Shown in pieces: positions 1 through 64,000 of a stretch of 64,000 nucleotides of DNA; position 1 is the first letter of the stretch, and every line of letters begins with the position of its first letter. Below the pieces are notes generated by a model, which saw nothing but the letters and a program-made list of their open reading frames with translations, was not told the origin of the DNA and ran no database searches. The DNA comes from Streptomyces zinciresistens K42. GTDB taxonomy: Bacteria; Actinomycetota; Actinomycetes; Streptomycetales; Streptomycetaceae. The stretch lies in assembly GCF_000225525.1 (NCBI RefSeq), contig NZ_AGBF01000006.1, positions 1-64,000 on the forward strand. The letters run 5' to 3'. The position numbers and the translations under genes are program-made.

Positions 1-1982
1 GCGGTCGCGCGCGTCCCGGCGTCCCCGGCGGCGGACGGCGGCCGGTCGGGCTCCGGGGCGGTCGGGGGGATGCGGCGGGTGCCGGAGGAGGCGGTCGCGC
101 CGGTCCGCGGCGCGGTGCTCACGGCGGCCGACAGCGCCTCGGCGAGCCCGCCCAGCTCCACGTGGACCACCAGGACCGGCTTGCCCGGCACCCGCTCGGC
201 CGCCGAGCTGAGGGCCGCCGCGAGTTCGGCGTCGCCGGTCGCCGCGCCGCCGATCGCCGGTATCGCGGTGACGACGACCGCGTCGCAGGTGTCGTCGGCG
301 AGGGCGCGGGAGAGCGCCTCGTGGAAGTCGGGCGCCGACGCACCGGTGGTCAGGTCCAGCGGCGGCAGCGGCCTGAGCCCCTCCGCGAGGCAGGCGTCGT
401 ACGTCAGGAGGCCCAGCGACTCGGAGTTGCCGAGGATCGCCACGCGCGGGCCGGCCGGCAGGGGCTGGCGGGCGAGCAGCAGACCGGCGTCGACCAGTTC
501 GGTGATGGTGTCGACCCGGATGACGCCGGCCTGGCGCAGCAGCTCGGACACCGTGGCGTGGGGCAGCCGGGTGACCCGCACGGTGTGGCCCTGCGGGGCG
601 GCGCCGCCGTGCCGGGCGCCCTGCACCACGACCAGGGGCTTGGCGGCGGCGGTGCGCCGGGCGAGGCGGGTGAACTTGCGCGGGTTGCCGATGGATTCGA
701 GGTACATCAGGGCGACGTCGGTGTCCGGGTCGTCGTACCAGTACTGCAGGACGTCGTTGCCGGAGACGTCGGCCCGGTTGCCGGACGAGACGAAGGTGGA
801 CACCCCGGTGTCGCCGGTGACACCGCCGCCGCGGCGGTGCAGCCGGGACAGCAGCGCGATCCCGATGGCGCCGGACTGCGCGAACAGCCCGATCCGGCCG
901 GGGCGGGGCATCTCGGGCGCGAGTGACGCGTTCAGCCGCACGCCGGCGGAGGTGTTGATGACGCCGAAGGCGTTCGGCCCGATGATGCGCATGCCGTACG
1001 TGCGCGCGCGGCGGACGAGTTCACGCTGGCGCTCCCTGCCGTCGGGGCCGCTCTCGGCGTACCCGGCGGACAGCACGACCAGGCCCTGCACGCCGTGTTC
1101 GCCGCACTCGGTGACCACCTCGGGGACGTGCTCGGCGGGTACGGCGACCACCACGAGGTCGACCTGCTCGCCGATGGCGCGCACCGAGCGGTGCGCGGGC
1201 ACGCCGTCGATCTCCTCGAGATCGTCGGGGAAGGAGCGGTTCACGGCGTGGACCCGGCCGGTGAACCCGGCGTCCGCGATGTTGCCCAGGACGCCGCGGC
1301 CGACTCCGCCCGGGGTGCGGCCCACGCCGACGACGGCGACCGAGCCGGGCGTCAGCAGGCGTCGCACGGACCGCGCCTCGGCGCGCTGTTCGCGCGCGTG
1401 CTGCACGGCGAGCGAGCGGTCGGTGGGCTTCAGGCCGAACTCCAGGCGGACGACGCCGTCCTCGAAGCTGCGTTTCTGGGTGTACCCCGCGTCGGTGAAC
1501 ACCTTGATCATCTTGCTGTTGGCGGGCAGCACCTCGGCGGCGAAGCGGCGGATGCCGCGCTCGCGCGCGACCGCCCCGATGTGTTCGAGCAGGGCGGAGG
1601 CGACACCGCGGCCCTGATGGGCGTCCTGGACGAGGAAGGCGACCTCGGCCTCGTCGGCGGGGGCGGACGCGGGCGTCCCGTCGGCGCCGATCCGGTCGTA
1701 GCGTACGGTGGCGATGAACTCGCCGCCCACGGTGGCCGCGAGTCCCACCCGGTCCACGAAGTCGTGGTGCGTGAAGCGGTGGACGTCCTTCGCGGACAGG
1801 CGCGGGTAGGGCGCGAAGAAGCGGTAGTACTTCGACTCGTCCGACACCTGCTCGTAGAAGCTGACCAGGCGCTCGGCGTCATCGACGGTGATGGGGCGGA
1901 TGTGTGCGGTGCCGCCGTCGCGCAGCACCACGTCGGCTTCCCAGTGGGCGGGGTACGCGTGCCGGTCCGAGGGGCTCTGCAT
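1..1982 (-). CDS. GNAT acetyltransferase fused to acyl-CoA synthetase-like domains (C-terminus off the left edge)
   Basis: The frame stays open from an ATG at 1982 to the left edge, giving about 660 visible codons. The first ~170 residues are a GNAT domain: it opens with LRDGGTAHIRPI and has the acetyl-CoA loop QDAHQGRGVASALLEHIG. From about residue 200 there is an ADP-forming acyl-CoA synthetase-type CoA-binding domain (GSVAVVGVGRTPGGVG, then IIGPNAFGVIN), followed by succinyl-CoA-ligase-like domains. This is the architecture of bacterial Pat-like protein lysine acetyltransferases, which acetylate and inactivate acyl-CoA synthetases and other enzymes. In many members the synthetase part is regulatory rather than catalytic. 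The substrate here is an inference. It is divergent from ptsH. The extreme C-terminus is missing, so I cannot say whether an ATP-grasp domain follows. Confidence 0.85.
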   Translation of the reverse strand, partial: MQSPSDRHAYPAHWEADVVLRDGGTAHIRPITVDDAERLVSFYEQVSDESKYYRFFAPYPRLSAKDVHRFTHHDFVDRVGLAATVGGEFIATVRYDRIGADGTPASAPADEAEVAFLVQDAHQGRGVASALLEHIGAVARERGIRRFAAEVLPANSKMIKVFTDAGYTQKRSFEDGVVRLEFGLKPTDRSLAVQHAREQRAEARSVRRLLTPGSVAVVGVGRTPGGVGRGVLGNIADAGFTGRVHAVNRSFPDDLEEIDGVPAHRSVRAIGEQVDLVVVAVPAEHVPEVVTECGEHGVQGLVVLSAGYAESGPDGRERQRELVRRARTYGMRIIGPNAFGVINTSAGVRLNASLAPEMPRPGRIGLFAQSGAIGIALLSRLHRRGGGVTGDTGVSTFVSSGNRADVSGNDVLQYWYDDPDTDVALMYLESIGNPRKFTRLARRTAAAKPLVVVQGARHGGAAPQGHTVRVTRLPHATVSELLRQAGVIRVDTITELVDAGLLLARQPLPAGPRVAILGNSESLGLLTYDACLAEGLRPLPPLDLTTGASAPDFHEALSRALADDTCDAVVVTAIPAIGGAATGDAELAAALSSAAERVPGKPVLVVHVELGGLAEALSAAVSTAPRTGATASSGTRRIPPTAPEPDRPPSAAGDAGTRAT

Positions 1983-2129
1983 GGGGCCCAGAGTACGGCT
2001 CGCGTACGACAGCGGCGCGGGGCAGTCTGTTCGGGACGTCACGCGGGGCCGGGTGGCCTGGGCCGCGGGCCCGCGGTCACCCGGGCGGGTGCGGACGTTC
2101 CGTTCCGGCGGGCTTCACACCTGTGGGAA

Positions 2130-2164
2130 ACTGGTCTAGACAACCAAATCGGTCTAGACAACAT
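2130..2164. promoter_or_regulatory. Two DasR operators (dre sites) upstream of ptsH
   Basis: ACTGGTCTAGACAACC (2130-2145) and TCGGTCTAGACAACAT (2149-2164) share the core GGTCTAGACAAC, with starts 19 bp apart. The DasR consensus is close to ACTGGTCTAGACCACT. DasR is the GntR-family N-acetylglucosamine regulator of Streptomyces and is known to control PTS genes including ptsH. The second site ends 23 bp before the ptsH start codon, so binding should block ptsH transcription until glucosamine-6-phosphate releases DasR. Confidence 0.85.
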
Positions 2165-2187
2165 TGAACACCGAAGGGCAGCATCAC

Positions 2188-2469
2188 ATGGCTGAGCGCC
2201 GCGTCAACGTCGGCTGGGCCGAGGGCCTCCACGCCCGCCCCGCCTCCATCTTCGTCCGAGCCGCCACGGCCACCGGTGTCCCGGTGACCATCGCCAAGGC
2301 CGACGGCAGTCCCGTCAACGCCGCTTCCATGCTGGCCGTGCTGGGCCTGGGCGCCCAGGGCGGCGAGGAGATCGTCCTCGCCTCCGACGCCGAGGGCGCG
2401 GAGGCCGCGCTGGAGCGTCTGGCCAAGCTGGTCGCCGAAGGGCTCGAGGAGCTTCCCGAGACCGTCTGA
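2188..2469 (+). CDS. ptsH: PTS phosphocarrier protein HPr
   Basis: A 93-residue protein from the ATG at 2188, preceded by AAGG. An ATT/ATG extension upstream would run into the operator region. HPr carries phosphate from Enzyme I to sugar-specific EIIA proteins. The phosphoacceptor His15 sits in GLHARPAS, and the Ser46-type regulatory region is NAASMLAVLGLGAQGG, with Ser at 47. Length and motif spacing are normal for the family. It stands alone rather than in a ptsHI operon, as I recall for Streptomyces. Two DasR sites lie just upstream and a strong intrinsic terminator just downstream, so it is a monocistronic, DasR-controlled gene. Confidence 0.97.
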   Translation: MAERRVNVGWAEGLHARPASIFVRAATATGVPVTIAKADGSPVNAASMLAVLGLGAQGGEEIVLASDAEGAEAALERLAKLVAEGLEELPETV

Positions 2470-2544
2470 GGACTCCGGCGTCCGCGCCACCGGGCGTCCC
2501 CGACCGCCGGTGAGCGCGGCTCGTTCCGGACGCCGGCCGCCGCA

Positions 2545-2586
2545 CCGAAGGGCCCGCCCGCATTACCGGGTGGGCCCTTCGGCTTT
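2545..2586 (+). terminator. Intrinsic terminator after ptsH
   Basis: A 16-bp stem pairs CCGAAGGGCCCGCCCG with CGGGTGGGCCCTTCGG (one G-T pair) around a CATTAC loop. It is followed by CTTTT, 75 bp past the ptsH stop. Confidence 0.9.
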
Positions 2587-2590
2587 TCCG

Positions 2591-2669
2591 GCGGACAGCG
2601 GGAATTGTCCGGTTCCCGGCAGGAGGATCTGTTCGGCCGCGGACAGCGTTAATTATCCGGTTCCGGGCA
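2591..2669. repeat. Two-copy 31-bp direct repeat between ptsH and the GntR gene
   Basis: The 31-bp segments at 2591-2621 and 2639-2669 both begin GCGGACAGCG and both contain AATT(G/A)TCCGGTTCC. They differ at about four positions and their starts are 48 bp apart. Each contains an inverted GGACA...T(G/A)TCC. They lie downstream of the GntR gene and after the ptsH terminator. No function is assigned. Confidence 0.7.
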
Positions 2670-2718
2670 GCGCGGAAAATCTCCCGCGAATTCCTTCTCT
2701 TTGTATACGGCGCTCGTG

Positions 2719-3414
2719 TTAATTGCGCAGGCTCGGCATGTTTACGGCATGTTGCGAATTCCTCACACGGTCCGCGCGGTCGCCGCCCGCGCCGAACCGC
2801 AGCCGGTGCGCGGACAGCGCCCGCTCGGTGTGCAGCGCGGTCAGCGCGCGGGCGCGTTCGGCGTCGCCGCGCGCCACCGCGTCCACGATCGCGCCGTGCT
2901 CGGTCCAGTACTCCAGCGGATGGGCGGGCGCCTCCACGGTGTACATCCAGGCGATCCGGTGGCGCAGCTGCGTCAGCGTCGAGGTGAGGGCGTGGCTCCC
3001 GGACGCCTGGGCCAGCGTCTCGTGGAACCAGGTGCCCAGGGAGCGCAGGTCGTCGCTGTTCCCCCGCCTGGCCCGCTCCTGGCCGAGCCTGACCAGGCCC
3101 CGCAGCACCTTCAGATGGGCCTCGGTGCGGCGCTGCGCGGCCCGCTGGGCGCCCAGCGGCTCCAGGAGCACGCGCATCTCCAGCAGGTCGGCGGCCTCCT
3201 GCTCGGTGGGTTCGGCGACGCACGCGCCCGCGTGCCGCCGCGTCACCACGAAGCCCTCCGCCTCCAGGGTGCGCAGGGCCTCCCGCACGGGGACGCGGGA
3301 GACTCCGTAGCGGCGGGCGAGGACTTCCTCGGTGAGCCGGCTGCCGCGCTCATGGACGCCGGCGACGATGTCGTCCCGGATCGCGGTGCACACCGACTGC
3401 GCCGGAACACGCAT
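2719..3414 (-). CDS. GntR-family (FadR/FCD type) transcriptional regulator
   Basis: 231 residues. Residues ~5-70 form a GntR winged helix (RGSRLTEEVLARRYGVSRVP then VREALRTLEAEGFVV). Residues ~85-215 are an all-helical FCD ligand-binding domain, with metal-ligand-type residues in WFHETLAQASGS and the C-terminal ALTALHTERALSAH. FCD regulators usually respond to organic acids and control adjacent catabolic genes. None is adjacent here: ptsH converges on it and the M23 gene lies upstream on the same strand with its own terminator. The ligand and targets are therefore unknown. The ATG at 3414 is the natural start, following an AT-richer upstream stretch at 3430-3530. Confidence 0.88.
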   Translation of the reverse strand: MRVPAQSVCTAIRDDIVAGVHERGSRLTEEVLARRYGVSRVPVREALRTLEAEGFVVTRRHAGACVAEPTEQEAADLLEMRVLLEPLGAQRAAQRRTEAHLKVLRGLVRLGQERARRGNSDDLRSLGTWFHETLAQASGSHALTSTLTQLRHRIAWMYTVEAPAHPLEYWTEHGAIVDAVARGDAERARALTALHTERALSAHRLRFGAGGDRADRVRNSQHAVNMPSLRN

Positions 3415-3554
3415 GACTCGACCTCCGCCTTAATCCCCGTGAAACGCCGACGAATGACGTGTGTTCAGTGACTCTATTGCAGACGGCGGGAATTTCCGAC
3501 GGCGAGCAGGAATCCATGGGTATTTTTTGGCCGGCCGACGGTCCGGGAAAGACC

Positions 3555-3582
3555 GAAAAGCCCCGGCTCGGTGAGCCGGGGC
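3555..3582 (-). terminator. Intrinsic terminator of the M23 peptidase gene
   Basis: CCCCGGCTC at 3561-3569 pairs with GAGCCGGGG at 3573-3581. Read on the minus strand the stem is followed by CTTTTCGG. It lies about 25 bp past the peptidase stop. Confidence 0.85.
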
Positions 3583-3604
3583 CTTCGGGACGGACCGCTG
3601 CGGG

Positions 3605-4393
3605 TCAGAGGGCGACGCCGCGCGAGCGGAGGTAGCCCACGGGGTCGAGGTCGGAGCCGTACTCGGGCGTGGAGCGGGCCTCGAAGTGCAGGTGCGGGCC
3701 GGTGACGTTGCCGGTGGCGCCCGAGAGGCCGATCTGCCGGCCCGGGGTCACGGTCTGGCCCGCGGAGACGCTGAGCGAGGACATGTGGGCGTACTGGGTG
3801 TAGGTCCCGTCGTTCATCCTGATCACGACCTGGTTGCCGTACGCCCCGCCCCAGCCGGCCTGCACGACGGTGCCGGCGCCGACCGCGCGCACGGAGGTGC
3901 CGGTGGCGGCGGTGAAGTCGGCACCGGTGTGGCTGCCGGAGGACCAGAGGGAGCCGCCGGTGCCGTAGCTGGTGGAGAGGTTCGAACCGGCGACCGGGGC
4001 GACGAAGGACCCCAGGAGCCTGCGCTCGGCCTCGCGGGCGGCACGCTCCTCGGCCTCACGCTTCTCCTTGGCCTCCTCGGCGGCCTTCTTGCGGGCGGCC
4101 TCCTCGGCGGCCTTGCGCAGGGCCTCGGCCTCGTACGCGGACTGCTCCTGGGCGGCGGCCTGGGCGTCGATCTCGTCCGCGACGGTGCTGCCGACGGCGA
4201 CGACCGGGATGAAGCCGGTCTGCTCGGGGGCGGCGGCGGGTTCCGCGGCGAGCGCGGGGGCGGCCAGGGTGCCGATGACACCGGTGGCGGTGATCGCGGC
4301 GACGCCCGCGGCGCGGGCGGTGGTGCGCTCGAACCGACCGGGCCGGCGGTGCTTGCCGGAAGTGCGGTTCTTCCCGGTGGCGCAGGTGGCCAT
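3605..4393 (-). CDS. Secreted M23 (LytM-type) metallopeptidase
   Basis: 262 residues. The N-terminus has basic residues, then a hydrophobic stretch (GVAAITATGVIGTLAAPALA), giving a cleavable signal near residue 50. Residues ~75-130 are an Ala/Glu/Lys/Arg-rich coiled coil. Residues ~140-258 are the M23 domain with HTGADF, YTQYAHMSS and the zinc ligand motif HLHFE. M23 enzymes cut peptidoglycan cross-bridges or act in wall remodelling. The ATG at 4393 follows GGAAAGGACGAG. A c-di-AMP riboswitch occupies the leader and a terminator follows. In Streptomyces such leaders control germination and wall-lytic enzymes such as rpfA, so a role in spore germination or growth-phase wall turnover is a reasonable inference. 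Confidence 0.92.
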   Translation of the reverse strand: MATCATGKNRTSGKHRRPGRFERTTARAAGVAAITATGVIGTLAAPALAAEPAAAPEQTGFIPVVAVGSTVADEIDAQAAAQEQSAYEAEALRKAAEEAARKKAAEEAKEKREAEERAAREAERRLLGSFVAPVAGSNLSTSYGTGGSLWSSGSHTGADFTAATGTSVRAVGAGTVVQAGWGGAYGNQVVIRMNDGTYTQYAHMSSLSVSAGQTVTPGRQIGLSGATGNVTGPHLHFEARSTPEYGSDLDPVGYLRSRGVAL

Positions 4394-4414
4394 GTAGAGG
4401 CTCGTCCTTTCCTT

Positions 4415-4560
4415 CCCTCTCGCCTACCGGGTTAGCTGACGGGTTCGGAGCAGGAAGGTCTCCTACGGACCCCCTCGCCGTGGCGCGGGCGTCCGATTCA
4501 CCCCAGGGACACAGATGGGTCCCCGGCTCCCCTGGCTCGCGCCGTACGGGGACTCGGCGA
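4415..4560 (-). promoter_or_regulatory. c-di-AMP riboswitch (ydaO-yuaA type) in the M23 peptidase leader
   Basis: Read on the minus strand, the leader contains GGGGTGAATCGGACGC (4489-4504). It also contains the conserved 3' block that includes CAGCTAACCCGGTAGGCG (about 4421-4448), ending 27 nt before the start codon. These are the signature conserved blocks of actinobacterial ydaO-yuaA riboswitches. A further hairpin, GGCTGTCCG (4562-4570) with CGGACAGCC (4598-4606), lies 5' of the core. In this class c-di-AMP binding usually turns expression off. The ends are approximate because I judged them by motif, not by a covariance model. Confidence 0.85.
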
Positions 4561-4714
4561 TGGCTGTCCGGTGCCGCGGGCGCGGCGCACTGCCTGACGG
4601 ACAGCCCGGAAGACGCTAAACGGGACGTCTTTCCCTCCCCAAACCGATCGGGCTTTTTGTAGCGCATGCCACAGGGCAGACAGGTAACCTCTCCCCCAAT
4701 TCGGGCATAAGGGA

Positions 4715-4743
4715 GCCCTGGTGGCGCGTACGTCACCAGGGCT
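4715..4743 (-). terminator. Hairpin terminator after the M16 peptidase operon
   Basis: AGCCCTGGTG at 4715-4724 pairs perfectly with CACCAGGGCT at 4734-4743. There is no long T-run, which is common in Streptomyces. It lies 40 bp beyond the second M16 gene stop. Confidence 0.65.
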
Positions 4744-4782
4744 CGCCCCGCGCGGGCCGCCGCCGGACGCGGCGGCCGTGCT

Positions 4783-6171
4783 CTACTCGGCCGCCACGAC
4801 GGTCACTTCGCCGATGCCGAGGGCCTCCACGGGCCCGCGGATCTCGGCCGCGTCGCCGACGAGGACCGTCACCAGGCGGTCCACCGGGAAGGCGCTCACC
4901 GCCGCGGCGGTGGCCTCCACGGTGCCGGTGGCGGCGAGCCGCTGGTACAGCTCGGCCTGGAAGTCGTCCGGCAGATGCTGCTCGACCTGGTCGGCCAGCG
5001 TGCTCGCCACGGCGGCGGCGGTCTCGTACTTCAGCGGGGCCACGCCGACGAGGTTCTGCACGGCGAAGTCCCGCTCCGCGTCGGTCAGTCCCCCGGCGGC
5101 GACGCCCCGCAGGACCGTCCACAGGTCGTCCAGCGCGGGCCCGGTGTTCGGGGTGTCGACCGAGCCGCTGATGGCGAGCATCGCCGCGCCCGTGCCGTCC
5201 GGCGCGGACCGCATCACCTGCCCGAACGCCCGTACGCCGTAGGTGTAGCCCTTCTCCTCGCGCAGGACCTTGTCCAGCCGGGAGGTGAGGGTGCCGCCCA
5301 GGCAGTAGGTGCCGAGCACCTGCGCCGGCCAGACGCGGTCGTGCCGGTCGGGGCCGATCCGGCCGATCAGCAGCTGGGTCTGGACCGCGCCGGGGCGGTC
5401 CACGATGACGACGCGCCCGGTGTCGTCCGCGGTCACGGGCGGCACCGGCCGGGGCTCGGCCGGGGAGCCCGTCCAGGCTCCCAGGGTGTCGGCGAGCAGG
5501 GCGTCGAGGTCGACCCCGGTCAGGTCGCCGACGACCACGGCGGTGGAGGTCGCGGGACGCACATGCCGCTCGTAGAAGGCGCGTACGCCCGCCGCGTCGA
5601 TGCCCTCGACCGTGTCCTCGGTGCCCTGGCGCGGCCGGGACATGCGCGAGGCCGCCGGGAACAGCTCCTTGGAGAGCTCCTTCGCCGCCCGGCGCGAGGG
5701 GTTGGCCAGCTCGTGCGGGATCTCGTCGAGGCGGTTGCGCACCAGGCGCTCCACCTCGGTGTCGGTGAACGCGGGCGCCCTGAGCGCGTCGGCGAGCAGC
5801 CCGAGCGCCTTCGGCAGCCGGGAGACCGGGACTTCGAGGCTGACGCGGACGCCGGGGTGGTCGGCGAAGGCGTCGAGGGTGGCTCCGCAGCGCTCCAGCT
5901 CGGCCGCGAACTCCTCGGCGGTGTGCTTGTCGGTTCCCTCGGACAGGGCGCGCGCCATGATGGTGGCGATGCCGTCCAGGCCCTTCGGCTCGGCGTCCAG
6001 GGGCGCGTCGAGGATCACCTCGACGGCGACGACGCGCTGGCCGGGGCGGTGGCAGCGCAGCACCGTCAGGCCGTTGCCCAGCCGGCCGCGCTCGGGCGCC
6101 GGGAACGCCCAGGGCCGGGCCTCGCCCGCCGGGGGCTGCGGGTGGAACTCCATGCTGGCGAGCTCGGTCAC
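4783..6171 (-). CDS. M16-family peptidase-like protein lacking the zinc motif (non-catalytic partner)
   Basis: 462 residues from a GTG at 6171 that overlaps the upstream stop as GTGA; an in-frame ATG at 6153 is the alternative. The fold is M16/insulinase-like throughout (FPAPERGRLGNGLTVLRC at the start, then an internal M16_C domain). Where active members have HxxEH, this one reads GLDGIATIMARALSEG, so it cannot bind zinc in the usual way. It is translationally coupled to an active M16 gene. This matches heterodimeric two-gene M16 proteases in which one subunit supplies zinc and the other completes the active site. The substrate is unknown. There is no signal peptide, so it is probably cytoplasmic. 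Confidence 0.9.
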   Translation of the reverse strand: MTELASMEFHPQPPAGEARPWAFPAPERGRLGNGLTVLRCHRPGQRVVAVEVILDAPLDAEPKGLDGIATIMARALSEGTDKHTAEEFAAELERCGATLDAFADHPGVRVSLEVPVSRLPKALGLLADALRAPAFTDTEVERLVRNRLDEIPHELANPSRRAAKELSKELFPAASRMSRPRQGTEDTVEGIDAAGVRAFYERHVRPATSTAVVVGDLTGVDLDALLADTLGAWTGSPAEPRPVPPVTADDTGRVVIVDRPGAVQTQLLIGRIGPDRHDRVWPAQVLGTYCLGGTLTSRLDKVLREEKGYTYGVRAFGQVMRSAPDGTGAAMLAISGSVDTPNTGPALDDLWTVLRGVAAGGLTDAERDFAVQNLVGVAPLKYETAAAVASTLADQVEQHLPDDFQAELYQRLAATGTVEATAAAVSAFPVDRLVTVLVGDAAEIRGPVEALGIGEVTVVAAE

Positions 6172-7535
6172 TGCGCCGACTCCTCGTTCTCGTCGGTGGC
6201 GGGGGCCTCGTCGGCCCCGTCGGACTCGCCTGCCTCGTCGGCGACCGGCTCGTACACGAGCACCGCGCGGTTGTCGGAGCGCAGGCGGGCCGCGGCGACG
6301 GCCTTGACCTCGTCGGCGGTGACCTCCAGGACGCGCTGCACCGCGGTGAACGCGAGCTGCGGGTCGCCGAACAGGACGGCGTAGCGGCACAGTTCGTCGG
6401 CGCGGCCGGCGCAGGTGCCGAGCCGGTCCAGCCACTCCCGCTCCAGCTGGGCCTGGGCGCGCTCCATCTCCTCGGCCGTGGGGCCCTCCGCGGCGAAGCG
6501 GGCGAGCTCCTCGTCGACGGCGGCCTCGATGACGGGCACCTCGACGTCGCCGGAGGTCTTCACGTCCAGCCAGCCGAGCGAGGGGGCGCCCGACAGCCGC
6601 AACAGGCCGAAGCCGGCCGCGACGGCCGTGCGGTCGCGCCGTACGAGCCGGTTGTACAGGCGGGAGGACTCGCCGCCGCCGAGGACGGTCAGCGCCAGGT
6701 CGGCGGCGTCGCACTCGCGCGTGCCATCCTGCGGGAGCCGGTAGGCGGCCATCATCGCGCGCGCCGGGACGTTCTCCTCGACGACCTCGCGCAGCTCCCG
6801 GCCGATCACCTCGGGCAGCGCGCCGTCGCGCGGCGCGGGCTTGCCGTCGTGGGAGGCGATGGAGCCGAAGTACTTCTCGACCCAGGCCAGCGTCTGCTCC
6901 GGGTCGATGTCGCCGACGATCGACAGCACGGCGTTGTTGGGCGCGTAGTACGTGCGGAAGAACGCGCGCGCGTCCTCCAGGCTCGCCGCGTCCAGGTCGG
7001 CCATGGACCCGATCGGCGTGTGGTGGTACGGGTGCCCGTCCGGGTACGACAGGGCGGTCAGCTTCTCGAAGGCGGTGCCGTAGGGGACGTTGTCGTAGCG
7101 CTGGCGGCGCTCGTTCTTCACGACGTCCCGCTGGTTCTCCAGGCCCTCCTCGTCGAGCGCCACCAGGAGGCTGCCCATGCGGTCGGCCTCCAGCCACAGC
7201 GCGAGCTCCAGCTGGTGGGCGGGCATGGTCTCGAAGTAGTTGGTGCGCTCGAAGCTGGTGGTGCCGTTCGGCGAGCCGCCCGCGCCCTGGACGAGCTCGA
7301 AGTGGCCCGTGCCCTGCACGCTGTTCGACCCCTGGAACATCAGGTGCTCGAAGAGGTGGGCGAGTCCGGTACGGCCCTTGACCTCGTGGCGGGAGCCGAC
7401 GTCGTACCAGAGGCAGACCGCGGCGACCGGGGTGAGGTGGTCCTCGGAGAGCACCACGCGCAGGCCGTTGGCCAGGCGGTGCTCGGTCGCGGTGAGGCCG
7501 CCGGATTGTGCCTCCGGTGTGGCCGTGTGACCCAT
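6168..7535 (-). CDS. M16-family zinc metallopeptidase (catalytic subunit)
   Basis: 455 residues. The start at ATG 7535 is supported by AAGGA about 8 nt upstream; longer in-frame extensions have no ribosome site. The inverted zinc motif is intact (GLAHLFEHLMFQGSN). The third ligand and partner glutamates lie downstream in EEGLENQRDVVKNERRQR, followed by the typical YPDGHPYHHTPIG. It belongs to the pitrilysin/processing-peptidase family. It forms an operon with the zinc-less paralogue through a 4-bp overlap. The C-terminal ~30 residues are acidic and probably disordered. Its physiological substrate cannot be inferred from context. Confidence 0.93.
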   Translation of the reverse strand: MGHTATPEAQSGGLTATEHRLANGLRVVLSEDHLTPVAAVCLWYDVGSRHEVKGRTGLAHLFEHLMFQGSNSVQGTGHFELVQGAGGSPNGTTSFERTNYFETMPAHQLELALWLEADRMGSLLVALDEEGLENQRDVVKNERRQRYDNVPYGTAFEKLTALSYPDGHPYHHTPIGSMADLDAASLEDARAFFRTYYAPNNAVLSIVGDIDPEQTLAWVEKYFGSIASHDGKPAPRDGALPEVIGRELREVVEENVPARAMMAAYRLPQDGTRECDAADLALTVLGGGESSRLYNRLVRRDRTAVAAGFGLLRLSGAPSLGWLDVKTSGDVEVPVIEAAVDEELARFAAEGPTAEEMERAQAQLEREWLDRLGTCAGRADELCRYAVLFGDPQLAFTAVQRVLEVTADEVKAVAAARLRSDNRAVLVYEPVADEAGESDGADEAPATDENEESAQ

Positions 7536-8041
7536 GGGCAAGGTGTCCTTCCGGTCGCGTGCGCTGCGTTGTGTCATGCGGTTCCTGCTCAGCTCCCGCC
7601 ACTGTATGCAGCGTCCGAAGGGTCGGCGAAGTTCCCGGCCCGAACGCCGTGCCCGCAGCGCGCCGGACGCGGGCCGTCCGGCGTCGCGCGGGGACGTCCC
7701 GGCGCCCCGCGGGGCGGCACACCGCGTCGGCGCGGACCGCGCGCGGGCGTGGCCCCGCCGTCCGCGACCTGGCATGCTTCGCGTCGATCACTCCGGCGAG
7801 TGAACGGTCACGCGGCGCCGGCTTGCCGCCGTGCGGCGATTCACGCGCCGGGCCGGGCCGTTGGCGGCCCGGGGCTCCCCTCGGTCGCCGCCCGGCACCG
7901 GCGTCGGCGACACTGCTGGCACGCCGGACGGGAGCCCAACCTCGGGTCCTGGTCGGTGGTTGTCAGTGCCACGGTCCACAATGGTCCGCGTCAGACCCGT
8001 CAGACTCTCGCGCGACCAGCACACAGAAGGAGCCGGCAGCG
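7536..8041. other. Divergent intergenic region between the M16 operon and parC
   Basis: About 500 bp with no gene I can support. The only signal I recognise is the parC-proximal PafBC-like promoter motif at 7960-7982. The rest is GC-rich sequence without a convincing hairpin. Confidence 0.6.
7960..7982 (+). promoter_or_regulatory. PafBC/RecA_NDp-like promoter motif for parC
   Basis: TTGTCAGTGC at 7960-7969, a 7-nt spacer and CACAAT at 7977-7982 match the spacing of the motifs at recQ and dinG in this window. The mycobacterial damage promoter consensus is approximately TTGTCAGTGG, a spacer, then TAnnnT; here the first -10 base is C. Transcription would begin about 50 nt before the parC start. 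Confidence 0.55.
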
Positions 8042-10498
8042 ATGGCCCGCCGCAGCACGAAGACCCCGCCGCCCGACGACGCGTACGAGGAGAAGATCCT
8101 CGACATCGACGTCGTCGACGAAATGCAGGGCTCCTTCCTCGAGTACGCGTACTCGGTCATCTACTCCCGCGCCCTGCCGGACGCCCGCGACGGCCTCAAG
8201 CCGGTGCACCGGCGCATCGTCTACCAGATGAACGAGATGGGCCTGCGCCCCGAACGCGGCTATGTGAAGTGCGCGCGCGTGGTCGGCGAGGTCATGGGCA
8301 AGCTGCACCCGCACGGCGACGCGTCGATCTACGACGCGCTCGTGCGCATGGCGCAGCCCTTCTCGATGCGCCTCCCGCTGGTCGACGGCCACGGCAACTT
8401 CGGCTCGCTGGGCAACGACGACCCGCCGGCCGCGATGCGGTACACCGAGTGCCGGCAGGCCGCGGCGACGAGCCTGATGACCGAGTCGATCGACGAGGAC
8501 ACGGTCGACTTCGCCCCCAACTACGACGGCCAGGAGCGGGAGCCGGTGGCGCTCCCCGCCGCCTTCCCCAACCTCCTGGTCAACGGCGCGTCCGGGATCG
8601 CCGTCGGCATGGCCACGAACATGCCGCCGCACAACCTGGCCGAGGTCGTCGCCGCCGCCCGCCATCTGATCCGCCATCCGAACGCGGATCTGGACACCCT
8701 GATGAAGTTCGTCCCGGGCCCCGACCTGCCCACCGGCGGCCGGGTCGTCGGCCTCTCCGGCATCCGGGACGCGTACGAGACGGGCCGCGGCACCTTCAAG
8801 ATCCGCGCCACGGTCGAGATCGAGACCGTGACCGCCCGCCGCAAGGGCCTGGTCGTCACCGAGCTGCCGTTCGCGGTCGGCCCGGAGAAGGTCATCGCCA
8901 AGATCAAGGATCTGGTCGGCTCGAAGAAGCTCCAGGGCATCGCCGACGTCAAGGACCTCACCGACCGCGAGCACGGCCTGCGTCTGGTCATCGAGATCAA
9001 GAACGGCTTCGTGCCGGAGGCGGTCCTGGAGCAGCTGTACAAACTGACGCCGATGGAGGAGTCCTTCGGCATCAACAACGTCGCGCTGGTCGACGGCCAG
9101 CCGCTCACGCTGGGTCTCAAGGAGCTGCTGGAGGTCTATCTCGACCACCGCTTCGAGGTCGTCCGGCGCCGCAGCGAGTTCCGCCGCACCAAGCGGCGCG
9201 ACCGCCTGCACCTGGTCGAGGGGCTGCTGACCGCGCTCGTCGACATCGACGAGGTCATCCGCCTGATCCGCTCCAGCGACAACTCCGCGCAGGCCAAGGA
9301 GCGCCTGATGGAGCACTTCTCGCTGAGCGAGGTGCAGACCCAGTACATCCTGGACACCCCGCTGCGCCGGCTCACCAGGTACGACCGGATCGAACTGGAG
9401 GCGGAGAAGGACCGGCTCAACGAGGAGATCGCCGAGCTGACCCGCATCCTCGACTCGGACGCGGAACTGCGCAAGCTGGTCTCCGCCGAACTGGCCTCGG
9501 TGGCGAAGAAGTTCGGCACCGAGCGGCGTACGGTCCTGCTGGAGGCGGCGGGCACCGCGGTCTCCGCCGTGCCGCTCCAGGTGGCCGACGACCCGTGCCG
9601 GGTGCTGGTGTCGTCGACGGGGCTGCTGGCCCGTACGGCCAACGGCGACCCGTTCGCGGAGGACGGCGACGCCAGGCGCTCCAAGCACGACGTGATCGTC
9701 TCGGCGGTGCCGGCCACGGCGCGGGGCGAGGTGGGCGCGGTGACCTCCCTGGGCCGGCTGCTGCGGATCAGCGTCGTGGACCTGCCGCAGCTGCCGGAGA
9801 CGGCGGCGCGGCCGAACCTCGCGGGCGGCGCGCCGGTCTCGGAGTTCGTCTCCCTGGGCGACGGCGAGACCTTGGTCTGCCTGATCACGCTCGACGAGTC
9901 CTCGCCGGGGCTGGCCCTCGGCACGGAACAGGGCGTCGTCAAGCGCGTGGTGCCCGACTACCCGTCCAACAAGGAGGAGTTGGAGGTCATCACCCTCAAG
10001 GAGGGCGACCGGATCGTCGGCGGGGTCGAGCTGCGCACCGGCGAGGAGGACCTCGTCTTCATCACGGACGACGCGCAACTGCTGCGCTACCAGGCCGCGC
10101 AGGTCCGTCCGCAGGGCCGCCCGGCCAGCGGGATGGCGGGCGTGAAGCTCACGGAGGGCGCGAAGGTCATCTCCTTCACGGCCGTCGACCCGGCGGTGGA
10201 CGCGGTGGTGTTCACGGTCGCGGGTTCGCGCGGCACGCTGGACGACTCGGTCCAGACGACGGCCAAGCTCACCCCGTTCGACCAGTACCCGCGCAAGGGC
10301 CGCGCCACGGGCGGTGTGCGCTGCCAGCGGTTCCTCAAGGGCGAGGACTGCCTGTCCCTGGCCTGGGCGGGCGCGGTCCCGGCGCGCGCCGCGCAGAAGA
10401 ACGGCACACCGGTCGACCTGCCGGAGATGGACCCGCGCCGGGACGGCTCGGGAGTGTCGCTGGCGAAGACGGTCTCGGTGGTGGCGGGACCGGTCTAG
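8042..10498 (+). CDS. parC: DNA topoisomerase IV subunit A
   Basis: 818 residues from the ATG at 8042, with AGAAGGAG 10 nt upstream. ParC is the DNA-cleaving subunit that, with ParE, decatenates daughter chromosomes. The active-site tyrosine is Tyr134 in AAMRYTECR. The winged-helix region (KLHPHGDASIYDALVRMAQP) and a C-terminal beta-pinwheel (repeated GEVGAVTSLGRLLR-like strands) are present. I call it topoisomerase IV rather than GyrA because a parE-type B subunit lies in the same neighbourhood, as in other Streptomyces, and it is not next to gyrB. Its TAG stop overlaps the TAG of the converging GTPase remnant on the other strand (shared CTAG). Confidence 0.95.
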   Translation: MARRSTKTPPPDDAYEEKILDIDVVDEMQGSFLEYAYSVIYSRALPDARDGLKPVHRRIVYQMNEMGLRPERGYVKCARVVGEVMGKLHPHGDASIYDALVRMAQPFSMRLPLVDGHGNFGSLGNDDPPAAMRYTECRQAAATSLMTESIDEDTVDFAPNYDGQEREPVALPAAFPNLLVNGASGIAVGMATNMPPHNLAEVVAAARHLIRHPNADLDTLMKFVPGPDLPTGGRVVGLSGIRDAYETGRGTFKIRATVEIETVTARRKGLVVTELPFAVGPEKVIAKIKDLVGSKKLQGIADVKDLTDREHGLRLVIEIKNGFVPEAVLEQLYKLTPMEESFGINNVALVDGQPLTLGLKELLEVYLDHRFEVVRRRSEFRRTKRRDRLHLVEGLLTALVDIDEVIRLIRSSDNSAQAKERLMEHFSLSEVQTQYILDTPLRRLTRYDRIELEAEKDRLNEEIAELTRILDSDAELRKLVSAELASVAKKFGTERRTVLLEAAGTAVSAVPLQVADDPCRVLVSSTGLLARTANGDPFAEDGDARRSKHDVIVSAVPATARGEVGAVTSLGRLLRISVVDLPQLPETAARPNLAGGAPVSEFVSLGDGETLVCLITLDESSPGLALGTEQGVVKRVVPDYPSNKEELEVITLKEGDRIVGGVELRTGEEDLVFITDDAQLLRYQAAQVRPQGRPASGMAGVKLTEGAKVISFTAVDPAVDAVVFTVAGSRGTLDDSVQTTAKLTPFDQYPRKGRATGGVRCQRFLKGEDCLSLAWAGAVPARAAQKNGTPVDLPEMDPRRDGSGVSLAKTVSVVAGPV

Positions 10499-11215
10499 GC
10501 CCGCGGATCCGGGGACGCCTTCTCCCGGGGCTCCTCCTCCCGGGGCTCCTCCTCCGGGTCGCGCACGTAGCGCAGTACGCCCCACATGCCGTGCTCGTCG
10601 GCGGTGTGCGGGGCGTCGCTCCGGCACGCCTCCAGTTCCTTGCGCAGGGTCGCGGCGTCGATGCCGGAGCCGATGAGGACGAGCCGGGTGACCGGGGCCT
10701 CGCCGCGCGGCCACGGCTCGGGGGTGAAGCGCAGGAAGCGGCCGACGGCGTGGACGCCGTAGCGGTTGCGGACGTCGTGCGCCCCGAAGCCGACGTGCCC
10801 CTTGATCCGGTACAGCCCCTCCGGCCGGGTGTCGAGGAAGGCCATCAACCGGCGCGGGTCGAGGGGTACTTCGGAGGTGAAGGAGAGGCTGTCGTAGCGG
10901 GCGTGCGGATGCTCGCCGTGCGCATCGGACCGGCCGGTCCCGTCGGGCGCGCGGAGGTCGTCGAAGGAGAGCTGTCCGACGCGCTCCGCGGCGGGCCGGC
11001 GGTCGAAGAGGAGGCCGGGGTCGATCCGGCCGTACCGGGCGGGCACGACGGCCGCGCTCCCGGCGAGCTGCCGGACCAGGCCGAGCACCCGTTCCCCGGC
11101 GTCCGTCCGGTCGAGCTTGTTGACCACGACCAGGTCGGCGAGGGCCAGATGCCGGTCGATCTCGGGGTGCCTGGCCCGGGTGTCGTCGAACTCGGCGGCG
11201 TCGACGACCTCGACC
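10495..11215 (-). pseudogene. COG0523 (CobW-like) GTPase, C-terminal fragment split off by an insertion
   Basis: About 240 residues of host gene beginning at VEVVDAAEFDDTRARHPEID. They include the G-domain motif ADLVVVNKLDR (the NKxD base-recognition motif) and a CobW C-terminal domain (VGFGAHDVRNRYGVHAVGRF). The matching N-terminal half lies at 17353-17738. Joining the two at the shared GGTC restores a continuous reading frame through GIVYGGLV and EVVDAAEFDD. Upstream codons in this frame (to an apparent ATG at 11472) come from the inserted element, so any protein made would lack the P-loop. COG0523 proteins are GTP-dependent metal chaperones, often for zinc. Confidence 0.88.
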
Positions 11216-11428
11216 TTCTCTGCACCAACGCGGGCTGGCTTTGCAGCACACCGGGATTCGAACACCGAGTGAGTCGCCTGCCGTAGTCCGAGGCGCAGCC
11301 AGCACTTGATCGCGCTGCGTTGATCCTCCACGACAGTGGCTGGTGCCGTTCCCGCAGCGGATGAGAAATCATGTTGGCCGGCTGCCGGTGAGCTGCGAAG
11401 ATGCGTCCGTTTCCCATCCGGAGGAAAT

Positions 11429-12535
11429 TTGTTCGTTTTCGTGTGTGCGGGATGCGGGGCCGAGTTGACCATCCCGCTGTCCCAGGTCTCACTGCCGGTC
11501 CACGCACGTCAGCAGTACGGGAACGGGGCCCAGCTTCCGGTGCTCATGGAGTCAGGGACGTTTGCCGTGGACCCGGAACCCTGGGGAGGGCCGTGGCGGA
11601 TGTGGGACGAGATTGATCCGGGCGAGGCTGAGGCACGCGGTATCTACGCTCCGGTCCACGCCCTGTCCGACGGCACGACCGGGGCGAATGTCATCGCGCC
11701 CGGTGATATCCGCGGAACCCGGCTGATTCCTGAGAAGCGTGGCGGTGCCTGCTGTGGCCTCGACGGGGCCGACGGGCCCAACATGGCCTGCGAGGCATGC
11801 GACCTCCCCGTGGCAACCAGGGTCGACGATTGCTCCCTCTGGCAGATGGTGCGACTCGGCTCAGACGTCGTGCACCGCGTCCCCGTCGACGGTATGCACG
11901 CCGCGCCGCTCTCCTGGGCGGAGCTGGCAGAGACGGGGGAGAAGACGCCCCCGTTCGAGCCGATCGCCACGTGGGGAGGACGGCTGGGGCCGAACCACTA
12001 CTGGTCGTGGAGTCCGCAGTGGGAGGCGGCAGCCGGCCAGGCACTCGCCCACCTGCTCATCGCTTCCCAGGGGCAGCCGGTGGAGGTCCCGGGCGGCCTG
12101 ACCGCGGACGTCTTCCAACGCGCGCTCGACGCCTTGCTGCCGGCAGGCACCCCGAAGCGGCGCGCCGTCCTGGCCGGACCGGGACAGCCCTCCCCGGACG
12201 CGGGCGTCGACATCCTCCTCATCCCCGTCCACCCCCAGACGGGCCGGACCTGGACCCCTGCCGACCCGACCGCACCGGCATACCTGGTGCCCCTGCCGCT
12301 GGGGGTGTGGCTGTGGCTGGCCTCTCCCGAACCGAACTTGCCGGTTCCCGCGTCGGGCCGCATAGCCCGAGATGTCCTCCGCGACTACCCGCCCCCGCTG
12401 CTCCCCAACCACCTGTTCCGTGCCGACCGGGGAACGTTCCAACACACCTTGGTCCGGCTACCAGCCGTACGCAGCCCATGGCTGCGCCCGATCCTTGAGA
12501 CCCTCACGCAGAACACCTCGGCTGGCCTCTTCTGA
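11429..12535 (+). CDS. Uncharacterised passenger protein with N-terminal CxxC motif
   Basis: About 368 residues if started at the TTG at 11429 (M-F-V-F-V-C-A-G-C-G), with GGAGGA immediately upstream. A GTG at 11441 is possible and is better spaced from that site. The N-terminus looks like half of a zinc ribbon (CAGCGAEL). A second Cys cluster follows in the middle (ACCGLDGADGPNMACEACDL). The C-terminal third is proline-rich with no domain I can name. Similar proteins are widespread in Streptomyces with no known function. It is the only gene of the element on the plus strand. I recognise no enzyme motif, signal peptide or membrane segment. Confidence 0.7.
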   Translation: MFVFVCAGCGAELTIPLSQVSLPVHARQQYGNGAQLPVLMESGTFAVDPEPWGGPWRMWDEIDPGEAEARGIYAPVHALSDGTTGANVIAPGDIRGTRLIPEKRGGACCGLDGADGPNMACEACDLPVATRVDDCSLWQMVRLGSDVVHRVPVDGMHAAPLSWAELAETGEKTPPFEPIATWGGRLGPNHYWSWSPQWEAAAGQALAHLLIASQGQPVEVPGGLTADVFQRALDALLPAGTPKRRAVLAGPGQPSPDAGVDILLIPVHPQTGRTWTPADPTAPAYLVPLPLGVWLWLASPEPNLPVPASGRIARDVLRDYPPPLLPNHLFRADRGTFQHTLVRLPAVRSPWLRPILETLTQNTSAGLF

Positions 12536-12654
12536 CCGTCCGGCATCGCACAGCACCAGACTCTCGTGCCTCCCAAAGTGGTCGACATCTGCTTCCCATC
12601 TCGTGCACAAAGTCAGCGGGCGTGAGAAGTCCGAAGGAGCGTGACCGCGCCGGA

Positions 12655-12953
12655 TCAGTAACGGAATCGGGCGACTTCTCCCTCGATCCGAATCAGGAAC
12701 TCCGTGATCGGGGCTGCGCCGCTGTCTGGAACGAGGGCAAGGTCTTGGGCGTAGATCGTCTCGTCTGCGGCCAGGCCGCATCCTCGTCACCACGGCGCCA
12801 GGCATCACGGGAAGCGGCGAACAGGGGAGCAAGCCCTTCCCAGGCTGGGCCGGGTTCGAAGCGACAGTCGGACCAGAACATGTCGCCGCTTTCGAGGGCC
12901 AAGGTTCCCACCAGCCGCTCACCCTGTCTGAGCTGCCAACTCCGCTCCGCCAT
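12655..12953 (-). pseudogene. Small uncharacterised passenger gene with a frameshift
   Basis: The first part, from ATG 12953, reads MAERSWQLRQGERLVGTLAL through FEPGPAWEGLAPLFAASRDA. Near 12770-12782 the natural continuation moves to another frame, which ends in ITEFLIRIEGEVARFRY and a stop at 12655. The span is 299 nt, one short of a multiple of three, so loss of a single base in GATGCGGCCTGGCC explains it. Read in one frame the protein is only 86 residues with a nonsense tail (ending QTAAQPRSRSS). The reconstructed form is about 99 residues, resembling small hypothetical proteins common in Streptomyces. It may be a real mutation or a sequencing error. Confidence 0.75.
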
Positions 12954-12971
12954 GTTCCCCTCCCGCGGTCG

Positions 12972-13583
12972 TTACTGATCGTTCGACTCTATGCCGTGGG
13001 TGTGGTCGCAGGGTCGCTGAACCTCCAGGACGACTGCCGTCCCGGCCACGGATCGGTCCTCGTGCATGGTGATCACTTGGCCGGGCTCAAGATGCTGCCA
13101 CTGCTGAGGGTCAAGGGGCGCGAGTCGCACCGAGGCTCGCCCGCCAGGTTCGAGGAAGGGCGTGCGCTCAACCCAGAGCACGGCGATGTTGAGGGCCGGT
13201 TCGCCGGTCGGGGTTCGGTTTCCGATGTCCCACATCGGTCGCAGGACGCCGGCGCCGGAGATGGGCGTCTGTCGTCTGGCCTCGGCGGCCGGGCGGAGGG
13301 TGAGGTCGGCCCGGATGATGCCGTTGCGCGTCTCGTAGCCGCGCCAGCGGCACCAGGCCGCACTCGTCTCCAGCCGCATCTGCTCGGCTGCGGTGGCCAG
13401 GGCTTCCCAGAAGCCGAGCGGAAGCGGCTGGACGTCTCCGAGCTCCTCCAGCAGCCCGAGAGCCACCTCCCACTCATCCTGGATGAGGTACTCCCAGACG
13501 TCGGCCACCGTGATGTCGTTCTCGGTGGCCATTTCCTCGGGGACGAGCAGGGAAGCGGCTTCCAGCAGCTTGGGAACATCCAT
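12972..13583 (-). CDS. Uncharacterised passenger protein with a C-terminal beta-barrel-like segment
   Basis: 203 residues from ATG 13583. The N-terminal ~90 residues look alpha-helical (ADVWEYLIQDEWEVALGLLE). The C-terminal half is rich in beta-strand patterns, ending with LEPGQVITMHEDRSVAGTAV. That segment is reminiscent of the EF-Tu domain-II/III-type barrel tail in small actinobacterial proteins, but this is a resemblance only. It lies between the small frameshifted gene and the large recombinase on the same strand, 47 bp downstream of the latter, so it may be co-transcribed with the recombinases. I do not recognise a function. Confidence 0.7.
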   Translation of the reverse strand: MDVPKLLEAASLLVPEEMATENDITVADVWEYLIQDEWEVALGLLEELGDVQPLPLGFWEALATAAEQMRLETSAAWCRWRGYETRNGIIRADLTLRPAAEARRQTPISGAGVLRPMWDIGNRTPTGEPALNIAVLWVERTPFLEPGGRASVRLAPLDPQQWQHLEPGQVITMHEDRSVAGTAVVLEVQRPCDHTHGIESNDQ

Positions 13584-13630
13584 GCGCCTGATTCTGACCC
13601 AGGCCGCGTTTCTGGTGTTCGCAGTGCTGC

Positions 13631-16000
13631 TTACCTCTCTGTGGCCTGGGGTTTCTGATGCGGGATCGGAGGCATTCCAAGGGAGACAGGATCGCTGCGC
13701 TGGAAACGGCGGGCCTGCTCGCGCTTGCTCCGCAAGAAGGTGAGCGTCAGATCGAGACCCTCGATCTCGCCTCGCCAGTCCTCTTCGACAGCTCGCCTAC
13801 GGCGGGCGATGAGGTCCTCCTCCAACTCGTTGAGGCGGGGAAGCATCTTCGGGTTGATGCTGAGCATCGGGCAGCGGATGCAGGCGTGCTCGTGCGCGCA
13901 CGGGGTGCCGTAGGGACGGCCACAGGAGCCGAGTTCCACGCGGCGCTTGTCGAAGTGCTCCTGGAAGTCCTCCCACTCGTCCCGGGTCGGCTCCCGGTAC
14001 TCCTCCACTGGTCGCGTTCCTCGGCGTCGGGCGAGGAACTGGTGGTAGTGGCTGATGACGTCCTCGTCGAAGACCGCAACGTAGCCGCGGGTGGTGCGGA
14101 TGTCGAGGTGCCCGAGCAGGGCGGCACCGATATGAATGGGCAGACCGTTGTTCACCAGCTCGGTCGCGAACAGACGTCGGAAGTCGTGCGGGGCGAAGTG
14201 CACGTTGGCGAACTCCGGGTGCGTGGCGGCCAGCTCATTGCACGCACGTCGCACGATGCGCCACACCGTCGTGCTGGACATGCCGCGCTGGCTGCTGCTG
14301 TGGACCGTCTGGAAGAGGTAGGGAAGCTCCTCGCTCCACACCTTCTCGTGCAGGTCGTATCGGGCGCAGACCGGGACGGTGCCGTGTTCCTCGCGGTGGC
14401 GGCGGATGACCTGGGCGATGACGTGGAACAGCTCGGCCGACATGGGGATGACGCGTTCACGGTCGCTCTTGGACGGGCTGATGACCAGGAGCGCGACGAC
14501 CTCGCCGTTGGGGCGCTGGTACTGCCTGACGCTGAGGTGGCTCAGTTCGGTGAGTTCCTCGGCGCGCAGGCCGGCCAGCCGGAGTGTCTCCACGACGGCC
14601 CACTGCCAGAACGCGGCGTTCTCATCCTGGGAGACGCGTACGAGGTCGCCAGTGGTGCGGTTGACCACACGGACCGGGGGCCGGTTGTGGCGCTCGTTGC
14701 AAGACACCCGCAGCCATGTGGTGCCGTCGTGCACGAACTCTTCGCCGGGGTTCACGCTCTGCGCAGCCTTGAGCAGCTCTCTGCGCTGGTGCCAGGTGTC
14801 GTTGACGTGCTGGGAGAGGATCGGCAGCAGCGGCTGGCGGACTCGCGTGCGGTTGGCGATCCGTTCGTTCAGGCGGCGCCGGCGCAGCTGGAAGTGGCGC
14901 AGGTCGGCATCCCGGACCGGGCAGGGCGCGACCCATTTCGCCCACCGCTCGGGCTCGGCGACGGACCAGGTGTGCAGGTCGAGGTAGAGGGACCGGACCG
15001 CCAGCAGCGGGCCGTCCATGTCCAGGCGCGGCTTGCCGCCGGGCAGGACCAGCAGCTTCTCCTTCCACTGTGTGAAGGTCTCCTCCGACAGCCGCAGGTC
15101 AACCTGCTCAGGATTGATCTCCTCGATCACCTTCCAGAACGTCTTGACCAGGCGGGTGATCAGGTGCCGCAGGGTCGAGTAGTCCAGCTCGGCGGAGCGG
15201 CGGCGTACGTACTCCACCAACAGGTCTCGCACCTCGCGGTTGCGCAGCTGATGGCGGTCTACGGCTTCCTCGATCGACAACTGCCCCCGGGTGACAGCAG
15301 CCCGCAGAGTTCGCGGAGCGGAGCGCGGAAACTGCCCCATCTCGTGCAACACCGGCCAAGCCAGTGTTCCGGAGAAGGTGCCCGATTCGGCATCTTCCCC
15401 GGCCAGAGCATGGGCTCGGCATTCGACGGCGTAGTGCAGCAGGGCCTCGGGCGTGAGCCCGTCCAGGTCGATCCCGAAGACCGTCAACGCGTAGCAGACG
15501 TCGGACTTCGCCCGGCCACGACGGGAGGAGCCGACGGGCAGCTGATCAACCCGCTCGCAGAACTCCTCCAGCCACGGATCATTCGCGATGCTGGGGAACC
15601 ACGGGGTGTAGCGGGTGAAGGTGTTGGAGCGCAGGCCCAGCAGCGTGGGTCGGATCAACCGCATGGCGAAGCAACGGCCCGCCGCCGCGCTCAGCCGACG
15701 ACTCAGGGCACGGTCGTCTCCTGCGACCCGGCCGACGGGAATGCCCGCATCATGGCCGGCCGCTTCCCAGCGCTCCTGCCAGGTATCTCCGGGAAATCCG
15801 GTCAGGTAGCCGAGGAACTCCTGCATTTCCTGACGTGCTCGCCACGTCTTGGAACCGGCAGGCAGGAAGTGTCCGATGACCACTTCGGTGATCTCCTCCA
15901 CCGAGGCCGTCGCGAAGTCCCCAAGCGAGCGAGGCGGCCGCATCGGCCGTGGCGGAGGGGCGGGAATGATGGCAGTAGGCGCGAAGTTTCCGGTCGACAC
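13631..16000 (-). CDS. Large tyrosine recombinase, Tn554 TnpB-like
   Basis: About 789 residues from the GTG at 16000, which has AAGG upstream. The frame is open further 5' but overlaps the preceding gene and offers no better start. The catalytic domain is at roughly residues 500-690: the first Arg in LRAEELTEL, Lys in PSKSDRERVIPM, HDFRR, GHLD, and the nucleophile in TRGYVAVFDED. The C-terminus carries CGRPYGTPCAHEHACIRC, the Cys/His tail I associate with Tn554 TnpB-type recombinases. The long N-terminal region is family-specific. It acts with the preceding recombinase to excise and insert the element. Confidence 0.88.
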   Translation of the reverse strand: MSTGNFAPTAIIPAPPPRPMRPPRSLGDFATASVEEITEVVIGHFLPAGSKTWRARQEMQEFLGYLTGFPGDTWQERWEAAGHDAGIPVGRVAGDDRALSRRLSAAAGRCFAMRLIRPTLLGLRSNTFTRYTPWFPSIANDPWLEEFCERVDQLPVGSSRRGRAKSDVCYALTVFGIDLDGLTPEALLHYAVECRAHALAGEDAESGTFSGTLAWPVLHEMGQFPRSAPRTLRAAVTRGQLSIEEAVDRHQLRNREVRDLLVEYVRRRSAELDYSTLRHLITRLVKTFWKVIEEINPEQVDLRLSEETFTQWKEKLLVLPGGKPRLDMDGPLLAVRSLYLDLHTWSVAEPERWAKWVAPCPVRDADLRHFQLRRRRLNERIANRTRVRQPLLPILSQHVNDTWHQRRELLKAAQSVNPGEEFVHDGTTWLRVSCNERHNRPPVRVVNRTTGDLVRVSQDENAAFWQWAVVETLRLAGLRAEELTELSHLSVRQYQRPNGEVVALLVISPSKSDRERVIPMSAELFHVIAQVIRRHREEHGTVPVCARYDLHEKVWSEELPYLFQTVHSSSQRGMSSTTVWRIVRRACNELAATHPEFANVHFAPHDFRRLFATELVNNGLPIHIGAALLGHLDIRTTRGYVAVFDEDVISHYHQFLARRRGTRPVEEYREPTRDEWEDFQEHFDKRRVELGSCGRPYGTPCAHEHACIRCPMLSINPKMLPRLNELEEDLIARRRRAVEEDWRGEIEGLDLTLTFLRSKREQARRFQRSDPVSLGMPPIPHQKPQATER

Positions 16001-16073
16001 CCGGCCTTCGGCACTCTCATGACGGCGGACCCGATTGGTCGTCGGGCCTGCAAGCCGCAGGCTGTCGCCGACT

Positions 16074-17312
16074 TTAGCGCCCGGCACCGAACACCGCCTC
16101 GATGTCGCTCGCCTCGTATCGCTGCGGCCACGTGGTCGCCTGGACCGGCCGTGCGTAGTGCTCTGCGAGCTTGTCCACCAGGTCATCCAGCCCGACCACG
16201 GTGTAAAGCGCCGTGGTGCTGATATGGGCATGTCGCAGGATCGTCTGCACCTCCACCAGCGTCAACTCCGGGTCGCGGGCGAGTCGGGTCGCGGCGGTGT
16301 GCCGCAGGTCGTGCAGCGTCCAGTTCGCCCCGATCGCTTCGTCCGCGCGCTGGATGATGCGGCGGGCCGCCCAGTAGGTCAGCGGTCTCGGCTGGCCGCG
16401 GCGGGTGCGCCAGAGTGGCATGCCGTCGGGTGGGAGTCCGGCCTCCTCCAGGTAGGCGGCGAGGTGGGCGAGGGCCTCGGGCGATACCGGGACCGGTTGT
16501 CGGGCCCGGCTGCCTTTGGAGATCACCCACAACTGGCCCTTGGTCCAGTCGACGTCTCCGAGTTCGACCCCGAGCAGTTCGGATGCTCGGGCGCCAGACG
16601 AGACGTAGCAGGACAGCAATGCCCGGTCCCGTGCGCACTTCATCTGAGTGAACAGTTCGTCCCACTGGTGATCGGGCAGTGCCCGCGGTTGCCGGGCAGG
16701 CACCTTCGGCCGCAGCCGACCGCGCCGGTACGCGGCGCGAGCCTCGATCGGCGACAGGTGCGCGAGCGCAGCACGGCGTGCCCTGTTCTCAGGCACCGGG
16801 TTCACCACCGGACCCCGGCCGAAGTGCAGGTGAAAGGCGTAGAACCCATGAACTGCCGACAGGTTGTGAGCGATGGTCACCGGCGCGTACCCGGCCCGAA
16901 GAGTCGGCTTGCCCGTCTTCGGGTTCACCGTCCCGGCCCGGTGGCCACCGGCGCGGCGCTGGCGCTGTGGGTTGCGGGCCGAACGGAGCCAGCCCACCAA
17001 CGCGGCGGTCTCCGCCTCGGTGGCCTGTTCCCAGCCCACATCCAGTGCCCAGAGCACCCGGTACCAGCGCAGCAGGTCAAAGCCGTAGCTGCGGCATGTC
17101 AGCGGGCTGGCATCGCCCAGCATCCGGTCCCGAAGGTAACTGCTGACCGGCTCGATCTCCCGACCAGCAGCATCCACCACCCGCCACGGCAGCGAAGGCG
17201 ACTCGCCTTCTACCACCGCCCCCATCCGGGGCAGCCGTACCCGGCCGTCAATCAGATCTCGATGAATCGAAGGAGCTTCATGCACCCCCGCATGCTCGTG
17301 AACCAAGGTCAC
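16074..17312 (-). CDS. Tyrosine recombinase/integrase, Tn554 TnpA-like
   Basis: 412 residues. A SAM-like N-terminal DNA-binding domain (SPLTCRSYGFDLLRWYRVLW) is followed by a complete catalytic domain: Arg in SSGARASELLGV, Lys in VISKGSRARQPVPV, HDLRHTAATRL, then LRHAHISTTALYTVV with the tyrosine. It is the first gene reading in from the right end of the element, whose boundary is about 40 bp upstream of the start. The larger recombinase follows on the same strand, making the two-recombinase operon typical of Tn554-type elements. It probably sets target choice, here the GTPase gene. Confidence 0.9.
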   Translation of the reverse strand: MTLVHEHAGVHEAPSIHRDLIDGRVRLPRMGAVVEGESPSLPWRVVDAAGREIEPVSSYLRDRMLGDASPLTCRSYGFDLLRWYRVLWALDVGWEQATEAETAALVGWLRSARNPQRQRRAGGHRAGTVNPKTGKPTLRAGYAPVTIAHNLSAVHGFYAFHLHFGRGPVVNPVPENRARRAALAHLSPIEARAAYRRGRLRPKVPARQPRALPDHQWDELFTQMKCARDRALLSCYVSSGARASELLGVELGDVDWTKGQLWVISKGSRARQPVPVSPEALAHLAAYLEEAGLPPDGMPLWRTRRGQPRPLTYWAARRIIQRADEAIGANWTLHDLRHTAATRLARDPELTLVEVQTILRHAHISTTALYTVVGLDDLVDKLAEHYARPVQATTWPQRYEASDIEAVFGAGR

Positions 17313-17342
17313 GGAGTCGAGCCGTGGCCTGAGCTAGTGCAG

Positions 17343-17738
17343 TCAACTGACCAGGCCCCCGTACACGATGCCGGGGTGCTCGCTGGCGAGCAGCATCCGG
17401 ACGAGTTCCCGGGGTTCGGCGAGCCCGCTGGCCTCGATGACGATGACGTCGATGCCCGCGGAGGGCCTGGCGAGCCGTTCGAGGTACACGTCCAGCTCGC
17501 TCGCGTCCACGGCGCAGCACAGGCAGCCGTTCCCGAGCGAGACGGTGGAGTCCCCGAGCGCGCCCGCGACGGCCATGGCGTCGATCTCGATGGTGCCGCA
17601 GTCGTTCACGAGGGCACCGATGCGGGTGCCCTTGCTGCGCCGCAGGAGGTGGTTGAGCAGGGTCGTCTTGCCGGAACCGAGGAATCCGGCGAGCACGACG
17701 ACGGGAATCCGCTGCGGACCGGGGGGTGGCTGACTCAC
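17343..17738 (-). pseudogene. COG0523 (CobW-like) GTPase, N-terminal fragment
   Basis: The GTG at 17738, preceded by AGAGAGG, opens a P-loop domain: VVVLAGFLGSGKTTLLNHLL is Walker A. GNGCLCC is the GCxCC metal-binding signature of COG0523, and VIVIEASGLAEP is the switch region. Host sequence ends at 17353 (GIVYGGLV). The frame then enters the inserted element and stops within three codons, giving a 131-residue stub with no NKxD motif or C-terminal domain. The remainder is at 10495-11215. The intact protein would be a GTP-driven metal chaperone of about 370 residues. Confidence 0.88.
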
Positions 17739-18056
17739 CGTGCGACCTCTCTCACGCCGACGGGTGCACCGGCTCACGGCCCGGCGCACCCCACGAGGAA
17801 CGAATGCCGAACCAGGATACGAGCGGTCAGAATCACCGTGCAGTGAACGATTGTTAGCAGTGCGGGACGGGCAGACGTTGGGCATGGCGCCGGAGTGTGC
17901 GACCCTCGCTTCCCTCCGTGCGCCTCCTCTCCGCCTCCCCGCCGATCAGAGCCGCTCGGCACCCTGGGGAGACGGCAAGCGCCGCCCACACGCCGGTCCC
18001 CTCCAGTCGACCCGCATCCCGACGACCGGCGGACGGCCGCCTGATCGGGGGTTGAC
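17739..18056. other. Divergent intergenic region upstream of the split GTPase gene
   Basis: About 320 bp between the GTPase start (minus) and the DUF6082 gene (plus). I looked for a Zur-like palindrome, expected if the GTPase were zinc-regulated, and saw none convincing. No gene is supported. Confidence 0.5.
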
Positions 18057-18608
18057 ATGAGCACACAGAGAAACGGTGCGGGGAGGTTGGGCTCAGCCGC
18101 GGTCGGCCTGATGCTCGTCACCGCAGGCATGACACTGGCGGCGCGCCAACGGCGCCTCGAAGCGGAACGGCTGGAGTTGAGGCGTCTGGAGCTGGCGGAG
18201 CGCGCCTCCCGGCGCAGAGCCCTCGCGCACCAGCAGCGGATGCACTGGGAACTGCTGTCCAGGGCGATCGACAACCCGGCCCTGGCCGCCGTGATCGACA
18301 CCTACGACCCGGGCATTCCCGCGGAGAGGCGGCGCCAGTACTTCTACGCCAACGCCTGGTACATCAACCTGTATCACCTGCACCGGACGGGGATCCTCAA
18401 CCAGGAGGAGTTCTACGGACACGCGCGCGAACTGTTCCAGAACGCACTGATGCGCGAGTACTGGGAGGCTTCGAAGGGGCAGCGGGCGACGTTGAAGGAC
18501 TCGTCCGACGAAGCGCGCGTCGGCCGCCTGGTCGACGGACTGATCAAGGATCTGGACGAGGCCGACACGGACGAGTGGTGGGTGGTGGGGAATCCACCGA
18601 CCACGTGA
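18057..18608 (+). CDS. DUF6082-like membrane-anchored protein
   Basis: 183 residues from ATG 18057, with a G-rich site (GGGGG) 6 nt upstream. One hydrophobic segment at about residues 12-29 (GSAAVGLMLVTAGMTLA) is followed by a basic/acidic helical stretch rich in Arg, Leu and Glu, then a soluble domain containing YFYANAWYINLYHLHRTG. The arrangement fits the actinobacterial DUF6082 family, whose function is unknown. The segment is probably a membrane anchor or uncleaved signal with the soluble domain outside or tethered. The neighbours give no clue. Confidence 0.75.
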   Translation: MSTQRNGAGRLGSAAVGLMLVTAGMTLAARQRRLEAERLELRRLELAERASRRRALAHQQRMHWELLSRAIDNPALAAVIDTYDPGIPAERRRQYFYANAWYINLYHLHRTGILNQEEFYGHARELFQNALMREYWEASKGQRATLKDSSDEARVGRLVDGLIKDLDEADTDEWWVVGNPPTT

Positions 18609-18753
18609 CGGGCCGACCCGGGCGATGACTTGGGCCAATTCGGGAGGAAGGGTCAACGCGGCGACACGAGTCGCCTCACTATGCCCTCATGCCCCGGGAA
18701 TCCCGGTTAACGTGCTGCCGACCACGAACCACTTCGTTAGGATCGGAAGCACC

Positions 18754-18990
18754 TTGAAGATCGTGCGCCGCATCGGTGTGCCTCCAAGTGCCCGGGGCAG
18801 TGCCTCGGGAGCGAACTGCCCGGACGTGTTCGAGCTGAGCGACGGCAATTTCGCCGTCATCGGCACCGAGGCCACCGAGGCGCTTGAGTCGGAACTGCCC
18901 GCCGACGCCGCCCGCGCGGACTACGAGCGCATCGTCATCGTCAGCCGGGAGACCCTCATCCGCGCCAAGGCGGACATTCCCGACGCCTGA
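18754..18990 (+). CDS. Small conserved actinobacterial hypothetical protein
   Basis: 78 residues from a TTG at 18754, with GGAAG 5-9 nt upstream. The sequence opens KIVRRIGVPPSARGSASG and has CPDVFELSDGNFAVIGTEAT then YERIVIVSRETLIRAK. Small proteins of this pattern are common and conserved in Streptomyces, often near DUF397 or XRE genes. No function is known. Longer in-frame starts upstream (18625) lack a ribosome site and add a low-complexity leader. Confidence 0.7.
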   Translation: MKIVRRIGVPPSARGSASGANCPDVFELSDGNFAVIGTEATEALESELPADAARADYERIVIVSRETLIRAKADIPDA

Positions 18991-19207
18991 GCCCCCGCAC
19001 GAGCACGCGTCCACCCCGACCCGTCCCGTGAAGCTTCACCCGGCCGCGCGCACCCACGGAGCGAGTCGGAAACCCCGCGAGCACGTCGGCACCCCGTCCC
19101 TGCTCGACCGTACCGATGAGGCCTGGCGCCAGAACGGCACCAGGCCACACGCATGTCTCCGGCCCGCAACGCACGCACCGGCCCCTCAGGAAGTCAGCCG
19201 CGCCAAC
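18991..19207. other. Intergenic region
   Basis: About 220 bp with no supported gene or hairpin before the iron box. Confidence 0.5.
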
Positions 19208-19226
19208 TCAGGTTAGGCTCACCTCT
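19208..19226. promoter_or_regulatory. Iron box (DmdR/IdeR operator)
   Basis: The 19-bp TCAGGTTAGGCTCACCTCT matches the DtxR-family iron box TTAGGTTAGGCTAACCTAA at 15 of 19 positions, including the central GGTTAGGCT. It abuts the start codon of the next gene, so iron-loaded DmdR should repress it directly. Confidence 0.85.
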
Positions 19227-20168
19227 GTGAGTACGTGCTCAACCGTCTCGCTGGACCTCGACGAGCCCGTCGCGGGGACCGCTGCGACCGCTGCGACCTG
19301 GCTGCTGCTGGAGCAGCCCGGCCCCTGGGGTGCCAAGGCGCTCACCCAGAGCCACCTGGACCCCGCCCTGGGCCGCGCCCTGGAGGCGGCCGCCGAGGGC
19401 ACCGGCGTGCGGATCGCCCTCATCCGCAGGCCCGGCCGCCACGCCGACTGCGACCGGAGCGCGCCACGCCGGGTGTACGCGGCGCACACCACCCCGGGCA
19501 GCGTATGGCTGCGCACCGCCACCACCCGCGACCCCGGTGAACTGCTCGGCCTGGACCTCGCCGCCCTCGGCAGGGGCGAGCACCACGGCTTCGACACGCT
19601 GCTCCGCGGCCGGCCCCACACCGGCGCCCCCCTCGCCCTGGTCTGCACCAACGGCCGCCGCGACCGCTGCTGCGCGCTCCTGGGCCGCCCGCTGGCCGCC
19701 GAGCTGGCCGCCTCCGGTGTGGAGGGCGTCTGGGAGGTCACCCATCTCGGCGGGCACCGCTTCTCGCCGACACTGCTCGTGCTGCCGTACGGCTACGCCT
19801 ACGGCCGGGCGCACGCCCCCGCCGTCAAGGAGGTCCTGCACGGCGTCCAGGAGGGCCGCATCGTCGTCGAGGGGTGCCGCGGGAACTCCGCGTGGGAGCG
19901 GCCGGGCCAGGCGGCCGAGCTGGCGGTGCGCCGGGCCGTCGGCGAGGACGCCGCGCAGGCGCTGAGCGTCGTACGCACCGAGGGGTCCGCTCCCCGCTGG
20001 GAGGTGACCGTCGCCCACGTGGACGGACGGCACTGGCGGGTCGGCGTGGCCCAGGGCGCCTCCCTGCCGGCCCGCCCCGAGAGCTGCGGTTCCGGACTCG
20101 GCACCCCGGCGCGGATGGACGTGGTCGAGGTGCGCGCCCTCGCGGTGGCCGCCGCCCTCGCCGGCTGA
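19227..20168 (+). CDS. Sucrase/ferredoxin-like family protein, iron-regulated
   Basis: 313 residues from the GTG at 19227, which directly follows the iron box, so the mRNA is probably leaderless. The family motif CTNGRRDRCCALLGRPLAAE supplies Cys ligands for a thioredoxin-like [2Fe-2S] ferredoxin fold, followed by THLGGHRFSPTLLVLPYGYA. Family members are iron-repressed in actinobacteria and are thought to take part in iron release from siderophores or redox chemistry; that role is inferred. It stands alone between small hypotheticals and a two-component system. The N-terminal ~60 residues are variable. Confidence 0.85.
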   Translation: MSTCSTVSLDLDEPVAGTAATAATWLLLEQPGPWGAKALTQSHLDPALGRALEAAAEGTGVRIALIRRPGRHADCDRSAPRRVYAAHTTPGSVWLRTATTRDPGELLGLDLAALGRGEHHGFDTLLRGRPHTGAPLALVCTNGRRDRCCALLGRPLAAELAASGVEGVWEVTHLGGHRFSPTLLVLPYGYAYGRAHAPAVKEVLHGVQEGRIVVEGCRGNSAWERPGQAAELAVRRAVGEDAAQALSVVRTEGSAPRWEVTVAHVDGRHWRVGVAQGASLPARPESCGSGLGTPARMDVVEVRALAVAAALAG

Positions 20169-20257
20169 CCGGCGCGGCGGCCGGTTCCGCGACGATCAGG
20201 AGATCCGCGCCACATCCCCCTACGGCACCCGCCGCCGCGCCACGTACCGTCATGGGT

Positions 20258-21934
20258 ATGAGCCCCACTCCCCCCGTCCGTCGTCTGCGGCTGGGTCTGC
20301 CCCGGCGGATGTTCTCGCAGGTGCTGCTGATGCAGGTGGCGATCGCCGCGGGGGTCGCGGTGCTCGCGACCGGACTCTTCCTCGCCCCGCTCAGCGACCA
20401 GCTGGACGACCAGGCCATGCGCCGCGCGCTGTCGATCGCCCAGACCACCGCCGCGCAGCCGCAGATCGCGCGGGACCTGGCACGCACGCCCGCGACGGCC
20501 GACGGTCCGGTCCAGCGGGAGGCGGAGCGGATCCGCGCGGCCACGAAGGCCGAGTACATCGTCGTGATGGACCGGCGCGGGGTGCGCTGGTCGCACACCA
20601 CCGCGAGCCAGATCGGCCGGCTCGTCTCGACCGACCCGGGCCGGGCCCTGGCCGGCCACGAAGTCATGCAGATCGACAGCGGAACCCTGGGCCGCACCGC
20701 GCGCGGCAAGGTGCCGTTGCGCGACGACAGCGGCCGGATCGTCGGCGCGGTCTCGGTGGGGATCGCCTACGACAGTGTGCGCGCGCGTCTGCTGCAGGCC
20801 ATACCGGGGCTGCTCGCGTACGCGGGCGGCGCCCTCGCGGTGGGTGCGCTGGCCGCCTGGCTGATCTCCCGCCGCGTCCACCGCCAGACCCGCGACCTGG
20901 CCTTCTCCGACATCTCGGCGCTGCTCGCCGAGCGCGAGGCGATGCTGCACGGCATCCGGGAGGGCGTCGTCGCCCTGGACCGCGCGGGCCGTATCCGCCT
21001 GCTCAACGACGAGGCCCGCCGGCTGCTGGGCCTCGGCGACGAGGCCGAGGGCCGCTCCCTCGACGAGGCGCTGGGCACGGGCCGTACGGCCGACGTGCTC
21101 GCCGGCCGGGTCACCGGCACCGATCTGCTCACCGTGCGGGGCCAGCGGGTCCTGGTCGCCAACCGGATGCCCACCGACGACGGCGGTGCCGTCGCCACCC
21201 TGCGGGACCGCACCGAGCTGGAGCAGCTGGGCCGGGAGCTGGACTCCACCCGGGGGCTGATCGACGCGCTGCGCGCCCAGGACCATGAGCACGCCAACCG
21301 CATGCACACGCTCCTCGGGCTGCTGGAGCTGGAGATGTACGACGACGCCGTCGACTTCGTCGGCGAGGTGGTCGGCGATCACCGGGCCACCGCCGAACAG
21401 GTGGCCGAGCGGATCAGGGATCCGCTGCTCGCCGCCGTGCTGGTGGGTAAGGCGACCGTGGCGGCAGAGCGCGGGGTGGCGCTGCGGCTGTCGGACCGTA
21501 CGGGGCTGCCGGACCGGCTGATCGATCCGCGCGGGCTCGTCACGATCGTGGGGAACCTGGTGGACAACGCCCTGGACGCCGTCGCCGGCACGCCCCACGC
21601 GCGCGTGGAGGTGGAGCTGCGCGCCGAGGGGCGCAGCGCGACCCTCAGGGTGCGCGACACCGGGCCGGGAATCCCGGCGGAGCAGCGGGAGTTGATCTTC
21701 ACCGACGGCTGGTCGACCAAGCAGCGGCCCGCCCATCGCGAGCGCGGGATCGGGCTCTCGCTCGTACGCAGGCTGGCCGAGCGGCAGGGCGGCAGCGCGA
21801 CGGCGGGCGCGGCGGACGGCGGGGGCGCGGAGTTCGTCGTCGTGCTGCCCGAGGCGCTGACGGAGACCGATCTGGAACCGGCCCTGACGGTGCCGGCACA
21901 GCCGTACGACGCCGCCGAGGAGGAGTCGCGATGA
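20258..21934 (+). CDS. CitA/DcuS-type sensor histidine kinase
   Basis: About 558 residues. Starts at ATG 20258 or ATG 20252, close to a TACCGT -10-like hexamer, so the message may be leaderless. The layout is: first membrane helix ~18-42, an extracytoplasmic PAS-like sensor ~43-165 (YIVVMDRRGVRWSHT), second helix ~180-205, a cytoplasmic PAS (VVALDRAGRIRLLN), a short dimerisation domain with DHEHANRMHTLLGLLEL (His343 the likely phosphoacceptor), then an HATPase with NLVDNALDA, DTGPGIP and GIGLSLVRR. CitA/DcuS kinases sense citrate or C4-dicarboxylates. The ligand here is inferred. It is translationally coupled to its response regulator. Confidence 0.92.
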   Translation: MSPTPPVRRLRLGLPRRMFSQVLLMQVAIAAGVAVLATGLFLAPLSDQLDDQAMRRALSIAQTTAAQPQIARDLARTPATADGPVQREAERIRAATKAEYIVVMDRRGVRWSHTTASQIGRLVSTDPGRALAGHEVMQIDSGTLGRTARGKVPLRDDSGRIVGAVSVGIAYDSVRARLLQAIPGLLAYAGGALAVGALAAWLISRRVHRQTRDLAFSDISALLAEREAMLHGIREGVVALDRAGRIRLLNDEARRLLGLGDEAEGRSLDEALGTGRTADVLAGRVTGTDLLTVRGQRVLVANRMPTDDGGAVATLRDRTELEQLGRELDSTRGLIDALRAQDHEHANRMHTLLGLLELEMYDDAVDFVGEVVGDHRATAEQVAERIRDPLLAAVLVGKATVAAERGVALRLSDRTGLPDRLIDPRGLVTIVGNLVDNALDAVAGTPHARVEVELRAEGRSATLRVRDTGPGIPAEQRELIFTDGWSTKQRPAHRERGIGLSLVRRLAERQGGSATAGAADGGGAEFVVVLPEALTETDLEPALTVPAQPYDAAEEESR

Positions 21935-22611
21935 TCGAGGTGCTGGTCGTGGACGACGACACGCGCGTGGCGCGGGTCAACGCCGCCTACGTCGAGAAGG
22001 TGCCGGGCTTCCATGTGGCCGGTGAGGCGCACAGCGCGGCCGAGGCGCTGCGCCGGCTGGAGGAGCTGCCCCGGCTCGACCTGGTGCTCATGGACCACTA
22101 CCTGCCCGACGACACGGGTCTCGCGGTGGTCCAGGAGATGCGCAGGCGCGGCCATCAGGCCGACGTGATCATGGTGACGGCGGCGCGGGACGTGTCGACC
22201 GTGCAGGCGGCGATGCGGCAGGGGGCGTTGCAGTACCTGGTGAAGCCGTTCGCCTTCGCGGGGCTGCGCGCCAAGCTGGAAGCGTACGCCGAGCTGCGCC
22301 GCACGCTCGACGGCGGGGGTGAGGCGGAACAGGCCGAGGTGGACCGGATCTTCGGCGCGCTGTCGGCGTCCTCGGAGCCGGACCTGCCCAAGGGGCACTC
22401 CCCCACCACGGCCGAACTGGTCCGCCGCTCGCTGATCAGCGCCGACGGACCGCTGTCGGCCCAGGAGATCGCCGAGCGCACGGGAGTGAGCCGCCAGACC
22501 GCCCAGCGCTATCTCAAGCTCCTGGAGCGCACGGGACGGGCCCGGCTGACCCTCAAGTACGGGGACGCGGGCCGCCCGGAACACCGTTACGTGTGGGCGA
22601 CCCGCGCCTGA
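21931..22611 (+). CDS. CitB/DcuR-type response regulator
   Basis: 226 residues, starting within the kinase stop (ATGA overlap). The receiver domain is ~1-120 with acidic pocket DDD8-10, phosphoacceptor Asp55 in LVLMDHYLPDD, Thr in MVTAARD and Lys in YLVKPF. A C-terminal helix-turn-helix (LSAQEIAERTGVSRQTAQRY) fits the CitT/DcuR class. It should activate carboxylate uptake or metabolism genes. The adjacent DUF485-symporter operon converges on it and is a plausible but unproven target. Confidence 0.92.
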   Translation: MIEVLVVDDDTRVARVNAAYVEKVPGFHVAGEAHSAAEALRRLEELPRLDLVLMDHYLPDDTGLAVVQEMRRRGHQADVIMVTAARDVSTVQAAMRQGALQYLVKPFAFAGLRAKLEAYAELRRTLDGGGEAEQAEVDRIFGALSASSEPDLPKGHSPTTAELVRRSLISADGPLSAQEIAERTGVSRQTAQRYLKLLERTGRARLTLKYGDAGRPEHRYVWATRA

Positions 22612-22870
22612 GGCACGGCCCGTGGGGGCGGGGGAAGGAACCGTGCCCCCTGTGGATACGGACGGGGGCCGCCGATCCGTCAGCCGGCCGGGCACGAGTG
22701 TGCGCCGTCCCGCCGCCGCGGGCCGTGCCCTGGCCGACTTCTTCCGTCTTGAGGACAACAAGGGTCGTCGAACACCGGGACGTCAGACGCGCGGCGCGTC
22801 ACCGCGCACCGGCCTTCCGTACGACTCGCCGCGGGCTGGTGCTGCGGCCGGGAAGGTCGGCCGGAGGCCC
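22612..22870. other. Convergent intergenic region, left part
   Basis: About 260 bp after the response regulator with no gene I can support; the adjoining stretch holds a dispersed repeat. Confidence 0.5.
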
Positions 22871-23025
22871 GCGGCGTCCGGCGCGGTGCCTCGCGAGACG
22901 GAGCGTCACCCGCGCCTCGGACGTACGCGGGTGACGCGACCACAGCGCGTGAGGCACCCTGCCCGCAGAGCTACGGGTGAACCGGGCCGGGCGCCTTGAG
23001 CCGGCGAACCTGCCCGGTCACCGCA
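22871..23025. repeat. Dispersed intergenic repeat, copy A
   Basis: This ~155-bp stretch aligns with 56325-56485. The blocks GCGGCGTCCGG, CGGAGCGTCACCCGCG, TGACGCGAC, CTGCCCGCAG and GCCGGGCGCC occur in the same order and orientation with roughly 75-80% identity by eye. Both copies are intergenic. It lies between two convergent genes, which could suit a termination role, but copy B does not. Confidence 0.7.
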
Positions 23026-24618
23026 TCAGACGGCACCCGCGCCCGTCAGGGACCGGACCTCCGTCTCCGCGTGCTTGGCCTCGTCGGGGGCCTCGGAGGA
23101 GGTGACCGCGCCGAGCCAGCCCGCGGCGAACCCGAGCGGGATGGACACGAGGCCGGGGTTGTCGAGGGGGAAGTACTGGAAGTCGACGCCGGGGAAGAGC
23201 GACCCGGGCTCCCCGGACACGACGGGCGAGAGCACGACCAGGACGACGGCCGGGATCAGCCCGCCGTAGACGGACCAGACGGCGCCGCGCGTGGTGAAGT
23301 CCCGCCAGAACAGGGAGTAGAGCAGCACCGGCAGGTTTGCGGAGGCCGCGACGGCGAAGGCGAGGCCGACCAGGAAGGCGACGTTCAGGTCGCGGGCGAG
23401 CAGTCCGAGGGCGATCGCGAGCGCGCCGATGCCGACCGCGGCGACCCGGGCGACGGCGACCTCGCTGCGCGGCCGGGACCGCTTGCGCCGCAGGGAGGCG
23501 TACAGGTCGTGGGCCACGGAGGCGGAGGACGCGAGCGTGATCCCGGCGACCACGGCGAGGATCGTGGCGAAGGCGATCGCGGCCACGACGGCGAACAGCA
23601 CGGTGCCGCCGGTGGAGCCCGCACCGCCGCCGAGGTCGAGGGCGAGCAGCGGTACGGCGGTGTTGCCGGCCGGATTCGAGCCGCGCACGGTCTCGCTGCC
23701 GACGATCGCGGCGGCGCCGAAGCCCAGCACCATGGTCATCAGGTAGAAGCTTCCGATGAGCCCGATCGCCCAGACCACCGAGCGCCGGGCCGCGCGGGCG
23801 GTGGGGACGGTGTAGAAGCGGGAGAGGATGTGCGGCAGCCCGGCGGTGCCCAGGACCAGTGCGAGACCCAGGCTGACGAAGTCGAAGCGGGAGGTCCAGT
23901 CACCGCCGTACTTCAGGCCCGGGGCGAGGAACGCGGCGCCCTCGCCGCTGCGTTCGGCTGCCGTGAGCAGCAGTTGGTCGAGGTCGCCCCGGAAGCGCAC
24001 CAGGACGAGGACCGTCAACGCGACGGTGCCGCCGAGCAGCAGGACGGATTTGACGATCTGGATCCAGGTGGTCGCCCGCATCCCTCCCATGGAGACGTAG
24101 ACCACCATGAGCGCGCCGACGCCGATCACGGTCCATGCCTGCGCCGCCCCGCCCTTGCCCCCGAGGAGCAGTCCGACCAGCGTGCCCGCGCCCACCATCT
24201 GCGCCACCAGGTACATCACGGACACGGTGACCGAGGACGTGCCCAGGGCGATCCGCACGGGTCGCTCGCGCATCCGGGCCGCGACCACGTCGGCCAGGGT
24301 GAACCGGCCGCAGTTGCGGACGAGTTCGGCGACGAGGAAGAGCACCACCAGCCAGGCGACCAGGAATCCCACCGAGTAGAGCAGGCCGTCGTAGCCGAAG
24401 AGGGCGATGAGCCCGGAGATGCCGAGGAAGGAGGCGGCCGACATGTAGTCGCCCGCGATGGCAAAACCATTCTCCATGGGTGAGAAGAGCCGCCCGCCGA
24501 CGTAGAACTCCTCCGCCGAGCCGCGCCGGTTGCGGCCCACCCAGGTCGTGATGCCCAGAGTGACGGCGACGAACACGCTGAACAGCAGCAGCGCCAGGGT
24601 CCGGTGGTCCTCGGTCAC
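23026..24618 (-). CDS. Sodium:solute symporter (SSS family), acetate permease-like
   Basis: 530 residues from a GTG at 24618 that overlaps the upstream stop (GTGA). About 13 hydrophobic segments and the SSS signatures are present: FYVGGRLFSPMENGFAIAGD near the N-terminus, YMSAASFLGISGL, and GLPHILSRFYTVPTARAARR in the middle. It is closest in pattern to ActP-type monocarboxylate (acetate, pyruvate, propionate) permeases. The upstream DUF485 gene supports this, because DUF485 (YjcH) is the usual partner of actP. The substrate is inferred. Two-component genes converge from the other side. Confidence 0.9.
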   Translation of the reverse strand: MTEDHRTLALLLFSVFVAVTLGITTWVGRNRRGSAEEFYVGGRLFSPMENGFAIAGDYMSAASFLGISGLIALFGYDGLLYSVGFLVAWLVVLFLVAELVRNCGRFTLADVVAARMRERPVRIALGTSSVTVSVMYLVAQMVGAGTLVGLLLGGKGGAAQAWTVIGVGALMVVYVSMGGMRATTWIQIVKSVLLLGGTVALTVLVLVRFRGDLDQLLLTAAERSGEGAAFLAPGLKYGGDWTSRFDFVSLGLALVLGTAGLPHILSRFYTVPTARAARRSVVWAIGLIGSFYLMTMVLGFGAAAIVGSETVRGSNPAGNTAVPLLALDLGGGAGSTGGTVLFAVVAAIAFATILAVVAGITLASSASVAHDLYASLRRKRSRPRSEVAVARVAAVGIGALAIALGLLARDLNVAFLVGLAFAVAASANLPVLLYSLFWRDFTTRGAVWSVYGGLIPAVVLVVLSPVVSGEPGSLFPGVDFQYFPLDNPGLVSIPLGFAAGWLGAVTSSEAPDEAKHAETEVRSLTGAGAV

Positions 24619-25076
24619 GCGGCACCGCCCCGCGTGGCGCGCGTCAACTCCTGGGTGTCCCAGCGGATGTCGAGTGCCGCGCGGTCGCGGCGCAGCCGGG
24701 CGTGCCGGGCGTAGGCCCAGGTGAGCAGGAACGTGGTGAGGAACTGCCCGAGTCCCGCGAGCATCGCGACGTTCACGGCACCCGCCACGGGCCGGGCCAT
24801 CAGTCCCGGGGCGGTCGTGGCGGTCACGACGTAGGCGACGTACCAGGTCAGGAACCCGGCGACGGCCGGCACCACGAACCGCCGGTAGCGGCGGCGCACC
24901 TCCTGGAACGCCACGCTGCGCTGCACCTCCAGGTACACGTCGGCCGCGGCCCGCGGCGCCGCGTCGGGAGCGTCCGCGACCTCCGACTCCCCCCAGCCGG
25001 CGGCGAGCGCGTCGTACCAGGGATCGTCGTACCGCACGTTTCTGGCGTCGTGTGGACGACCGTCGCTTGAGTACAT
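24615..25076 (-). CDS. DUF485 family membrane protein
   Basis: 153 residues from ATG 25076 (a TTG two codons earlier is possible). The N-terminal ~60 residues are soluble. Then FQEVRRRYRRFVVPAVAGFL leads into two transmembrane helices at about 75-95 and 110-130 (the second includes AMLAGLGQFLTTFLLTWAYA). DUF485 proteins (YjcH) accompany acetate-type SSS permeases and are probably accessory subunits. It is first in the operon, coupled to the symporter. A 7-bp inverted repeat overlaps its start codon. Confidence 0.9.
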   Translation of the reverse strand: MYSSDGRPHDARNVRYDDPWYDALAAGWGESEVADAPDAAPRAAADVYLEVQRSVAFQEVRRRYRRFVVPAVAGFLTWYVAYVVTATTAPGLMARPVAGAVNVAMLAGLGQFLTTFLLTWAYARHARLRRDRAALDIRWDTQELTRATRGGAA

Positions 25077-25084
25077 GCTCAAGC
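25065..25084. promoter_or_regulatory. Palindrome over the DUF485 start codon (candidate operator)
   Basis: GCTTGAG (25065-25071) and CTCAAGC (25078-25084) form perfect 7-bp arms around TACATG, whose complement contains the start codon. No strong ribosome site precedes the gene, so a leaderless transcript with an overlapping repressor site is plausible. The regulator is unknown. Confidence 0.45.
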
Positions 25085-25354
25085 ATGGGCAGAACGCCGC
25101 TGCCGCCGACTCCGCTTCTCCGGACGCTTCACCCCATCAGGTGATTTACCCGCCGAAGCCGCATCGGGGACAGGTGTCGTCCAGGCATGGTGCGGGCCCC
25201 TCAGGCGCCCGCGCGCGAGCGCCGCCGGGGACGCGCGCCGGGCCGAGCGACGCGGGCGGTACGGCGAGCGCCGTCGGCGGGCCGCCGGAGACGCGCGCGG
25301 GGCCCGGAGCCGGTACCTCCCGGCCTCGGGCCCCGCGGGGCGGCGCAGCACGCC

Positions 25355-27478
25355 CTAGGCGTCGATGCGCGAGCGGTCCAGGGTCGCCGCGGAGCTGGAG
25401 ATGAACTCCTTGCGCGGTGCCACGTCATTGCCCATGAGCAGGTCGAAGACCCGCTCGGCGGCCTCCAGGTCGGTGAGGCTGATGCGCCGCAGCGTGCGGT
25501 GGCGCGGGTCCATGGTGGTCTCCGCCAGCTGGTCGGCGTCCATCTCGCCGAGGCCCTTGTAGCGCTGGATGGAGTCCTTGTACCGGACGCCCTTGTTCTG
25601 GAAGTCCATGAGCTTGTCGCGCAGCTCCCGGTCCGAGTACGTGTACACGTACTTGTCCTGCCCCTTCTTGGGCTGGACCAGCTCGATCCGGTGCAGCGGG
25701 GGCACGGCCGCGAACACCCGGCCCGCCTCGATCATCGGCCGCATGTAGCGCTGGAACAGCGTGAGCAGCAGCGTGCGGATGTGGGAGCCGTCGACGTCGG
25801 CGTCGGTCATCATGATGATCTTGCCGTAGCGGGCGGCGTCGATGTCGAAGGTGCGTCCGGAGCCCGCTCCTATGACCTGGATGATCGCACCGCACTCGGC
25901 GTTCTTGAGCATGTCGGTCACGGACGACTTCTGGACGTTGAGGATCTTGCCGCGGATCGGCAGCAGGGCCTGGAACTCGGAGTTCCGGGCGAGCTTGGCG
26001 GTGCCGAGCGCGGAGTCGCCCTCGACGATGAACAGCTCGCTGCGGTCGACGTCGTCGCTGCGGCAGTCGGCGAGCTTGGCGGGCAGCGACGAGGACTCCA
26101 GGGCCGTCTTGCGGCGCTGCGCGTCCTTGTGCTGCCGGGCCGCGATGCGGGTGCGGGCGGCCGCGACGGCCTTTTCGAGCACCACGCGCGCCTGTGCGGC
26201 GGCGTCACGCTTGGCGGACGTCAGGAACGCCTTGAGCTCCTTGGCGATCACCGTGTTCACGATGCGGCGGGCCGCCGAGGTGCCGAGGACCTCCTTGGTC
26301 TGGCCCTCGAACTGCGGTTCGGCGAGCCGGACCGTGACGACCGCGGTCAGGCCCTCCAGGGCGTCGTCCTTGACGACGTCGTCCTCGGCGACGCGCAGCA
26401 TCTTCTTCGTGCGCAGCACCTCGTTCACGGTGGCCGTGACGGCCGTCTCGAAGCCGGCGACGTGGGTGCCGCCCTTGGGGGTGGCGATGATGTTCACGAA
26501 CGACTTCAGGGTCGTGTCGTAGCCGGTGCCCCAGCGCATGGCGACGTCGACGCCCAGTTCCCTGGTGACCTGGGTGGGCGTCATCTGGCCGTGCTCGTCC
26601 AGGACGGGGACCGTCTCGCGGAAGGTGCCCTGGCCGGTGAAGCGCAGGACGTCGCAGACGGGCCTGTCGGTGGCCAGGTACTCGCAGAACTCGCTGATCC
26701 CGCCGTCGAAGCGGAAGGATTCCTCGCCCTTGCTGCCGCCCTCGCCGAGGCCGTACTCGTCGCGGACCACCAGGGTCAGGCCGGGGACGAGGAACGCGGT
26801 CTGGCGGGCGCGCTGGTGCAGCGTGGCCAGCGACAGCTTGGCTTCCTTGAGGAAGATCTGGCGGTCGGCCCAGTACCGCACGCGCGTGCCTTCGCGGCTC
26901 TTGGGGATCTTCTTGCCCTTGCGCAGTCCGCTGCGGGCCTCGAACTTCGCGTCCGCCCCGTCGCCGGTGAAGGCGCCGGGGACACCGCGCCGGAAGCTGA
27001 TGGCGTGGGTGCTGCCGCCCCGGTCGACCTCGACGTCGAGCCGCGCGGACAGGGCGTTCACCACGGAGGCGCCCACGCCGTGCAGACCGCCGGAGGCGGC
27101 GTAGGAGCCGCCGCCGAACTTGCCGCCGGCGTGCAGCTTGGTCATGACGACCTCGACGCCGGACAGGCCGGTCTTGGGCTCGACGTCGACCGGGATGCCC
27201 CGGCCGTTGTCGCGCACCTCGACGGAGCCGTCGTCGTGGAGGATCACCTCGATGTGGTCGCAGTAGCCCCCCAGGGCCTCGTCGACGGAGTTGTCGATGA
27301 TCTCCCACAGGCAGTGCATCAGACCGCGGCTGTCGGTCGAGCCGATGTACATGCCCGGTCGCTTGCGTACGGCCTCTAGCCCTTCGAGGACGAGCAGGTG
27401 CCGCGCGGTGTAGTTGGAACCGTCCCGGTCTGCTCCTGCCAGCAGCGCTGTGGACGGCACGGACGTCTCGGCGGTCAC
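25355..27478 (-). CDS. parE: DNA topoisomerase IV subunit B
   Basis: 707 residues from the GTG at 27478, with GAGGAG 8 nt upstream. The GHKL ATPase domain has RKRPGMYIGSTDSRGL, the Mg-binding NSVDEALGG, DNGRGIPV and GLHGVGASVVNALS. A transducer domain follows, then the TOPRIM domain with FIVEGDSALG and MMTDADVDGSHIRTLLL. The C-terminus ends ISSSAATLDRSRIDA. ParE drives strand passage by ATP for ParC, encoded 15 kb away on the other strand. The separation of parC and parE is, as I recall, normal for Streptomyces. Confidence 0.95.
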   Translation of the reverse strand: MTAETSVPSTALLAGADRDGSNYTARHLLVLEGLEAVRKRPGMYIGSTDSRGLMHCLWEIIDNSVDEALGGYCDHIEVILHDDGSVEVRDNGRGIPVDVEPKTGLSGVEVVMTKLHAGGKFGGGSYAASGGLHGVGASVVNALSARLDVEVDRGGSTHAISFRRGVPGAFTGDGADAKFEARSGLRKGKKIPKSREGTRVRYWADRQIFLKEAKLSLATLHQRARQTAFLVPGLTLVVRDEYGLGEGGSKGEESFRFDGGISEFCEYLATDRPVCDVLRFTGQGTFRETVPVLDEHGQMTPTQVTRELGVDVAMRWGTGYDTTLKSFVNIIATPKGGTHVAGFETAVTATVNEVLRTKKMLRVAEDDVVKDDALEGLTAVVTVRLAEPQFEGQTKEVLGTSAARRIVNTVIAKELKAFLTSAKRDAAAQARVVLEKAVAAARTRIAARQHKDAQRRKTALESSSLPAKLADCRSDDVDRSELFIVEGDSALGTAKLARNSEFQALLPIRGKILNVQKSSVTDMLKNAECGAIIQVIGAGSGRTFDIDAARYGKIIMMTDADVDGSHIRTLLLTLFQRYMRPMIEAGRVFAAVPPLHRIELVQPKKGQDKYVYTYSDRELRDKLMDFQNKGVRYKDSIQRYKGLGEMDADQLAETTMDPRHRTLRRISLTDLEAAERVFDLLMGNDVAPRKEFISSSAATLDRSRIDA

Positions 27479-27924
27479 GCGGTTCGCTCCTCGCTGAATT
27501 TCAGTGGGCACCCTTGTGGGTAAGGGCACGGCGTCGGTCGCTGCTCAGAGGGTACCGAGCCCTGGTAGAGCCGTTGTCACGCCACCCTCGTCTGCACGCA
27601 GACTAGTCCAGAGTCGTATGAACGTTCGATCCCTCGTCGGAGTGAAGCACATATCACGTTCCCTTCGGGGCATGAACCATTTAGGCTCCGGGCACGTCCT
27701 CAAGAACAACCGGCAACCCAGCCGGAGGGACCGACCTATGACCGACAGCGCGAAACCGTAAGCACGACAGACACGCGATACGGCACATTCGCCGCCACAC
27801 CGGCAGCAGCCACCCGGCCCGGGGAAAAAATTTCTCTCTGGGAGAAGCCGCGAGCGGGAACGTTTTGGGGCTGGTTGGATGTTGACCCTGGTACGACAGC
27901 TCGTCGAGCTAGAGAAGAGGCGAC
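27479..27924. other. Divergent intergenic region between parE and the DUF7455 gene
   Basis: About 450 bp. It contains a 7-codon open frame with a good ribosome site (listed separately) and an A-rich tract at 27824-27834 next to TTTCTCTC. A GAACGTTC palindrome at 27621-27628 lacks the 4-nt spacer of an SOS box. Confidence 0.5.
27738..27761 (+). CDS. Possible 7-codon leader ORF
   Basis: ATG-ACC-GAC-AGC-GCG-AAA-CCG-TAA encodes MTDSAKP. GGAGGG stands 8 nt before the ATG, a better ribosome site than most genes here have. It lies 163 nt upstream of the DUF7455 start on the same strand. It could be a leader peptide or a chance frame. Confidence 0.3.
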   Translation: MTDSAKP

Positions 27925-28155
27925 GTGACTACTGTTCTGACCCCCGCGAGCCCGCTGACGGCCGCTGACCGCTGCGACCGTTGCGGCGCCCAGGCGTACG
28001 TGCGCGTCGTCCTGCTGAGCGGCGGAGAACTGCTCTTCTGCGCCCACCACGGTCGCAAGTTCGAGCCGGAACTCAAGAAGATCGCCGCTGAGATACAGGA
28101 CGAGACGGAGCGGCTCACGGCCGTTCCCGTGACGGCGTCCGAAGAAGAGCGCTGA
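27925..28155 (+). CDS. DUF7455 small protein
   Basis: 76 residues from a GTG at 27925 preceded by GAAGAGG. CDRCGAQAYVRVVLLSGGEL followed by LFCAHHGRKFEPELKK gives a CxxC...CxHH zinc-ribbon-like pattern at residues 17-45, then a short acidic helix. The family is conserved in actinobacteria between parE and hrdB, and its function is unknown. It is followed by a bidirectional terminator. Confidence 0.85.
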   Translation: MTTVLTPASPLTAADRCDRCGAQAYVRVVLLSGGELLFCAHHGRKFEPELKKIAAEIQDETERLTAVPVTASEEER

Positions 28156-28199
28156 CAATCTCGCACTACGACGAGCCAGCTCCGGCACAGGCCGGAAGT

Positions 28200-28236
28200 C
28201 GGGCGGCCGACCCCGAAACCCAGGGTCGGCCGCCCG
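28200..28236. terminator. Bidirectional terminator between the DUF7455 and serine protease genes
   Basis: CGGGCGGCCGACCC (28200-28213) pairs perfectly with GGGTCGGCCGCCCG (28223-28236) around a 9-nt loop, between two convergent genes. Confidence 0.85.
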
Positions 28237-28288
28237 CCGCTCTTCCCTCTCCCGGGCCCGCCCCCGTCGGCGGCCGCCCGGCACGGGC

Positions 28289-29128
28289 CTATCCCCCGGA
28301 CGCGCCCGTCCCCAGGGTCCGTACGACCTCGGACACCCGTGTGTAGACGCCGGGGCTGCCCGCCCGCCCGCAGCCGTTCCCCCAGGACACGAGCCCGATC
28401 AGCTTCCCCCGGGCGACCAGGGGCCCTCCGCTGTCCCCCTGACAGGCGTCCCGGCCTCCTTCGGGCGCCCCGGCGCAGACCATGCTGCCGGCCAGGTACG
28501 TGCCCTCCCCGCTCCCCGGATACGCCTGCTCGCACCGCGTGTCCGGCAGCACCTGCACGCGGGCGGCCCGCAGCCCGCGCGGATAGTCCCCGGCGCCCGT
28601 GGCGTCCCCCCAGCCGTAGACCAGCGCCCGTGTGCCCGCCTCGTAGGCGGCGTCCCCGGCGTCGGCCATCCCGATGACCGCCGAGGCGGGCAGGGGCCGG
28701 TCGAGGGAGAGCACGGCGAAGTCCCCCGCGTTGGTGGCGCTGTCGTAGGCCGGGTTCACCCAGGTGTCCCGTACGGGGATCTCCTCCCCCCGGTCCGACA
28801 GCAGGTCCGTACGGCCGGAGATCACGCTGAGGTCGCTCACCCGGCCCACCGGCGTGCCCAGAACCTCCGTGCTCAGGCAGTGGGCCGCGGTGAGCACCGT
28901 GGTGCGGCCGACCGCCACACCGACGCAGAACTGACCGGCCCGCGTACCCCCGAACCGGTCACGAGTGGACAGCGCCACGGTCCAGGGACTCTTCGACACG
29001 TCGACGGGGAAACCGCCGACGACGACGCTGTCGGCCGCCGCGGGGACGGCCGAGACCAGGGGTATGGCGGCCACCGCGGCCGCCAGGACCAGCGGCCGGG
29101 CCAGGGCACGGGCAAAGGGACGACGCAT
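28289..29128 (-). CDS. Secreted trypsin-like serine protease (S1A)
   Basis: 279 residues from ATG 29128 with GGAG upstream. The signal peptide is ~1-32 ([20 protein letters not shown], cut near AAA-DS). The mature protein begins VVVGGFPVD, an activation-site-like N-terminus. The catalytic triad is His in [10 protein letters not shown], Asp in [14 protein letters not shown] and Ser in [12 protein letters not shown]. The Asp six residues before the catalytic Ser predicts trypsin-like Lys/Arg specificity. Cys pairs are present. It is exported and monocistronic between terminators. Confidence 0.93.
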
Positions 29129-29210
29129 GACGCTCCTCACTCTCGGGTGGTCATGGAAGACCCAGAGTGATCCAGCCCGCCGCCCCCCGCACCCGCGCGG
29201 CACAGCACCC

Positions 29211-29241
29211 AGGCCCGGCCCCCTGGGAGGGGGCCGGGCCT
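29211..29241 (-). terminator. Intrinsic terminator after hrdB
   Basis: AGGCCCGGCCCCCT (29211-29224) pairs with AGGGGGCCGGGCCT (29228-29241) around a 3-nt loop, 22 bp beyond the hrdB stop. Confidence 0.85.
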
Positions 29242-29262
29242 GGTCTGTCGTGGTGGTGCGGC

Positions 29263-30801
<1,539 letters not shown>

Positions 30802-31183
30802 GAACAACCTCTCGGAACGTTGGAAAACGGCTTCCGGCCCCGTCCGGTGAGGACAGGAGCCGACCACCGGCCGTGGGGATGGGGCCGACGGTGCGGGCAG
30901 GGGCCGGGGAGATGCACAGCGCCTTGAACGGCGTCCGTATTCCCTCCGCGGCTGTCACCTCTTAGGTCATCGCGCTGTTTCGCCGAGCGTTACGCCCAAT
31001 CTGCGTGGCCCGAGTCACATCCCGTAATCGATCAAAAGCGTTCAGATATGGACACAAGAGGTGGCCCCTCGTGGTGCTCCCGGCACGGTACGGCGCCTAT
31101 GCGCCCGTCCGCCGTCCTGTAAGTACCCCTACCCCGCAGCACGGCCGCAATGCCCTGACGCACCGCATGTCCGCCCCGTAGCA
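30802..31183. other. hrdB leader and promoter region
   Basis: No gene. On the minus strand it should hold the hrdB promoters. An AT-richer patch lies at 31015-31055. GTGGCCCGAGTCAC at 31005-31018 fits the Streptomyces Crp pattern GTG-N6-GNCAC on the minus strand, but that pattern is short and could be chance. I could not identify a SigR-type GGAAT...GTT promoter with correct spacing. Confidence 0.45.
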
Positions 31184-31228
31184 CCGTCGGACCCGCAGGA
31201 TCCCTGCTGGATCCTGCGGGTCCGACGG
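31184..31228 (-). terminator. Perfect 20-bp hairpin terminator after whiH
   Basis: CCGTCGGACCCGCAGGATCC (31184-31203) and its exact complement at 31209-31228 enclose a 5-nt CTGCT loop, 69 bp beyond the whiH stop. It is unusually long and perfect and should insulate hrdB from whiH transcription. Confidence 0.9.
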
Positions 31229-31296
31229 GGAGGGTGCGCGCCGAGGGATGCCCAGGAGGGGGAGGCACCGCGCGGACGCGTCACCCGGGGGCGCGG

Positions 31297-32181
31297 TCAG
31301 TGCTCGCGGGGCGCGGGCACCACGCGCTCGACCTCGGGGTGGATCGTGAGCAGCTGCCGCATGGCCGTCTCGGCGGCGGCGCCGTCACCGGCGGCGAGGC
31401 CGTCGACGATCCGGCCGTGCAGCGCGAGCGAGGCGTCGTTCGGCCGGTCACACCCGGTCACCGGGCCGCCGGAGACGTGGAGGGCGGCCGAGACGATGCC
31501 CGAGAGGTGCTCCAGCATGCGGTTGCCCGCCACCTGGATGAGCAGGGCGTGGAACTCGGTGTCGGCGCGGGAGAACGTGAGGACGTCACCCTGTGCCATG
31601 GCGTGGCCCATGATCTCGACCATGTCGGCGAGCCGCTGCTGAATGTCGTCACGGCCGTGCCCGGCGGCGAGGCGGGCGGCGAGCGGCTCGATCGTCCAGC
31701 GCAGCTCGCTCAGCTCGCGGCGCTGGTCGTCGCGCTGCGGCCCGAACGCCCGCCACTCGATGATGTCCGGGTCCAGGAGGTTCCAGTCGCTGACGGGGCG
31801 CACGCGCGTGCCGACGTTCGGACGGGCACTGACCAGGCCCTTCGCCTCCAGCACGCGCAACGACTCACGGACGACGGTGCGGGAGACCTCGAAGCGCTGG
31901 CCGATCTCCTCGGGCACGAGCGGGCGGTCGGCGCCCAGGTCGCCGGAGACGATCATCTGGCCGAGCTGCTGAACGAGTTGGCCGTGCAGCCCGCGCCCGC
32001 GGCTGCCCGCGGTGCGGCGGCCGACACGCCCGAGTTCGGGGTCCGCACTCTCCCAGGCGTGGGCTCCGACGCGGCCGGCGACGGGCGCCTCGGCGTAGGG
32101 GTAGCGGTCGAGTTCGCCCGGTCCGACGAGTCCGGAGTCGGCGCGGGCGGCGGTCATCATGGTGTGCGCAAGGGTACTCAC
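31297..32181 (-). CDS. whiH: GntR-family sporulation regulator WhiH
   Basis: 294 residues from the GTG at 32181, with AAAGGAC 5 nt upstream. The N-terminal ~65 residues are family-specific. The winged helix is ~70-130 (LVPEEIGQRFEVSRTVVRES). An FCD-type effector domain is ~145-285, with DTEFHALLIQVAGN and a final LLTIHPEVERVV. Its length and its position immediately upstream of hrdB match S. coelicolor WhiH (SCO5819, from memory), which is needed for septation of aerial hyphae. Name assignment therefore rests on synteny plus family. Its small-molecule ligand is unknown. Confidence 0.8.
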   Translation of the reverse strand: MSTLAHTMMTAARADSGLVGPGELDRYPYAEAPVAGRVGAHAWESADPELGRVGRRTAGSRGRGLHGQLVQQLGQMIVSGDLGADRPLVPEEIGQRFEVSRTVVRESLRVLEAKGLVSARPNVGTRVRPVSDWNLLDPDIIEWRAFGPQRDDQRRELSELRWTIEPLAARLAAGHGRDDIQQRLADMVEIMGHAMAQGDVLTFSRADTEFHALLIQVAGNRMLEHLSGIVSAALHVSGGPVTGCDRPNDASLALHGRIVDGLAAGDGAAAETAMRQLLTIHPEVERVVPAPREH

Positions 32182-32344
32182 GAGTCCTTTGTCGGCGCCC
32201 TCTCCAACTCCCTTGAGGTCTTTGGTGAAAAGCACACGAAAGGGTGATCGCTCACCCCGTCGCAATTGACGCCTTATCGGAAAGAAATGGGCTTTCCCTG
32301 GGGAGTTGCGCGCAGGACGGGTCCAGCAACGCCAGATTCGGTCG

Positions 32345-34516
32345 TCATCGGACCCTGCTGCGCATCGTCGTCAGCAGATAGGCGCTGAGCAGAGCGGTGA
32401 GCGACAACGTCAGAGCGCCGCCCACGGGTTGGGCCACGACGCGCGCGACCGCCTCCACATAACGCTCTCCTCCGAAGGGCCACTGCGACAGAAGCAGCTC
32501 CCGCAGCCGCAGCGGAAACCCGGCCGCGGTGCGCACGGACGGTCCGTCGACGAGCTTCTGTACGAGGGGGACGACGACCACCGGTACGGAGACCACGGCG
32601 GCCAGCCCGGCCGTGGTCGAACGGAAGAGTCCCGCGGCGAGGACTCCGGCCCAGCCGCAGCCGACCACGAGCCCGATCCAACTCGCCCCCAGGGCGAGCC
32701 AGTCGGAGGGAACTTCGGCGAGCTCCCGTCCGTAGACGAGGTAGAGCACCTCGATGTCGCAGCCGAGTGTCAGCACGGCGAGCGCGACCGCGGTGACCGT
32801 CGTGACGAGGAGCTTCGCGACCAGCAGCCCCAGCCGTCGCGGCACGGTGCCGCGGTCGGCCGCCAGCGCGGGGTGGCGGAACTCGTCGCCGAAGGTGATC
32901 GCACCGAGCAGCCCCGCGCCGATCGCGGCGGGCGGCAGCGGCAGTTCCCGCGGCCACGCGGCCATCAGGCGCGGCTGCGGGGTGTGTCCGAGACGCGCCA
33001 GCAGTACGGCGGTGACGGCGGACACCAGAAGCACGATTCCGCATGTGACGAATCCGGTACTGACGCCTGTGGCGCGACGCAGTTCGTAGCGCAGGGGGCG
33101 CAGGGGGCCGGGAGCGGGGCGGACGGCGATCGGGGGCGGGAGATCGGGGAGCGCGTCGGCGGCGGGGACCGGCACCCGTGAACCCGCCGACCGCGGCGCC
33201 TGCCCGTCCGAGGACTCGCCCGACGGCTGGTCCGACAACTCGTTGGAGGGGTCGGCGGACAGTTCGGCGGGGGACTCGGTGGAGGGCGGGGTGACGGACA
33301 GTTCGGTGGAGGGCGGGGTGACGGACGGGGGGGAAGACTCGGCCGTGGAGGGCGGGGTGGCGGACCGGGCGGCCGGGTCGTCCGACGGCTCGGACGGGGA
33401 CACGTCCGCCGTGGGGCGGTCGCCAGAGCGTGCCTGCGGTGTGCGCGCGGCCGTCTTCTGGGCGCTGAACCGCGCCGGACGCTCGTCCCGCTCGCCGGAG
33501 GCACCGCCCGCCGAGGCACCGCCGGCCTGCCCGCGCGCGACCGCGAGGTCACGGGAAGCGGTCGCGGTGGCCTTGGCGTCCGGCCGCCGCGACACCGCAC
33601 CGCCCCGCGACTCGTCCGCGTCCTGGTCCGCCCCGGAGCGCGGCCCCATGTCCCCTGATTCGTCCGCGAGTTGATGTACGAGGATGCCGTGGCGGTGCGC
33701 TGTCTCGCCGATGTCGGCACAGGTACTGCCGTACACGGAGAGCCGGTTGCCGCTCTCGCGCACGACCTCGACGGAACGGTGCCCGGCCCGCGCCTCCTTG
33801 CCGAGCAGCGCGGCCAGACGCGAGGCGTGGGGGCTGCGGACGGCGACGCGGGGGCGCAGCCGGGTGCGGGCGAACTCGGCCGCGTCCTGGTCGGCGACGA
33901 CCCGGCCCCGGTCCAGGGTGACGACCTGGTCGGCAGTGCGGGCGGCCTCCTTGGCGTCGGCGGTGGTCAGCAGGACGGTGCCGCCCTGGGCGGCGTGGGC
34001 GCGCAGCATGCCGTGCAGCCAACGGCTCTCGCGCGACGAGAGGGAGGTCGCGGGTTCGTCGAGCACGAGCGTGTGCGGGTCCGCGAGGAGCGCGCAGGCC
34101 AGGCCGAGGCGTCGGTCCATACCTCGCGAGAGGGTGCCGAGCCGTTCCTCGCGCAGACTCACCAGGCCCACCACCTCCAGGACCTCGTCGGCGCGCCGGG
34201 CCGGGACCCCGGCGGCGGCGCACAGCATCCGCAGATGGCCGCGTACCGTGCGCGAGGGGTGGCCGGGGACGTCCCCCAGGAGCACGCCCACCTCGCGCGA
34301 GGGGTGTGCGAGGCGATGCAGCTGACGGCCCCTGAAGTAGGTGACGCCACGGCCCCGTTGGAGTTCGAGCATGAGTCGGAGGGCGGTGGTCTTGCCCGTC
34401 CCGGACGCCCCGAGCAGCGCGGTGACGCGGCCCGCGCGCGCCTCGAAGGAGACGTCGTCGACGGTGGGAGGAAGTTCCTTGCGGGGTTCGCTGGTCAGTC
34501 CGATGGCCTGGATCAC
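32345..34516 (-). CDS. ABC transporter with fused ATPase and permease domains
   Basis: About 723 residues. I prefer the GTG at 34516: a TATCTT -10-like hexamer 8 nt upstream suggests a leaderless message (a TTG at 34525 is the alternative). The ATPase is ~1-215: Walker A GASGTGKTT, signature LGTLSRGMDRRLGLACALLA (LSRGM, degenerate), Walker B TLVLDEPATSL. Residues ~275-460 are a low-complexity Ser/Pro/Thr/Glu linker. The C-terminal ~250 residues have about six membrane helices. Substrate unknown. The fusion resembles drug- or lantibiotic-type exporters. In S. coelicolor the equivalent gene adjoins whiH. Confidence 0.82.
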   Translation of the reverse strand: MIQAIGLTSEPRKELPPTVDDVSFEARAGRVTALLGASGTGKTTALRLMLELQRGRGVTYFRGRQLHRLAHPSREVGVLLGDVPGHPSRTVRGHLRMLCAAAGVPARRADEVLEVVGLVSLREERLGTLSRGMDRRLGLACALLADPHTLVLDEPATSLSSRESRWLHGMLRAHAAQGGTVLLTTADAKEAARTADQVVTLDRGRVVADQDAAEFARTRLRPRVAVRSPHASRLAALLGKEARAGHRSVEVVRESGNRLSVYGSTCADIGETAHRHGILVHQLADESGDMGPRSGADQDADESRGGAVSRRPDAKATATASRDLAVARGQAGGASAGGASGERDERPARFSAQKTAARTPQARSGDRPTADVSPSEPSDDPAARSATPPSTAESSPPSVTPPSTELSVTPPSTESPAELSADPSNELSDQPSGESSDGQAPRSAGSRVPVPAADALPDLPPPIAVRPAPGPLRPLRYELRRATGVSTGFVTCGIVLLVSAVTAVLLARLGHTPQPRLMAAWPRELPLPPAAIGAGLLGAITFGDEFRHPALAADRGTVPRRLGLLVAKLLVTTVTAVALAVLTLGCDIEVLYLVYGRELAEVPSDWLALGASWIGLVVGCGWAGVLAAGLFRSTTAGLAAVVSVPVVVVPLVQKLVDGPSVRTAAGFPLRLRELLLSQWPFGGERYVEAVARVVAQPVGGALTLSLTALLSAYLLTTMRSRVR

Positions 34517-34731
34517 CCGCAGCAAGATAGCGCGCTATGTCCGTTTTTTCCGGTAGGGCTAGGCCCGTTGCCCCCTCCGCACGCCGGAGCGGTCGGATTC
34601 ACGGAGAGGTCTCTGGCGGCGGATCAGGGGCAGATGGAGCAGACGGATGGGGGCAGGCGAGGGGCAGGGGACAGGTGGGCGGGTACAGCTGTGGATCCGC
34701 GGATCACCGAAGCCGCGCGTGACGCGTCGCG
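34517..34731. other. Intergenic region between the NrtR gene and the ABC transporter
   Basis: About 215 bp containing the TATCTT promoter hexamer of the ABC gene (34525-34530) and a T-rich GTTTTTTCC stretch. No gene. Confidence 0.5.
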
Positions 34732-35490
34732 TCAGACTTCGGGTCGCAGCATCGGCGGGTTGAGCAGGGTCGCCCCGCCGGCCCGGAAGAGCTGAGCGGG
34801 GCGACCGCCCTGACGTGTGGTGGTACCGCCCGTGGGCACCAGGAAGCCGGGCGTGCCGGTCACCTTGCGGTGGAAGTTGCGCGGGTCGAGCGCCACGCCC
34901 CACACCGCCTCGTAGACCCGGCGCAGCTCACCGACCGTGAACTCGCTCGGGCAGAACGCCGTGGCCAACGACGAGTACTCGATCTTCGAACGGGCCCGCT
35001 CCACCCCGTCGGCCAGGATCTGCGCATGGTCGAACGCCAGCGGCGCGACCGGCTCGCCGTCCCGGGCGTGGCCGCCCCGCTGCAGCAGCTCCTCGACCGG
35101 CGCCCAGCGAGCGTTGCTGGCGTCGCCCCCGGCCCTGGGCGCGGGCAGGTCGGGCGCGAGCGCCAGGTGGGCGACGCTGACCACCCGCATCCGCGGGTCC
35201 CGTTCGGGGTCGCCGTAGGTGGCGAGCTGCTCCAGGTGAGCGCCGTTGTCCTGTACCGGGGCGGCGGGTTCATGGGCCCGCAACCCGGTCTCCTCGGCCA
35301 ACTCCCGTGCCGCCGCCTGCGCCAGATCCTCGTCCGCCCGCACGAAGCCGCCGGGCAGCGCCCACCGCCCCTGGAAGGGCGCTTCACCCCTGCGCACCGC
35401 CAGCGCGCACAAGGCGTGACGACGCACGGTCAGCACGACCAGGTCCACGGTGACGGCAAAGGGCGGGAAAGCTGACGGGTCGTAGGGCAT
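34732..35490 (-). CDS. NrtR-like Nudix-domain transcriptional regulator
   Basis: 252 residues. An N-terminal Nudix domain has a complete box at ~45-68: GGFVRADEDLAQ then AAARELAEETGL, fitting GX5EX7REUXEEXGU. A C-terminal winged helix at ~160-245 contains FTVGELRRVYEAVWGVALDP and NFHRKVTGTPGFL. This is the NrtR architecture, in which an ADP-ribose-binding Nudix domain controls DNA binding at NAD- or pentose-related operons. Because the Nudix residues are intact it could also hydrolyse ADP-ribose derivatives. A palindrome just upstream suggests autoregulation. An ADP-ribosylglycohydrolase lies 9 kb away; a link is speculative. Confidence 0.88.
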   Translation of the reverse strand: MPYDPSAFPPFAVTVDLVVLTVRRHALCALAVRRGEAPFQGRWALPGGFVRADEDLAQAAARELAEETGLRAHEPAAPVQDNGAHLEQLATYGDPERDPRMRVVSVAHLALAPDLPAPRAGGDASNARWAPVEELLQRGGHARDGEPVAPLAFDHAQILADGVERARSKIEYSSLATAFCPSEFTVGELRRVYEAVWGVALDPRNFHRKVTGTPGFLVPTGGTTTRQGGRPAQLFRAGGATLLNPPMLRPEV

Positions 35491-35503
35491 GCCGCGATCA
35501 TAG

Positions 35504-35518
35504 TCGTCTGCCTGACGA
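35504..35518. promoter_or_regulatory. Candidate NrtR operator
   Basis: TCGTC (35504-35508) and GACGA (35514-35518) flank TGCCT. On the minus strand the palindrome sits just upstream of a TATGAT -10 hexamer (35494-35499), so bound protein would block the promoter of the Nudix regulator gene. Confidence 0.55.
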
Positions 35519-35995
35519 TAAACACTCCCTTCGCCGGGCTCATCGAGGACTGATCCATTTCGGCTCGAAATCCACTCCCGCTCGTCGCGATCTTGCCCGC
35601 TGCGGACCGTCGCCGCAGGTCACGCGTCCCGTCGCGCCGTCAGCCGCCGCCCTCGCCGGGGTGCGGCAGGTCGCCGGATGCGGGAGGGGTACACCTCCGG
35701 CGACGCGCCACTGCGGTGCTCGAACGGGTTGTACCCGGCATCCCTTCCTCCCAGTCGCCCAGTCGCCCAGTCGCCCTGCCGCTCCGGTCGACTCGGCACG
35801 GCGTGCAGGCACGTTGACGGTAGCGGCAGCTCACGTCCCGACTCCGGTCGTCCAACTGCCCCCCGTTCCGGCAGGGTCACGGGTGCGGACCGGGCAAAGC
35901 CGTTCACCTCCGTGGAGATTGACGTGGGGCGGCACGCGCTCCCTCCTCCGGCGCGGAGGGCGCAGTGGGGTGTGACTCGGCACCGGCGCGAGGTC
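35519..35995. other. Intergenic region with a short tandem repeat
   Basis: About 475 bp between the DUF4192 stop and the NrtR promoter. It holds three tandem copies of CAGTCGCC(C) at about 35750-35775. I see no gene; open frames here lack ribosome sites and family resemblance. Confidence 0.5.
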
Positions 35996-37765
35996 TCACG
36001 CATCCCCCTCGGCACCGGGACCGGTACCGGCGTCCCCGGAACGCGCGCCATCCCGCTGCGCCCCATTCCGACGGGTGGTTCCTCCCTTGCCGGGCCCGCG
36101 TGTTGTCGTGCCCTTCGCGGTGCGTGAAGGCACCCCGCTCGATCGCTGTCCATGCGGGCGGACCCCGGCCGGTACCCGCGGGCGCGGAATCTTCGTGCCG
36201 CTCCTGCGGCCGGCGGCCCTCGCCGGACCCGGCTTGCTCCGGGGCAGGTCGCCGTCCCCGCCCGGACGGACAGCACCACCGTCGGCCGCTGCCCCTCCCG
36301 GCGTACTCGTCGCAGCCGGTGTCACGTCGAAGGCCCGGTGCTCCGGCTCACCGGGCCTCCCGCAGCCGTGTGCGGCTTCCCGGCCGCCGGGCTCCACGGC
36401 GGGCATGTCCGGCCCGGGTGTGCCGATACCGCTCTCGCCGGTCAGCACGCGGCCCGAGCGTTCCCTGCGCAGACAGCGGCGGATCGACTCGGGGTCAAGG
36501 CCCTCATTGCATGCCTGGTGCAGCAGCCGGGCGAACAGGTACTCGCTGTCGGCGCCCAGGGCCATGGCGAGCGCTTCGCGGGCCTCCAGGCCGTCGCCGG
36601 CGGACCACGCGACCCAGCCCGCGAGCGTGAGCGGCGCAGCGGCGTGCTCGGTGTACGGGTGGACGCAGCGCCGGGCCAGCGCTCGCCACAGACGCAGGGC
36701 CGGTGCGGCCTCGTCGCCCTCCATCCACTCGGCCACGCGGTCACGGACGGAGCGGTCCTGCAGTCCCAGAATCAGCCTCGCGGCCTCCTCCTGGTCGAGC
36801 AGGCCGTCGTCGCGCAGGTCCGAGGTGCAGATCGCGGCCACGGGCGGTGCCGCGGCGAACCGGCGCAGCATCCGCTCGGCCAGTTCCAGTGTCTCCTTCC
36901 CCACACCGGCCCGTGAGGCGTCGTCGAGGATCCGGGGGACGAGGGCCACGCCCGCGTTGTCCAGGGCGACTCGCTGGCCCACGACGGTGGAGGTCTCCAG
37001 CGGCATCAGGCGGGCCCGCAGCTCCCGCAGTGAGCCGCGCACCTGCACTCCGGCGTAGGCGGCGGCCGCCGCCAGGACGGACGTACCGGGCAGGCCCATG
37101 GGCCGTCCGTCCGGCGGGCAGCACTCGGCCCTGTCGCAGCAGTAGGACCAGAAGCGGCCGTCCGAGATGCACAGGGCCTCGATCACCGGAACGTCCATGT
37201 CGCCGCACGCGATGCGCAGCTTCTGCGCGAGGGGTCGCAGCCGTTCCATGACCTGTTGGCCCGATTCGCCCTCCGCCGGTTCGTGACAGAGGAAGGCGAC
37301 CAACTGCTCGGGCTTGCCTCCCCTGCGCTCGCTGCCCGTGACGAGGCCCTGGGCGAGTTGCTGGGCCGCGAAGTTCCAGTCCTCGGCACTCGCGGGGATG
37401 CCGAGTCGCGCCCGGCCGCCGAACCTTCCGCGTCCCGCCACGTCGTGCAGGGCGACGAGCACGATGCTGTCCTCGGGGCGGTACCCGAGCAGGTAGGGCA
37501 GGGCGTCCGCCAGCTCGGCAGGCGTGCGCAGGGTGACCTGGTGCTCCGGGCCGTGGCCCTCGTAGGTCGAGCACCCGTACCGGTCCACGTGCTGGACCGG
37601 TACCGGGCTGCCGTCGGTTCCGCCCGGTGACCGGGGCCCACCCCGCGCCTCGTGGTCGTGTGGCGCACTGTTCGGGCTCGCCGTACGGGGGACGGAGGGC
37701 TGCCCGGCCGCGGTCATGGCGTCGTCGTCCTCGGGGGTTCCGGTCGCTTCGCTGTGGTTCGTCAT
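35996..37765 (-). CDS. DUF4192 family protein
   Basis: 589 residues from ATG 37765. The conserved domain is ~75-430: LRTPAELADALPYLLGYRPE then DSIVLVALHD, the Cys-rich YCCDRAECCPPDGRPM, and WVAWSAGDGLEAREALAMAL near the end. DUF4192 is an actinobacterial family of unknown function that usually sits near recQ or DNA-metabolism genes. The last ~140 residues are a Gly/Pro/Arg-rich, probably disordered tail. It lies 160 bp downstream of recQ on the same strand. There is no signal peptide or membrane segment. Confidence 0.88.
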   Translation of the reverse strand: MTNHSEATGTPEDDDAMTAAGQPSVPRTASPNSAPHDHEARGGPRSPGGTDGSPVPVQHVDRYGCSTYEGHGPEHQVTLRTPAELADALPYLLGYRPEDSIVLVALHDVAGRGRFGGRARLGIPASAEDWNFAAQQLAQGLVTGSERRGGKPEQLVAFLCHEPAEGESGQQVMERLRPLAQKLRIACGDMDVPVIEALCISDGRFWSYCCDRAECCPPDGRPMGLPGTSVLAAAAAYAGVQVRGSLRELRARLMPLETSTVVGQRVALDNAGVALVPRILDDASRAGVGKETLELAERMLRRFAAAPPVAAICTSDLRDDGLLDQEEAARLILGLQDRSVRDRVAEWMEGDEAAPALRLWRALARRCVHPYTEHAAAPLTLAGWVAWSAGDGLEAREALAMALGADSEYLFARLLHQACNEGLDPESIRRCLRRERSGRVLTGESGIGTPGPDMPAVEPGGREAAHGCGRPGEPEHRAFDVTPAATSTPGGAAADGGAVRPGGDGDLPRSKPGPARAAGRRSGTKIPRPRVPAGVRPHGQRSSGVPSRTAKGTTTRGPGKGGTTRRNGAQRDGARSGDAGTGPGAEGDA

Positions 37766-37924
37766 GCGTCGACGATCTCGCGGAATCCAAAACTCCGCTT
37801 TGGCCTGTGGATAACCCCGACCAGGGACACGACAACAGTGCTCGGTGCTCGGTGCTCGGTGCACACAGCCGCACCCGTGCTCGCCCCACCGCGAGCCGGG
37901 CCGACGGGCCGGTCAGCCCGCCGG
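37766..37924. other. recQ-DUF4192 intergenic region
   Basis: About 160 bp containing three tandem GTGCTCG units at 37838-37862. No other feature. Confidence 0.45.
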
Positions 37925-40084
37925 TCAGCCCGCCGCGGCCAGGACGAGCGGCAGCACCTTCCCGCTGCCCGCCCTCCGCAGCATCCGGGCGGCGACCGCC
38001 AGGGTCCAGCCGGTGTCGGTGGAGTCGTCCACCAGCAGCACGGGTCCTGGCGCCCCGGCCAGAGCAACGGCCAGCTCCTCCGACACCGCGAAGGCGTCGG
38101 ACAGTGCCTTCAGGCGCTGAGCCGAATTGCTGCGTCGCGCCGCGTGCGCGCCGCCCTCTCCCGTGTAGGCCAGGGTGCCCAGGAACGGCAGCCGGCCTAC
38201 GGTGGCGATCCCCCGCGCGAGCGAATCCACCAACTGCGGGCGGGCCAGGGACGGCACGGCGACGACTCCGACCGGCCGGGGGGCGGCGTCGGCGACCTCC
38301 GGCGCCCAGCCTCCCGGGGAACGCGCCCAGTCGGCGAGGACCGACACCGCGGCTCGCAGTACGTCGTCGGGGACGGGACCGTCCGGCGCGTTCTCCGCCA
38401 GCAAGGGGCGCAGCCGGTTGCCCCAGCCGATGTCGGAGAGCCGCCCCAGGGCGCGTCCGGTGGAGCACTGCTCGTCGGCCGGGATCCTGCCCTTGAGGTC
38501 GACGCCCAGCGCGGGCATGCCCGTCGGCCACATCCGGCGCGGCTCGACCTCGATGCCCGGCCGGTCCAGTTCCTTCGTCGCTCCGGTCAGCGTCTCGGCC
38601 GACACGGACGCGTCGGCCCAGGCACCCGCGCAGACGTCACAGCGGCCGCACGGAGCCGCGCCTTCGTCGTCCAGCTGCCGACGCAGGAACTCCATCCGGC
38701 ACTGTGAGGTGCTGACGTACTCGCGCATGGCCTGTTGCTCGGCCGCCCGCTGGCGTGCCACGCGTGCGTAGCGCTCGGCGTCGTAGGCCCAGTGCGCTCC
38801 CGTCGACGTCCAGCCGCCCTTCACGCGCTTGACCGCGCCGTCGACGTCCAGCACCTTCAGCATCGTCTCCAGACGGCTGCGCCGGAGTTCGACCGACGCC
38901 TCCAGGGCCGGTACCGACAACGGGCGTCCGGCCTCGGACAGGGTCGCGAGGGTCTGGCGTACCTGCGCCTCGGGCGGGAAGGCCGTATCGGCGAAGTAGC
39001 GCCAGATCGCCTCGTCCTCCTGCCCCGGCAGGAGCAGGACGTCGGCGTGGGCGACGCCTCGTCCCGCACGGCCGACCTGCTGGTAGTAGGCGATCGGCGA
39101 GGACGGCGACCCGAGGTGCACCACGAAGCCCAGGTCGGGCTTGTCGAAGCCCATGCCCAGCGCGGACGTCGCGATCAGCGCCTTGACCCGGTTGCCGAGC
39201 AGGTCGTTCTCGGCCTGGAGGCGGTCGGCGTTCTCCGTGCGGCCCGTGTAGGAAGCCACCGCGAAGCCCCGCTGGCGGAGGAACGCCGTGGCCTCCTCGG
39301 CCGCGGCCACCGTCAGCGTGTACACGATCCCGGACCCCGGCAGCTCGTCCAGATGCTCGGCGAGCCAGGCCAGCCGGTGCGCGGCGTCCGGGAGGCGGAC
39401 CACCCCGAGCCGCAGGCTCTCCCGCTCCAGCGGCCCGCGCAGCACCAGGGCCTCGCCCGCCCCGGTGCCCAGTTGCTCGGCCACGTCCGCGGTCACGCGC
39501 GCGTTGGCCGTCGCCGTCGTGGCCAGCACGGGTACGCCGGGAGAGAGCTCGGCGAGCATGGCCCGCAGCCTGCGGTAGTCGGGGCGGAAGTCGTGGCCCC
39601 AGTCGGAGATGCAGTGCGCCTCGTCCACGACCAGCAGGCCGGTGGTGGCCGCGAGCTTGGGCAGCATCTGATCGCGGAAGTCGACGGAGTTCAGCCGTTC
39701 GGGGCTCACGAGGAGCACGTCGGTCTCGCCGCGCTCGATCTCCCCGTGGATGGTGTCCCACTCCTCCGGGTTGGCCGAGTTGATCGTGCGCGCCCTGATG
39801 CCGGCCCGCGCGGCGGACTCGACCTGGTTGCGCATCAGCGCCAGCAGCGGCGAGACGATCACCGTCGGACCGGCGCCGCGCCTGCGCAGCAGCGCGGTGG
39901 CCACGAAGTACACGGCCGACTTGCCCCAGCCCGTCCGCTGCACCACCAGGGCACGCCGTCGCTCCCTGACCAGCGCGTCCACCGCCTGCCACTGATCCTC
40001 CCGCAGCCGCGCCGCTCCCTGCGGGGCGCCCACGAGCTCGGCGAGGACGGCATCGGCTTCCGTGCGCAGTTCCAGGTCGTTCAT
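37925..40084 (-). CDS. recQ: RecQ-family DNA helicase with C-terminal phosphoribosyltransferase-like domain
   Basis: 719 residues from ATG 40084; an in-frame TTG at 40096 is upstream but lies within the -10 hexamer. Superfamily-2 motifs include QRTGWGKSAVYFVATALL (motif I), VVDEAHCISDWGHDFRPDY (DEAH and aromatic-rich loop), TTATAN (III) and YYQQVGRAGRG (VI). A zinc-binding cluster ends in APCGRCDVC at ~485. The last ~180 residues resemble a type I phosphoribosyltransferase (PVLLVDDSTDTGWTLAVAAR is its PRPP loop), like ComF. There is no HRDC domain. RecQ-PRTase fusions occur in actinobacteria; the PRTase role is unknown. Confidence 0.9.
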   Translation of the reverse strand: MNDLELRTEADAVLAELVGAPQGAARLREDQWQAVDALVRERRRALVVQRTGWGKSAVYFVATALLRRRGAGPTVIVSPLLALMRNQVESAARAGIRARTINSANPEEWDTIHGEIERGETDVLLVSPERLNSVDFRDQMLPKLAATTGLLVVDEAHCISDWGHDFRPDYRRLRAMLAELSPGVPVLATTATANARVTADVAEQLGTGAGEALVLRGPLERESLRLGVVRLPDAAHRLAWLAEHLDELPGSGIVYTLTVAAAEEATAFLRQRGFAVASYTGRTENADRLQAENDLLGNRVKALIATSALGMGFDKPDLGFVVHLGSPSSPIAYYQQVGRAGRGVAHADVLLLPGQEDEAIWRYFADTAFPPEAQVRQTLATLSEAGRPLSVPALEASVELRRSRLETMLKVLDVDGAVKRVKGGWTSTGAHWAYDAERYARVARQRAAEQQAMREYVSTSQCRMEFLRRQLDDEGAAPCGRCDVCAGAWADASVSAETLTGATKELDRPGIEVEPRRMWPTGMPALGVDLKGRIPADEQCSTGRALGRLSDIGWGNRLRPLLAENAPDGPVPDDVLRAAVSVLADWARSPGGWAPEVADAAPRPVGVVAVPSLARPQLVDSLARGIATVGRLPFLGTLAYTGEGGAHAARRSNSAQRLKALSDAFAVSEELAVALAGAPGPVLLVDDSTDTGWTLAVAARMLRRAGSGKVLPLVLAAAG

Positions 40085-40090
40085 GTCTCC

Positions 40091-40113
40091 ATGCAACCCG
40101 ATGCCACTGACAA
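40091..40113 (-). promoter_or_regulatory. PafBC/RecA_NDp-like promoter motif for recQ
   Basis: On the minus strand TTGTCAGTGG (40104-40113), a 7-nt spacer and TTGCAT (40091-40096) precede the ATG by 6 nt. Transcription from about 7 nt past the hexamer would start at the ATG, giving a leaderless mRNA. Confidence 0.65.
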
Positions 40114-40593
40114 TCAGCCACTCGCACCGGCCGGCACCGAGCGATCCAGGCCGCGCGCCCCCGCTGCCCGGGGCCGCCGCCGCTGTACCACGCGCGCGTT
40201 ACCGACATCGCCGCCCGTGACCGGCACCGGCGCCCGCTGACGCCGCTGGTCGCGGCAGCGGCGGGCTTCGTCGCGCGCCCCGGCGTGCCGGACCCTCGGC
40301 ACTGCGCCGACCGCCCGCGCGAAGAGGTGGGACCTGCGCCGACTCGCGGTACTCCCGTCGTACACGGCGCCCCATGCGTCGCCAGGTCGAGCTACGGGTA
40401 GGGATATAACACTCGCACCACCAGATTTCGGTCGGTGACCCCAATTGCTCGTTGCCGCAACCAGGTTCGCCAGGAAGAATTGAAGTCCGCTCCCCGCACG
40501 GCCCGTCCGTGATCCGGTAGGGCTCTGCTGCGGTGCGCGCTCCCCCGAATCCGACCCCGCCCGCAGTGTGGGCGCGTAGCCGAAGGGAGGACC
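40114..40593. other. Divergent intergenic region upstream of recQ
   Basis: About 480 bp with no supported gene. GGATATAAC near 40400 is an AT-rich patch that may be a promoter for the plus-strand gene. Confidence 0.45.
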
Positions 40594-41229
40594 GTGACCT
40601 TCGGATTCGCTCCGTCCTCCGCGGCATCCACGTCGACGTCAGCCGACCTGCCCGCCGCTTCCGCCAACTCCTTGGCCCGCACGCTCGAACCCGCGGAGTG
40701 GGCCGCCGCGGGCATCCCTCTGCTGCGCAATCCGCGTGAGGTCGTGAGCGGTCTGCACTCTCGGCACCGTCCGAGACCGGCGACCGCGATCGTGGCCGTC
40801 CTGGACGCGGACGAGCGGTTGCGGGCGAGCGCGTCGTTCGTCCGTCGCCCGGCCCCGGCCGACGGGTGGATGTTCCGCAACGCGCTCCTTTCGCAGCTGC
40901 GCCGCGTCATCCCGCACGACCTGCGCCGTCGCACACCGGTCAGGACCGCGGTGCTTCTCTACTGCCGTGACGGCGACGCCCGTTGGACGGAGGAGGACGG
41001 CGCCTGGATGTGGGGGCTGCGTGACGCCTGCACGCTGCACGGCCTGCGCTGCGGGGCGTACATCACGCTGACGCACGACGGTTGGCAGGTGCTCGGCGAG
41101 GGCCGCGGTGGCCGCCGCCCCCACGTCGACTCGACGCCCGAGCCGTTCGCCCTGTCCGAGTCGCCGTTCCCGGCGCCGCGTACCGGTGGCTCGGCCTCGG
41201 AGGTACTCCGCCGAGCGGCGGCGCGCTGA
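40594..41229 (+). CDS. Uncharacterised conserved protein
   Basis: 211 residues from the GTG at 40594, with GAAGGGAGG 3 nt upstream, the strongest ribosome site in the area. The first ~30 residues are Ala/Ser-rich. The body has AIVAVLDADERLRASASFVR, then RTAVLLYCRDGDARWTEEDG and LHGLRCGAYITLTHDGWQVL, an alternating beta/alpha pattern. I recognise no catalytic motif, signal or membrane segment. It is divergent from recQ. I recall an equivalent gene at this place in S. coelicolor, so it is probably a real conserved protein of unknown function. Confidence 0.8.
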   Translation: MTFGFAPSSAASTSTSADLPAASANSLARTLEPAEWAAAGIPLLRNPREVVSGLHSRHRPRPATAIVAVLDADERLRASASFVRRPAPADGWMFRNALLSQLRRVIPHDLRRRTPVRTAVLLYCRDGDARWTEEDGAWMWGLRDACTLHGLRCGAYITLTHDGWQVLGEGRGGRRPHVDSTPEPFALSESPFPAPRTGGSASEVLRRAAAR

Positions 41230-41740
41230 GGACGGAACCGGCGACGTCGCGCCCGGTCCCGCGCCGACCGGCTCGCGGTGCGGCGTGATGCCACCGACGC
41301 CGCCCTGCCGCGGCACGGCGGCACGACCGGGTGGACGCGAGCGGGTCGAGGCACGGCGGCAACACCGGGCGGCGAACTGTCCGGCGAGGAGTCACCGCGC
41401 GGCGACGCGGCACCACGCGCACCCGGCGAACGAGCCTGAATCCCGTCCGCGGCCACCGCCGCAGCAGGGCTCGCGGTCGGCCCCGCCCCGGACGGGACGC
41501 CCGTCTCCGCCGCGCACCTTCGGTACGGAGCGGACGCCGGGGGCGCGGCCTCGCACGTGACGGGGCCGCGTCCAGCGAAACCACGGCTCCCCGCCGTGCG
41601 CGCGCCTGACATCCCGCCGTACTGACGCCGTGACGTCATGCCCCGAGGTATGACCGGCGTGGCCGCCGGCCCCCGGGCACTTCTCCCCCGGGTCCCCGGA
41701 GTCGCCTCCGGGCACCACCTCCGGGCGAGCCCGAACGGGG
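41230..41740. other. Convergent intergenic region
   Basis: About 510 bp of very GC-rich sequence between two convergent uncharacterised genes. I find no convincing gene or strong terminator. Confidence 0.45.
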
Positions 41741-42376
41741 TCAGACCGCCGCGCCCAGCGCCGAGTTGATCCGCTCCGGATCGCCGCAGGCGATCAGCAG
41801 GGCACCGGCCAGGCCGAGAGCCGTGGGCAGCGTCGCGGCAGCGACGGCGTCGGTACCGCCGTTGAGGGCCACGACCACCACGGGACGCGAGCCGGCCCGG
41901 CCCATCTCGCCCGCACCGGCGTAGAAGACATCGTCTCCCGCGTCGTGCTGGGCCCAGTAGGAGGCTTCGCCGAAGGACAGCTCGTGGGTGGCCCACGGAT
42001 GCCGTTCGCCGACGGTGACCACCAGCACCTCGCCCGGGGCTCGACCGGAGTCGAGGAGCAGGTCGACGGCGCCTTCGGCGGCGTCGAGCGCTCCCTCGGG
42101 CGAGGCCGGGATCACCTGGATCTGAGGGGTCGCCGCGGCCGGGGCAGCGGGGGAAGCGGGGGCCGACGGTCCCGGCTTGGGCGCCGCCACGTCGCGCGCC
42201 GTACGTTGCACCGGCGGCGTGGGACGCAGGGGCCCGGGGCGGCCCGGACGCGGTGGGGCCGCGGGGCGGGGGCCGGGTACAGGACGAGGGGTCGGCGCGG
42301 TACGGCCGGCGGCCGGCGTGGCGCGGGGACCCTGGGCACTCTCGTGAATCTGAGGCTCCTCGGGAATGAGAGGCAT
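41741..42376 (-). CDS. Uncharacterised protein with proline-rich N-terminus
   Basis: 211 residues from ATG 42376; there is no clear ribosome site, and an AT-rich TGATTTTTATC stretch lies just upstream, so it may be leaderless. Residues ~15-95 are Pro/Arg/Ala-rich and probably disordered. The C-terminal ~115 residues form a compact alpha/beta domain (EVLVVTVGERHPWATHELSF; PVVVVALNGGTDAVAAATLP; ALLIACGDPERI). The domain is reminiscent of C-terminal pieces of UvrD-type helicases, but helicase motifs are absent. It is upstream of nothing obvious and downstream of rnhB on the same strand. Confidence 0.75.
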   Translation of the reverse strand: MPLIPEEPQIHESAQGPRATPAAGRTAPTPRPVPGPRPAAPPRPGRPGPLRPTPPVQRTARDVAAPKPGPSAPASPAAPAAATPQIQVIPASPEGALDAAEGAVDLLLDSGRAPGEVLVVTVGERHPWATHELSFGEASYWAQHDAGDDVFYAGAGEMGRAGSRPVVVVALNGGTDAVAAATLPTALGLAGALLIACGDPERINSALGAAV

Positions 42377-42444
42377 GAGCTGATTTTTATCAAACACTGG
42401 TGCGACTTGCGTCGGCGGGTGGCACGCGAGCGCGCGCGGAGTCG

Positions 42445-43146
42445 TCAGAAGTCGAAGCCGAGCTGTCCCTCGATCTCCGGAACGTTTCCTTCCGCCCAGC
42501 TGCGGACCTTCTTGAGGTGCCGCCACTGGGGCAGCGCATCAAGATACGCCCACGACAACCGGTGGTACGGGGTGGGGCCCCGATCCGCCAGCGCGGCCTG
42601 GTGCACGGGCGACGGGTACCCGGCGTTGTCCGCAAAAGCGAAGTCTGCATGGTCGGCACCCAGTTCGGCCATCATTTTGTCGCGCTGAACCTTGGCGATC
42701 ACCGAGGCCGCCGCGACCGCCACACAGGACTGGTCGCCCTTGATGACCGTACGGACCCGCCAGGGCGATCCGAGGTAGTCGTGCTTCCCGTCGAGGATCA
42801 CGGCGTCGGGACGGATCGGCAGCCCTTCCAGCGCACGCACCGCGGCGAGGCGCAGCGCCGCCGTCATCCCCCTCGCGTCGATCTCCTCGGGGGAGGCGTG
42901 ACCGAGTGCGAAGGACGTGACCCAGGTGCGCAGCGTCTCGGCGAGTTCGTTCCGCCGCTTGACGGTGAGCAGCTTGGAGTCGGTGAGCCCGTCGGGGGGC
43001 CGGCGCAGCCCGGTGACCGCCGCGCAGACGGTGACGGGACCGGCCCAGGCGCCACGACCGACCTCGTCGACCCCGGCGATGATCTTCGCTCCGGTCGTGG
43101 CCCTGAGGGAGCGCTCGACGGTGTGGGTAGGTGGTTCGTACGGCAT
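42445..43146 (-). CDS. rnhB: Ribonuclease HII
   Basis: 233 residues from ATG 43146. RNase HII cuts the RNA strand of RNA-DNA hybrids and starts removal of misincorporated ribonucleotides. The catalytic carboxylates are Asp27-Glu28 in [13 protein letters not shown], the third Asp in [10 protein letters not shown] and the fourth Asp in the DKMMAEL region after the conserved [10 protein letters not shown]. Length is typical. Its presence among recQ, nrdRJ, lexA and dinG adds to a local concentration of genome-maintenance genes. Confidence 0.96.
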
Positions 43147-43228
43147 GGCGCCCTTAGCGTACGCCGCCCGGAAGCCGCTCCGACACCCCGGTTCACCGAA
43201 TCGGGACCGGAGTCGGCGCGGCGAGGAC

Positions 43229-43964
43229 TCAGCCGCCCGCAGGACGCGGCAGCGGGAGGATGAGCTGGTCGATCATCTCCTCCAGATCCTGGTCGTTCCA
43301 TTCACTCGCGCACATCTTCGACCGGTACATCCTCATGGCCGGGACAGCGTCGACGACGTAGTCGCCAGCGGCCTCCTTATGCGGCTCACCCCGCTCAACT
43401 CCCGGCATGATGAATTCACGCAGCAGTCTGATCGTCGGCTCCACGACCCCCTCGAAGATCGCCGCGTGGAACCGCTCGGCCTCAGTTCCGTCGCATTCGT
43501 GAATCACCGCCCGCAGCGCGAGGCCGGGCCGCGAGAACGTCGCGTCACGCGCCTGCCGGGCCAGTTCGAGCAGATCTTCGCGCACGCTTCCCCGGCACGG
43601 AGCCTCCTCGAAGTGGGGCAGTCACGCGCAGGGCGTCAACGACGAGGTCTTCCTTGGACGGCCAGCGGCGGTGGGCGGCAGCCTTGCTGGTCTGCGCGCC
43701 TGCCGCGACGCCCTCCATGGTCAGGCCCTTGCAGCCGACCGTACTCAACTGCTCCAACGCGGTGTCCAGGATTGCGCGTTCGAGCACGGCGCCACGTCGA
43801 CGGGGGCGGCCGACCGTGCGGATGCGGCCCTGCAGCGCGAGGCAACCGTCTGCGCGTCTCCAACGAACGAGTGAAGCGGGGATGACAGGGACTCGGGCAC
43901 ACCGCACGGCCACGACGGGAGAACCGGCCGCACGAAGAACACATGAGTGAACGCGGGCGTTCAC
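43229..43964 (-). pseudogene. TetR-family regulator disrupted by a frameshift
   Basis: The N-terminal helix-turn-helix is intact in one frame (LERAILDTALEQLSTVGCKG, then EGVAAGAQTSKAAAHRRWPS, KEDLVVDALRV). The continuation is in another frame, LPHFEEAPCRGSVREDLLEL to the stop at 43229, including the C-terminal ligand domain. The switch falls near 43622, where GTGACTGCCC would read through if the A were absent, so a one-base insertion explains it. The start is unclear: in-frame starts reach the GTG at 43964 but family members begin nearer GRPRRRGAV (~43830). As read, the first frame ends after a short false tail and the second lacks a DNA-binding domain. Confidence 0.82.
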
Positions 43965-43966
43965 TC
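43945..43966. promoter_or_regulatory. Perfect palindrome, probable TetR operator
   Basis: GAGTGAACGC and GCGTTCACTC are exact 10-bp arms separated by GG. This TGAACGnnCGTTCA form is typical of TetR-family autoregulatory sites. It lies at the 5' end of the frameshifted TetR gene, and no intact divergent target gene remains beside it. Confidence 0.75.
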
Positions 43967-44188
43967 ACCCCCGAGCCCCTCGCCACGACCGCCACGACCG
44001 CCCCGCACCAGGAGCCCCGCACCTCCACACCCGCACCTCCACATCCGCCCCCCGACAGTCGCGAGCCCACAGCCGCGACCCCAGCGGGCACCCCGCTGCC
44101 TCCACAACGGCCGAACCGTCACGCAGAGTTCCCGGAAGGCACAGAAAGTTATCCCGGTCATCCCGCCCAGGCGGCGACAGGGCCCGTC
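43967..44188. other. Intergenic region
   Basis: About 220 bp, C-rich on the plus strand with ACCTCCACA-like short repeats (44020-44050). No gene supported. This is where a divergent TetR target would be expected. Confidence 0.45.
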
Positions 44189-45094
44189 CTAGGCAGCCGC
44201 AGGGACCCAGTCCGGCAGGGCCTCGGTCCGCTCCAGCCACGGGCCCGGCACCGCACCGGCCTTGCCGGAGCCGATCACTCCGCCCACGATCGCGCACGTC
44301 GTGTCCACGTCGCCGCCGACCTGGGCGGTGGTCCAGAAAGCCTGTTCGTAGTCGCCGAGGGCCCGCGCGGCGGACCACAGCGCGAAGGGCACGGTGTCGT
44401 GGGCCGTCGTACGCCGCCCACAGCCCAGTACGGCCGCCACGGTGGCCGCGTCGGCGTAGTCGAGCATGTCCCGGGCGCGGCGCAGCCCCGCGCCGACCGC
44501 GCTCTTCGGGACCAGGGCGATGACGTCGCCGAGCAGGGCCTCCGGGCGGGGCGGGCCGCTCGGTGCGGCGGCGAGAGCGGCGGCCGCGGCGACGGCCATG
44601 GCCCCGACGACGGCCTCCCGGTGCTGATGCGTGGGGTAGGCCGAGATCTCGGCCTGGTGGGTGGCCTGCTCGGGATCGTCCGCGTACCAGGCACCCAGGG
44701 GGGCGATACGCATCGCGGCGCCGTTGCCCCAGGACCCCTGGCCGTTGAAGAGCGCGGCCGACAGCTCACGCCAGTCGCCGCCCTCGCGGACCAGGCGCAG
44801 CAGGCGGTTGACCGCAGGGCCGTAGCCCCGGTCGAAGTCGTGGCGCTCCGCGAAGGAACGGGCCAGGGCGTCCTGGTCGACGCGGTGGTGCGCGGTCAGC
44901 ACGGTGACGACGGAGCAGGCCATCTCGGTGTCGTCCGTCCACTGCCAGGGACCGGCCGGCAGTTCGCGGCGCTTCAGCAGCGGATGGTTCGCCGGCACGA
45001 AGAACTGCGAGCCCAGCGCGTCCCCCACCGCGAGTCCGCGCAGGCTGGCGAGGGCGCGGTCCAGGCGCCCTGCGGGGGAGGGGTCAGCGGTCAT
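44189..45094 (-). CDS. ADP-ribosylglycohydrolase family protein
   Basis: 301 residues. DraG-type enzymes hydrolyse ADP-ribose from protein side chains or related substrates using two Mg ions. The metal-binding motifs are present: GLAVGDALG near residue 25, WTDDTEMA at ~53, GNGAAMRIAPLGA at ~125, and GGDVDTTCAIVGGVIG at ~270. It starts 12 bp after the stop of the upstream phosphatase gene, so the two form an operon. There is no signal peptide; the protein is cytoplasmic. The true substrate is not predictable from sequence. Confidence 0.92.
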   Translation of the reverse strand: MTADPSPAGRLDRALASLRGLAVGDALGSQFFVPANHPLLKRRELPAGPWQWTDDTEMACSVVTVLTAHHRVDQDALARSFAERHDFDRGYGPAVNRLLRLVREGGDWRELSAALFNGQGSWGNGAAMRIAPLGAWYADDPEQATHQAEISAYPTHQHREAVVGAMAVAAAAALAAAPSGPPRPEALLGDVIALVPKSAVGAGLRRARDMLDYADAATVAAVLGCGRRTTAHDTVPFALWSAARALGDYEQAFWTTAQVGGDVDTTCAIVGGVIGSGKAGAVPGPWLERTEALPDWVPAAA

Positions 45095-45106
45095 CGCTCT
45101 GCCACT

Positions 45107-45766
45107 CTATCCGGTGATTCCGTACGGTTCCGGCTCACGCCAGCGTTCGAACGGCCGGTCAAGCTCGTATCGGCCGTCGCCGCGGAGAACGAGCATGCGC
45201 ATCTCCGCGTTCCCCGGATTGGACAGGGATTCGAATTCGGCGACCGTCCAGTGGAACCACCGCATGCAGAAGAGCCGCATCGCCAGGCCGTGGGTCACGA
45301 GCAGCACGTTCGGGGGGTGGTCGGGTGCCTCGAAGCTGCGGAACAGGCTCTCCAGGAAGCCGCCGACGCGGTCGTACACGTCCGCGCCGGACTCGCCCTG
45401 GGCGAAGCGGTAGAAGAAGTGGCCGTAGGCGTCCCGGTAGGACTTCTGGAGGCGCACGTCGTCGCGGTCCTGCCAGTTCCCCCAATCCTGCTCACGCAGC
45501 CTGGGCTCCTCGCGCACCCGCATGAGCCCGGGGTCCAGGTGGAAGGCCCGCAGTGTCTCGTGCGTGCGGCGGTACGGGGAGACGTACACGCTCACGCGCT
45601 CGCGGCCGAACACCTCGCGCAAGCGCTTTCCCGTCTCCTCGGCCTGCCTACAGCCCCGCTCCGTCAGGGCCAGCGCGTGGTCGGGCTCACGCTCGTAGAC
45701 GGTGTCATCAACATTGCCCGTTGACTCCCCGTGCCGGACAAGGACGATGCGCCGTGGTCGTGCCAT
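45107..45766 (-). CDS. Histidine phosphatase family protein
   Basis: 219 residues. The phosphohistidine motif is LVRHGEST at residues ~9-16. Supporting Arg and His residues are in YVSPYRRTHETLR and in LLVTHGLAMRLFCMRWFHW. It belongs to the phosphoglycerate-mutase-like superfamily, whose substrates range from sugar phosphates to nucleotides. The product cannot be named. It is upstream of and probably co-transcribed with the ADP-ribosylglycohydrolase. A group II intron ends only a few bases before its ATG, so its natural ribosome site may be in the 5' exon. Confidence 0.92.
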   Translation of the reverse strand: MARPRRIVLVRHGESTGNVDDTVYEREPDHALALTERGCRQAEETGKRLREVFGRERVSVYVSPYRRTHETLRAFHLDPGLMRVREEPRLREQDWGNWQDRDDVRLQKSYRDAYGHFFYRFAQGESGADVYDRVGGFLESLFRSFEAPDHPPNVLLVTHGLAMRLFCMRWFHWTVAEFESLSNPGNAEMRMLVLRGDGRYELDRPFERWREPEPYGITG

Positions 45767-47467
45767 TGGTAGTCAGGGGCGCGGTGCTCTTTCGAGCCCG
45801 TTTCCCCATTCCCCTTTCAATCCGTGCGTGCGGTTTTCCCGCACACGGCTTACCGATGATCTTCTTGGCATGGTTACGCAGTCTTCGGGTAGCGGATGGT
45901 GCCACGCAGGCAGTACAGGCCGTGCCCCACGAACCACTCTTCCGTCCACGCATTTTGTTGCCCACCACGCAAGTTACGCCCCCGCTTCTCAAGCATCAAT
46001 CGGCGAAGTCGCCACACTACATGGTTGTCAACTTGGCGGAACTTCCTGGCGGCATTCCCGGTTCGGAAGTAGTTTCCCCAGCCGCGCAGGATCGGATTCA
46101 GCTCCGCGATCACATCGCGAATATCCATTCCAGACCGGCGGCGGTCGGTCCGCACACGGACCTTGTCCCGGAGTCGCTTCATCGCCGCTTGCGAGGGCCG
46201 GCGATGCAGGTAGAAGCGGACTGTGTCGTACTTCTCCCACGACCGGCCCGAAAAGCGGGCTCTGAAGTGGCAGCCGAGGAAGTCGAGTCCTCCCCGGCCC
46301 TCTCTGAGCCTGAATCCACCGAAGAAGTTACGGATATCGAACTCCACGACAAAGCAGCTGCCCTTAGCGAAGCCGACACGAAGCCGTTCCATCGCCTGCG
46401 TCGCCGACCGCTTCGGCCGGAAACCGTACGAACACGGGAGAAACCCCGCCTCGAAAACAGGCTCCAGCACAATCTTCGCCGCCTGCTGAGCAACCCTGTC
46501 GCGCACCGTCGGAATACCCAGCGGCCGTTTGCCACCCTGCGGTTTCGGCATATCTACACGCCTGGCCGGCGCAGGACGATACATACCTGAGCGGAGATCA
46601 CGCTGAAGTTCGCCGAGCATCCGGCGGACCCCATACTCGTTCTCCACAAACGCCAAGGTGACCCGATCCACCCCGGCACTTCCCCTATTGGCCCGGACAC
46701 GTTCCCACGCCTCCCACAGCACGTCACCTCTGTGGATACGGTCATACAGGGCGTGAAAACACCGCTCCGGAGGCTGCTTGGCCGCAGCCCATAGTCCGCG
46801 TTGGAGTTTTCGCACTTTCGAGACGGACGCATGCCCGTCCACTACGACGGTGCAGTGCCCGTCGGGGTGGTTGGACCGGGTCTCCCCGGTCATGCCCTCG
46901 CGCTTACCCCCGCCACGGACGTGATCAAAGTGCGGGCCCTTCCCTCCCGGCGCGTTATGTTGCACGCCGATCAGCGGTACTACGCCCCGCTCGGACTCCC
47001 GCTGCCCTCCGGACGACTTCACCATCGGCTTATACGTCCGGTCTCGTGCCCGACGTCAGGCGTGGTCAGACGGGGCTCTCCTGTTCCGGCCCAGACTATG
47101 CACACGTGCCGCCCTCCGTACCCCGGGAGAACCCCGGAGGCTGCCCCCGGAACAGGGCCCCCAGGACATGGCCTTCGCCGCGGCATGACGGGCTCGGCTT
47201 CTCCGCTGTCGGTTTGACGAGGCTGCAAGGTTCGCTTGATGCTACGGCCCGCGTGCTTGCTCCCTCCAAAGAGGCATTCGACGCCCCGCTCAGCCCGCCG
47301 CGTCTCCACGACGAACCGGGGCCTGCTACCGGGCACTCCGGTGTCCACCCGGACGGGACTTCCACCCGCGAGCCTGGACCAGCCTTCAGGACGCAACATG
47401 CCAAAACCCTAGATCGGGTGACGGCTGATCGAGCACTCGTACGGGCTCCATACGGCGTAGGTCACAC
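45767..47467 (-). mobile_element. Group II intron with a defective maturase gene
   Basis: On the minus strand the 3' part contains a domain V hairpin at 45819-45851: AAGCCGTGTGCGGG, an AAAA loop, then CCGCACGCACGGATT, including the AGC triad. A domain VI-like stem and GCCCCTGACTACC follow next to the phosphatase ATG. The 5' end fits GUGYG at 47467 (GTGTGACCTACGCCG) or alternatively 47478 (GTGCGGG). The intron lies entirely between the DUF4937 gene and the phosphatase gene on the same strand. The exact ends are uncertain by about 10 nt. Confidence 0.85.
45874..47025 (-). pseudogene. ltrA: Group II intron reverse transcriptase/maturase with internal deletion
   Basis: The frame encodes 383 residues where intact relatives have roughly 550. 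N-terminal RT blocks 0-2 are present (RANRGSAGVDRVTLAFVENE; GGKRPLGIPTVRDRVAQQAA; FVVEFDIRNFFG). The sequence then jumps in frame to GGFRLREGRGGLDFLGCHFR, which normally follows the catalytic core. The YADD active site and RT blocks 4-6 are therefore missing. Domain X and the C-terminal maturase region are intact (LNPILRGWGNYFRTGNA). Reverse transcription is impossible, but RNA-binding or splicing help might survive. The start is uncertain; ATG 47025 is the first. Confidence 0.88.
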
Positions 47468-47538
47468 ATTTCCCGCACCATCGGTCACACGGAGACGTGG
47501 TGGACGCGGGTCCGGGCAGCGGGCAGGCGGCGGCCGGC

Positions 47539-48144
47539 TCAGACCGTCCAGGACGGTTCGAGGCCGACGATGTCCCCGGTGAGGGCGGCGACGTCCGCCT
47601 CGGTCTGGGCCCGCAGCGCCAGTCGCTCCACGCGCTCGGTGCGGTACTTGCCGTGCTCGGCCGCCGAGAGCCACATGGAGAGGATCAGGAACTCCGGGCC
47701 GGGGGCCTCACCGAAGAGCCCGCGGATCATGCCCGGGGAACCGGCCATGGCGGGGTTCCACACCTTCTCCTGCATGAGCGTGAAGTGCTCGGCGCGTTCC
47801 TCGTGGACCCGGCAGTGGGCCACCCGGACGAGGTCGGCGTCGGTGAAACGCGGTTCGAATCCGGTCTTCACGTCGAAGCGGTAGTCGAACAGCTTGACCT
47901 GGGCGTCCTTGAACGTGCCCGACTGGGACGCGGCGAGCCGGTCGTGGGAGCGGGCCATGAAGGAGTCGTAGAAGGAGCGGCTCTCCCAGAAGGAGAAGAC
48001 GTGTGCCACGCCCTGCCGCCCCCGGCTCCACCCGCCACCCTGTCCCCGAAACCCCGGCTCTCCCAGAAGCCCCGCCCATTTTCGCTGCCCCCGCTCGAAG
48101 CCGCGGCGGTCCACCACGGTGCAGCGAATCCACTTGACCAGCAC
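47539..48144 (-). CDS. DUF4937 family protein (monooxygenase-like ferredoxin fold)
   Basis: 201 residues from a GTG at 48144, which follows a TTACCA hexamer by a few bases, suggesting a leaderless mRNA. The N-terminal half matches the DUF4937 pattern (VLVKWIRCTVVDRRGF; GFRGQGGGWSRG; FWESRSFYDSFMARSHDRL). The C-terminal half (HFTLMQEKVWNPAMAGSPGM) resembles antibiotic-biosynthesis-monooxygenase folds, so the protein may be a tandem dimeric alpha/beta barrel. No cofactor motif is visible. The intron follows it at 47467, about 70 bp past the stop. Confidence 0.82.
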   Translation of the reverse strand: MLVKWIRCTVVDRRGFERGQRKWAGLLGEPGFRGQGGGWSRGRQGVAHVFSFWESRSFYDSFMARSHDRLAASQSGTFKDAQVKLFDYRFDVKTGFEPRFTDADLVRVAHCRVHEERAEHFTLMQEKVWNPAMAGSPGMIRGLFGEAPGPEFLILSMWLSAAEHGKYRTERVERLALRAQTEADVAALTGDIVGLEPSWTV

Positions 48145-48312
48145 CGCGCCATGGTAAGGCCAGGAAGCGTGGCGCGGTCGCGGTCTGCGCGAGTGCTCTC
48201 CCGCGCTCGCTCCCGAGGACGTGGCAGGATGGACAACCGGCCTTCTCCGCCTGGTGGTTGCGGGCAGGCGGTCAAGGCTGACGACAACGCGGCACGGGGA
48301 AGGGGAAACCTG

Positions 48313-48846
48313 GTGAACGCCATCAACAAGGGCAGTCGGAAGGTCGAGATCTCGGTCAAGTGGGACCCGAGTCCGTCCGGTCAGCCGCCCACCGACCTGG
48401 ACGTGGTCGCCGCGACCTACCTGGCGGGCGATCCGCACGGCGATCCCGCGTACGTGGTGCACTTCGACAGCCGCTCCCCCGACGGCACCATCTATCTGAA
48501 CCGGGACAGCAAGGACGGCAAGGGCTTCGGCTGGGACGAGGTGCTGACCGTCGAGCTCGACCGGCTCGACGCCAAGTACGCGCGCGTGCTGGTCGGCGTC
48601 GTGATCCAGCAGCGCCCGGCGCAGCGCACGTTCGTCAGTGTCGTCAATCCGGCGCTGCGCATCCGGGAGGGCTACACCGAGCTGGCCGAGGACGACTTCG
48701 GCGGTGTCCTCGGGGCCACGGCGGCGACGGTCGCGGAGTTCGTGCGCGACGGTGCGGGCCCTTGGGAGTTCCGGCCCGGCGTCCACGGCTTCGAGGACGA
48801 CCCGGCCACCTTCACGGCGACCATGGGCCACGCAGACCTGGCCTGA
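48313..48846 (+). CDS. TerD family protein
   Basis: 177 residues from a GTG at 48313 with GGGGAAGGGG upstream. The single TerD domain shows TDLDVVAATYLAGD, YVVHFDSRSPDGTIYLNRDS and GKGFGWDEVLTVELDRLDAK, supplying the acidic Ca-binding residues, then VVNPALRIREGYTELAEDDF. TerD proteins take part in tellurite and general stress responses and, in Streptomyces, in differentiation. This one is not within a ter cluster. A series of palindromes and a strong terminator follow. Confidence 0.88.
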   Translation: MNAINKGSRKVEISVKWDPSPSGQPPTDLDVVAATYLAGDPHGDPAYVVHFDSRSPDGTIYLNRDSKDGKGFGWDEVLTVELDRLDAKYARVLVGVVIQQRPAQRTFVSVVNPALRIREGYTELAEDDFGGVLGATAATVAEFVRDGAGPWEFRPGVHGFEDDPATFTATMGHADLA

Positions 48847-48854
48847 AAAGGCGT

Positions 48855-48910
48855 GCCCACGCACGCGTGGGCGGGCGTGGCTCGGAGACGTCCCCACGCG
48901 CACGCGTGGG
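48855..48910. repeat. Two adjacent similar 8-bp palindromes
   Basis: GCCCACGC-AC-GCGTGGGC (48855-48872) and CCCACGCG-CA-CGCGTGGG (48893-48910) are perfect and share the CCACGCG...CGTGG core. They lie between the TerD stop and the terminator. Confidence 0.7.
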
Positions 48911-48928
48911 CGGTCGACGCGTACGCGG

Positions 48929-48961
48929 AGAGGGGCGCCGACTGTCTGTCGGCGCCCCTCT
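48929..48961. terminator. Bidirectional terminator between TerD and nrdJ genes
   Basis: AGAGGGGCGCCGAC (48929-48942) pairs exactly with GTCGGCGCCCCTCT (48948-48961) around TGTCT, between convergent genes. Confidence 0.9.
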
Positions 48962-49017
48962 GCGTGCGCTGCGTCAGGCCCCCTCGGGAGCCACGGGCCC
49001 CGCGGCCCCGCGCGGCG

Positions 49018-51912
49018 TCAGCTGCAGCCGCTGGTGGAGCCGCAGCCCTCGCAGATGTAGCAGGAGCCGGCCCGCTGCATCTTCGTACCGCAGGAGAAGC
49101 ACAGCGGGGCGTCCGCCTGGATGCCGAGCTGCATCTCCACCAGTTCGGCGCTGGTGTGCGCCTGCTGCGGAGCGGGCTTGGCGGCCTCGACCTCGGCCTT
49201 GGGCGTCACAACGGCCTTCAGCTCCTGGGCGCGCGGCGCCGACTGGGCCAGGCCCTCGACGTCGACCTCGTCCTCGGAGGGCTCGTACGAACCCGTCTCC
49301 AGGTGACGCTGACGCTCGTCGGCGGAGTGGATGCCGAGGGCGGAACGCGTCTCGAAGGGCAGGAAGTCGAGCGCCAGGCGGCGGAAGATGTAGTCGACGA
49401 TCGACTGCGCCATCCGCACGTCCGGGTCGTCCGTCATGCCGGCCGGCTCGAAGCGCATGTTCGTGAACTTCGAGACGTACGTCTCCAGCGGCACGCCGTA
49501 CTGCAGACCCACGGAGACGGCGATGGAGAAGGCGTCCATCATTCCGGCGAGGGTCGAACCCTGCTTGGACATCTTCAGGAAGACCTCGCCGAGACCGTCG
49601 TCCGGGTAGGAGTTGGCGGTCATGTAGCCCTCCGCGCCGCCGACGGTGAAGGACGTGGTGATGCCGGGGCGGCCCTTCGGCAGCCGCTTGCGGACCGGGC
49701 GGTACTCGACGACCTTCTCGACCGCCTCGCGGATGGTGGCCTCGGCCTTCTGCGTGACCTCGGCCTTCTCCTTCTCCTTGGTCTTGGCGGAGAGCGGCTG
49801 GCCGACCTTGCAGTTGTCGCGGTAGATCGCGAGCGCCTTGACGCCCATCTTCCAGGCCTCGAAGTAGATCTCCTCGACCTCCTCGACGGTCGCCGACTCC
49901 GGCATGTTGACCGTCTTGGACAGGGCGCCGGAGATCCAGGGCTGGATCGCGGCCATCATCCGGACGTGGCCCATCGCGGAGATGGAACGCTCGCCCATCG
50001 CGCAGTCGAAGACCTCGTAGTGCTCGTGCTTGAGGCCCGGGGCGTCGACGACATTGCCGTGGTCGGCGATGTGGGCGACGATCGCCTCGATCTGCTCCTC
50101 CTGGTACCCCAGGCGGCGCAGGGCCTGCGGGACCGTGCCGTTGACGATCTGCATGGAGCCGCCGCCGACGAGCTTCTTGAACTTGACCAGCGCGAGGTCG
50201 GGCTCAAGGCCGGTGGTGTCGCAGGACATCGCCAGACCGATCGTGCCGGTCGGGGCGATGACGGACGCCTGGGCGTTACGGAAACCGTTCTTCTCGCCGA
50301 GGAGCTGCACGTCCTGCCAGGCCTCCGTGGCGGCGGCCCAGATCGGCGTGTCGAGGTCGTCCATGCGGACGGCCACGGCGTTGGCGTCGGCGTGCTGCTT
50401 CATGACGCGCAGGTGCGGCTGGGCGTTGCGGGCGTAGCCGTCGTAGGGGCCGACGACCGCGGCGAGTTCGGCGGACCGCCGGTACGACGTGCCGGTCATC
50501 AGAGAGGTGATGGCACCGGCGAGGGCACGGCCGCCGTCGGAGTCGTAGGCGTGTCCGGTGGCCATCAGCAGGGCGCCGAGGTTGGCGTAGCCGATGCCGA
50601 GCTGGCGGAACGCGCGCGTGTTCTCACCGATCTTCTGCGTCGGGAAGTCCGCGAAGCAGATGGAGATGTCCATCGCGGTGATGACGAGCTCGACGACCTT
50701 CGCGAAGCGCTCGGCGTCGAAGGACTGGCTGCCCAGGCCGTCGTCCTTGAGGAACTTCATCAGGTTCAGCGAGGCGAGGTTGCAGGACGTGTTGTCCAGG
50801 TGCATGTACTCGCTGCAGGGGTTCGAGCCGTTGATGCGGCCGGACTCCGGGCAGGTGTGCCAGTGGTTGATGGTGTCGTCGTACTGGATGCCGGGGTCGG
50901 CGCAGGCCCAGGCGGCCTCGGCCATCTTGCGGAACAGCGCCTTGGCGTCGACCTCTTCGATGACCTCGCCGGTCATACGGGAGGTCAGGCCGAAGGTGCC
51001 GCCCGACTCGACCGCCTTCATGAACGTGTCGTTCACACGGACCGAGTTGTTGGCGTTCTGGTACTGGACGGACGTGATGTCGTCGCCGCCCAGGTCCATG
51101 TCGAAGCCCGCGTCGCGCAGGGCGCGGATCTTCTCCTCCTCCTTGACCTTGGTCTCGATAAAGTCCTCGATGTCGGGGTGGTCGACGTCGAGGATGACCA
51201 TCTTGGCGGCGCGGCGGGTGGCGCCGCCCGACTTGATCGTTCCCGCGGAGGCGTCGGCACCGCGCATGAAGGAGACCGGGCCCGAGGCGTTGCCGCCCGA
51301 GGAGAGCAGTTCCTTGGAGGAGCGGATCCGGGAGAGGTTCAGACCTGCGCCGGAGCCGCCCTTGAAGATCATGCCCTCTTCCTTGTACCAGTCGAGGATC
51401 GACTCCATGGAGTCGTCGACGGACAGGATGAAGCAGGCCGAGACCTGCTGGGGCTGCGGGGTGCCCACGTTGAACCAGACGGGGCTGTTGAAGCTGAAGA
51501 TCTGGTGCAGGAGGGCGTACGCCAGCTCGTGCTCGAAGATCTCGGCGTCGGCGGGCGAGGCGAAGTACTTGTGGTCCTCGCCGGCCTTCCGGTACGTCTT
51601 CACGATGCGGTCGATGAGCTGCTTGAGGCTCACCTCGCGCTGCGGAGTGCCGACGGCACCCCGGAAGTACTTGCTGGTGACGATGTTGACCGCGTTCACC
51701 GACCAGAAGCCGGGGAACTCGACGCCGCGCTGCTCGAAGTTCACCGAGCCGTCGCGCCAGTTGGTCATGACGACGTCACGGCTGTCCCAGACCACCTCGT
51801 CGTACGGGTGCACGCCGGGGGTGGTGTGGATGCGCTCGATACGCAGTCCCTTGGTCGCCTTGGTGCCCTTGGCTCGGGAACTCCGTGCCGGACCGCTCGC
51901 CGTCTCTGTCAT
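49018..51912 (-). CDS. nrdJ: Adenosylcobalamin-dependent (class II) ribonucleotide reductase
   Basis: 964 residues from ATG 51912, with GAGGGAGG 8 nt upstream. It reduces ribonucleotides to deoxyribonucleotides with a B12-generated thiyl radical. The active-site motif NPCSEYMHLDNTSCNLASLN holds the radical Cys plus Asn and Glu. The first disulphide Cys is in QVSACFILSVDDSME, and a C-terminal Cys-rich tail (CFSCGTKMQRAGSCYICEGC) relays electrons. It lies downstream of nrdR on the same strand, but a 12-bp hairpin separates them. I found no cobalamin riboswitch in its leader. Confidence 0.97.
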   Translation of the reverse strand: MTETASGPARSSRAKGTKATKGLRIERIHTTPGVHPYDEVVWDSRDVVMTNWRDGSVNFEQRGVEFPGFWSVNAVNIVTSKYFRGAVGTPQREVSLKQLIDRIVKTYRKAGEDHKYFASPADAEIFEHELAYALLHQIFSFNSPVWFNVGTPQPQQVSACFILSVDDSMESILDWYKEEGMIFKGGSGAGLNLSRIRSSKELLSSGGNASGPVSFMRGADASAGTIKSGGATRRAAKMVILDVDHPDIEDFIETKVKEEEKIRALRDAGFDMDLGGDDITSVQYQNANNSVRVNDTFMKAVESGGTFGLTSRMTGEVIEEVDAKALFRKMAEAAWACADPGIQYDDTINHWHTCPESGRINGSNPCSEYMHLDNTSCNLASLNLMKFLKDDGLGSQSFDAERFAKVVELVITAMDISICFADFPTQKIGENTRAFRQLGIGYANLGALLMATGHAYDSDGGRALAGAITSLMTGTSYRRSAELAAVVGPYDGYARNAQPHLRVMKQHADANAVAVRMDDLDTPIWAAATEAWQDVQLLGEKNGFRNAQASVIAPTGTIGLAMSCDTTGLEPDLALVKFKKLVGGGSMQIVNGTVPQALRRLGYQEEQIEAIVAHIADHGNVVDAPGLKHEHYEVFDCAMGERSISAMGHVRMMAAIQPWISGALSKTVNMPESATVEEVEEIYFEAWKMGVKALAIYRDNCKVGQPLSAKTKEKEKAEVTQKAEATIREAVEKVVEYRPVRKRLPKGRPGITTSFTVGGAEGYMTANSYPDDGLGEVFLKMSKQGSTLAGMMDAFSIAVSVGLQYGVPLETYVSKFTNMRFEPAGMTDDPDVRMAQSIVDYIFRRLALDFLPFETRSALGIHSADERQRHLETGSYEPSEDEVDVEGLAQSAPRAQELKAVVTPKAEVEAAKPAPQQAHTSAELVEMQLGIQADAPLCFSCGTKMQRAGSCYICEGCGSTSGCS

Positions 51913-52039
51913 GCCGCCTCCCTCTACGGGCGAAAACGCCCTGAAGTGCCGCGATGTTCCCCGTGGCACGTGGTTCTGTCTGGTGTCGCGGGCACCGCTG
52001 GATCGCCACCCGCAACAGGTCTTGTGTGGCCGCCGCACG

Positions 52040-52068
52040 ACCGGATCCGCCCTGAAGGCGGATCCGGT
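52040..52068 (-). terminator. Intercistronic hairpin between nrdR and nrdJ
   Basis: ACCGGATCCGCC (52040-52051) pairs exactly with GGCGGATCCGGT (52057-52068) around CTGAA, 7 bp past the nrdR stop. There is no T-run, so it may attenuate read-through into nrdJ or set mRNA stability rather than stop transcription fully. Confidence 0.65.
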
Positions 52069-52074
52069 CAGCCC

Positions 52075-52638
52075 TCAGTCGGCGGCGCCCGCGGGCACGG
52101 GGACCTGGCCGGTCCCTCCGGGCCCGTGGCCGTCTTCACGGCTCCCCGCCACCGCGTCTTCCTCACGGTCCTCGTCGTCCGCGGCGGGGCCTCCCGGCGT
52201 GTCCCGCAGTTCCGCGATCGCGGCCTCGAAGTCCTCCAGCGAGTCGAACGCCCGGTAGACGGAGGCGAATCGCAGATAGGCGACGAGGTCGAGTTCCTGC
52301 AACGGGCCGAGTATGGCCAGCCCCACGTCATGGGTGGTCAGCTCGGCGCTTCCGGTGGCCCGCACCGCCTCCTCGACCCGCTGGCCGAGCTGGGCGAGCG
52401 CGTCCTCGGTGACAGGCCGTCCCTGGCACGCCTTGCGCACGCCGTTGATGACCTTGGTACGGCTGAAGGGCTCGGTGACCCCGGACCGCTTGATCACCAT
52501 CAGTGAGCACGTCTCCACCGTCGTGAAACGACGGGAGCAGTCGGGACACTGGCGGCGGCGGCGGATCGACGTGCCGTCGTCGGTCGTACGGCTGTCGACG
52601 ACCCGGCTGTCGGGGTGCCTGCAGAAGGGGCAGTGCAT
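52075..52638 (-). CDS. nrdR: Transcriptional repressor NrdR
   Basis: 187 residues from ATG 52638 ([17 protein letters not shown]). The zinc ribbon is at ~1-45 with CPFC and [12 protein letters not shown]. The ATP-cone is at ~49-139 ([20 protein letters not shown]). NrdR senses dATP/ATP and represses ribonucleotide reductase genes by binding paired NrdR boxes. The C-terminal ~40 residues are an acidic, Gly/Pro-rich extension. It is upstream of nrdJ, the arrangement I recall for S. coelicolor nrdRJ, and divergent from lexA. Confidence 0.97.
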
Positions 52639-52745
52639 CAGTCCCAACCCTCCTCACAGCAGACTCAATAGCCTCGCAGGGCCACATGGGCCCCTCGAAG
52701 CAGCCCCAAGCATAGGCGATCTCCGAACGTCCGAAGACCGGGGGG

Positions 52746-52792
52746 ACCACAACTTCTGGGCCGCTGCCGCAATCCAACCACTAGATGTGGGG
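52746..52792. promoter_or_regulatory. Paired NrdR boxes in the nrdR promoter region
   Basis: ACCACTAGATGTGGGG (52777-52792) and ACCACAACTTCTGGGC (52746-52761) both resemble the 16-bp NrdR palindrome (ACACnATATnTnGTGT-like). Their centres are 31 bp apart, three helical turns, which is the known spacing of paired boxes. The second is the weaker match. NrdR would autoregulate here. Confidence 0.7.
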
Positions 52793-53112
52793 ATTGGCTC
52801 ATACATCCACGCCGAACACGCGTGTCGCGGGAACATCGGAACGCGCCGTACGCGGGCACCCGCACGGCGCACCTCGGGGTGCACGGCCGTATCGCCGCGG
52901 CACATACGGAGATAGCGTGAGCGCGGCACGGAGGGGACGTGGGACTCCCGCACAGATCGGGGCCGGTTCGCGAGCGGGCAGACCCCGGATGACAGACTGG
53001 GGCGCCGGCCCGGCGGTGAAGAGTACAGCAATGGACCTTTTTGCCCGTAGGCCGGATCGTCTGGCCATACACCCCGACATGCGATCAGGTCAGGCGCTCC
53101 GCGATTTTTCAC
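52793..53112. other. Central part of the lexA-nrdR divergent region
   Basis: About 320 bp between the NrdR boxes and the SOS box. No gene supported; promoter elements for the nrdR transcript should lie near 52790-52920. Confidence 0.45.
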
Positions 53113-53128
53113 TCGAACGTGTGTTTGG
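53113..53128. promoter_or_regulatory. SOS box (LexA operator) upstream of lexA
   Basis: TCGAACGTGTGTTTGG matches the actinobacterial LexA site TCGAAC-N4-GTTCGA in the GAAC-N4-GTT core. It lies 60 bp before the lexA start, consistent with autoregulation. Confidence 0.82.
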
Positions 53129-53187
53129 CGCAACCTTTCGAAAGCAACTACCGTTGTGCAGCAGGGAGACCATCGAGAGGGGCCGAC

Positions 53188-53967
53188 GTGACCACCACCG
53201 CAGACAGTGCCGCCATCACTGCCCAGGACCGCTCCCAGGGCCGACTCGAGCCGGTGCATGCGATGAACGAAGCCGTGAATCCCGAGGGACAAAAGCGCTC
53301 CCTACCCGGCCGACCTCCCGGAATCCGGGCGGACAGCTCGGGACTCACCGATCGCCAGCGCCGCGTGATCGAGGTCATCAGGGACTCCGTCCAGCGGCGC
53401 GGCTACCCGCCGTCGATGCGGGAGATCGGCCAGGCGGTCGGACTGTCGAGCACGTCGTCGGTCGCACACCAGCTCATGGCCCTGGAGCGCAAGGGCTTCC
53501 TGCGCCGCGACCCGCACCGCCCGCGCGCGTACGAGGTCCGCGGTTCGGACCAGGCCGCCTCGGTGCAGCCCACCGACACCACGGGCAAGCCCGCCGCGTC
53601 GTACGTTCCGCTCGTCGGCCGCATCGCCGCCGGCGGCCCGATCCTCGCGGAGGAGTCCGTCGAGGACGTCTTCCCGCTCCCCCGGCAGCTCGTCGGCGAC
53701 GGTGAACTGTTCGTCCTCAAGGTCGTCGGCGACTCGATGATCGAGGCCGCGATCTGCGACGGCGACTGGGTCACGGTCCGCCGCCAGCCCGTCGCCGAGA
53801 ACGGCGACATCGTGGCCGCCATGCTCGACGGCGAGGCCACCGTGAAGCGCTTCAAGCGGGAGGACGGACACGTCTGGCTCCTCCCGCACAACGCCGCGTA
53901 CGAGCCGATCCCCGGTGACGACGCGACCATTCTGGGCAAGGTGGTGGCGGTGCTGCGGCGAGTCTGA
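53188..53967 (+). CDS. lexA: SOS repressor LexA
   Basis: 259 residues from the GTG at 53188 (GAGAGGGGCC upstream); ATG 53263 is a possible shorter start. The winged helix is at ~50-115 ([40 protein letters not shown]). The self-cleavage site is Ala148-Gly149 in RIAAGGPI, with catalytic Ser183 in GDSMIEAAI and Lys220 in EATVKRFKR. RecA-ssDNA triggers cleavage and derepression of the SOS regulon. The SOS box upstream shows autoregulation. It is divergent from nrdR. Confidence 0.97.
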
Positions 53968-54010
53968 CGACCGCCGCGGCGGGCGGGCCATAGGCTTTCG
54001 CCCTCTGACC

Positions 54011-54044
54011 GGGCCCCGGGACCTCTGCGCCGGTTCCGGGGCCC
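54011..54044 (+). terminator. Terminator after lexA
   Basis: GGGCCCCGGGACC (54011-54023) pairs with GGTTCCGGGGCCC (54032-54044), one G-T pair, 43 bp past the lexA stop. Confidence 0.75.
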
Positions 54045-54158
54045 TGTGCTGTCCGGCGGCCAAGGCGCCGCCCTCCGGGGCCGGGGTGGTGTGCGAGGAC
54101 CGTTCGCCCACCCCGTTCGGCTCCGCTCTCCACCCCGGTGCCCGTGGGTCCGCGAGGG

Positions 54159-54197
54159 GTGGGTGGCCTTTCACGGCGCCGCGAAGGACCACCCACC
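54159..54197 (-). terminator. Terminator after dinG
   Basis: GGTGGGTGG (54159-54167) pairs with CCACCCACC (54189-54197), with further pairing of CCTT/AAGG inside the loop, 6 bp beyond the dinG stop. Confidence 0.65.
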
Positions 54198-54202
54198 TCA
54201 TT

Positions 54203-56224
54203 TCACTCCGCCCGGTCCACTGTTGCCGGCTCCGGCGCCGCAGCTTCCGCCTCCGCCTCCGCCTTCCGGGCCACGGCGTCGATCGCGGCCAGCGACCGGC
54301 GGACCTGATCACGGTCCGTCGTGTACCAGAAGTCGGGCAGTGACGCCTTCAGATAGCTGCCGTAGCGAGCCGTGGCCAGCCTCTGGTCCAGCACGGCCAC
54401 CACCCCCCGGTCACCGGAGGCACGGACGAGGCGGCCGGCGCCCTGGGCCATCAGGAGGGCGGCGTGGGTGGCGGCGACGGCCATGAACCCATTGCCTCCG
54501 GCGTCCTCCACCGCCTTCTGCCGGGCGCTCATCAGGGGGTCGTCGGGGCGGGGGAACGGGATCTTGTCCATCACCACGAGCTGGCAGCCGGCCCCGGGGA
54601 CGTCGACGCCCTGCCACAGCGACAGCGTCCCGAACAGGCAGGTCCGGGGGTCGGCCGCGAAGTTCTTGATCAGCTCGCCGAGCGTCTCCTCGCCCTGGAG
54701 GAGGATCGGGAACTCGGGGATGCGGGACCGTAGTTCCTCGGCGGCCAGCTGAGCGGCCCGCATCGAGGAGAAGAGGCCGAGAGTGCGGCCCCCGGCTGCC
54801 TGGATCAGCTCCGTCAGCTCGTCCAGCATGTCCGTCCGGTCGCCGTCCCGCGCGGGGCGGGCCAGGTGCTTGGCGACGTAGAGGATGCCCTGCCTGGGAT
54901 AGTCGAACGGCGAGCCGACGTCGACGCCCTTCCACTGCGGGAGGTCGTCGCCCTCGGTGCCCTCCGGGGCCAGTCCCAGGGACGCGCCGACGCCGTTGAA
55001 GTCCCCGCCCAGCTTCAGGGTCGCCGACGTCAGGACGACGGAACGGTCCGCGAAGAGCTTCTCCCTCAGCAGACCGGAGACCGACATCGGGGCCACGCGG
55101 AGGGACGCGCCGAAACGGTCGTGCCGCTCGTACCAGACGACGTCCCACTCGGAGCCGTTCGTGATCCGCTCCGCCACGCCGTGGACGGCTTCCACCGAGG
55201 CGAGTGCCTGCTTGCGGACGGCGTCCTCGTCCTGCACGGACTTGTCGCGGGTCGCGCCGATCGCCGAGATGACCGTCCGGCAGGCGTCGCGCAGCGCCAT
55301 GAGCGCGTAGCCCAGGTCTTCCGGGATCTCCTCCAGCCGGCCCGGCAGCGCCAGCTCCATCAGCCGCTCGAAGCCCTCGGCGGCGGTCTGGAGCTGGTCG
55401 GCGGCCTTCTCGTTGGCCAGCTTCGCGGCACGGCGCACCGCCCGGTTGACCTGGCCGGGGGTGAGCTCGCCCGTGGCGACCCCGGTCACCCGGGACACCA
55501 GCTCGTGCGCCTCGTCGACGATCAGCACCTCGTGCTGCGGCAGGACCGGAGCGCCCTCGATGGCGTCGATCGCCAGCAGGGCGTGGTTGGTGACGACGAC
55601 CTCCGCGAGCTTGGCCCGCTCGCGCGCCGCCTCGGCGAAGCACTCGGCGCCGTACGCGCACTTCGTCGCGCCCAGGCACTCGCGCGAGGACACCGACACC
55701 TGGGACCAGGCGCGGTCCGAGACACCGGGAGTCAGGTCGTCGCGGTCGCCCGTCTCCGTGTCGTCCGCCCAGTCGCGCATCCGCAGCAGGTCCTGGCCGA
55801 GCTTGCTCGTGGGGGCGGCCGCCTCGAACTGGTCGAAGAGGCCGTCCTCCTCGTCCTGCGGGACGCCCTCGCGCAGGCGGTGCAGGCAGAGGTAGTTCGA
55901 CCGGCCCTTGAGCATCGCGAACTCGGGCCGCCGCCGAAGCAGCGGATGCAGCGCGTCGACCGTGCGCGGAAGGTCCCGCTCCACGAGCTGACGCTGGAGC
56001 GCCAGGGTCGCCGTCGCCACGACGACCCTCTCGCCGTGCGCCAGCGCGGGCACGAGGTAGCCGAGCGACTTTCCGGTGCCGGTGCCGGCCTGGACCAGCA
56101 GATGGGAGCCGTCGTCGATCGCCTGCGCGACGGATTCGGCCATGGTCACCTGGCCGGGGCGCTCCATACCGCCGACGGCGGTGACGGCGGCATGGAGGAG
56201 TTCGGGGAGTGAGGGCTTCGTCAT
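54203..56224 (-). CDS. dinG: DinG/XPD-like ATP-dependent DNA helicase
   Basis: 673 residues from ATG 56224. XPD-family motifs include LVQAGTGTGKSLGYLVPALA (Walker A), LIVDEAHELVSR (DEAH), VVLTSATL (III) and QGAGRLVRASGDRGVVAVLD (VI). Four Cys between Walker A and DEAH, including ECLGATKCAYGAEC, fit an Fe-S cluster. Such 5'-3' helicases resolve damaged or structured DNA. The C-terminus is Ala/Glu-rich. A PafBC-like promoter motif ends about 10 nt before the ATG, so the mRNA is probably leaderless. It converges on lexA. Confidence 0.93.
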   Translation of the reverse strand: MTKPSLPELLHAAVTAVGGMERPGQVTMAESVAQAIDDGSHLLVQAGTGTGKSLGYLVPALAHGERVVVATATLALQRQLVERDLPRTVDALHPLLRRRPEFAMLKGRSNYLCLHRLREGVPQDEEDGLFDQFEAAAPTSKLGQDLLRMRDWADDTETGDRDDLTPGVSDRAWSQVSVSSRECLGATKCAYGAECFAEAARERAKLAEVVVTNHALLAIDAIEGAPVLPQHEVLIVDEAHELVSRVTGVATGELTPGQVNRAVRRAAKLANEKAADQLQTAAEGFERLMELALPGRLEEIPEDLGYALMALRDACRTVISAIGATRDKSVQDEDAVRKQALASVEAVHGVAERITNGSEWDVVWYERHDRFGASLRVAPMSVSGLLREKLFADRSVVLTSATLKLGGDFNGVGASLGLAPEGTEGDDLPQWKGVDVGSPFDYPRQGILYVAKHLARPARDGDRTDMLDELTELIQAAGGRTLGLFSSMRAAQLAAEELRSRIPEFPILLQGEETLGELIKNFAADPRTCLFGTLSLWQGVDVPGAGCQLVVMDKIPFPRPDDPLMSARQKAVEDAGGNGFMAVAATHAALLMAQGAGRLVRASGDRGVVAVLDQRLATARYGSYLKASLPDFWYTTDRDQVRRSLAAIDAVARKAEAEAEAAAPEPATVDRAE

Positions 56225-56233
56225 AGCGCGACC

Positions 56234-56256
56234 ACCCTACGACCCGCCACTGACAA
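56234..56256 (-). promoter_or_regulatory. PafBC/RecA_NDp-like promoter motif for dinG
   Basis: On the minus strand TTGTCAGTGG (56247-56256), a 7-nt spacer and TAGGGT (56234-56239) fit TTGTCAGTGG-spacer-TAnnnT exactly. The ATG follows 9 nt later. Confidence 0.75.
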
Positions 56257-56324
56257 TCGGGCGATCACGGTGGGGACGGGGGGCGGGATCAAGACCCTGG
56301 TTCCTGGTGCGGTGGGGGCGGCTC

Positions 56325-56485
56325 GCGGCGTCCGGTGCGGTGCCCCGCGAGGCGGAGCGTCACCCGCGTACGGGACGCACCCGGATGACGCGACGACGCG
56401 GCCTGGGGGTCCCCCTGCCCGCAGGGCTCGGGGGAGGTGCCGGGCGCCGCGAGCCGGTGAACCCTCCCGGCCACCGCGCCGGAGG
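56325..56485. repeat. Dispersed intergenic repeat, copy B
   Basis: This aligns with 22871-23025 in the same orientation, sharing GCGGCGTCCGG, CGGAGCGTCACCCGCG, ATGACGCGAC and CTGCCCGCAG in order. It lies between the dinG promoter and the 3' end of the siderophore acetyltransferase gene. Confidence 0.7.
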
Positions 56486-56519
56486 GCCGGGAGCGGGGTG
56501 ACGATCGCATTGCGCGGCG

Positions 56520-57437
56520 TCACATGAGATGGCGCAGGGTGCGGTCCCTGACCATGAAGGCGGCGCGCTTGGCGGGCAGCTCGACCTCCTCGGAGAACCG
56601 GAATCCGGCGCCGAGGAACGCGGCGACGGACGGGGTGTTGCGGAGGTCGGGTTCGGCGACGACGCGCGCGCAGGCGGGGCGCTTGTCGAGCACGAGGTCG
56701 GCGACCGCCCGCAGGAGTGCGGTGCCGAGTCCCCGTCCCCGGTCGCCCGCGGCGCCGATCAGCAGATGGACGCCGGTGTCGTGGGGGCGGGCCGCGTAGT
56801 ACCGGGCCAGCGGGTCGAGGTCGGCACGGTAGACCTCCCAGTAGCTCATGGGAGTGCCGTCCAGGAGGCCGACGCACGGGACGCTGCGCCCGTCACCGCC
56901 GAGGTGGGAGCGCAGGTGCTCCTCGGTGGCGTTCGAGGGGCCGGCCAGTTCCCAGAAGGCGGCGATGGCGGGGTCGTTCATCCACCGGCTGATGATCCGC
57001 AGGTCGCGTTCGACGTGTACGGGCACGAGGTGGAGAAGCCCGGCGGGGGTGCGGGTGGGCCCCCAGTCGGCCAGGTGGTCGAGCAGATCGTCCGTGAGCG
57101 GAGTGGGGCGGGCGGAGCCGGGGACCGCGCACTTGTCGCCCTCGCGCTCTGCATGGTCCGCGCGGTCTGTGCTCTCTGTGCGGTCCGTGCTGTCTGTGCG
57201 CTCTGTGCCGTCCGTGCTGTCATCGGCGAAGAGCGCGACGAACTCGGGGGGCAGTTCCAGGTCCAGCGTGTCCTCGCTGTCCGGGTCGGTGTCCTCGACC
57301 GCTTTCGACGCACCTCGCGGGGCGGCCGGTGGGGAGGCCGGTGGGGTGCGGCCGTCGCCGCGGCCGGCTCCCGGCTCGGTGCCGATGTCGGTGGCCGGGG
57401 ACGTGTCGGCGTTGGCGCTCGCGTCGGTGGGGGGCAC
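56520..57437 (-). CDS. Siderophore-type N-acyltransferase (GNAT, IucB/MbtK-like)
   Basis: 305 residues from the GTG at 57437, with GAGAGGAGCG just upstream. The first ~130 residues are low complexity, with a Ser/Thr-Asp-Arg-Thr repeat at ~72-92. The acyltransferase domain is ~140-300: RDLRIISRWMNDPAIAAFWE, the His-containing HLLIGAAGDRGRGLGTALLR (acetyl-CoA loop), then RVVAEPDLRNTPSVAAFLGA. In siderophore pathways this class acetylates a hydroxylated or free amine. It is the last gene of a three-gene operon with an IucA/IucC synthetase and a diaminobutyrate-type aminotransferase. Confidence 0.87.
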   Translation of the reverse strand: MPPTDASANADTSPATDIGTEPGAGRGDGRTPPASPPAAPRGASKAVEDTDPDSEDTLDLELPPEFVALFADDSTDGTERTDSTDRTESTDRADHAEREGDKCAVPGSARPTPLTDDLLDHLADWGPTRTPAGLLHLVPVHVERDLRIISRWMNDPAIAAFWELAGPSNATEEHLRSHLGGDGRSVPCVGLLDGTPMSYWEVYRADLDPLARYYAARPHDTGVHLLIGAAGDRGRGLGTALLRAVADLVLDKRPACARVVAEPDLRNTPSVAAFLGAGFRFSEEVELPAKRAAFMVRDRTLRHLM

Positions 57438-57475
57438 GGCGACGCTCCTCTCAGGAGGCGGGTGGGGCATGTTCC

Positions 57476-59467
57476 TCAGAGATGAAGGGGGTTGGTGATC
57501 GTGACGTACGCGGACTGGGTGTCGACGGGGCCGACGAGTTCGTCCAGGCCCTGGAGCCGGGTCAGCAGGTTGGCCTTGCAGCGCAGCACGGGCGAGTCGA
57601 GGAGTCGCGCGGGGAGGGGGGTGCGCAGACGCGCGGGGCCCGACGCCACGTCGCCGAGGAAGCGGCGGAACGCCGCGAGCAGCAACCGCTCGTCGGCGAG
57701 GCCCTGGGAACCGAACGCGCCGATCAGTCCGAGCACGTTGTTGATCGCGAGGTAGTAGGCGAAGCGCTCGTCGGTGACCTCGTCCGCGACGAAGGTGTCG
57801 CTGCGCTCTCCGATGCCGGGGAGCCGGGCGTCGAGTTCCGGGCGACGGGACGCGCGGAAGTAGTAGCCCTGGTTGTCGCGGTAGCGGCCGCCGCAGGGCC
57901 AGCCGTCCCCGTCCAGCAGGAGCAGCGTGTTCTGCTGGTGTGCCTCCAGTGCGATGCCGGCCTCGGAGTCCAGCCACAGCACGGGCCGGATCACCTGTTC
58001 CAGGTAGCGCAGGAACCACTCGGCCGACACGGCTCCCGCGGAACGTCCGGTTCGGGCCGCGAGGCGGCTGATCAGTACGGCGAGGCGGGACGGGGCGGGG
58101 TGGCCGGGTGTGACGAGGCTGCCGGTCGCGCCGCCGCGGGCCGCGCCGGTGAGGGAGACGGGGCAGGGCGAGACGAGCCCGGCCACGCAGGACACGTCGT
58201 CCGACGGCCGGAAGGGGTTGTGCCGGATCATCACGTCGAGGCCCGTCGCCGGCCGGCCGTCCGGGCCGTCGACGGCCAGCCAGGCCGGGTCGCGCACGAT
58301 GTCGAAGCCCGGGTGGGCGGACCGCCACTGCGCCGAGAGGCCGCTCCGCAGGAGCCGGTGGACCTCGACACCGCGGTGGAGCTCCTTGCGCAGGTTCTCG
58401 CGGCGGGAGTTGGTGATCCGCAGCGCCAACGACAGTTTGAGCATGGCGGCGGCGCCGGACCTGTGGACGGTCCGGACGGAGGAGGTGGCCTGCCACGGCG
58501 CGCCACGGGCACCGAGGTCCAGCAGCAGCCCGGCGTCGAACAGCGGCGCGACACCCGGGCGGTGGCGGATCTCGCGCGCCTGCCACGGGTGCAGGGGAAG
58601 CGCCGTGTACCCGTCGGGCATGGGCAGTTCGGTGCCCACGAGCCGCGCCGTGAGCAGGGCGGCGGGGACGACCCGGCCGCGCTCGGTCCACGCCGAGTCC
58701 GCGGCCGTCACCGACGGAGAGACCGCGAACCAGTGCAGGGGGAAGGAACCGTGCGACTCGGGTGAGTAGCGCAGGGCTTCGGCGTCGGAGAGATCCTCGC
58801 GGCTCTTCGGGGTCGGGTGGAGCGGGTGGCCGAGCAGCAGGGCCTGCTCGGCCGAGAGGAAGAGGTCGGAGCCGGTGGCCGGAACGGCGCGACGGTGGCC
58901 GATGAACAGGGCGGTCCGGCGTACGGAGTCGGCGACGCGCGCGACGAGTTCGGTCGCCGCCGGCACGGCGGTGGCGGCTGCCGCGCGGTCCTGGTCCCCT
59001 GGGTGCGACTCCCTGGCCAGGAGTGCGGCGAGGGTGACCGCGTCGATCTGCGGGGAACGGAGCGCGGCCCCGGCGAGCCTGGGGAAGCCGAAGCGGTGCC
59101 AGCCGGTCGGGGACCAGTACCGGACCGGGGCGACCAGGGGCACTCCGGTGGCGGGCAACGGGATGCGGAGGAGTCCGTCGACCGGCCTGGACACACCGGT
59201 CTCGCGGACCCAGCAGCGGAGCAGGTTCTCCACGGCGGCGGCCTCGGCCGCGGTGCGGGGGTCCGGGTGCTCCAAGGGGTCGGGGGCGTCACCCTGATCG
59301 GGAGCGTCACGGTGTTCGCGGACGTCACCGTGCCCGCCGGCGTCGCCCGGCCCGTGGAGCCGCGCGTCCGGCGGCGAGCCGGGCGGGTGCGGCGAGGGCG
59401 GGGCGAGGGCGGGGCCGGCCTGCGGAGGGGCCGTGGGACGGCCGTCGGATGTGGGGGTGGTGGTCAA
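57476..59467 (-). CDS. IucA/IucC-family NRPS-independent siderophore synthetase
   Basis: About 663 residues from a TTG at 59467 with GAGAAGG upstream; the start is tentative because the N-terminal ~70 residues are low complexity. NIS synthetases join citrate or another acid to amines through an adenylate. Family motifs are present: [11 protein letters not shown], the [17 protein letters not shown]-binding segment, [28 protein letters not shown] with catalytic His, and RDNQGYYFR. It sits between the aminotransferase and the acetyltransferase genes, 38 bp upstream of the latter. The product is likely a diaminobutyrate/diaminopropane- and citrate-type siderophore, but this is inferred. Confidence 0.9.
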
Positions 59468-59617
59468 GGCTGGCCCTTCTCGATGGTTCGGGCGGTGCGG
59501 CGGTGGGGTGCCGTACGGCCGTGCACGTGAGCCACGGGCGCCCACGTCGTGGGGGGGCGGTCGAAGGGGACGCGGCTGGGCGATGGCGGGCCGCTGGGGA
59601 TCGGCCGACCACCCGGT

Positions 59618-61285
59618 CTACCGGCGCTGCCCGGCCGGTCCTGCCCGCCCGGTGCGCTCCGCCGGGCCGCCGTCGCCGGGCCGCCGGTGGTCCCGGCGGG
59701 GTACGCCGATCCGGTCGGGGTCGGGGCGGCCGCGCGACACGGCGGCCACCGCGTCGGCCAGCCGGTCGAGCACGGCGGCGGCCTGCTCGTCGCTGATGGT
59801 CAGGGGTGGGAGGAGCCGCACGACGGCGCCGTGGCGGCCCCCGAGTTCGACGATGAGTCCGCGCCGCAGGCACTCCCGCTGGATGGCGGCCGCCAGGTCG
59901 GGCGCGGCGGGATGTGCCGTACGGCCGTCCCGCGCAGGTTCGTTGCCGGGCTCTCCACGGCTCGCCTCCGGCCCGGCGCCCGGCCTTCCACCGCCCGGCT
60001 CAGGCCCGCTGTCCGGCTCTCCCCCGCCTCCCGTCCGGGCGTCGCCGCCGTGCGCTCGATCACCGTCCCGGACGGCCGGCGCGTGCCCGGCCTCACCGGC
60101 GTCCCTCGGCGGGACCTCGTACCGAGGCTCCTCGTGCGCCGGGTCCACCACCTCCACGCCGATCATCAGGCCCCTCCCGCGCACATCGCCGACGCAGGGA
60201 AAGTCGGCGGCCAGTCCGCGGAGTTGGCCGAGCATGTGCGCGCCGAGGCGGGCGGCGCGTTCGGCGAGCCGGTTCTCGCGGACGTGGGCGAGGGTGGCGG
60301 TGCCCGCGGCCATGGCGAGTTGGTTGCCCCGGAAGGTGCCCGCGTGGGCGCCGGGCTGCCAGACGTCGAGCTCGTCCCGATAGACGATCACGGCGAGCGG
60401 CAGACTGCCGCCGATGGCCTTGGAGAGGACCATGACGTCGGGAGTGATCCCGCTGTGCTCCACGGCCCAGAAGGAGCCGGTGCGCCCCACCCCGGTCTGC
60501 ACCTCGTCGGCGATCAGCGGGATGGAGCGGTCGGCCGTGATCCGCCGTATGCGGCGCAGCCATTCGTCCGGCGCGGGGACGACCCCGCCCTCGCCCTGGA
60601 CGGGTTCGAGGATCATCCCGGCGGGCTGCGGCACCCCCGACTTGGGGTCGTCGAGGACGGACTCGGTCCAGCGAGCGGCGAGTTCGGCGCCGCGGGCACC
60701 GCCGACGCCGAAGGGGCAGCGGTAGTCCTGCGGACAGGGCAGGCGCGCGACCCGTACGTCGCCCGCGCCGCCCGACGCCTCCCGTGCTCCGGCGGTCGTG
60801 CCGTGGTAGGCGCCGCTGAAGGCGAGGATGCCGCTGCGTCCGGTGGCGGCGCGCACCAGCTTGAAGGCGGCTTCCACGGCGTCGGTGCCGGCCGGGCCGC
60901 AGAACTGCACGCGCGCGTTGCGGGCGAGGCCGGGCGGGAGGGTGCGGAACAGCTCGGTGACGAACGCGTCCTTGACCGGGGTCGCGAGGTCGAGGATGTG
61001 CAGGGGCGCGCCCGAGTCCAGGACCTTGCGGATGGCTTCGAGGACCACGGGGTGGTTGTGGCCGAGCGCGAGGGTGCCGGCGCCGGAGAGGCAGTCGAGG
61101 TAACGGCGGCCGTCAGCGCCCTCGATGGTCAGCCCGCGCGCCCGCACCGGCACGATCGGCAGGGCGCGTGCGTACGTACGCGCCGCGGACTCGCGCGCGG
61201 ACTGCCGCCGCAGGATTCCCTCGTGCACCGCGCGCGCACCCGCCGGGTCGGATGCGGCTCCGCGCACAGATTCGGTCACGGTCAT
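59618..61285 (-). CDS. Diaminobutyrate-2-oxoglutarate aminotransferase-like PLP enzyme with an internal insertion
   Basis: 555 residues from ATG 61285 (GGACAGGGAG upstream); typical homologues have 430-460. Class III aminotransferase features are [37 protein letters not shown], the PLP-binding [12 protein letters not shown] and Lys in [16 protein letters not shown]. After [11 protein letters not shown] an ~85-residue Gly/Pro/Asp-rich insertion interrupts the C-terminal domain, which resumes at [20 protein letters not shown]. The enzyme should make 2,4-diaminobutyrate for the siderophore. No decarboxylase gene follows. It is first in the operon. Confidence 0.88.
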
Positions 61286-61686
61286 GGCTCCCTGTCCTCC
61301 CGCTGTCCGGGGGCGAGCAGGATTGCCGCTTCCTCGCCCGACCCGAGATACGCAGCCCCGCGAGCGTCCACTCGAAACTCCAGGGAACTGGGCACCGAGG
61401 ACCGCGCGTCGGCGGCTGGTCCCCACCGCTACCAACCCCGCTCCCGGCACCGGGTTACGGGTGACTTCGAGATCGTTGCCGTGCCCGGGGCCTCGTGCCC
61501 AGGTCAGGCAGCCTGTGGCTGAACCGTTGCCGTACCGTCGGAACTCGCCGACAGCGACCGCATAGTGTGTGTTGCCGTTCCCACACGCCTTGCGGGCAGG
61601 CCGATCGGGCGAGCGCGCGCTCGACGCGACCGGATCGTTCCCGCACCCGCGGCACCAAGTACTTTCACCTCAGGGGGAGTCAGACC
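61286..61686. other. Divergent intergenic region between the siderophore operon and a protease gene
   Basis: About 400 bp. I looked for an iron box matching TTAGGTTAGGCTAACCTAA and found none, which is unexpected for a siderophore operon. No gene supported. Confidence 0.5.
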
Positions 61687-62910
61687 ATGCGATCCATATG
61701 GGCGTCGTTCACCACTCGCCGGGGCAGGAGGAGCCCGCGTCGCAGAACCTCCCCGCTGCCCGTGGTGGCGCTCGCCGCCGCGCTGGCCTTCGCCACCACC
61801 GCCTGCCAGTCGGGCGGAGCGGACGCGGGCGCCGAGGCCACGCCCTCCGCCGCGGCCGGCGGCGAGGGCCAGATCACGATCCCGGACGACATCAAGGAGC
61901 AGCTCAAGGAGCGCGGGATCGACATCGACAAGTGGCGGGGCGGGGCCTGGAAGAAGTGGGACCAGGAGGACTGGCTGCGCGAGGCCCAGGACTACATCAA
62001 CCCGATCATCGCGGGGTTGTGGAACCCGGACCGGATGCGTGAGGCGCAGGACCCGGACCGCGGTGTCGACGAGAGCGACGTCTCGGGCGACCAGGGGGTG
62101 ACCGACCCGGCGCCCGATCCGGTGGACGCCCAGGCCGTGCCGCCCGCCTACAACGCCAACGCTCCCGAGGCGGGCAAGGTGTTCTTCGACTCCCCCAAGG
62201 GCACCATGGTCTGCTCGGCGACGGTCGTGAAGGACCCGGCCAACCCCGGCAGGTCCAACCTCGTCTGGACGGCCGGGCACTGTGTGCACGCGGGCAAGAA
62301 GGGCGGCTGGTACCGCAACCTCGCGTTCGTGCCGGCGTACAACAACCAGGGCATGGACGCGGCCCGGCTGAAGGGCGCCCCCAAGGAGCAGGTCACTCCG
62401 TACGGCGTCTGGTGGGCCGACTGGGCGCAGACCTCGGACCAGTGGATCGCGCAGGGCGGCCCGACGGGTGGGGACGGCGCCCCCTACGACTTCGCCGTGC
62501 TGCACGTGAAGCCGGAGCAGGGCGGCAACGGCAAGTCGCTTGAGGAGACGGTCGGTTCGGCCGTGGCGGTGGACTTCAACGCTCCCGCCGTTCCGCAGGT
62601 GAACGCCGTCAAGGCGATCGGCTATCCGGCCGCTCCGCCGTACGACGGCCAGAAGCTGTACCAGTGCCAGGACAAGCCGGGCCGGCTGTCGCTGAGCGAC
62701 TCCGCCCCGACGATGTACCGGATCGGCTGCACCATGACCGGCGGCTCGTCGGGCGGTGGCTGGATCGCGGCCGGCCCGGACGGCAAGCCCGCCCTGGTGT
62801 CGAACACGTCGATCGGTCCGGTGGAGTCCGGCTGGCTGGCCGGTCCGCGCCTGGGCAAGGAGGCCAAGACCGTGTTCGACGGGGTGAGCCAGAAGTTCGC
62901 CGGGCGCTGA
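61687..62910 (+). CDS. Lipoprotein trypsin-like serine peptidase
   Basis: 407 residues from ATG 61687, with GGGGGAG 7 nt upstream. A basic N-terminus and a hydrophobic stretch end in the lipobox-like AFATTAC, so Cys ~40 is probably lipidated. Residues ~45-150 are a charged, partly helical pro-region. The S1-type domain is ~155-405: His in LVWTAGHCVHAGKKGG, Asp in GAPYDFAVLHVK and Ser in CTMTGGSSGGGWIAAGPDG. GGSSGGGW resembles the V8/S1B-like actinobacterial proteases. Monocistronic with a terminator. The substrate is unknown. Confidence 0.88.
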   Translation: MRSIWASFTTRRGRRSPRRRTSPLPVVALAAALAFATTACQSGGADAGAEATPSAAAGGEGQITIPDDIKEQLKERGIDIDKWRGGAWKKWDQEDWLREAQDYINPIIAGLWNPDRMREAQDPDRGVDESDVSGDQGVTDPAPDPVDAQAVPPAYNANAPEAGKVFFDSPKGTMVCSATVVKDPANPGRSNLVWTAGHCVHAGKKGGWYRNLAFVPAYNNQGMDAARLKGAPKEQVTPYGVWWADWAQTSDQWIAQGGPTGGDGAPYDFAVLHVKPEQGGNGKSLEETVGSAVAVDFNAPAVPQVNAVKAIGYPAAPPYDGQKLYQCQDKPGRLSLSDSAPTMYRIGCTMTGGSSGGGWIAAGPDGKPALVSNTSIGPVESGWLAGPRLGKEAKTVFDGVSQKFAGR

Positions 62911-63033
62911 GGGCGGCAGGGGCGGCTGCCTCGGCGACGGCCGCAGCGGGGCGCGGGGCGGCGGCGGGGCGGTCCTGAGGGCCGCCGCGCCCCGGGCGGC
63001 CGGGCGCTTCGGGAACGGACACGGACACGACGG

Positions 63034-63067
63034 AAGGCCCGCTTCCCGGGAAAGGGAAGCGGGCCTT
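63034..63067. terminator. Bidirectional terminator between the protease gene and hflX
   Basis: AAGGCCCGCTTCCC (63034-63047) pairs exactly with GGGAAGCGGGCCTT (63054-63067) around a 6-nt loop, between convergent genes. Confidence 0.9.
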
Positions 63068-63117
63068 CGGCGTTCAGCGCGCGCTACGGCCTGCCGGGCC
63101 GCCACGCGCCCCGGGTG

Positions 63118-64000
63118 TCAGGCCGTCGCGGTCGGCACGTACGGGGCGAGATCCGCCGCCAGTTCCTCGTGCACCCGCACCTTCAGGAGCGTGCCCTCCG
63201 GGGTGTGCTCCTCGGAGATCACCTCGCCCTCGGTGTGGGCTCGGGCGACCAGCTTGCCGTGGGTGTACGGCACGAGGGCCTCGATCTCGACGGACGGCCG
63301 CGGCAGTTCGTTGTCGATCAGGGCGAGCAGTTCGTCGATGCCCTGACCGGTGCGGGCCGAGACGGCGAGCGCGCGCTTCTCGATCCGCAGCAGGCGCTGG
63401 AGCGTCAGCGGGTCGGCCGCGTCCGCCTTGTTGATCACGACGATCTCGGGCACCCCGGTGGCGCCGACGTCCCGGATGACCTCGCGCACGGCGGCCAGCT
63501 GCTCCTCCGGGTTCGGGTGCGCGCCGTCCACCACGTGCAGGATCAGGTCGGAGTCGCCGACCTCCTCCATGGTGGAGCGGAACGCCTCGACCAGGTGGTG
63601 CGGCAGATGCCGTACGAAGCCGACCGTGTCGGCCAGGGTGTACAGCCGTCCGCCCGGGGTCTCGGCCCGGCGCACGGTCGGGTCGAGGGTGGCGAACAGG
63701 GCGTTCTCCACGAGGACACCGGCGCCCGTGAGGCGGTTGAGCAGCGAGGACTTGCCCGCGTTGGTGTAGCCGGCGATGGCGACCGAGGGCACCTTGTTGC
63801 GCCGGCGCACCTGGCGCTGGATGTCGCGGCCGGTCTTCATCTCCGCGATCTCCCGGCGCATCTTCGCCATCTTCTCGCGGATCCGCCGCCGGTCGGTCTC
63901 GATCTTGGTCTCACCGGGACCGCGGGTGGCGAGGCCGCCGCCCTTGCCGCCGCCCATCTGGCGGGACAGCGACTGACCCCAGCCGCGCAGCCGCGGCAGC
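63118..64000 (-). CDS. hflX: GTPase HflX (N-terminus beyond the right edge)
   Basis: The frame is open to the right edge, with about 294 visible residues representing the C-terminal part. LPRLRGWGQSLSRQMGGGKG is the junction to the G domain, and TRGPGETKIETDRRRIREKM is the HflX signature. GTPase motifs are GYTNAGKSSLLNRL (G1), DTVGFVRHLPHHLVEAFRST (G3) and VVINKADA (G4). HflX binds the 50S subunit and splits stalled ribosomes under stress. The C-terminal ~80 residues form the small alpha/beta domain. An ATG inside the window is not the real start. Confidence 0.95.
   Translation of the reverse strand, partial: LPRLRGWGQSLSRQMGGGKGGGLATRGPGETKIETDRRRIREKMAKMRREIAEMKTGRDIQRQVRRRNKVPSVAIAGYTNAGKSSLLNRLTGAGVLVENALFATLDPTVRRAETPGGRLYTLADTVGFVRHLPHHLVEAFRSTMEEVGDSDLILHVVDGAHPNPEEQLAAVREVIRDVGATGVPEIVVINKADAADPLTLQRLLRIEKRALAVSARTGQGIDELLALIDNELPRPSVEIEALVPYTHGKLVARAHTEGEVISEEHTPEGTLLKVRVHEELAADLAPYVPTATA

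Follow-up and report, generated by a model that had tools for sequence, protein, structure and literature searches.

The group II intron on the minus strand of the window (the whole stretch of 64,000 nucleotides analysed here, from Streptomyces zinciresistens K42) is probably an immobile, ribozyme-intact copy from an endonuclease-less lineage that inserts directly behind leaderless start codons, a reading that takes in the steps proposed further below. A domain I segment at 47371-47237 (-) matches Rfam family RF02003 (group-II-D1D4-4) at 83.7 bits against a gathering score of 49, and together with the conservation of D5 and D6 this upholds the assignment to group II made in a preliminary description of the same DNA. 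The 5' end had been put there at 47478. That position is ruled out by intron-free Streptomyces genomes, in which the first 82 nt (47478-47397) are present as host DNA and run straight into the phosphatase gene (88-95% in the 21 fetched loci).

These 21 intron-free phosphatase loci, fetched from a larger number of genomes matching the flank, all read TANNNT, then 6 or 7 nt, a single ATG and the gene; the intron is therefore placed at the start codon, within a leaderless-type promoter. The phosphatase gene itself looks leaderless, judging from all 21 relatives. The intron had earlier been placed between a ribosome site and the start codon; the intron-free sites rule this out, since a -10 box lies 6 nt before the ATG and inspection of the sequence brings no ribosome site into view before the host ATG at the window site. 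It was correctly noticed that the intron end adjoins the phosphatase ATG, but the distance of about 5 nt was wrong: the window has an ATG at each intron junction where intron-free sites have one. The phosphatase and ADP-ribosylglycohydrolase gene pair was also read correctly, as the Pfam matches below attest. We infer the intron boundaries from the lines of evidence named with them, the T and G of the start codon occurring at both junctions, and put the 5' splice site behind the RTG because of the EBS1 pairing and the homology with the GTGCG start of sister introns.

47406-47411 (-): host -10 box TAGGGT, 6 nt before the start codon (sequence reading, intron-free relatives)
47397-47400 (-): 5' exon end, C plus the host ATG, the IBS1 target (intron-free sites, EBS1 pairing)
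45764-47396 (-): group II intron, 1633 nt (intron-free sites, alignment of relatives, GTGCG start of sister introns, EBS1 pairing)
47019-47399 (-): leader frame ORF1, 126 aa, opening at the host ATG and crossing domains I-III (ORF reading, arrangement in relatives)
47184-47187 (-): EBS1, the CAUG of a domain I hairpin loop (covariation with the base before the start codon)
45874-47025 (-): shortened intron protein, 383 aa, with RT blocks to DIRNFF and then domain X (Pfam, tblastn)
46308-46321 (-): in-frame deletion junction, about 120 codons gone (tblastn segments stop and resume)
45818-45851 (-): domain V (sequence, consensus fold)
45768-45814 (-): domain VI, with a candidate branch A at 45770 suggested by the bulge (consensus fold)
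45764-45766 (-): intron-borne terminal ATG, its A being the intron's; the annotated-looking phosphatase start in the unspliced order
45107-45766 (-): histidine phosphatase superfamily protein, the host gene (PF00300)
44189-45094 (-): ADP-ribosylglycohydrolase, the next gene, 12 nt after the phosphatase gene (PF03747)

Protein and ribozyme of the window copy

The loss of the catalytic RT core in frame, leaving no YADD, and the retention of domain X had both been read from the letters, and profile matches and alignment agree with that reading. The window protein matches only positions 2-89 of the 205-position RVT_1 profile, and positions 1-69 of 80 in GIIM (domain X). In tblastn it aligns in one frame with residues 1-235 and 356-499 of the intact 499-aa protein of a relative (L003); residues 236-355 of the latter, the palm with PQG and YADD, are missing from it, with no frameshift. 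It scores 232 bits against an NCBIfam cut-off of 300, the N-terminal RT blocks and domain X being kept and the palm gone. Deletion of the RT palm means that this copy should therefore no longer be able to move, and the loss of retromobility proposed at the outset is well supported by the absence of PQG and YADD. A search for a full-length relative elsewhere in the genome had been suggested as well; a DNA search of the host's own assembly (524 contigs) returned this copy only and thus revealed no full-length helper. Other genomes do contain intact relatives.

The RNA tells of much less damage. In the D5-D6 part (45871-45764), 59 columns are invariant in 22 relatives and the window copy differs at 0 of them, in keeping with the intact domain V first reported; in D1-D3 it deviates at 2 of 160 such columns, where 25 copies with intact proteins deviate at 0-11, mostly 0-2. 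Across the family, 43 of 103 pairs in D1-D3 stay paired despite changes on both sides. The consensus fold has D5 and D6 helices that show compensatory changes, and a bulged A in domain VI. The window copy thus looks immobile, with its RNA apparently undecayed, and continued splicing is plausible. At the boundaries given, the intron starts UUGCG and ends AUG, which departs from the GUGYG/AY rule; some relatives start GUGCG, and an alternative cut inside the start codon would make the window copy end AU. Because D1-D6 and the protein are clear, this mismatch was not taken to exclude the element from group II.

Among the 40 copies with both ends, the protein is intact in 27 and damaged in 13. We considered whether the in-frame deletion points to selection for the maturase and rejected this, as a clean internal deletion that keeps the frame is seen in only 2 of the 13 damaged copies (the window and L186); the others are frameshifted, truncated, stopped or interrupted. 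Help in splicing from the shortened maturase is possible, though it is not indicated by selection. L186 (in G289) is the copy at the uvrB start codon and has lost residues 175-250 of the L003 protein in frame, with YADD kept. A different kind of interruption is seen in Kitasatospora humi (L036), where an insert of about 415 nt breaks the intron protein after residue 47, and in L116/L194 an insert of about 140 nt lies inside domain VI, with the ATG end beyond the insert.

Insertion sites and target reading in the family

Relatives were collected from named genomes, from genus and class samples and from fetched regions, and their junctions were placed, independent of the flanks, with profiles covering the first 110 nt and the D5-D6 end. 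This first set left out 8 duplicates, 3 loci with short flanks and 10 partial profile matches (nine sister introns and L060). Every one of the 49 distinct 5' junctions ends in NTG (ATG 37, GTG 11 and CTG 1, the last at L079); TANNNT ends 6-8 nt before the NTG in 47 of them, and C stands at -1 in 45. Information content over these 49 sites stands out only at -1, in the start codon and in the -10 region, and there is no shared site of 20-35 bp. At the 3' junctions ATG is found in 49 of 51 distinct cases and GTG in 2. As a control, other RTG triplets in the 5' flanks were scored for such a -10 box, which 21 of 2734 possess; the control script dropped the 3 short-flank rows and required TG before the intron, and the 49-site scan was run without that condition. 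The leaderless share of ORFs is put at about 20% for S. lividans (PMC6742748) and at nearly a quarter for mycobacteria (PMC4633059) in the available parts of both papers, and against a leaderless background of 25% drawn from them the 47 of 49 sites with a -10 box give p = 3e-26 if sites are independent; they are not fully so, as orthologous targets recur.

A later test set was taken from a plasmid collection and 297 genomes from the genus of G469, leaving out 8 loci already in the first set, 2 partial and 1 short. All 18 new junctions end in RTG, all 18 have a -10 box, and the 17 readable 3' ends are all ATG. For the pooled sites, the -10 box lies 6-8 nt before the start codon in 65 of 67, the exceptions being L064 and L078. 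Within the same genus, G795 carries a gene identical to that of Mycolicibacterium austroafricanum L040. The most distant member, L060, comes from a Planctomycetota MAG, with a protein 57% identical, and has TAGCAT, 8 nt and ATG before the intron; it is uncounted here, and its contig could be misbinned. The intron protein is present four times in genome G968, five times in G928 and four times in G853, at different start codons and in some cases with equal scores, which looks like recent spread. Searches of viral contigs yielded no relative of the intron, and those of phages only streptococcal sister-like matches below 60% identity.

Frames downstream of the introns are at least 60 aa long or run off the contig in 44 of 51 cases; 4 are shorter and closed, and 3 contigs end too soon. 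In the later set 4 of 17 are closed below 60 aa, so not each site is a normal gene start. Pfam domains were found in 18 of the 20 downstream frames scanned, among them TatD, P450, SelO, AP endonuclease, FtsK and the exonuclease VII small subunit. Target genes are leaderless-like also in relatives without the intron, as seen at three of them: intron-free uvrB has TACGGT (by eye) and then a single ATG in 15 of 15; ftsK has a leaderless-like single start in all 17 aligned, with 3 unaligned; and a PH-domain gene has the -10 box in 23 of 24, with a single start codon (GTG 20, ATG 4). The gene at L028 was left out of these tallies, its intron-free matches being paralogues of doubtful orthology. An intron with an intact protein lies at the ftsK start codon of Mycobacterium celatum (L048:2580-4640), where the gene is leaderless-like in relatives. 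The ftsK gene is essential in mycobacteria, and if it is so in this host the intron must be compatible with its expression.

Sister introns, whose proteins are about 48-54% identical to that of L003, do not share this placement: at none of 7 placed junctions was there an RTG or a -10 box (14 loci were examined, and the 5' end was placeable in 7). They start with the canonical GTGCGYCCAG (GTGCGCCCAG or GTGCGTCCAG).

How the start codon could be read is suggested by covariation. Among the intron columns, the one that carries most information on the host base at -1 is the final base of the CAUG loop (mutual information 0.53; next 0.28). Where the host has C at -1, the intron has G in 53 rows, A in 3 and T in 1; where the host has G, the intron has U in 7 of 7, from three lineages (L041/L042, L069 and four copies of G968). 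This covariation with the base before the start codon identifies EBS1 as CAUG, pairing with C-R-U-G. Full 4-bp pairing between EBS1 and target occurs in 56 of 66 rows (of the 67, L199 is too short), whereas 10000 permutations averaged 43 and never exceeded 51; 10 of the 66 lack it. At the R of the start codon covariation is non-significant, CAC introns lying in 3 GTG and 2 ATG hosts (p = 0.07), and the two CAC introns in ATG hosts have altered loops. L064 and L078, the sites without TANNNT, are also the two introns with EBS1 CAUA. Neither EBS2 nor EBS3 was identified in these introns. The CAUG loop appears to resemble the CAU anticodon of initiator tRNA.

Expression of the maturase and the terminal ATG

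In most copies of the family a leader frame of about 125 codons opens at the captured start codon and continues through domains I-III. In 27 copies with intact proteins its stop falls at position +4 of the maturase ATG in 20 and just before that ATG in 3, and the frame is broken or misfits in 4 (L003, L035, L060 and L117). The later set has the leader stop on the maturase start in 15 of 16, and in the window the frame and the overlap are both intact, the TGA of the leader overlapping the maturase start (ATGGTGA). Given this junction of leader stop and maturase start, the maturase is probably expressed from the promoter and start codon of the host.

The encoded peptide is almost free of constraint. 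Changes per codon position in the leader frame are 0.229, 0.230 and 0.244, and pN/pS is 0.85. Keeping the frame open appears to be another matter: 3 of 32 possible stop-creating changes are found in the leader frame, compared with 22 of 73 in the two alternative frames (Fisher p = 0.025), which lends moderate support to an open leader, and the frame is intact in 23 of 27 copies with intact proteins as against 5 of 13 with damaged ones (p = 0.008). These comparisons suggest that the leader's sequence matters little and its openness matters, with translation presumably coupled from the host start codon to the maturase. Lengths in threes were tried as proof of a translated leader and abandoned, as the control failed: lengths fall mostly into a single class mod 3 behind the protein too (22 of 27, with 21 of 27 before it).

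The ATG that ends the intron was also considered as the host's own codon, and hosts with GTG starts rule this out. Among the 12 of them with both ends readable, 10 have ATG at the 3' junction, and L040 has GTG at its 5' junction, as does its nearest intron-free relative L201, with ATG at the 3' junction. The comparison of host and intron codons assigns the A to the intron, and we assign the whole terminal ATG to it because of the EBS1 argument. The only introns ending in GTG, L052 and L057, both have EBS1 CAC, and L116, also with CAC, ends in ATG; this gives a hint (p = 0.002, with only three CAC introns) that the terminal RUG may pair with EBS1. Since an ATG is present in the unspliced as well as the spliced order, splicing is not needed for supplying a start codon. 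It would be needed to restore a leaderless message.

Proposed route of insertion and comparison with known systems

We infer transcription starts, splicing and translation at the intron sites from sequence, and on that footing propose the following route. Specificity would come from the 4-bp EBS1 pairing combined with access to promoter DNA opened by RNA polymerase. Transcription is predicted to start on the R of the start codon, which would put the insertion point about 3 nt downstream, at the edge of the melted region and on the non-template strand. In the open complex this strand is unpaired over the stretch that begins at the -10 box and ends just beyond the transcription start. An RNP that lacks an endonuclease depends on accessible single-stranded DNA, and we therefore favour insertion at the open complex. 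After insertion, the host promoter and start codon would yield the intron RNA, and coupled translation of the leader would yield the maturase. Splicing would restore the leaderless message, with joined exons ATG-GCACGACC, and the terminal ATG would preserve a start codon when the intron stays unspliced. With transcription starting at the start codon, the 5' exon in the RNA would be only 3 nt, which is unusually short for splicing and counts against this explanation, the best we have. In its most specific form, in which the anticodon-like CAU loop reads start codons, entry is at the open complex, promoter and start codon are captured and the terminal RUG may replace the 5' exon, we hold the proposal only tentatively, at somewhat under even chances.

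The same target could be reached with RNA polymerase uninvolved, if the RNP read double-stranded DNA across the -10 box and start codon or made use of replication forks. The polymerase's part is a proposal for the start-codon introns, and endonuclease-less introns do prime at replication forks according to the accessible text of PMC4424553. However, apart from the -10 box, conservation is confined to the start codon and the -1 base, which is little for recognition of the homing type, and the fixed distance to the predicted transcription start fits a melted region; we regard this route as a real but lesser possibility. For the window copy by itself, it may be that we are looking at a dead remnant, with the phosphatase translated from the intron's ATG off a long unspliced leader or from an internal promoter. 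The protein is broken, no intact helper was found in the assembly, and the ATG is there without splicing. Yet the ribozyme, which deviates at 2 of 160 invariant columns in D1-D3 and at none of 59 in D5-D6, is within the range of copies with intact proteins, and no Shine-Dalgarno-like sequence was seen close before the terminal ATG, where D6 and CUACCA stand, and on these grounds we think a dead remnant possible, at rather less than even chances.

Insertion might instead be wide, with only those copies persisting that fall at leaderless start codons, where they are harmless and able to express their protein. The leader frame would indeed favour start-codon sites in this way, but a position exact to the nucleotide in 67 of 67 junctions and the covariation of EBS1 need a choice of site at insertion, and sister introns from the same hosts lie elsewhere, so that such survivorship seems very improbable. 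Hardly credible at all is a homing intron of the ordinary sort, brought by chance to a place between a ribosome site and an ATG: it does adjoin the ATG, but the 82 nt once taken for its beginning are host DNA, the site is leaderless-like and the placement is common to the whole family.

Three target specificities of bacterial group II introns, namely homing sites, terminators and attC, are given in the accessible text of a 2015 review (PMC4424553). Measured against that text, leaderless start codons would be a fourth type, and among the matches listed from the open-access literature, in the portions available, there was no report of group II introns targeting start codons or leaderless genes. 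Class C (IIC) introns are similar in having no endonuclease domain, a short 4-nt exon pairing and an insertion tied to a transcription signal, and the proteins of known structure most similar to the intron protein are IIC RTs (7uim, 2.6e-61; 6ar1, 2.1e-60). In contrast to class C, the start-codon introns target a -10 box (65 of 67) and start codon in place of a terminator or attC, and they have EBS1 CAUG, end in ATG and couple a leader frame to the maturase. Endonuclease-less varieties, including g1 with Rh.js.I1 and Ca.ac.I1, appear in the available text of Toro and Martinez-Abarca 2013 (PMC3552965), whose main text has neither the word 'target' nor 'start codon'. Variety g1 shares the actinobacterial hosts, and the intron protein of a Rhodococcus jostii RHA1 plasmid, presumably that of Rh.js.I1, is 47.8% identical to that of L003; unlike the start-codon introns, sister introns of this kind, with their GTGCGCCCAG or GTGCGTCCAG beginnings, lie behind start codons in 0 of 7 cases. 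RmInt1 and Ll.LtrB, which home, are alike in having a ribozyme with D5/D6 and an intron-encoded RT/maturase; they recognise a homing site of 20-35 bp, whereas the start-codon introns share about 4 nt and the -10 box only. The F3 introns of Thermosynechococcus also lie near start codons, between two start codons of another intron's ORF, but as described in the accessible text of PMC2882425 they use one fixed homing site in F1 introns and not diverse leaderless start codons.

Start-codon targeting links the targeting of retroelements with transcription initiation and with a mode of translation common in actinobacteria. It predicts a landing rule, a -10 box, 6-8 nt and C-R-U-G, that might be re-aimed through four loop bases, and the introns could then serve as naturally occurring markers for leaderless promoters (uvrB, ftsK, xseB and others). 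Start-codon targeting also offers a testable case of a mobile element with no expression signals of its own in view, taking promoter and start codon from its target.

Some further observations concern the window itself. The roughly 80 bp upstream of the phosphatase start (47397-47478) are unusually conserved among Streptomyces (76-95%), more than a bare promoter needs, and may hold a regulator site. Farther away, a c-di-AMP riboswitch (RF00379, 81.3 bits) lies at 4406-4569 (-), and an nrdJ RNA motif (RF03034, 70.6 bits) at 51935-52020 (-), at the start of a long frame, 52038-49018.
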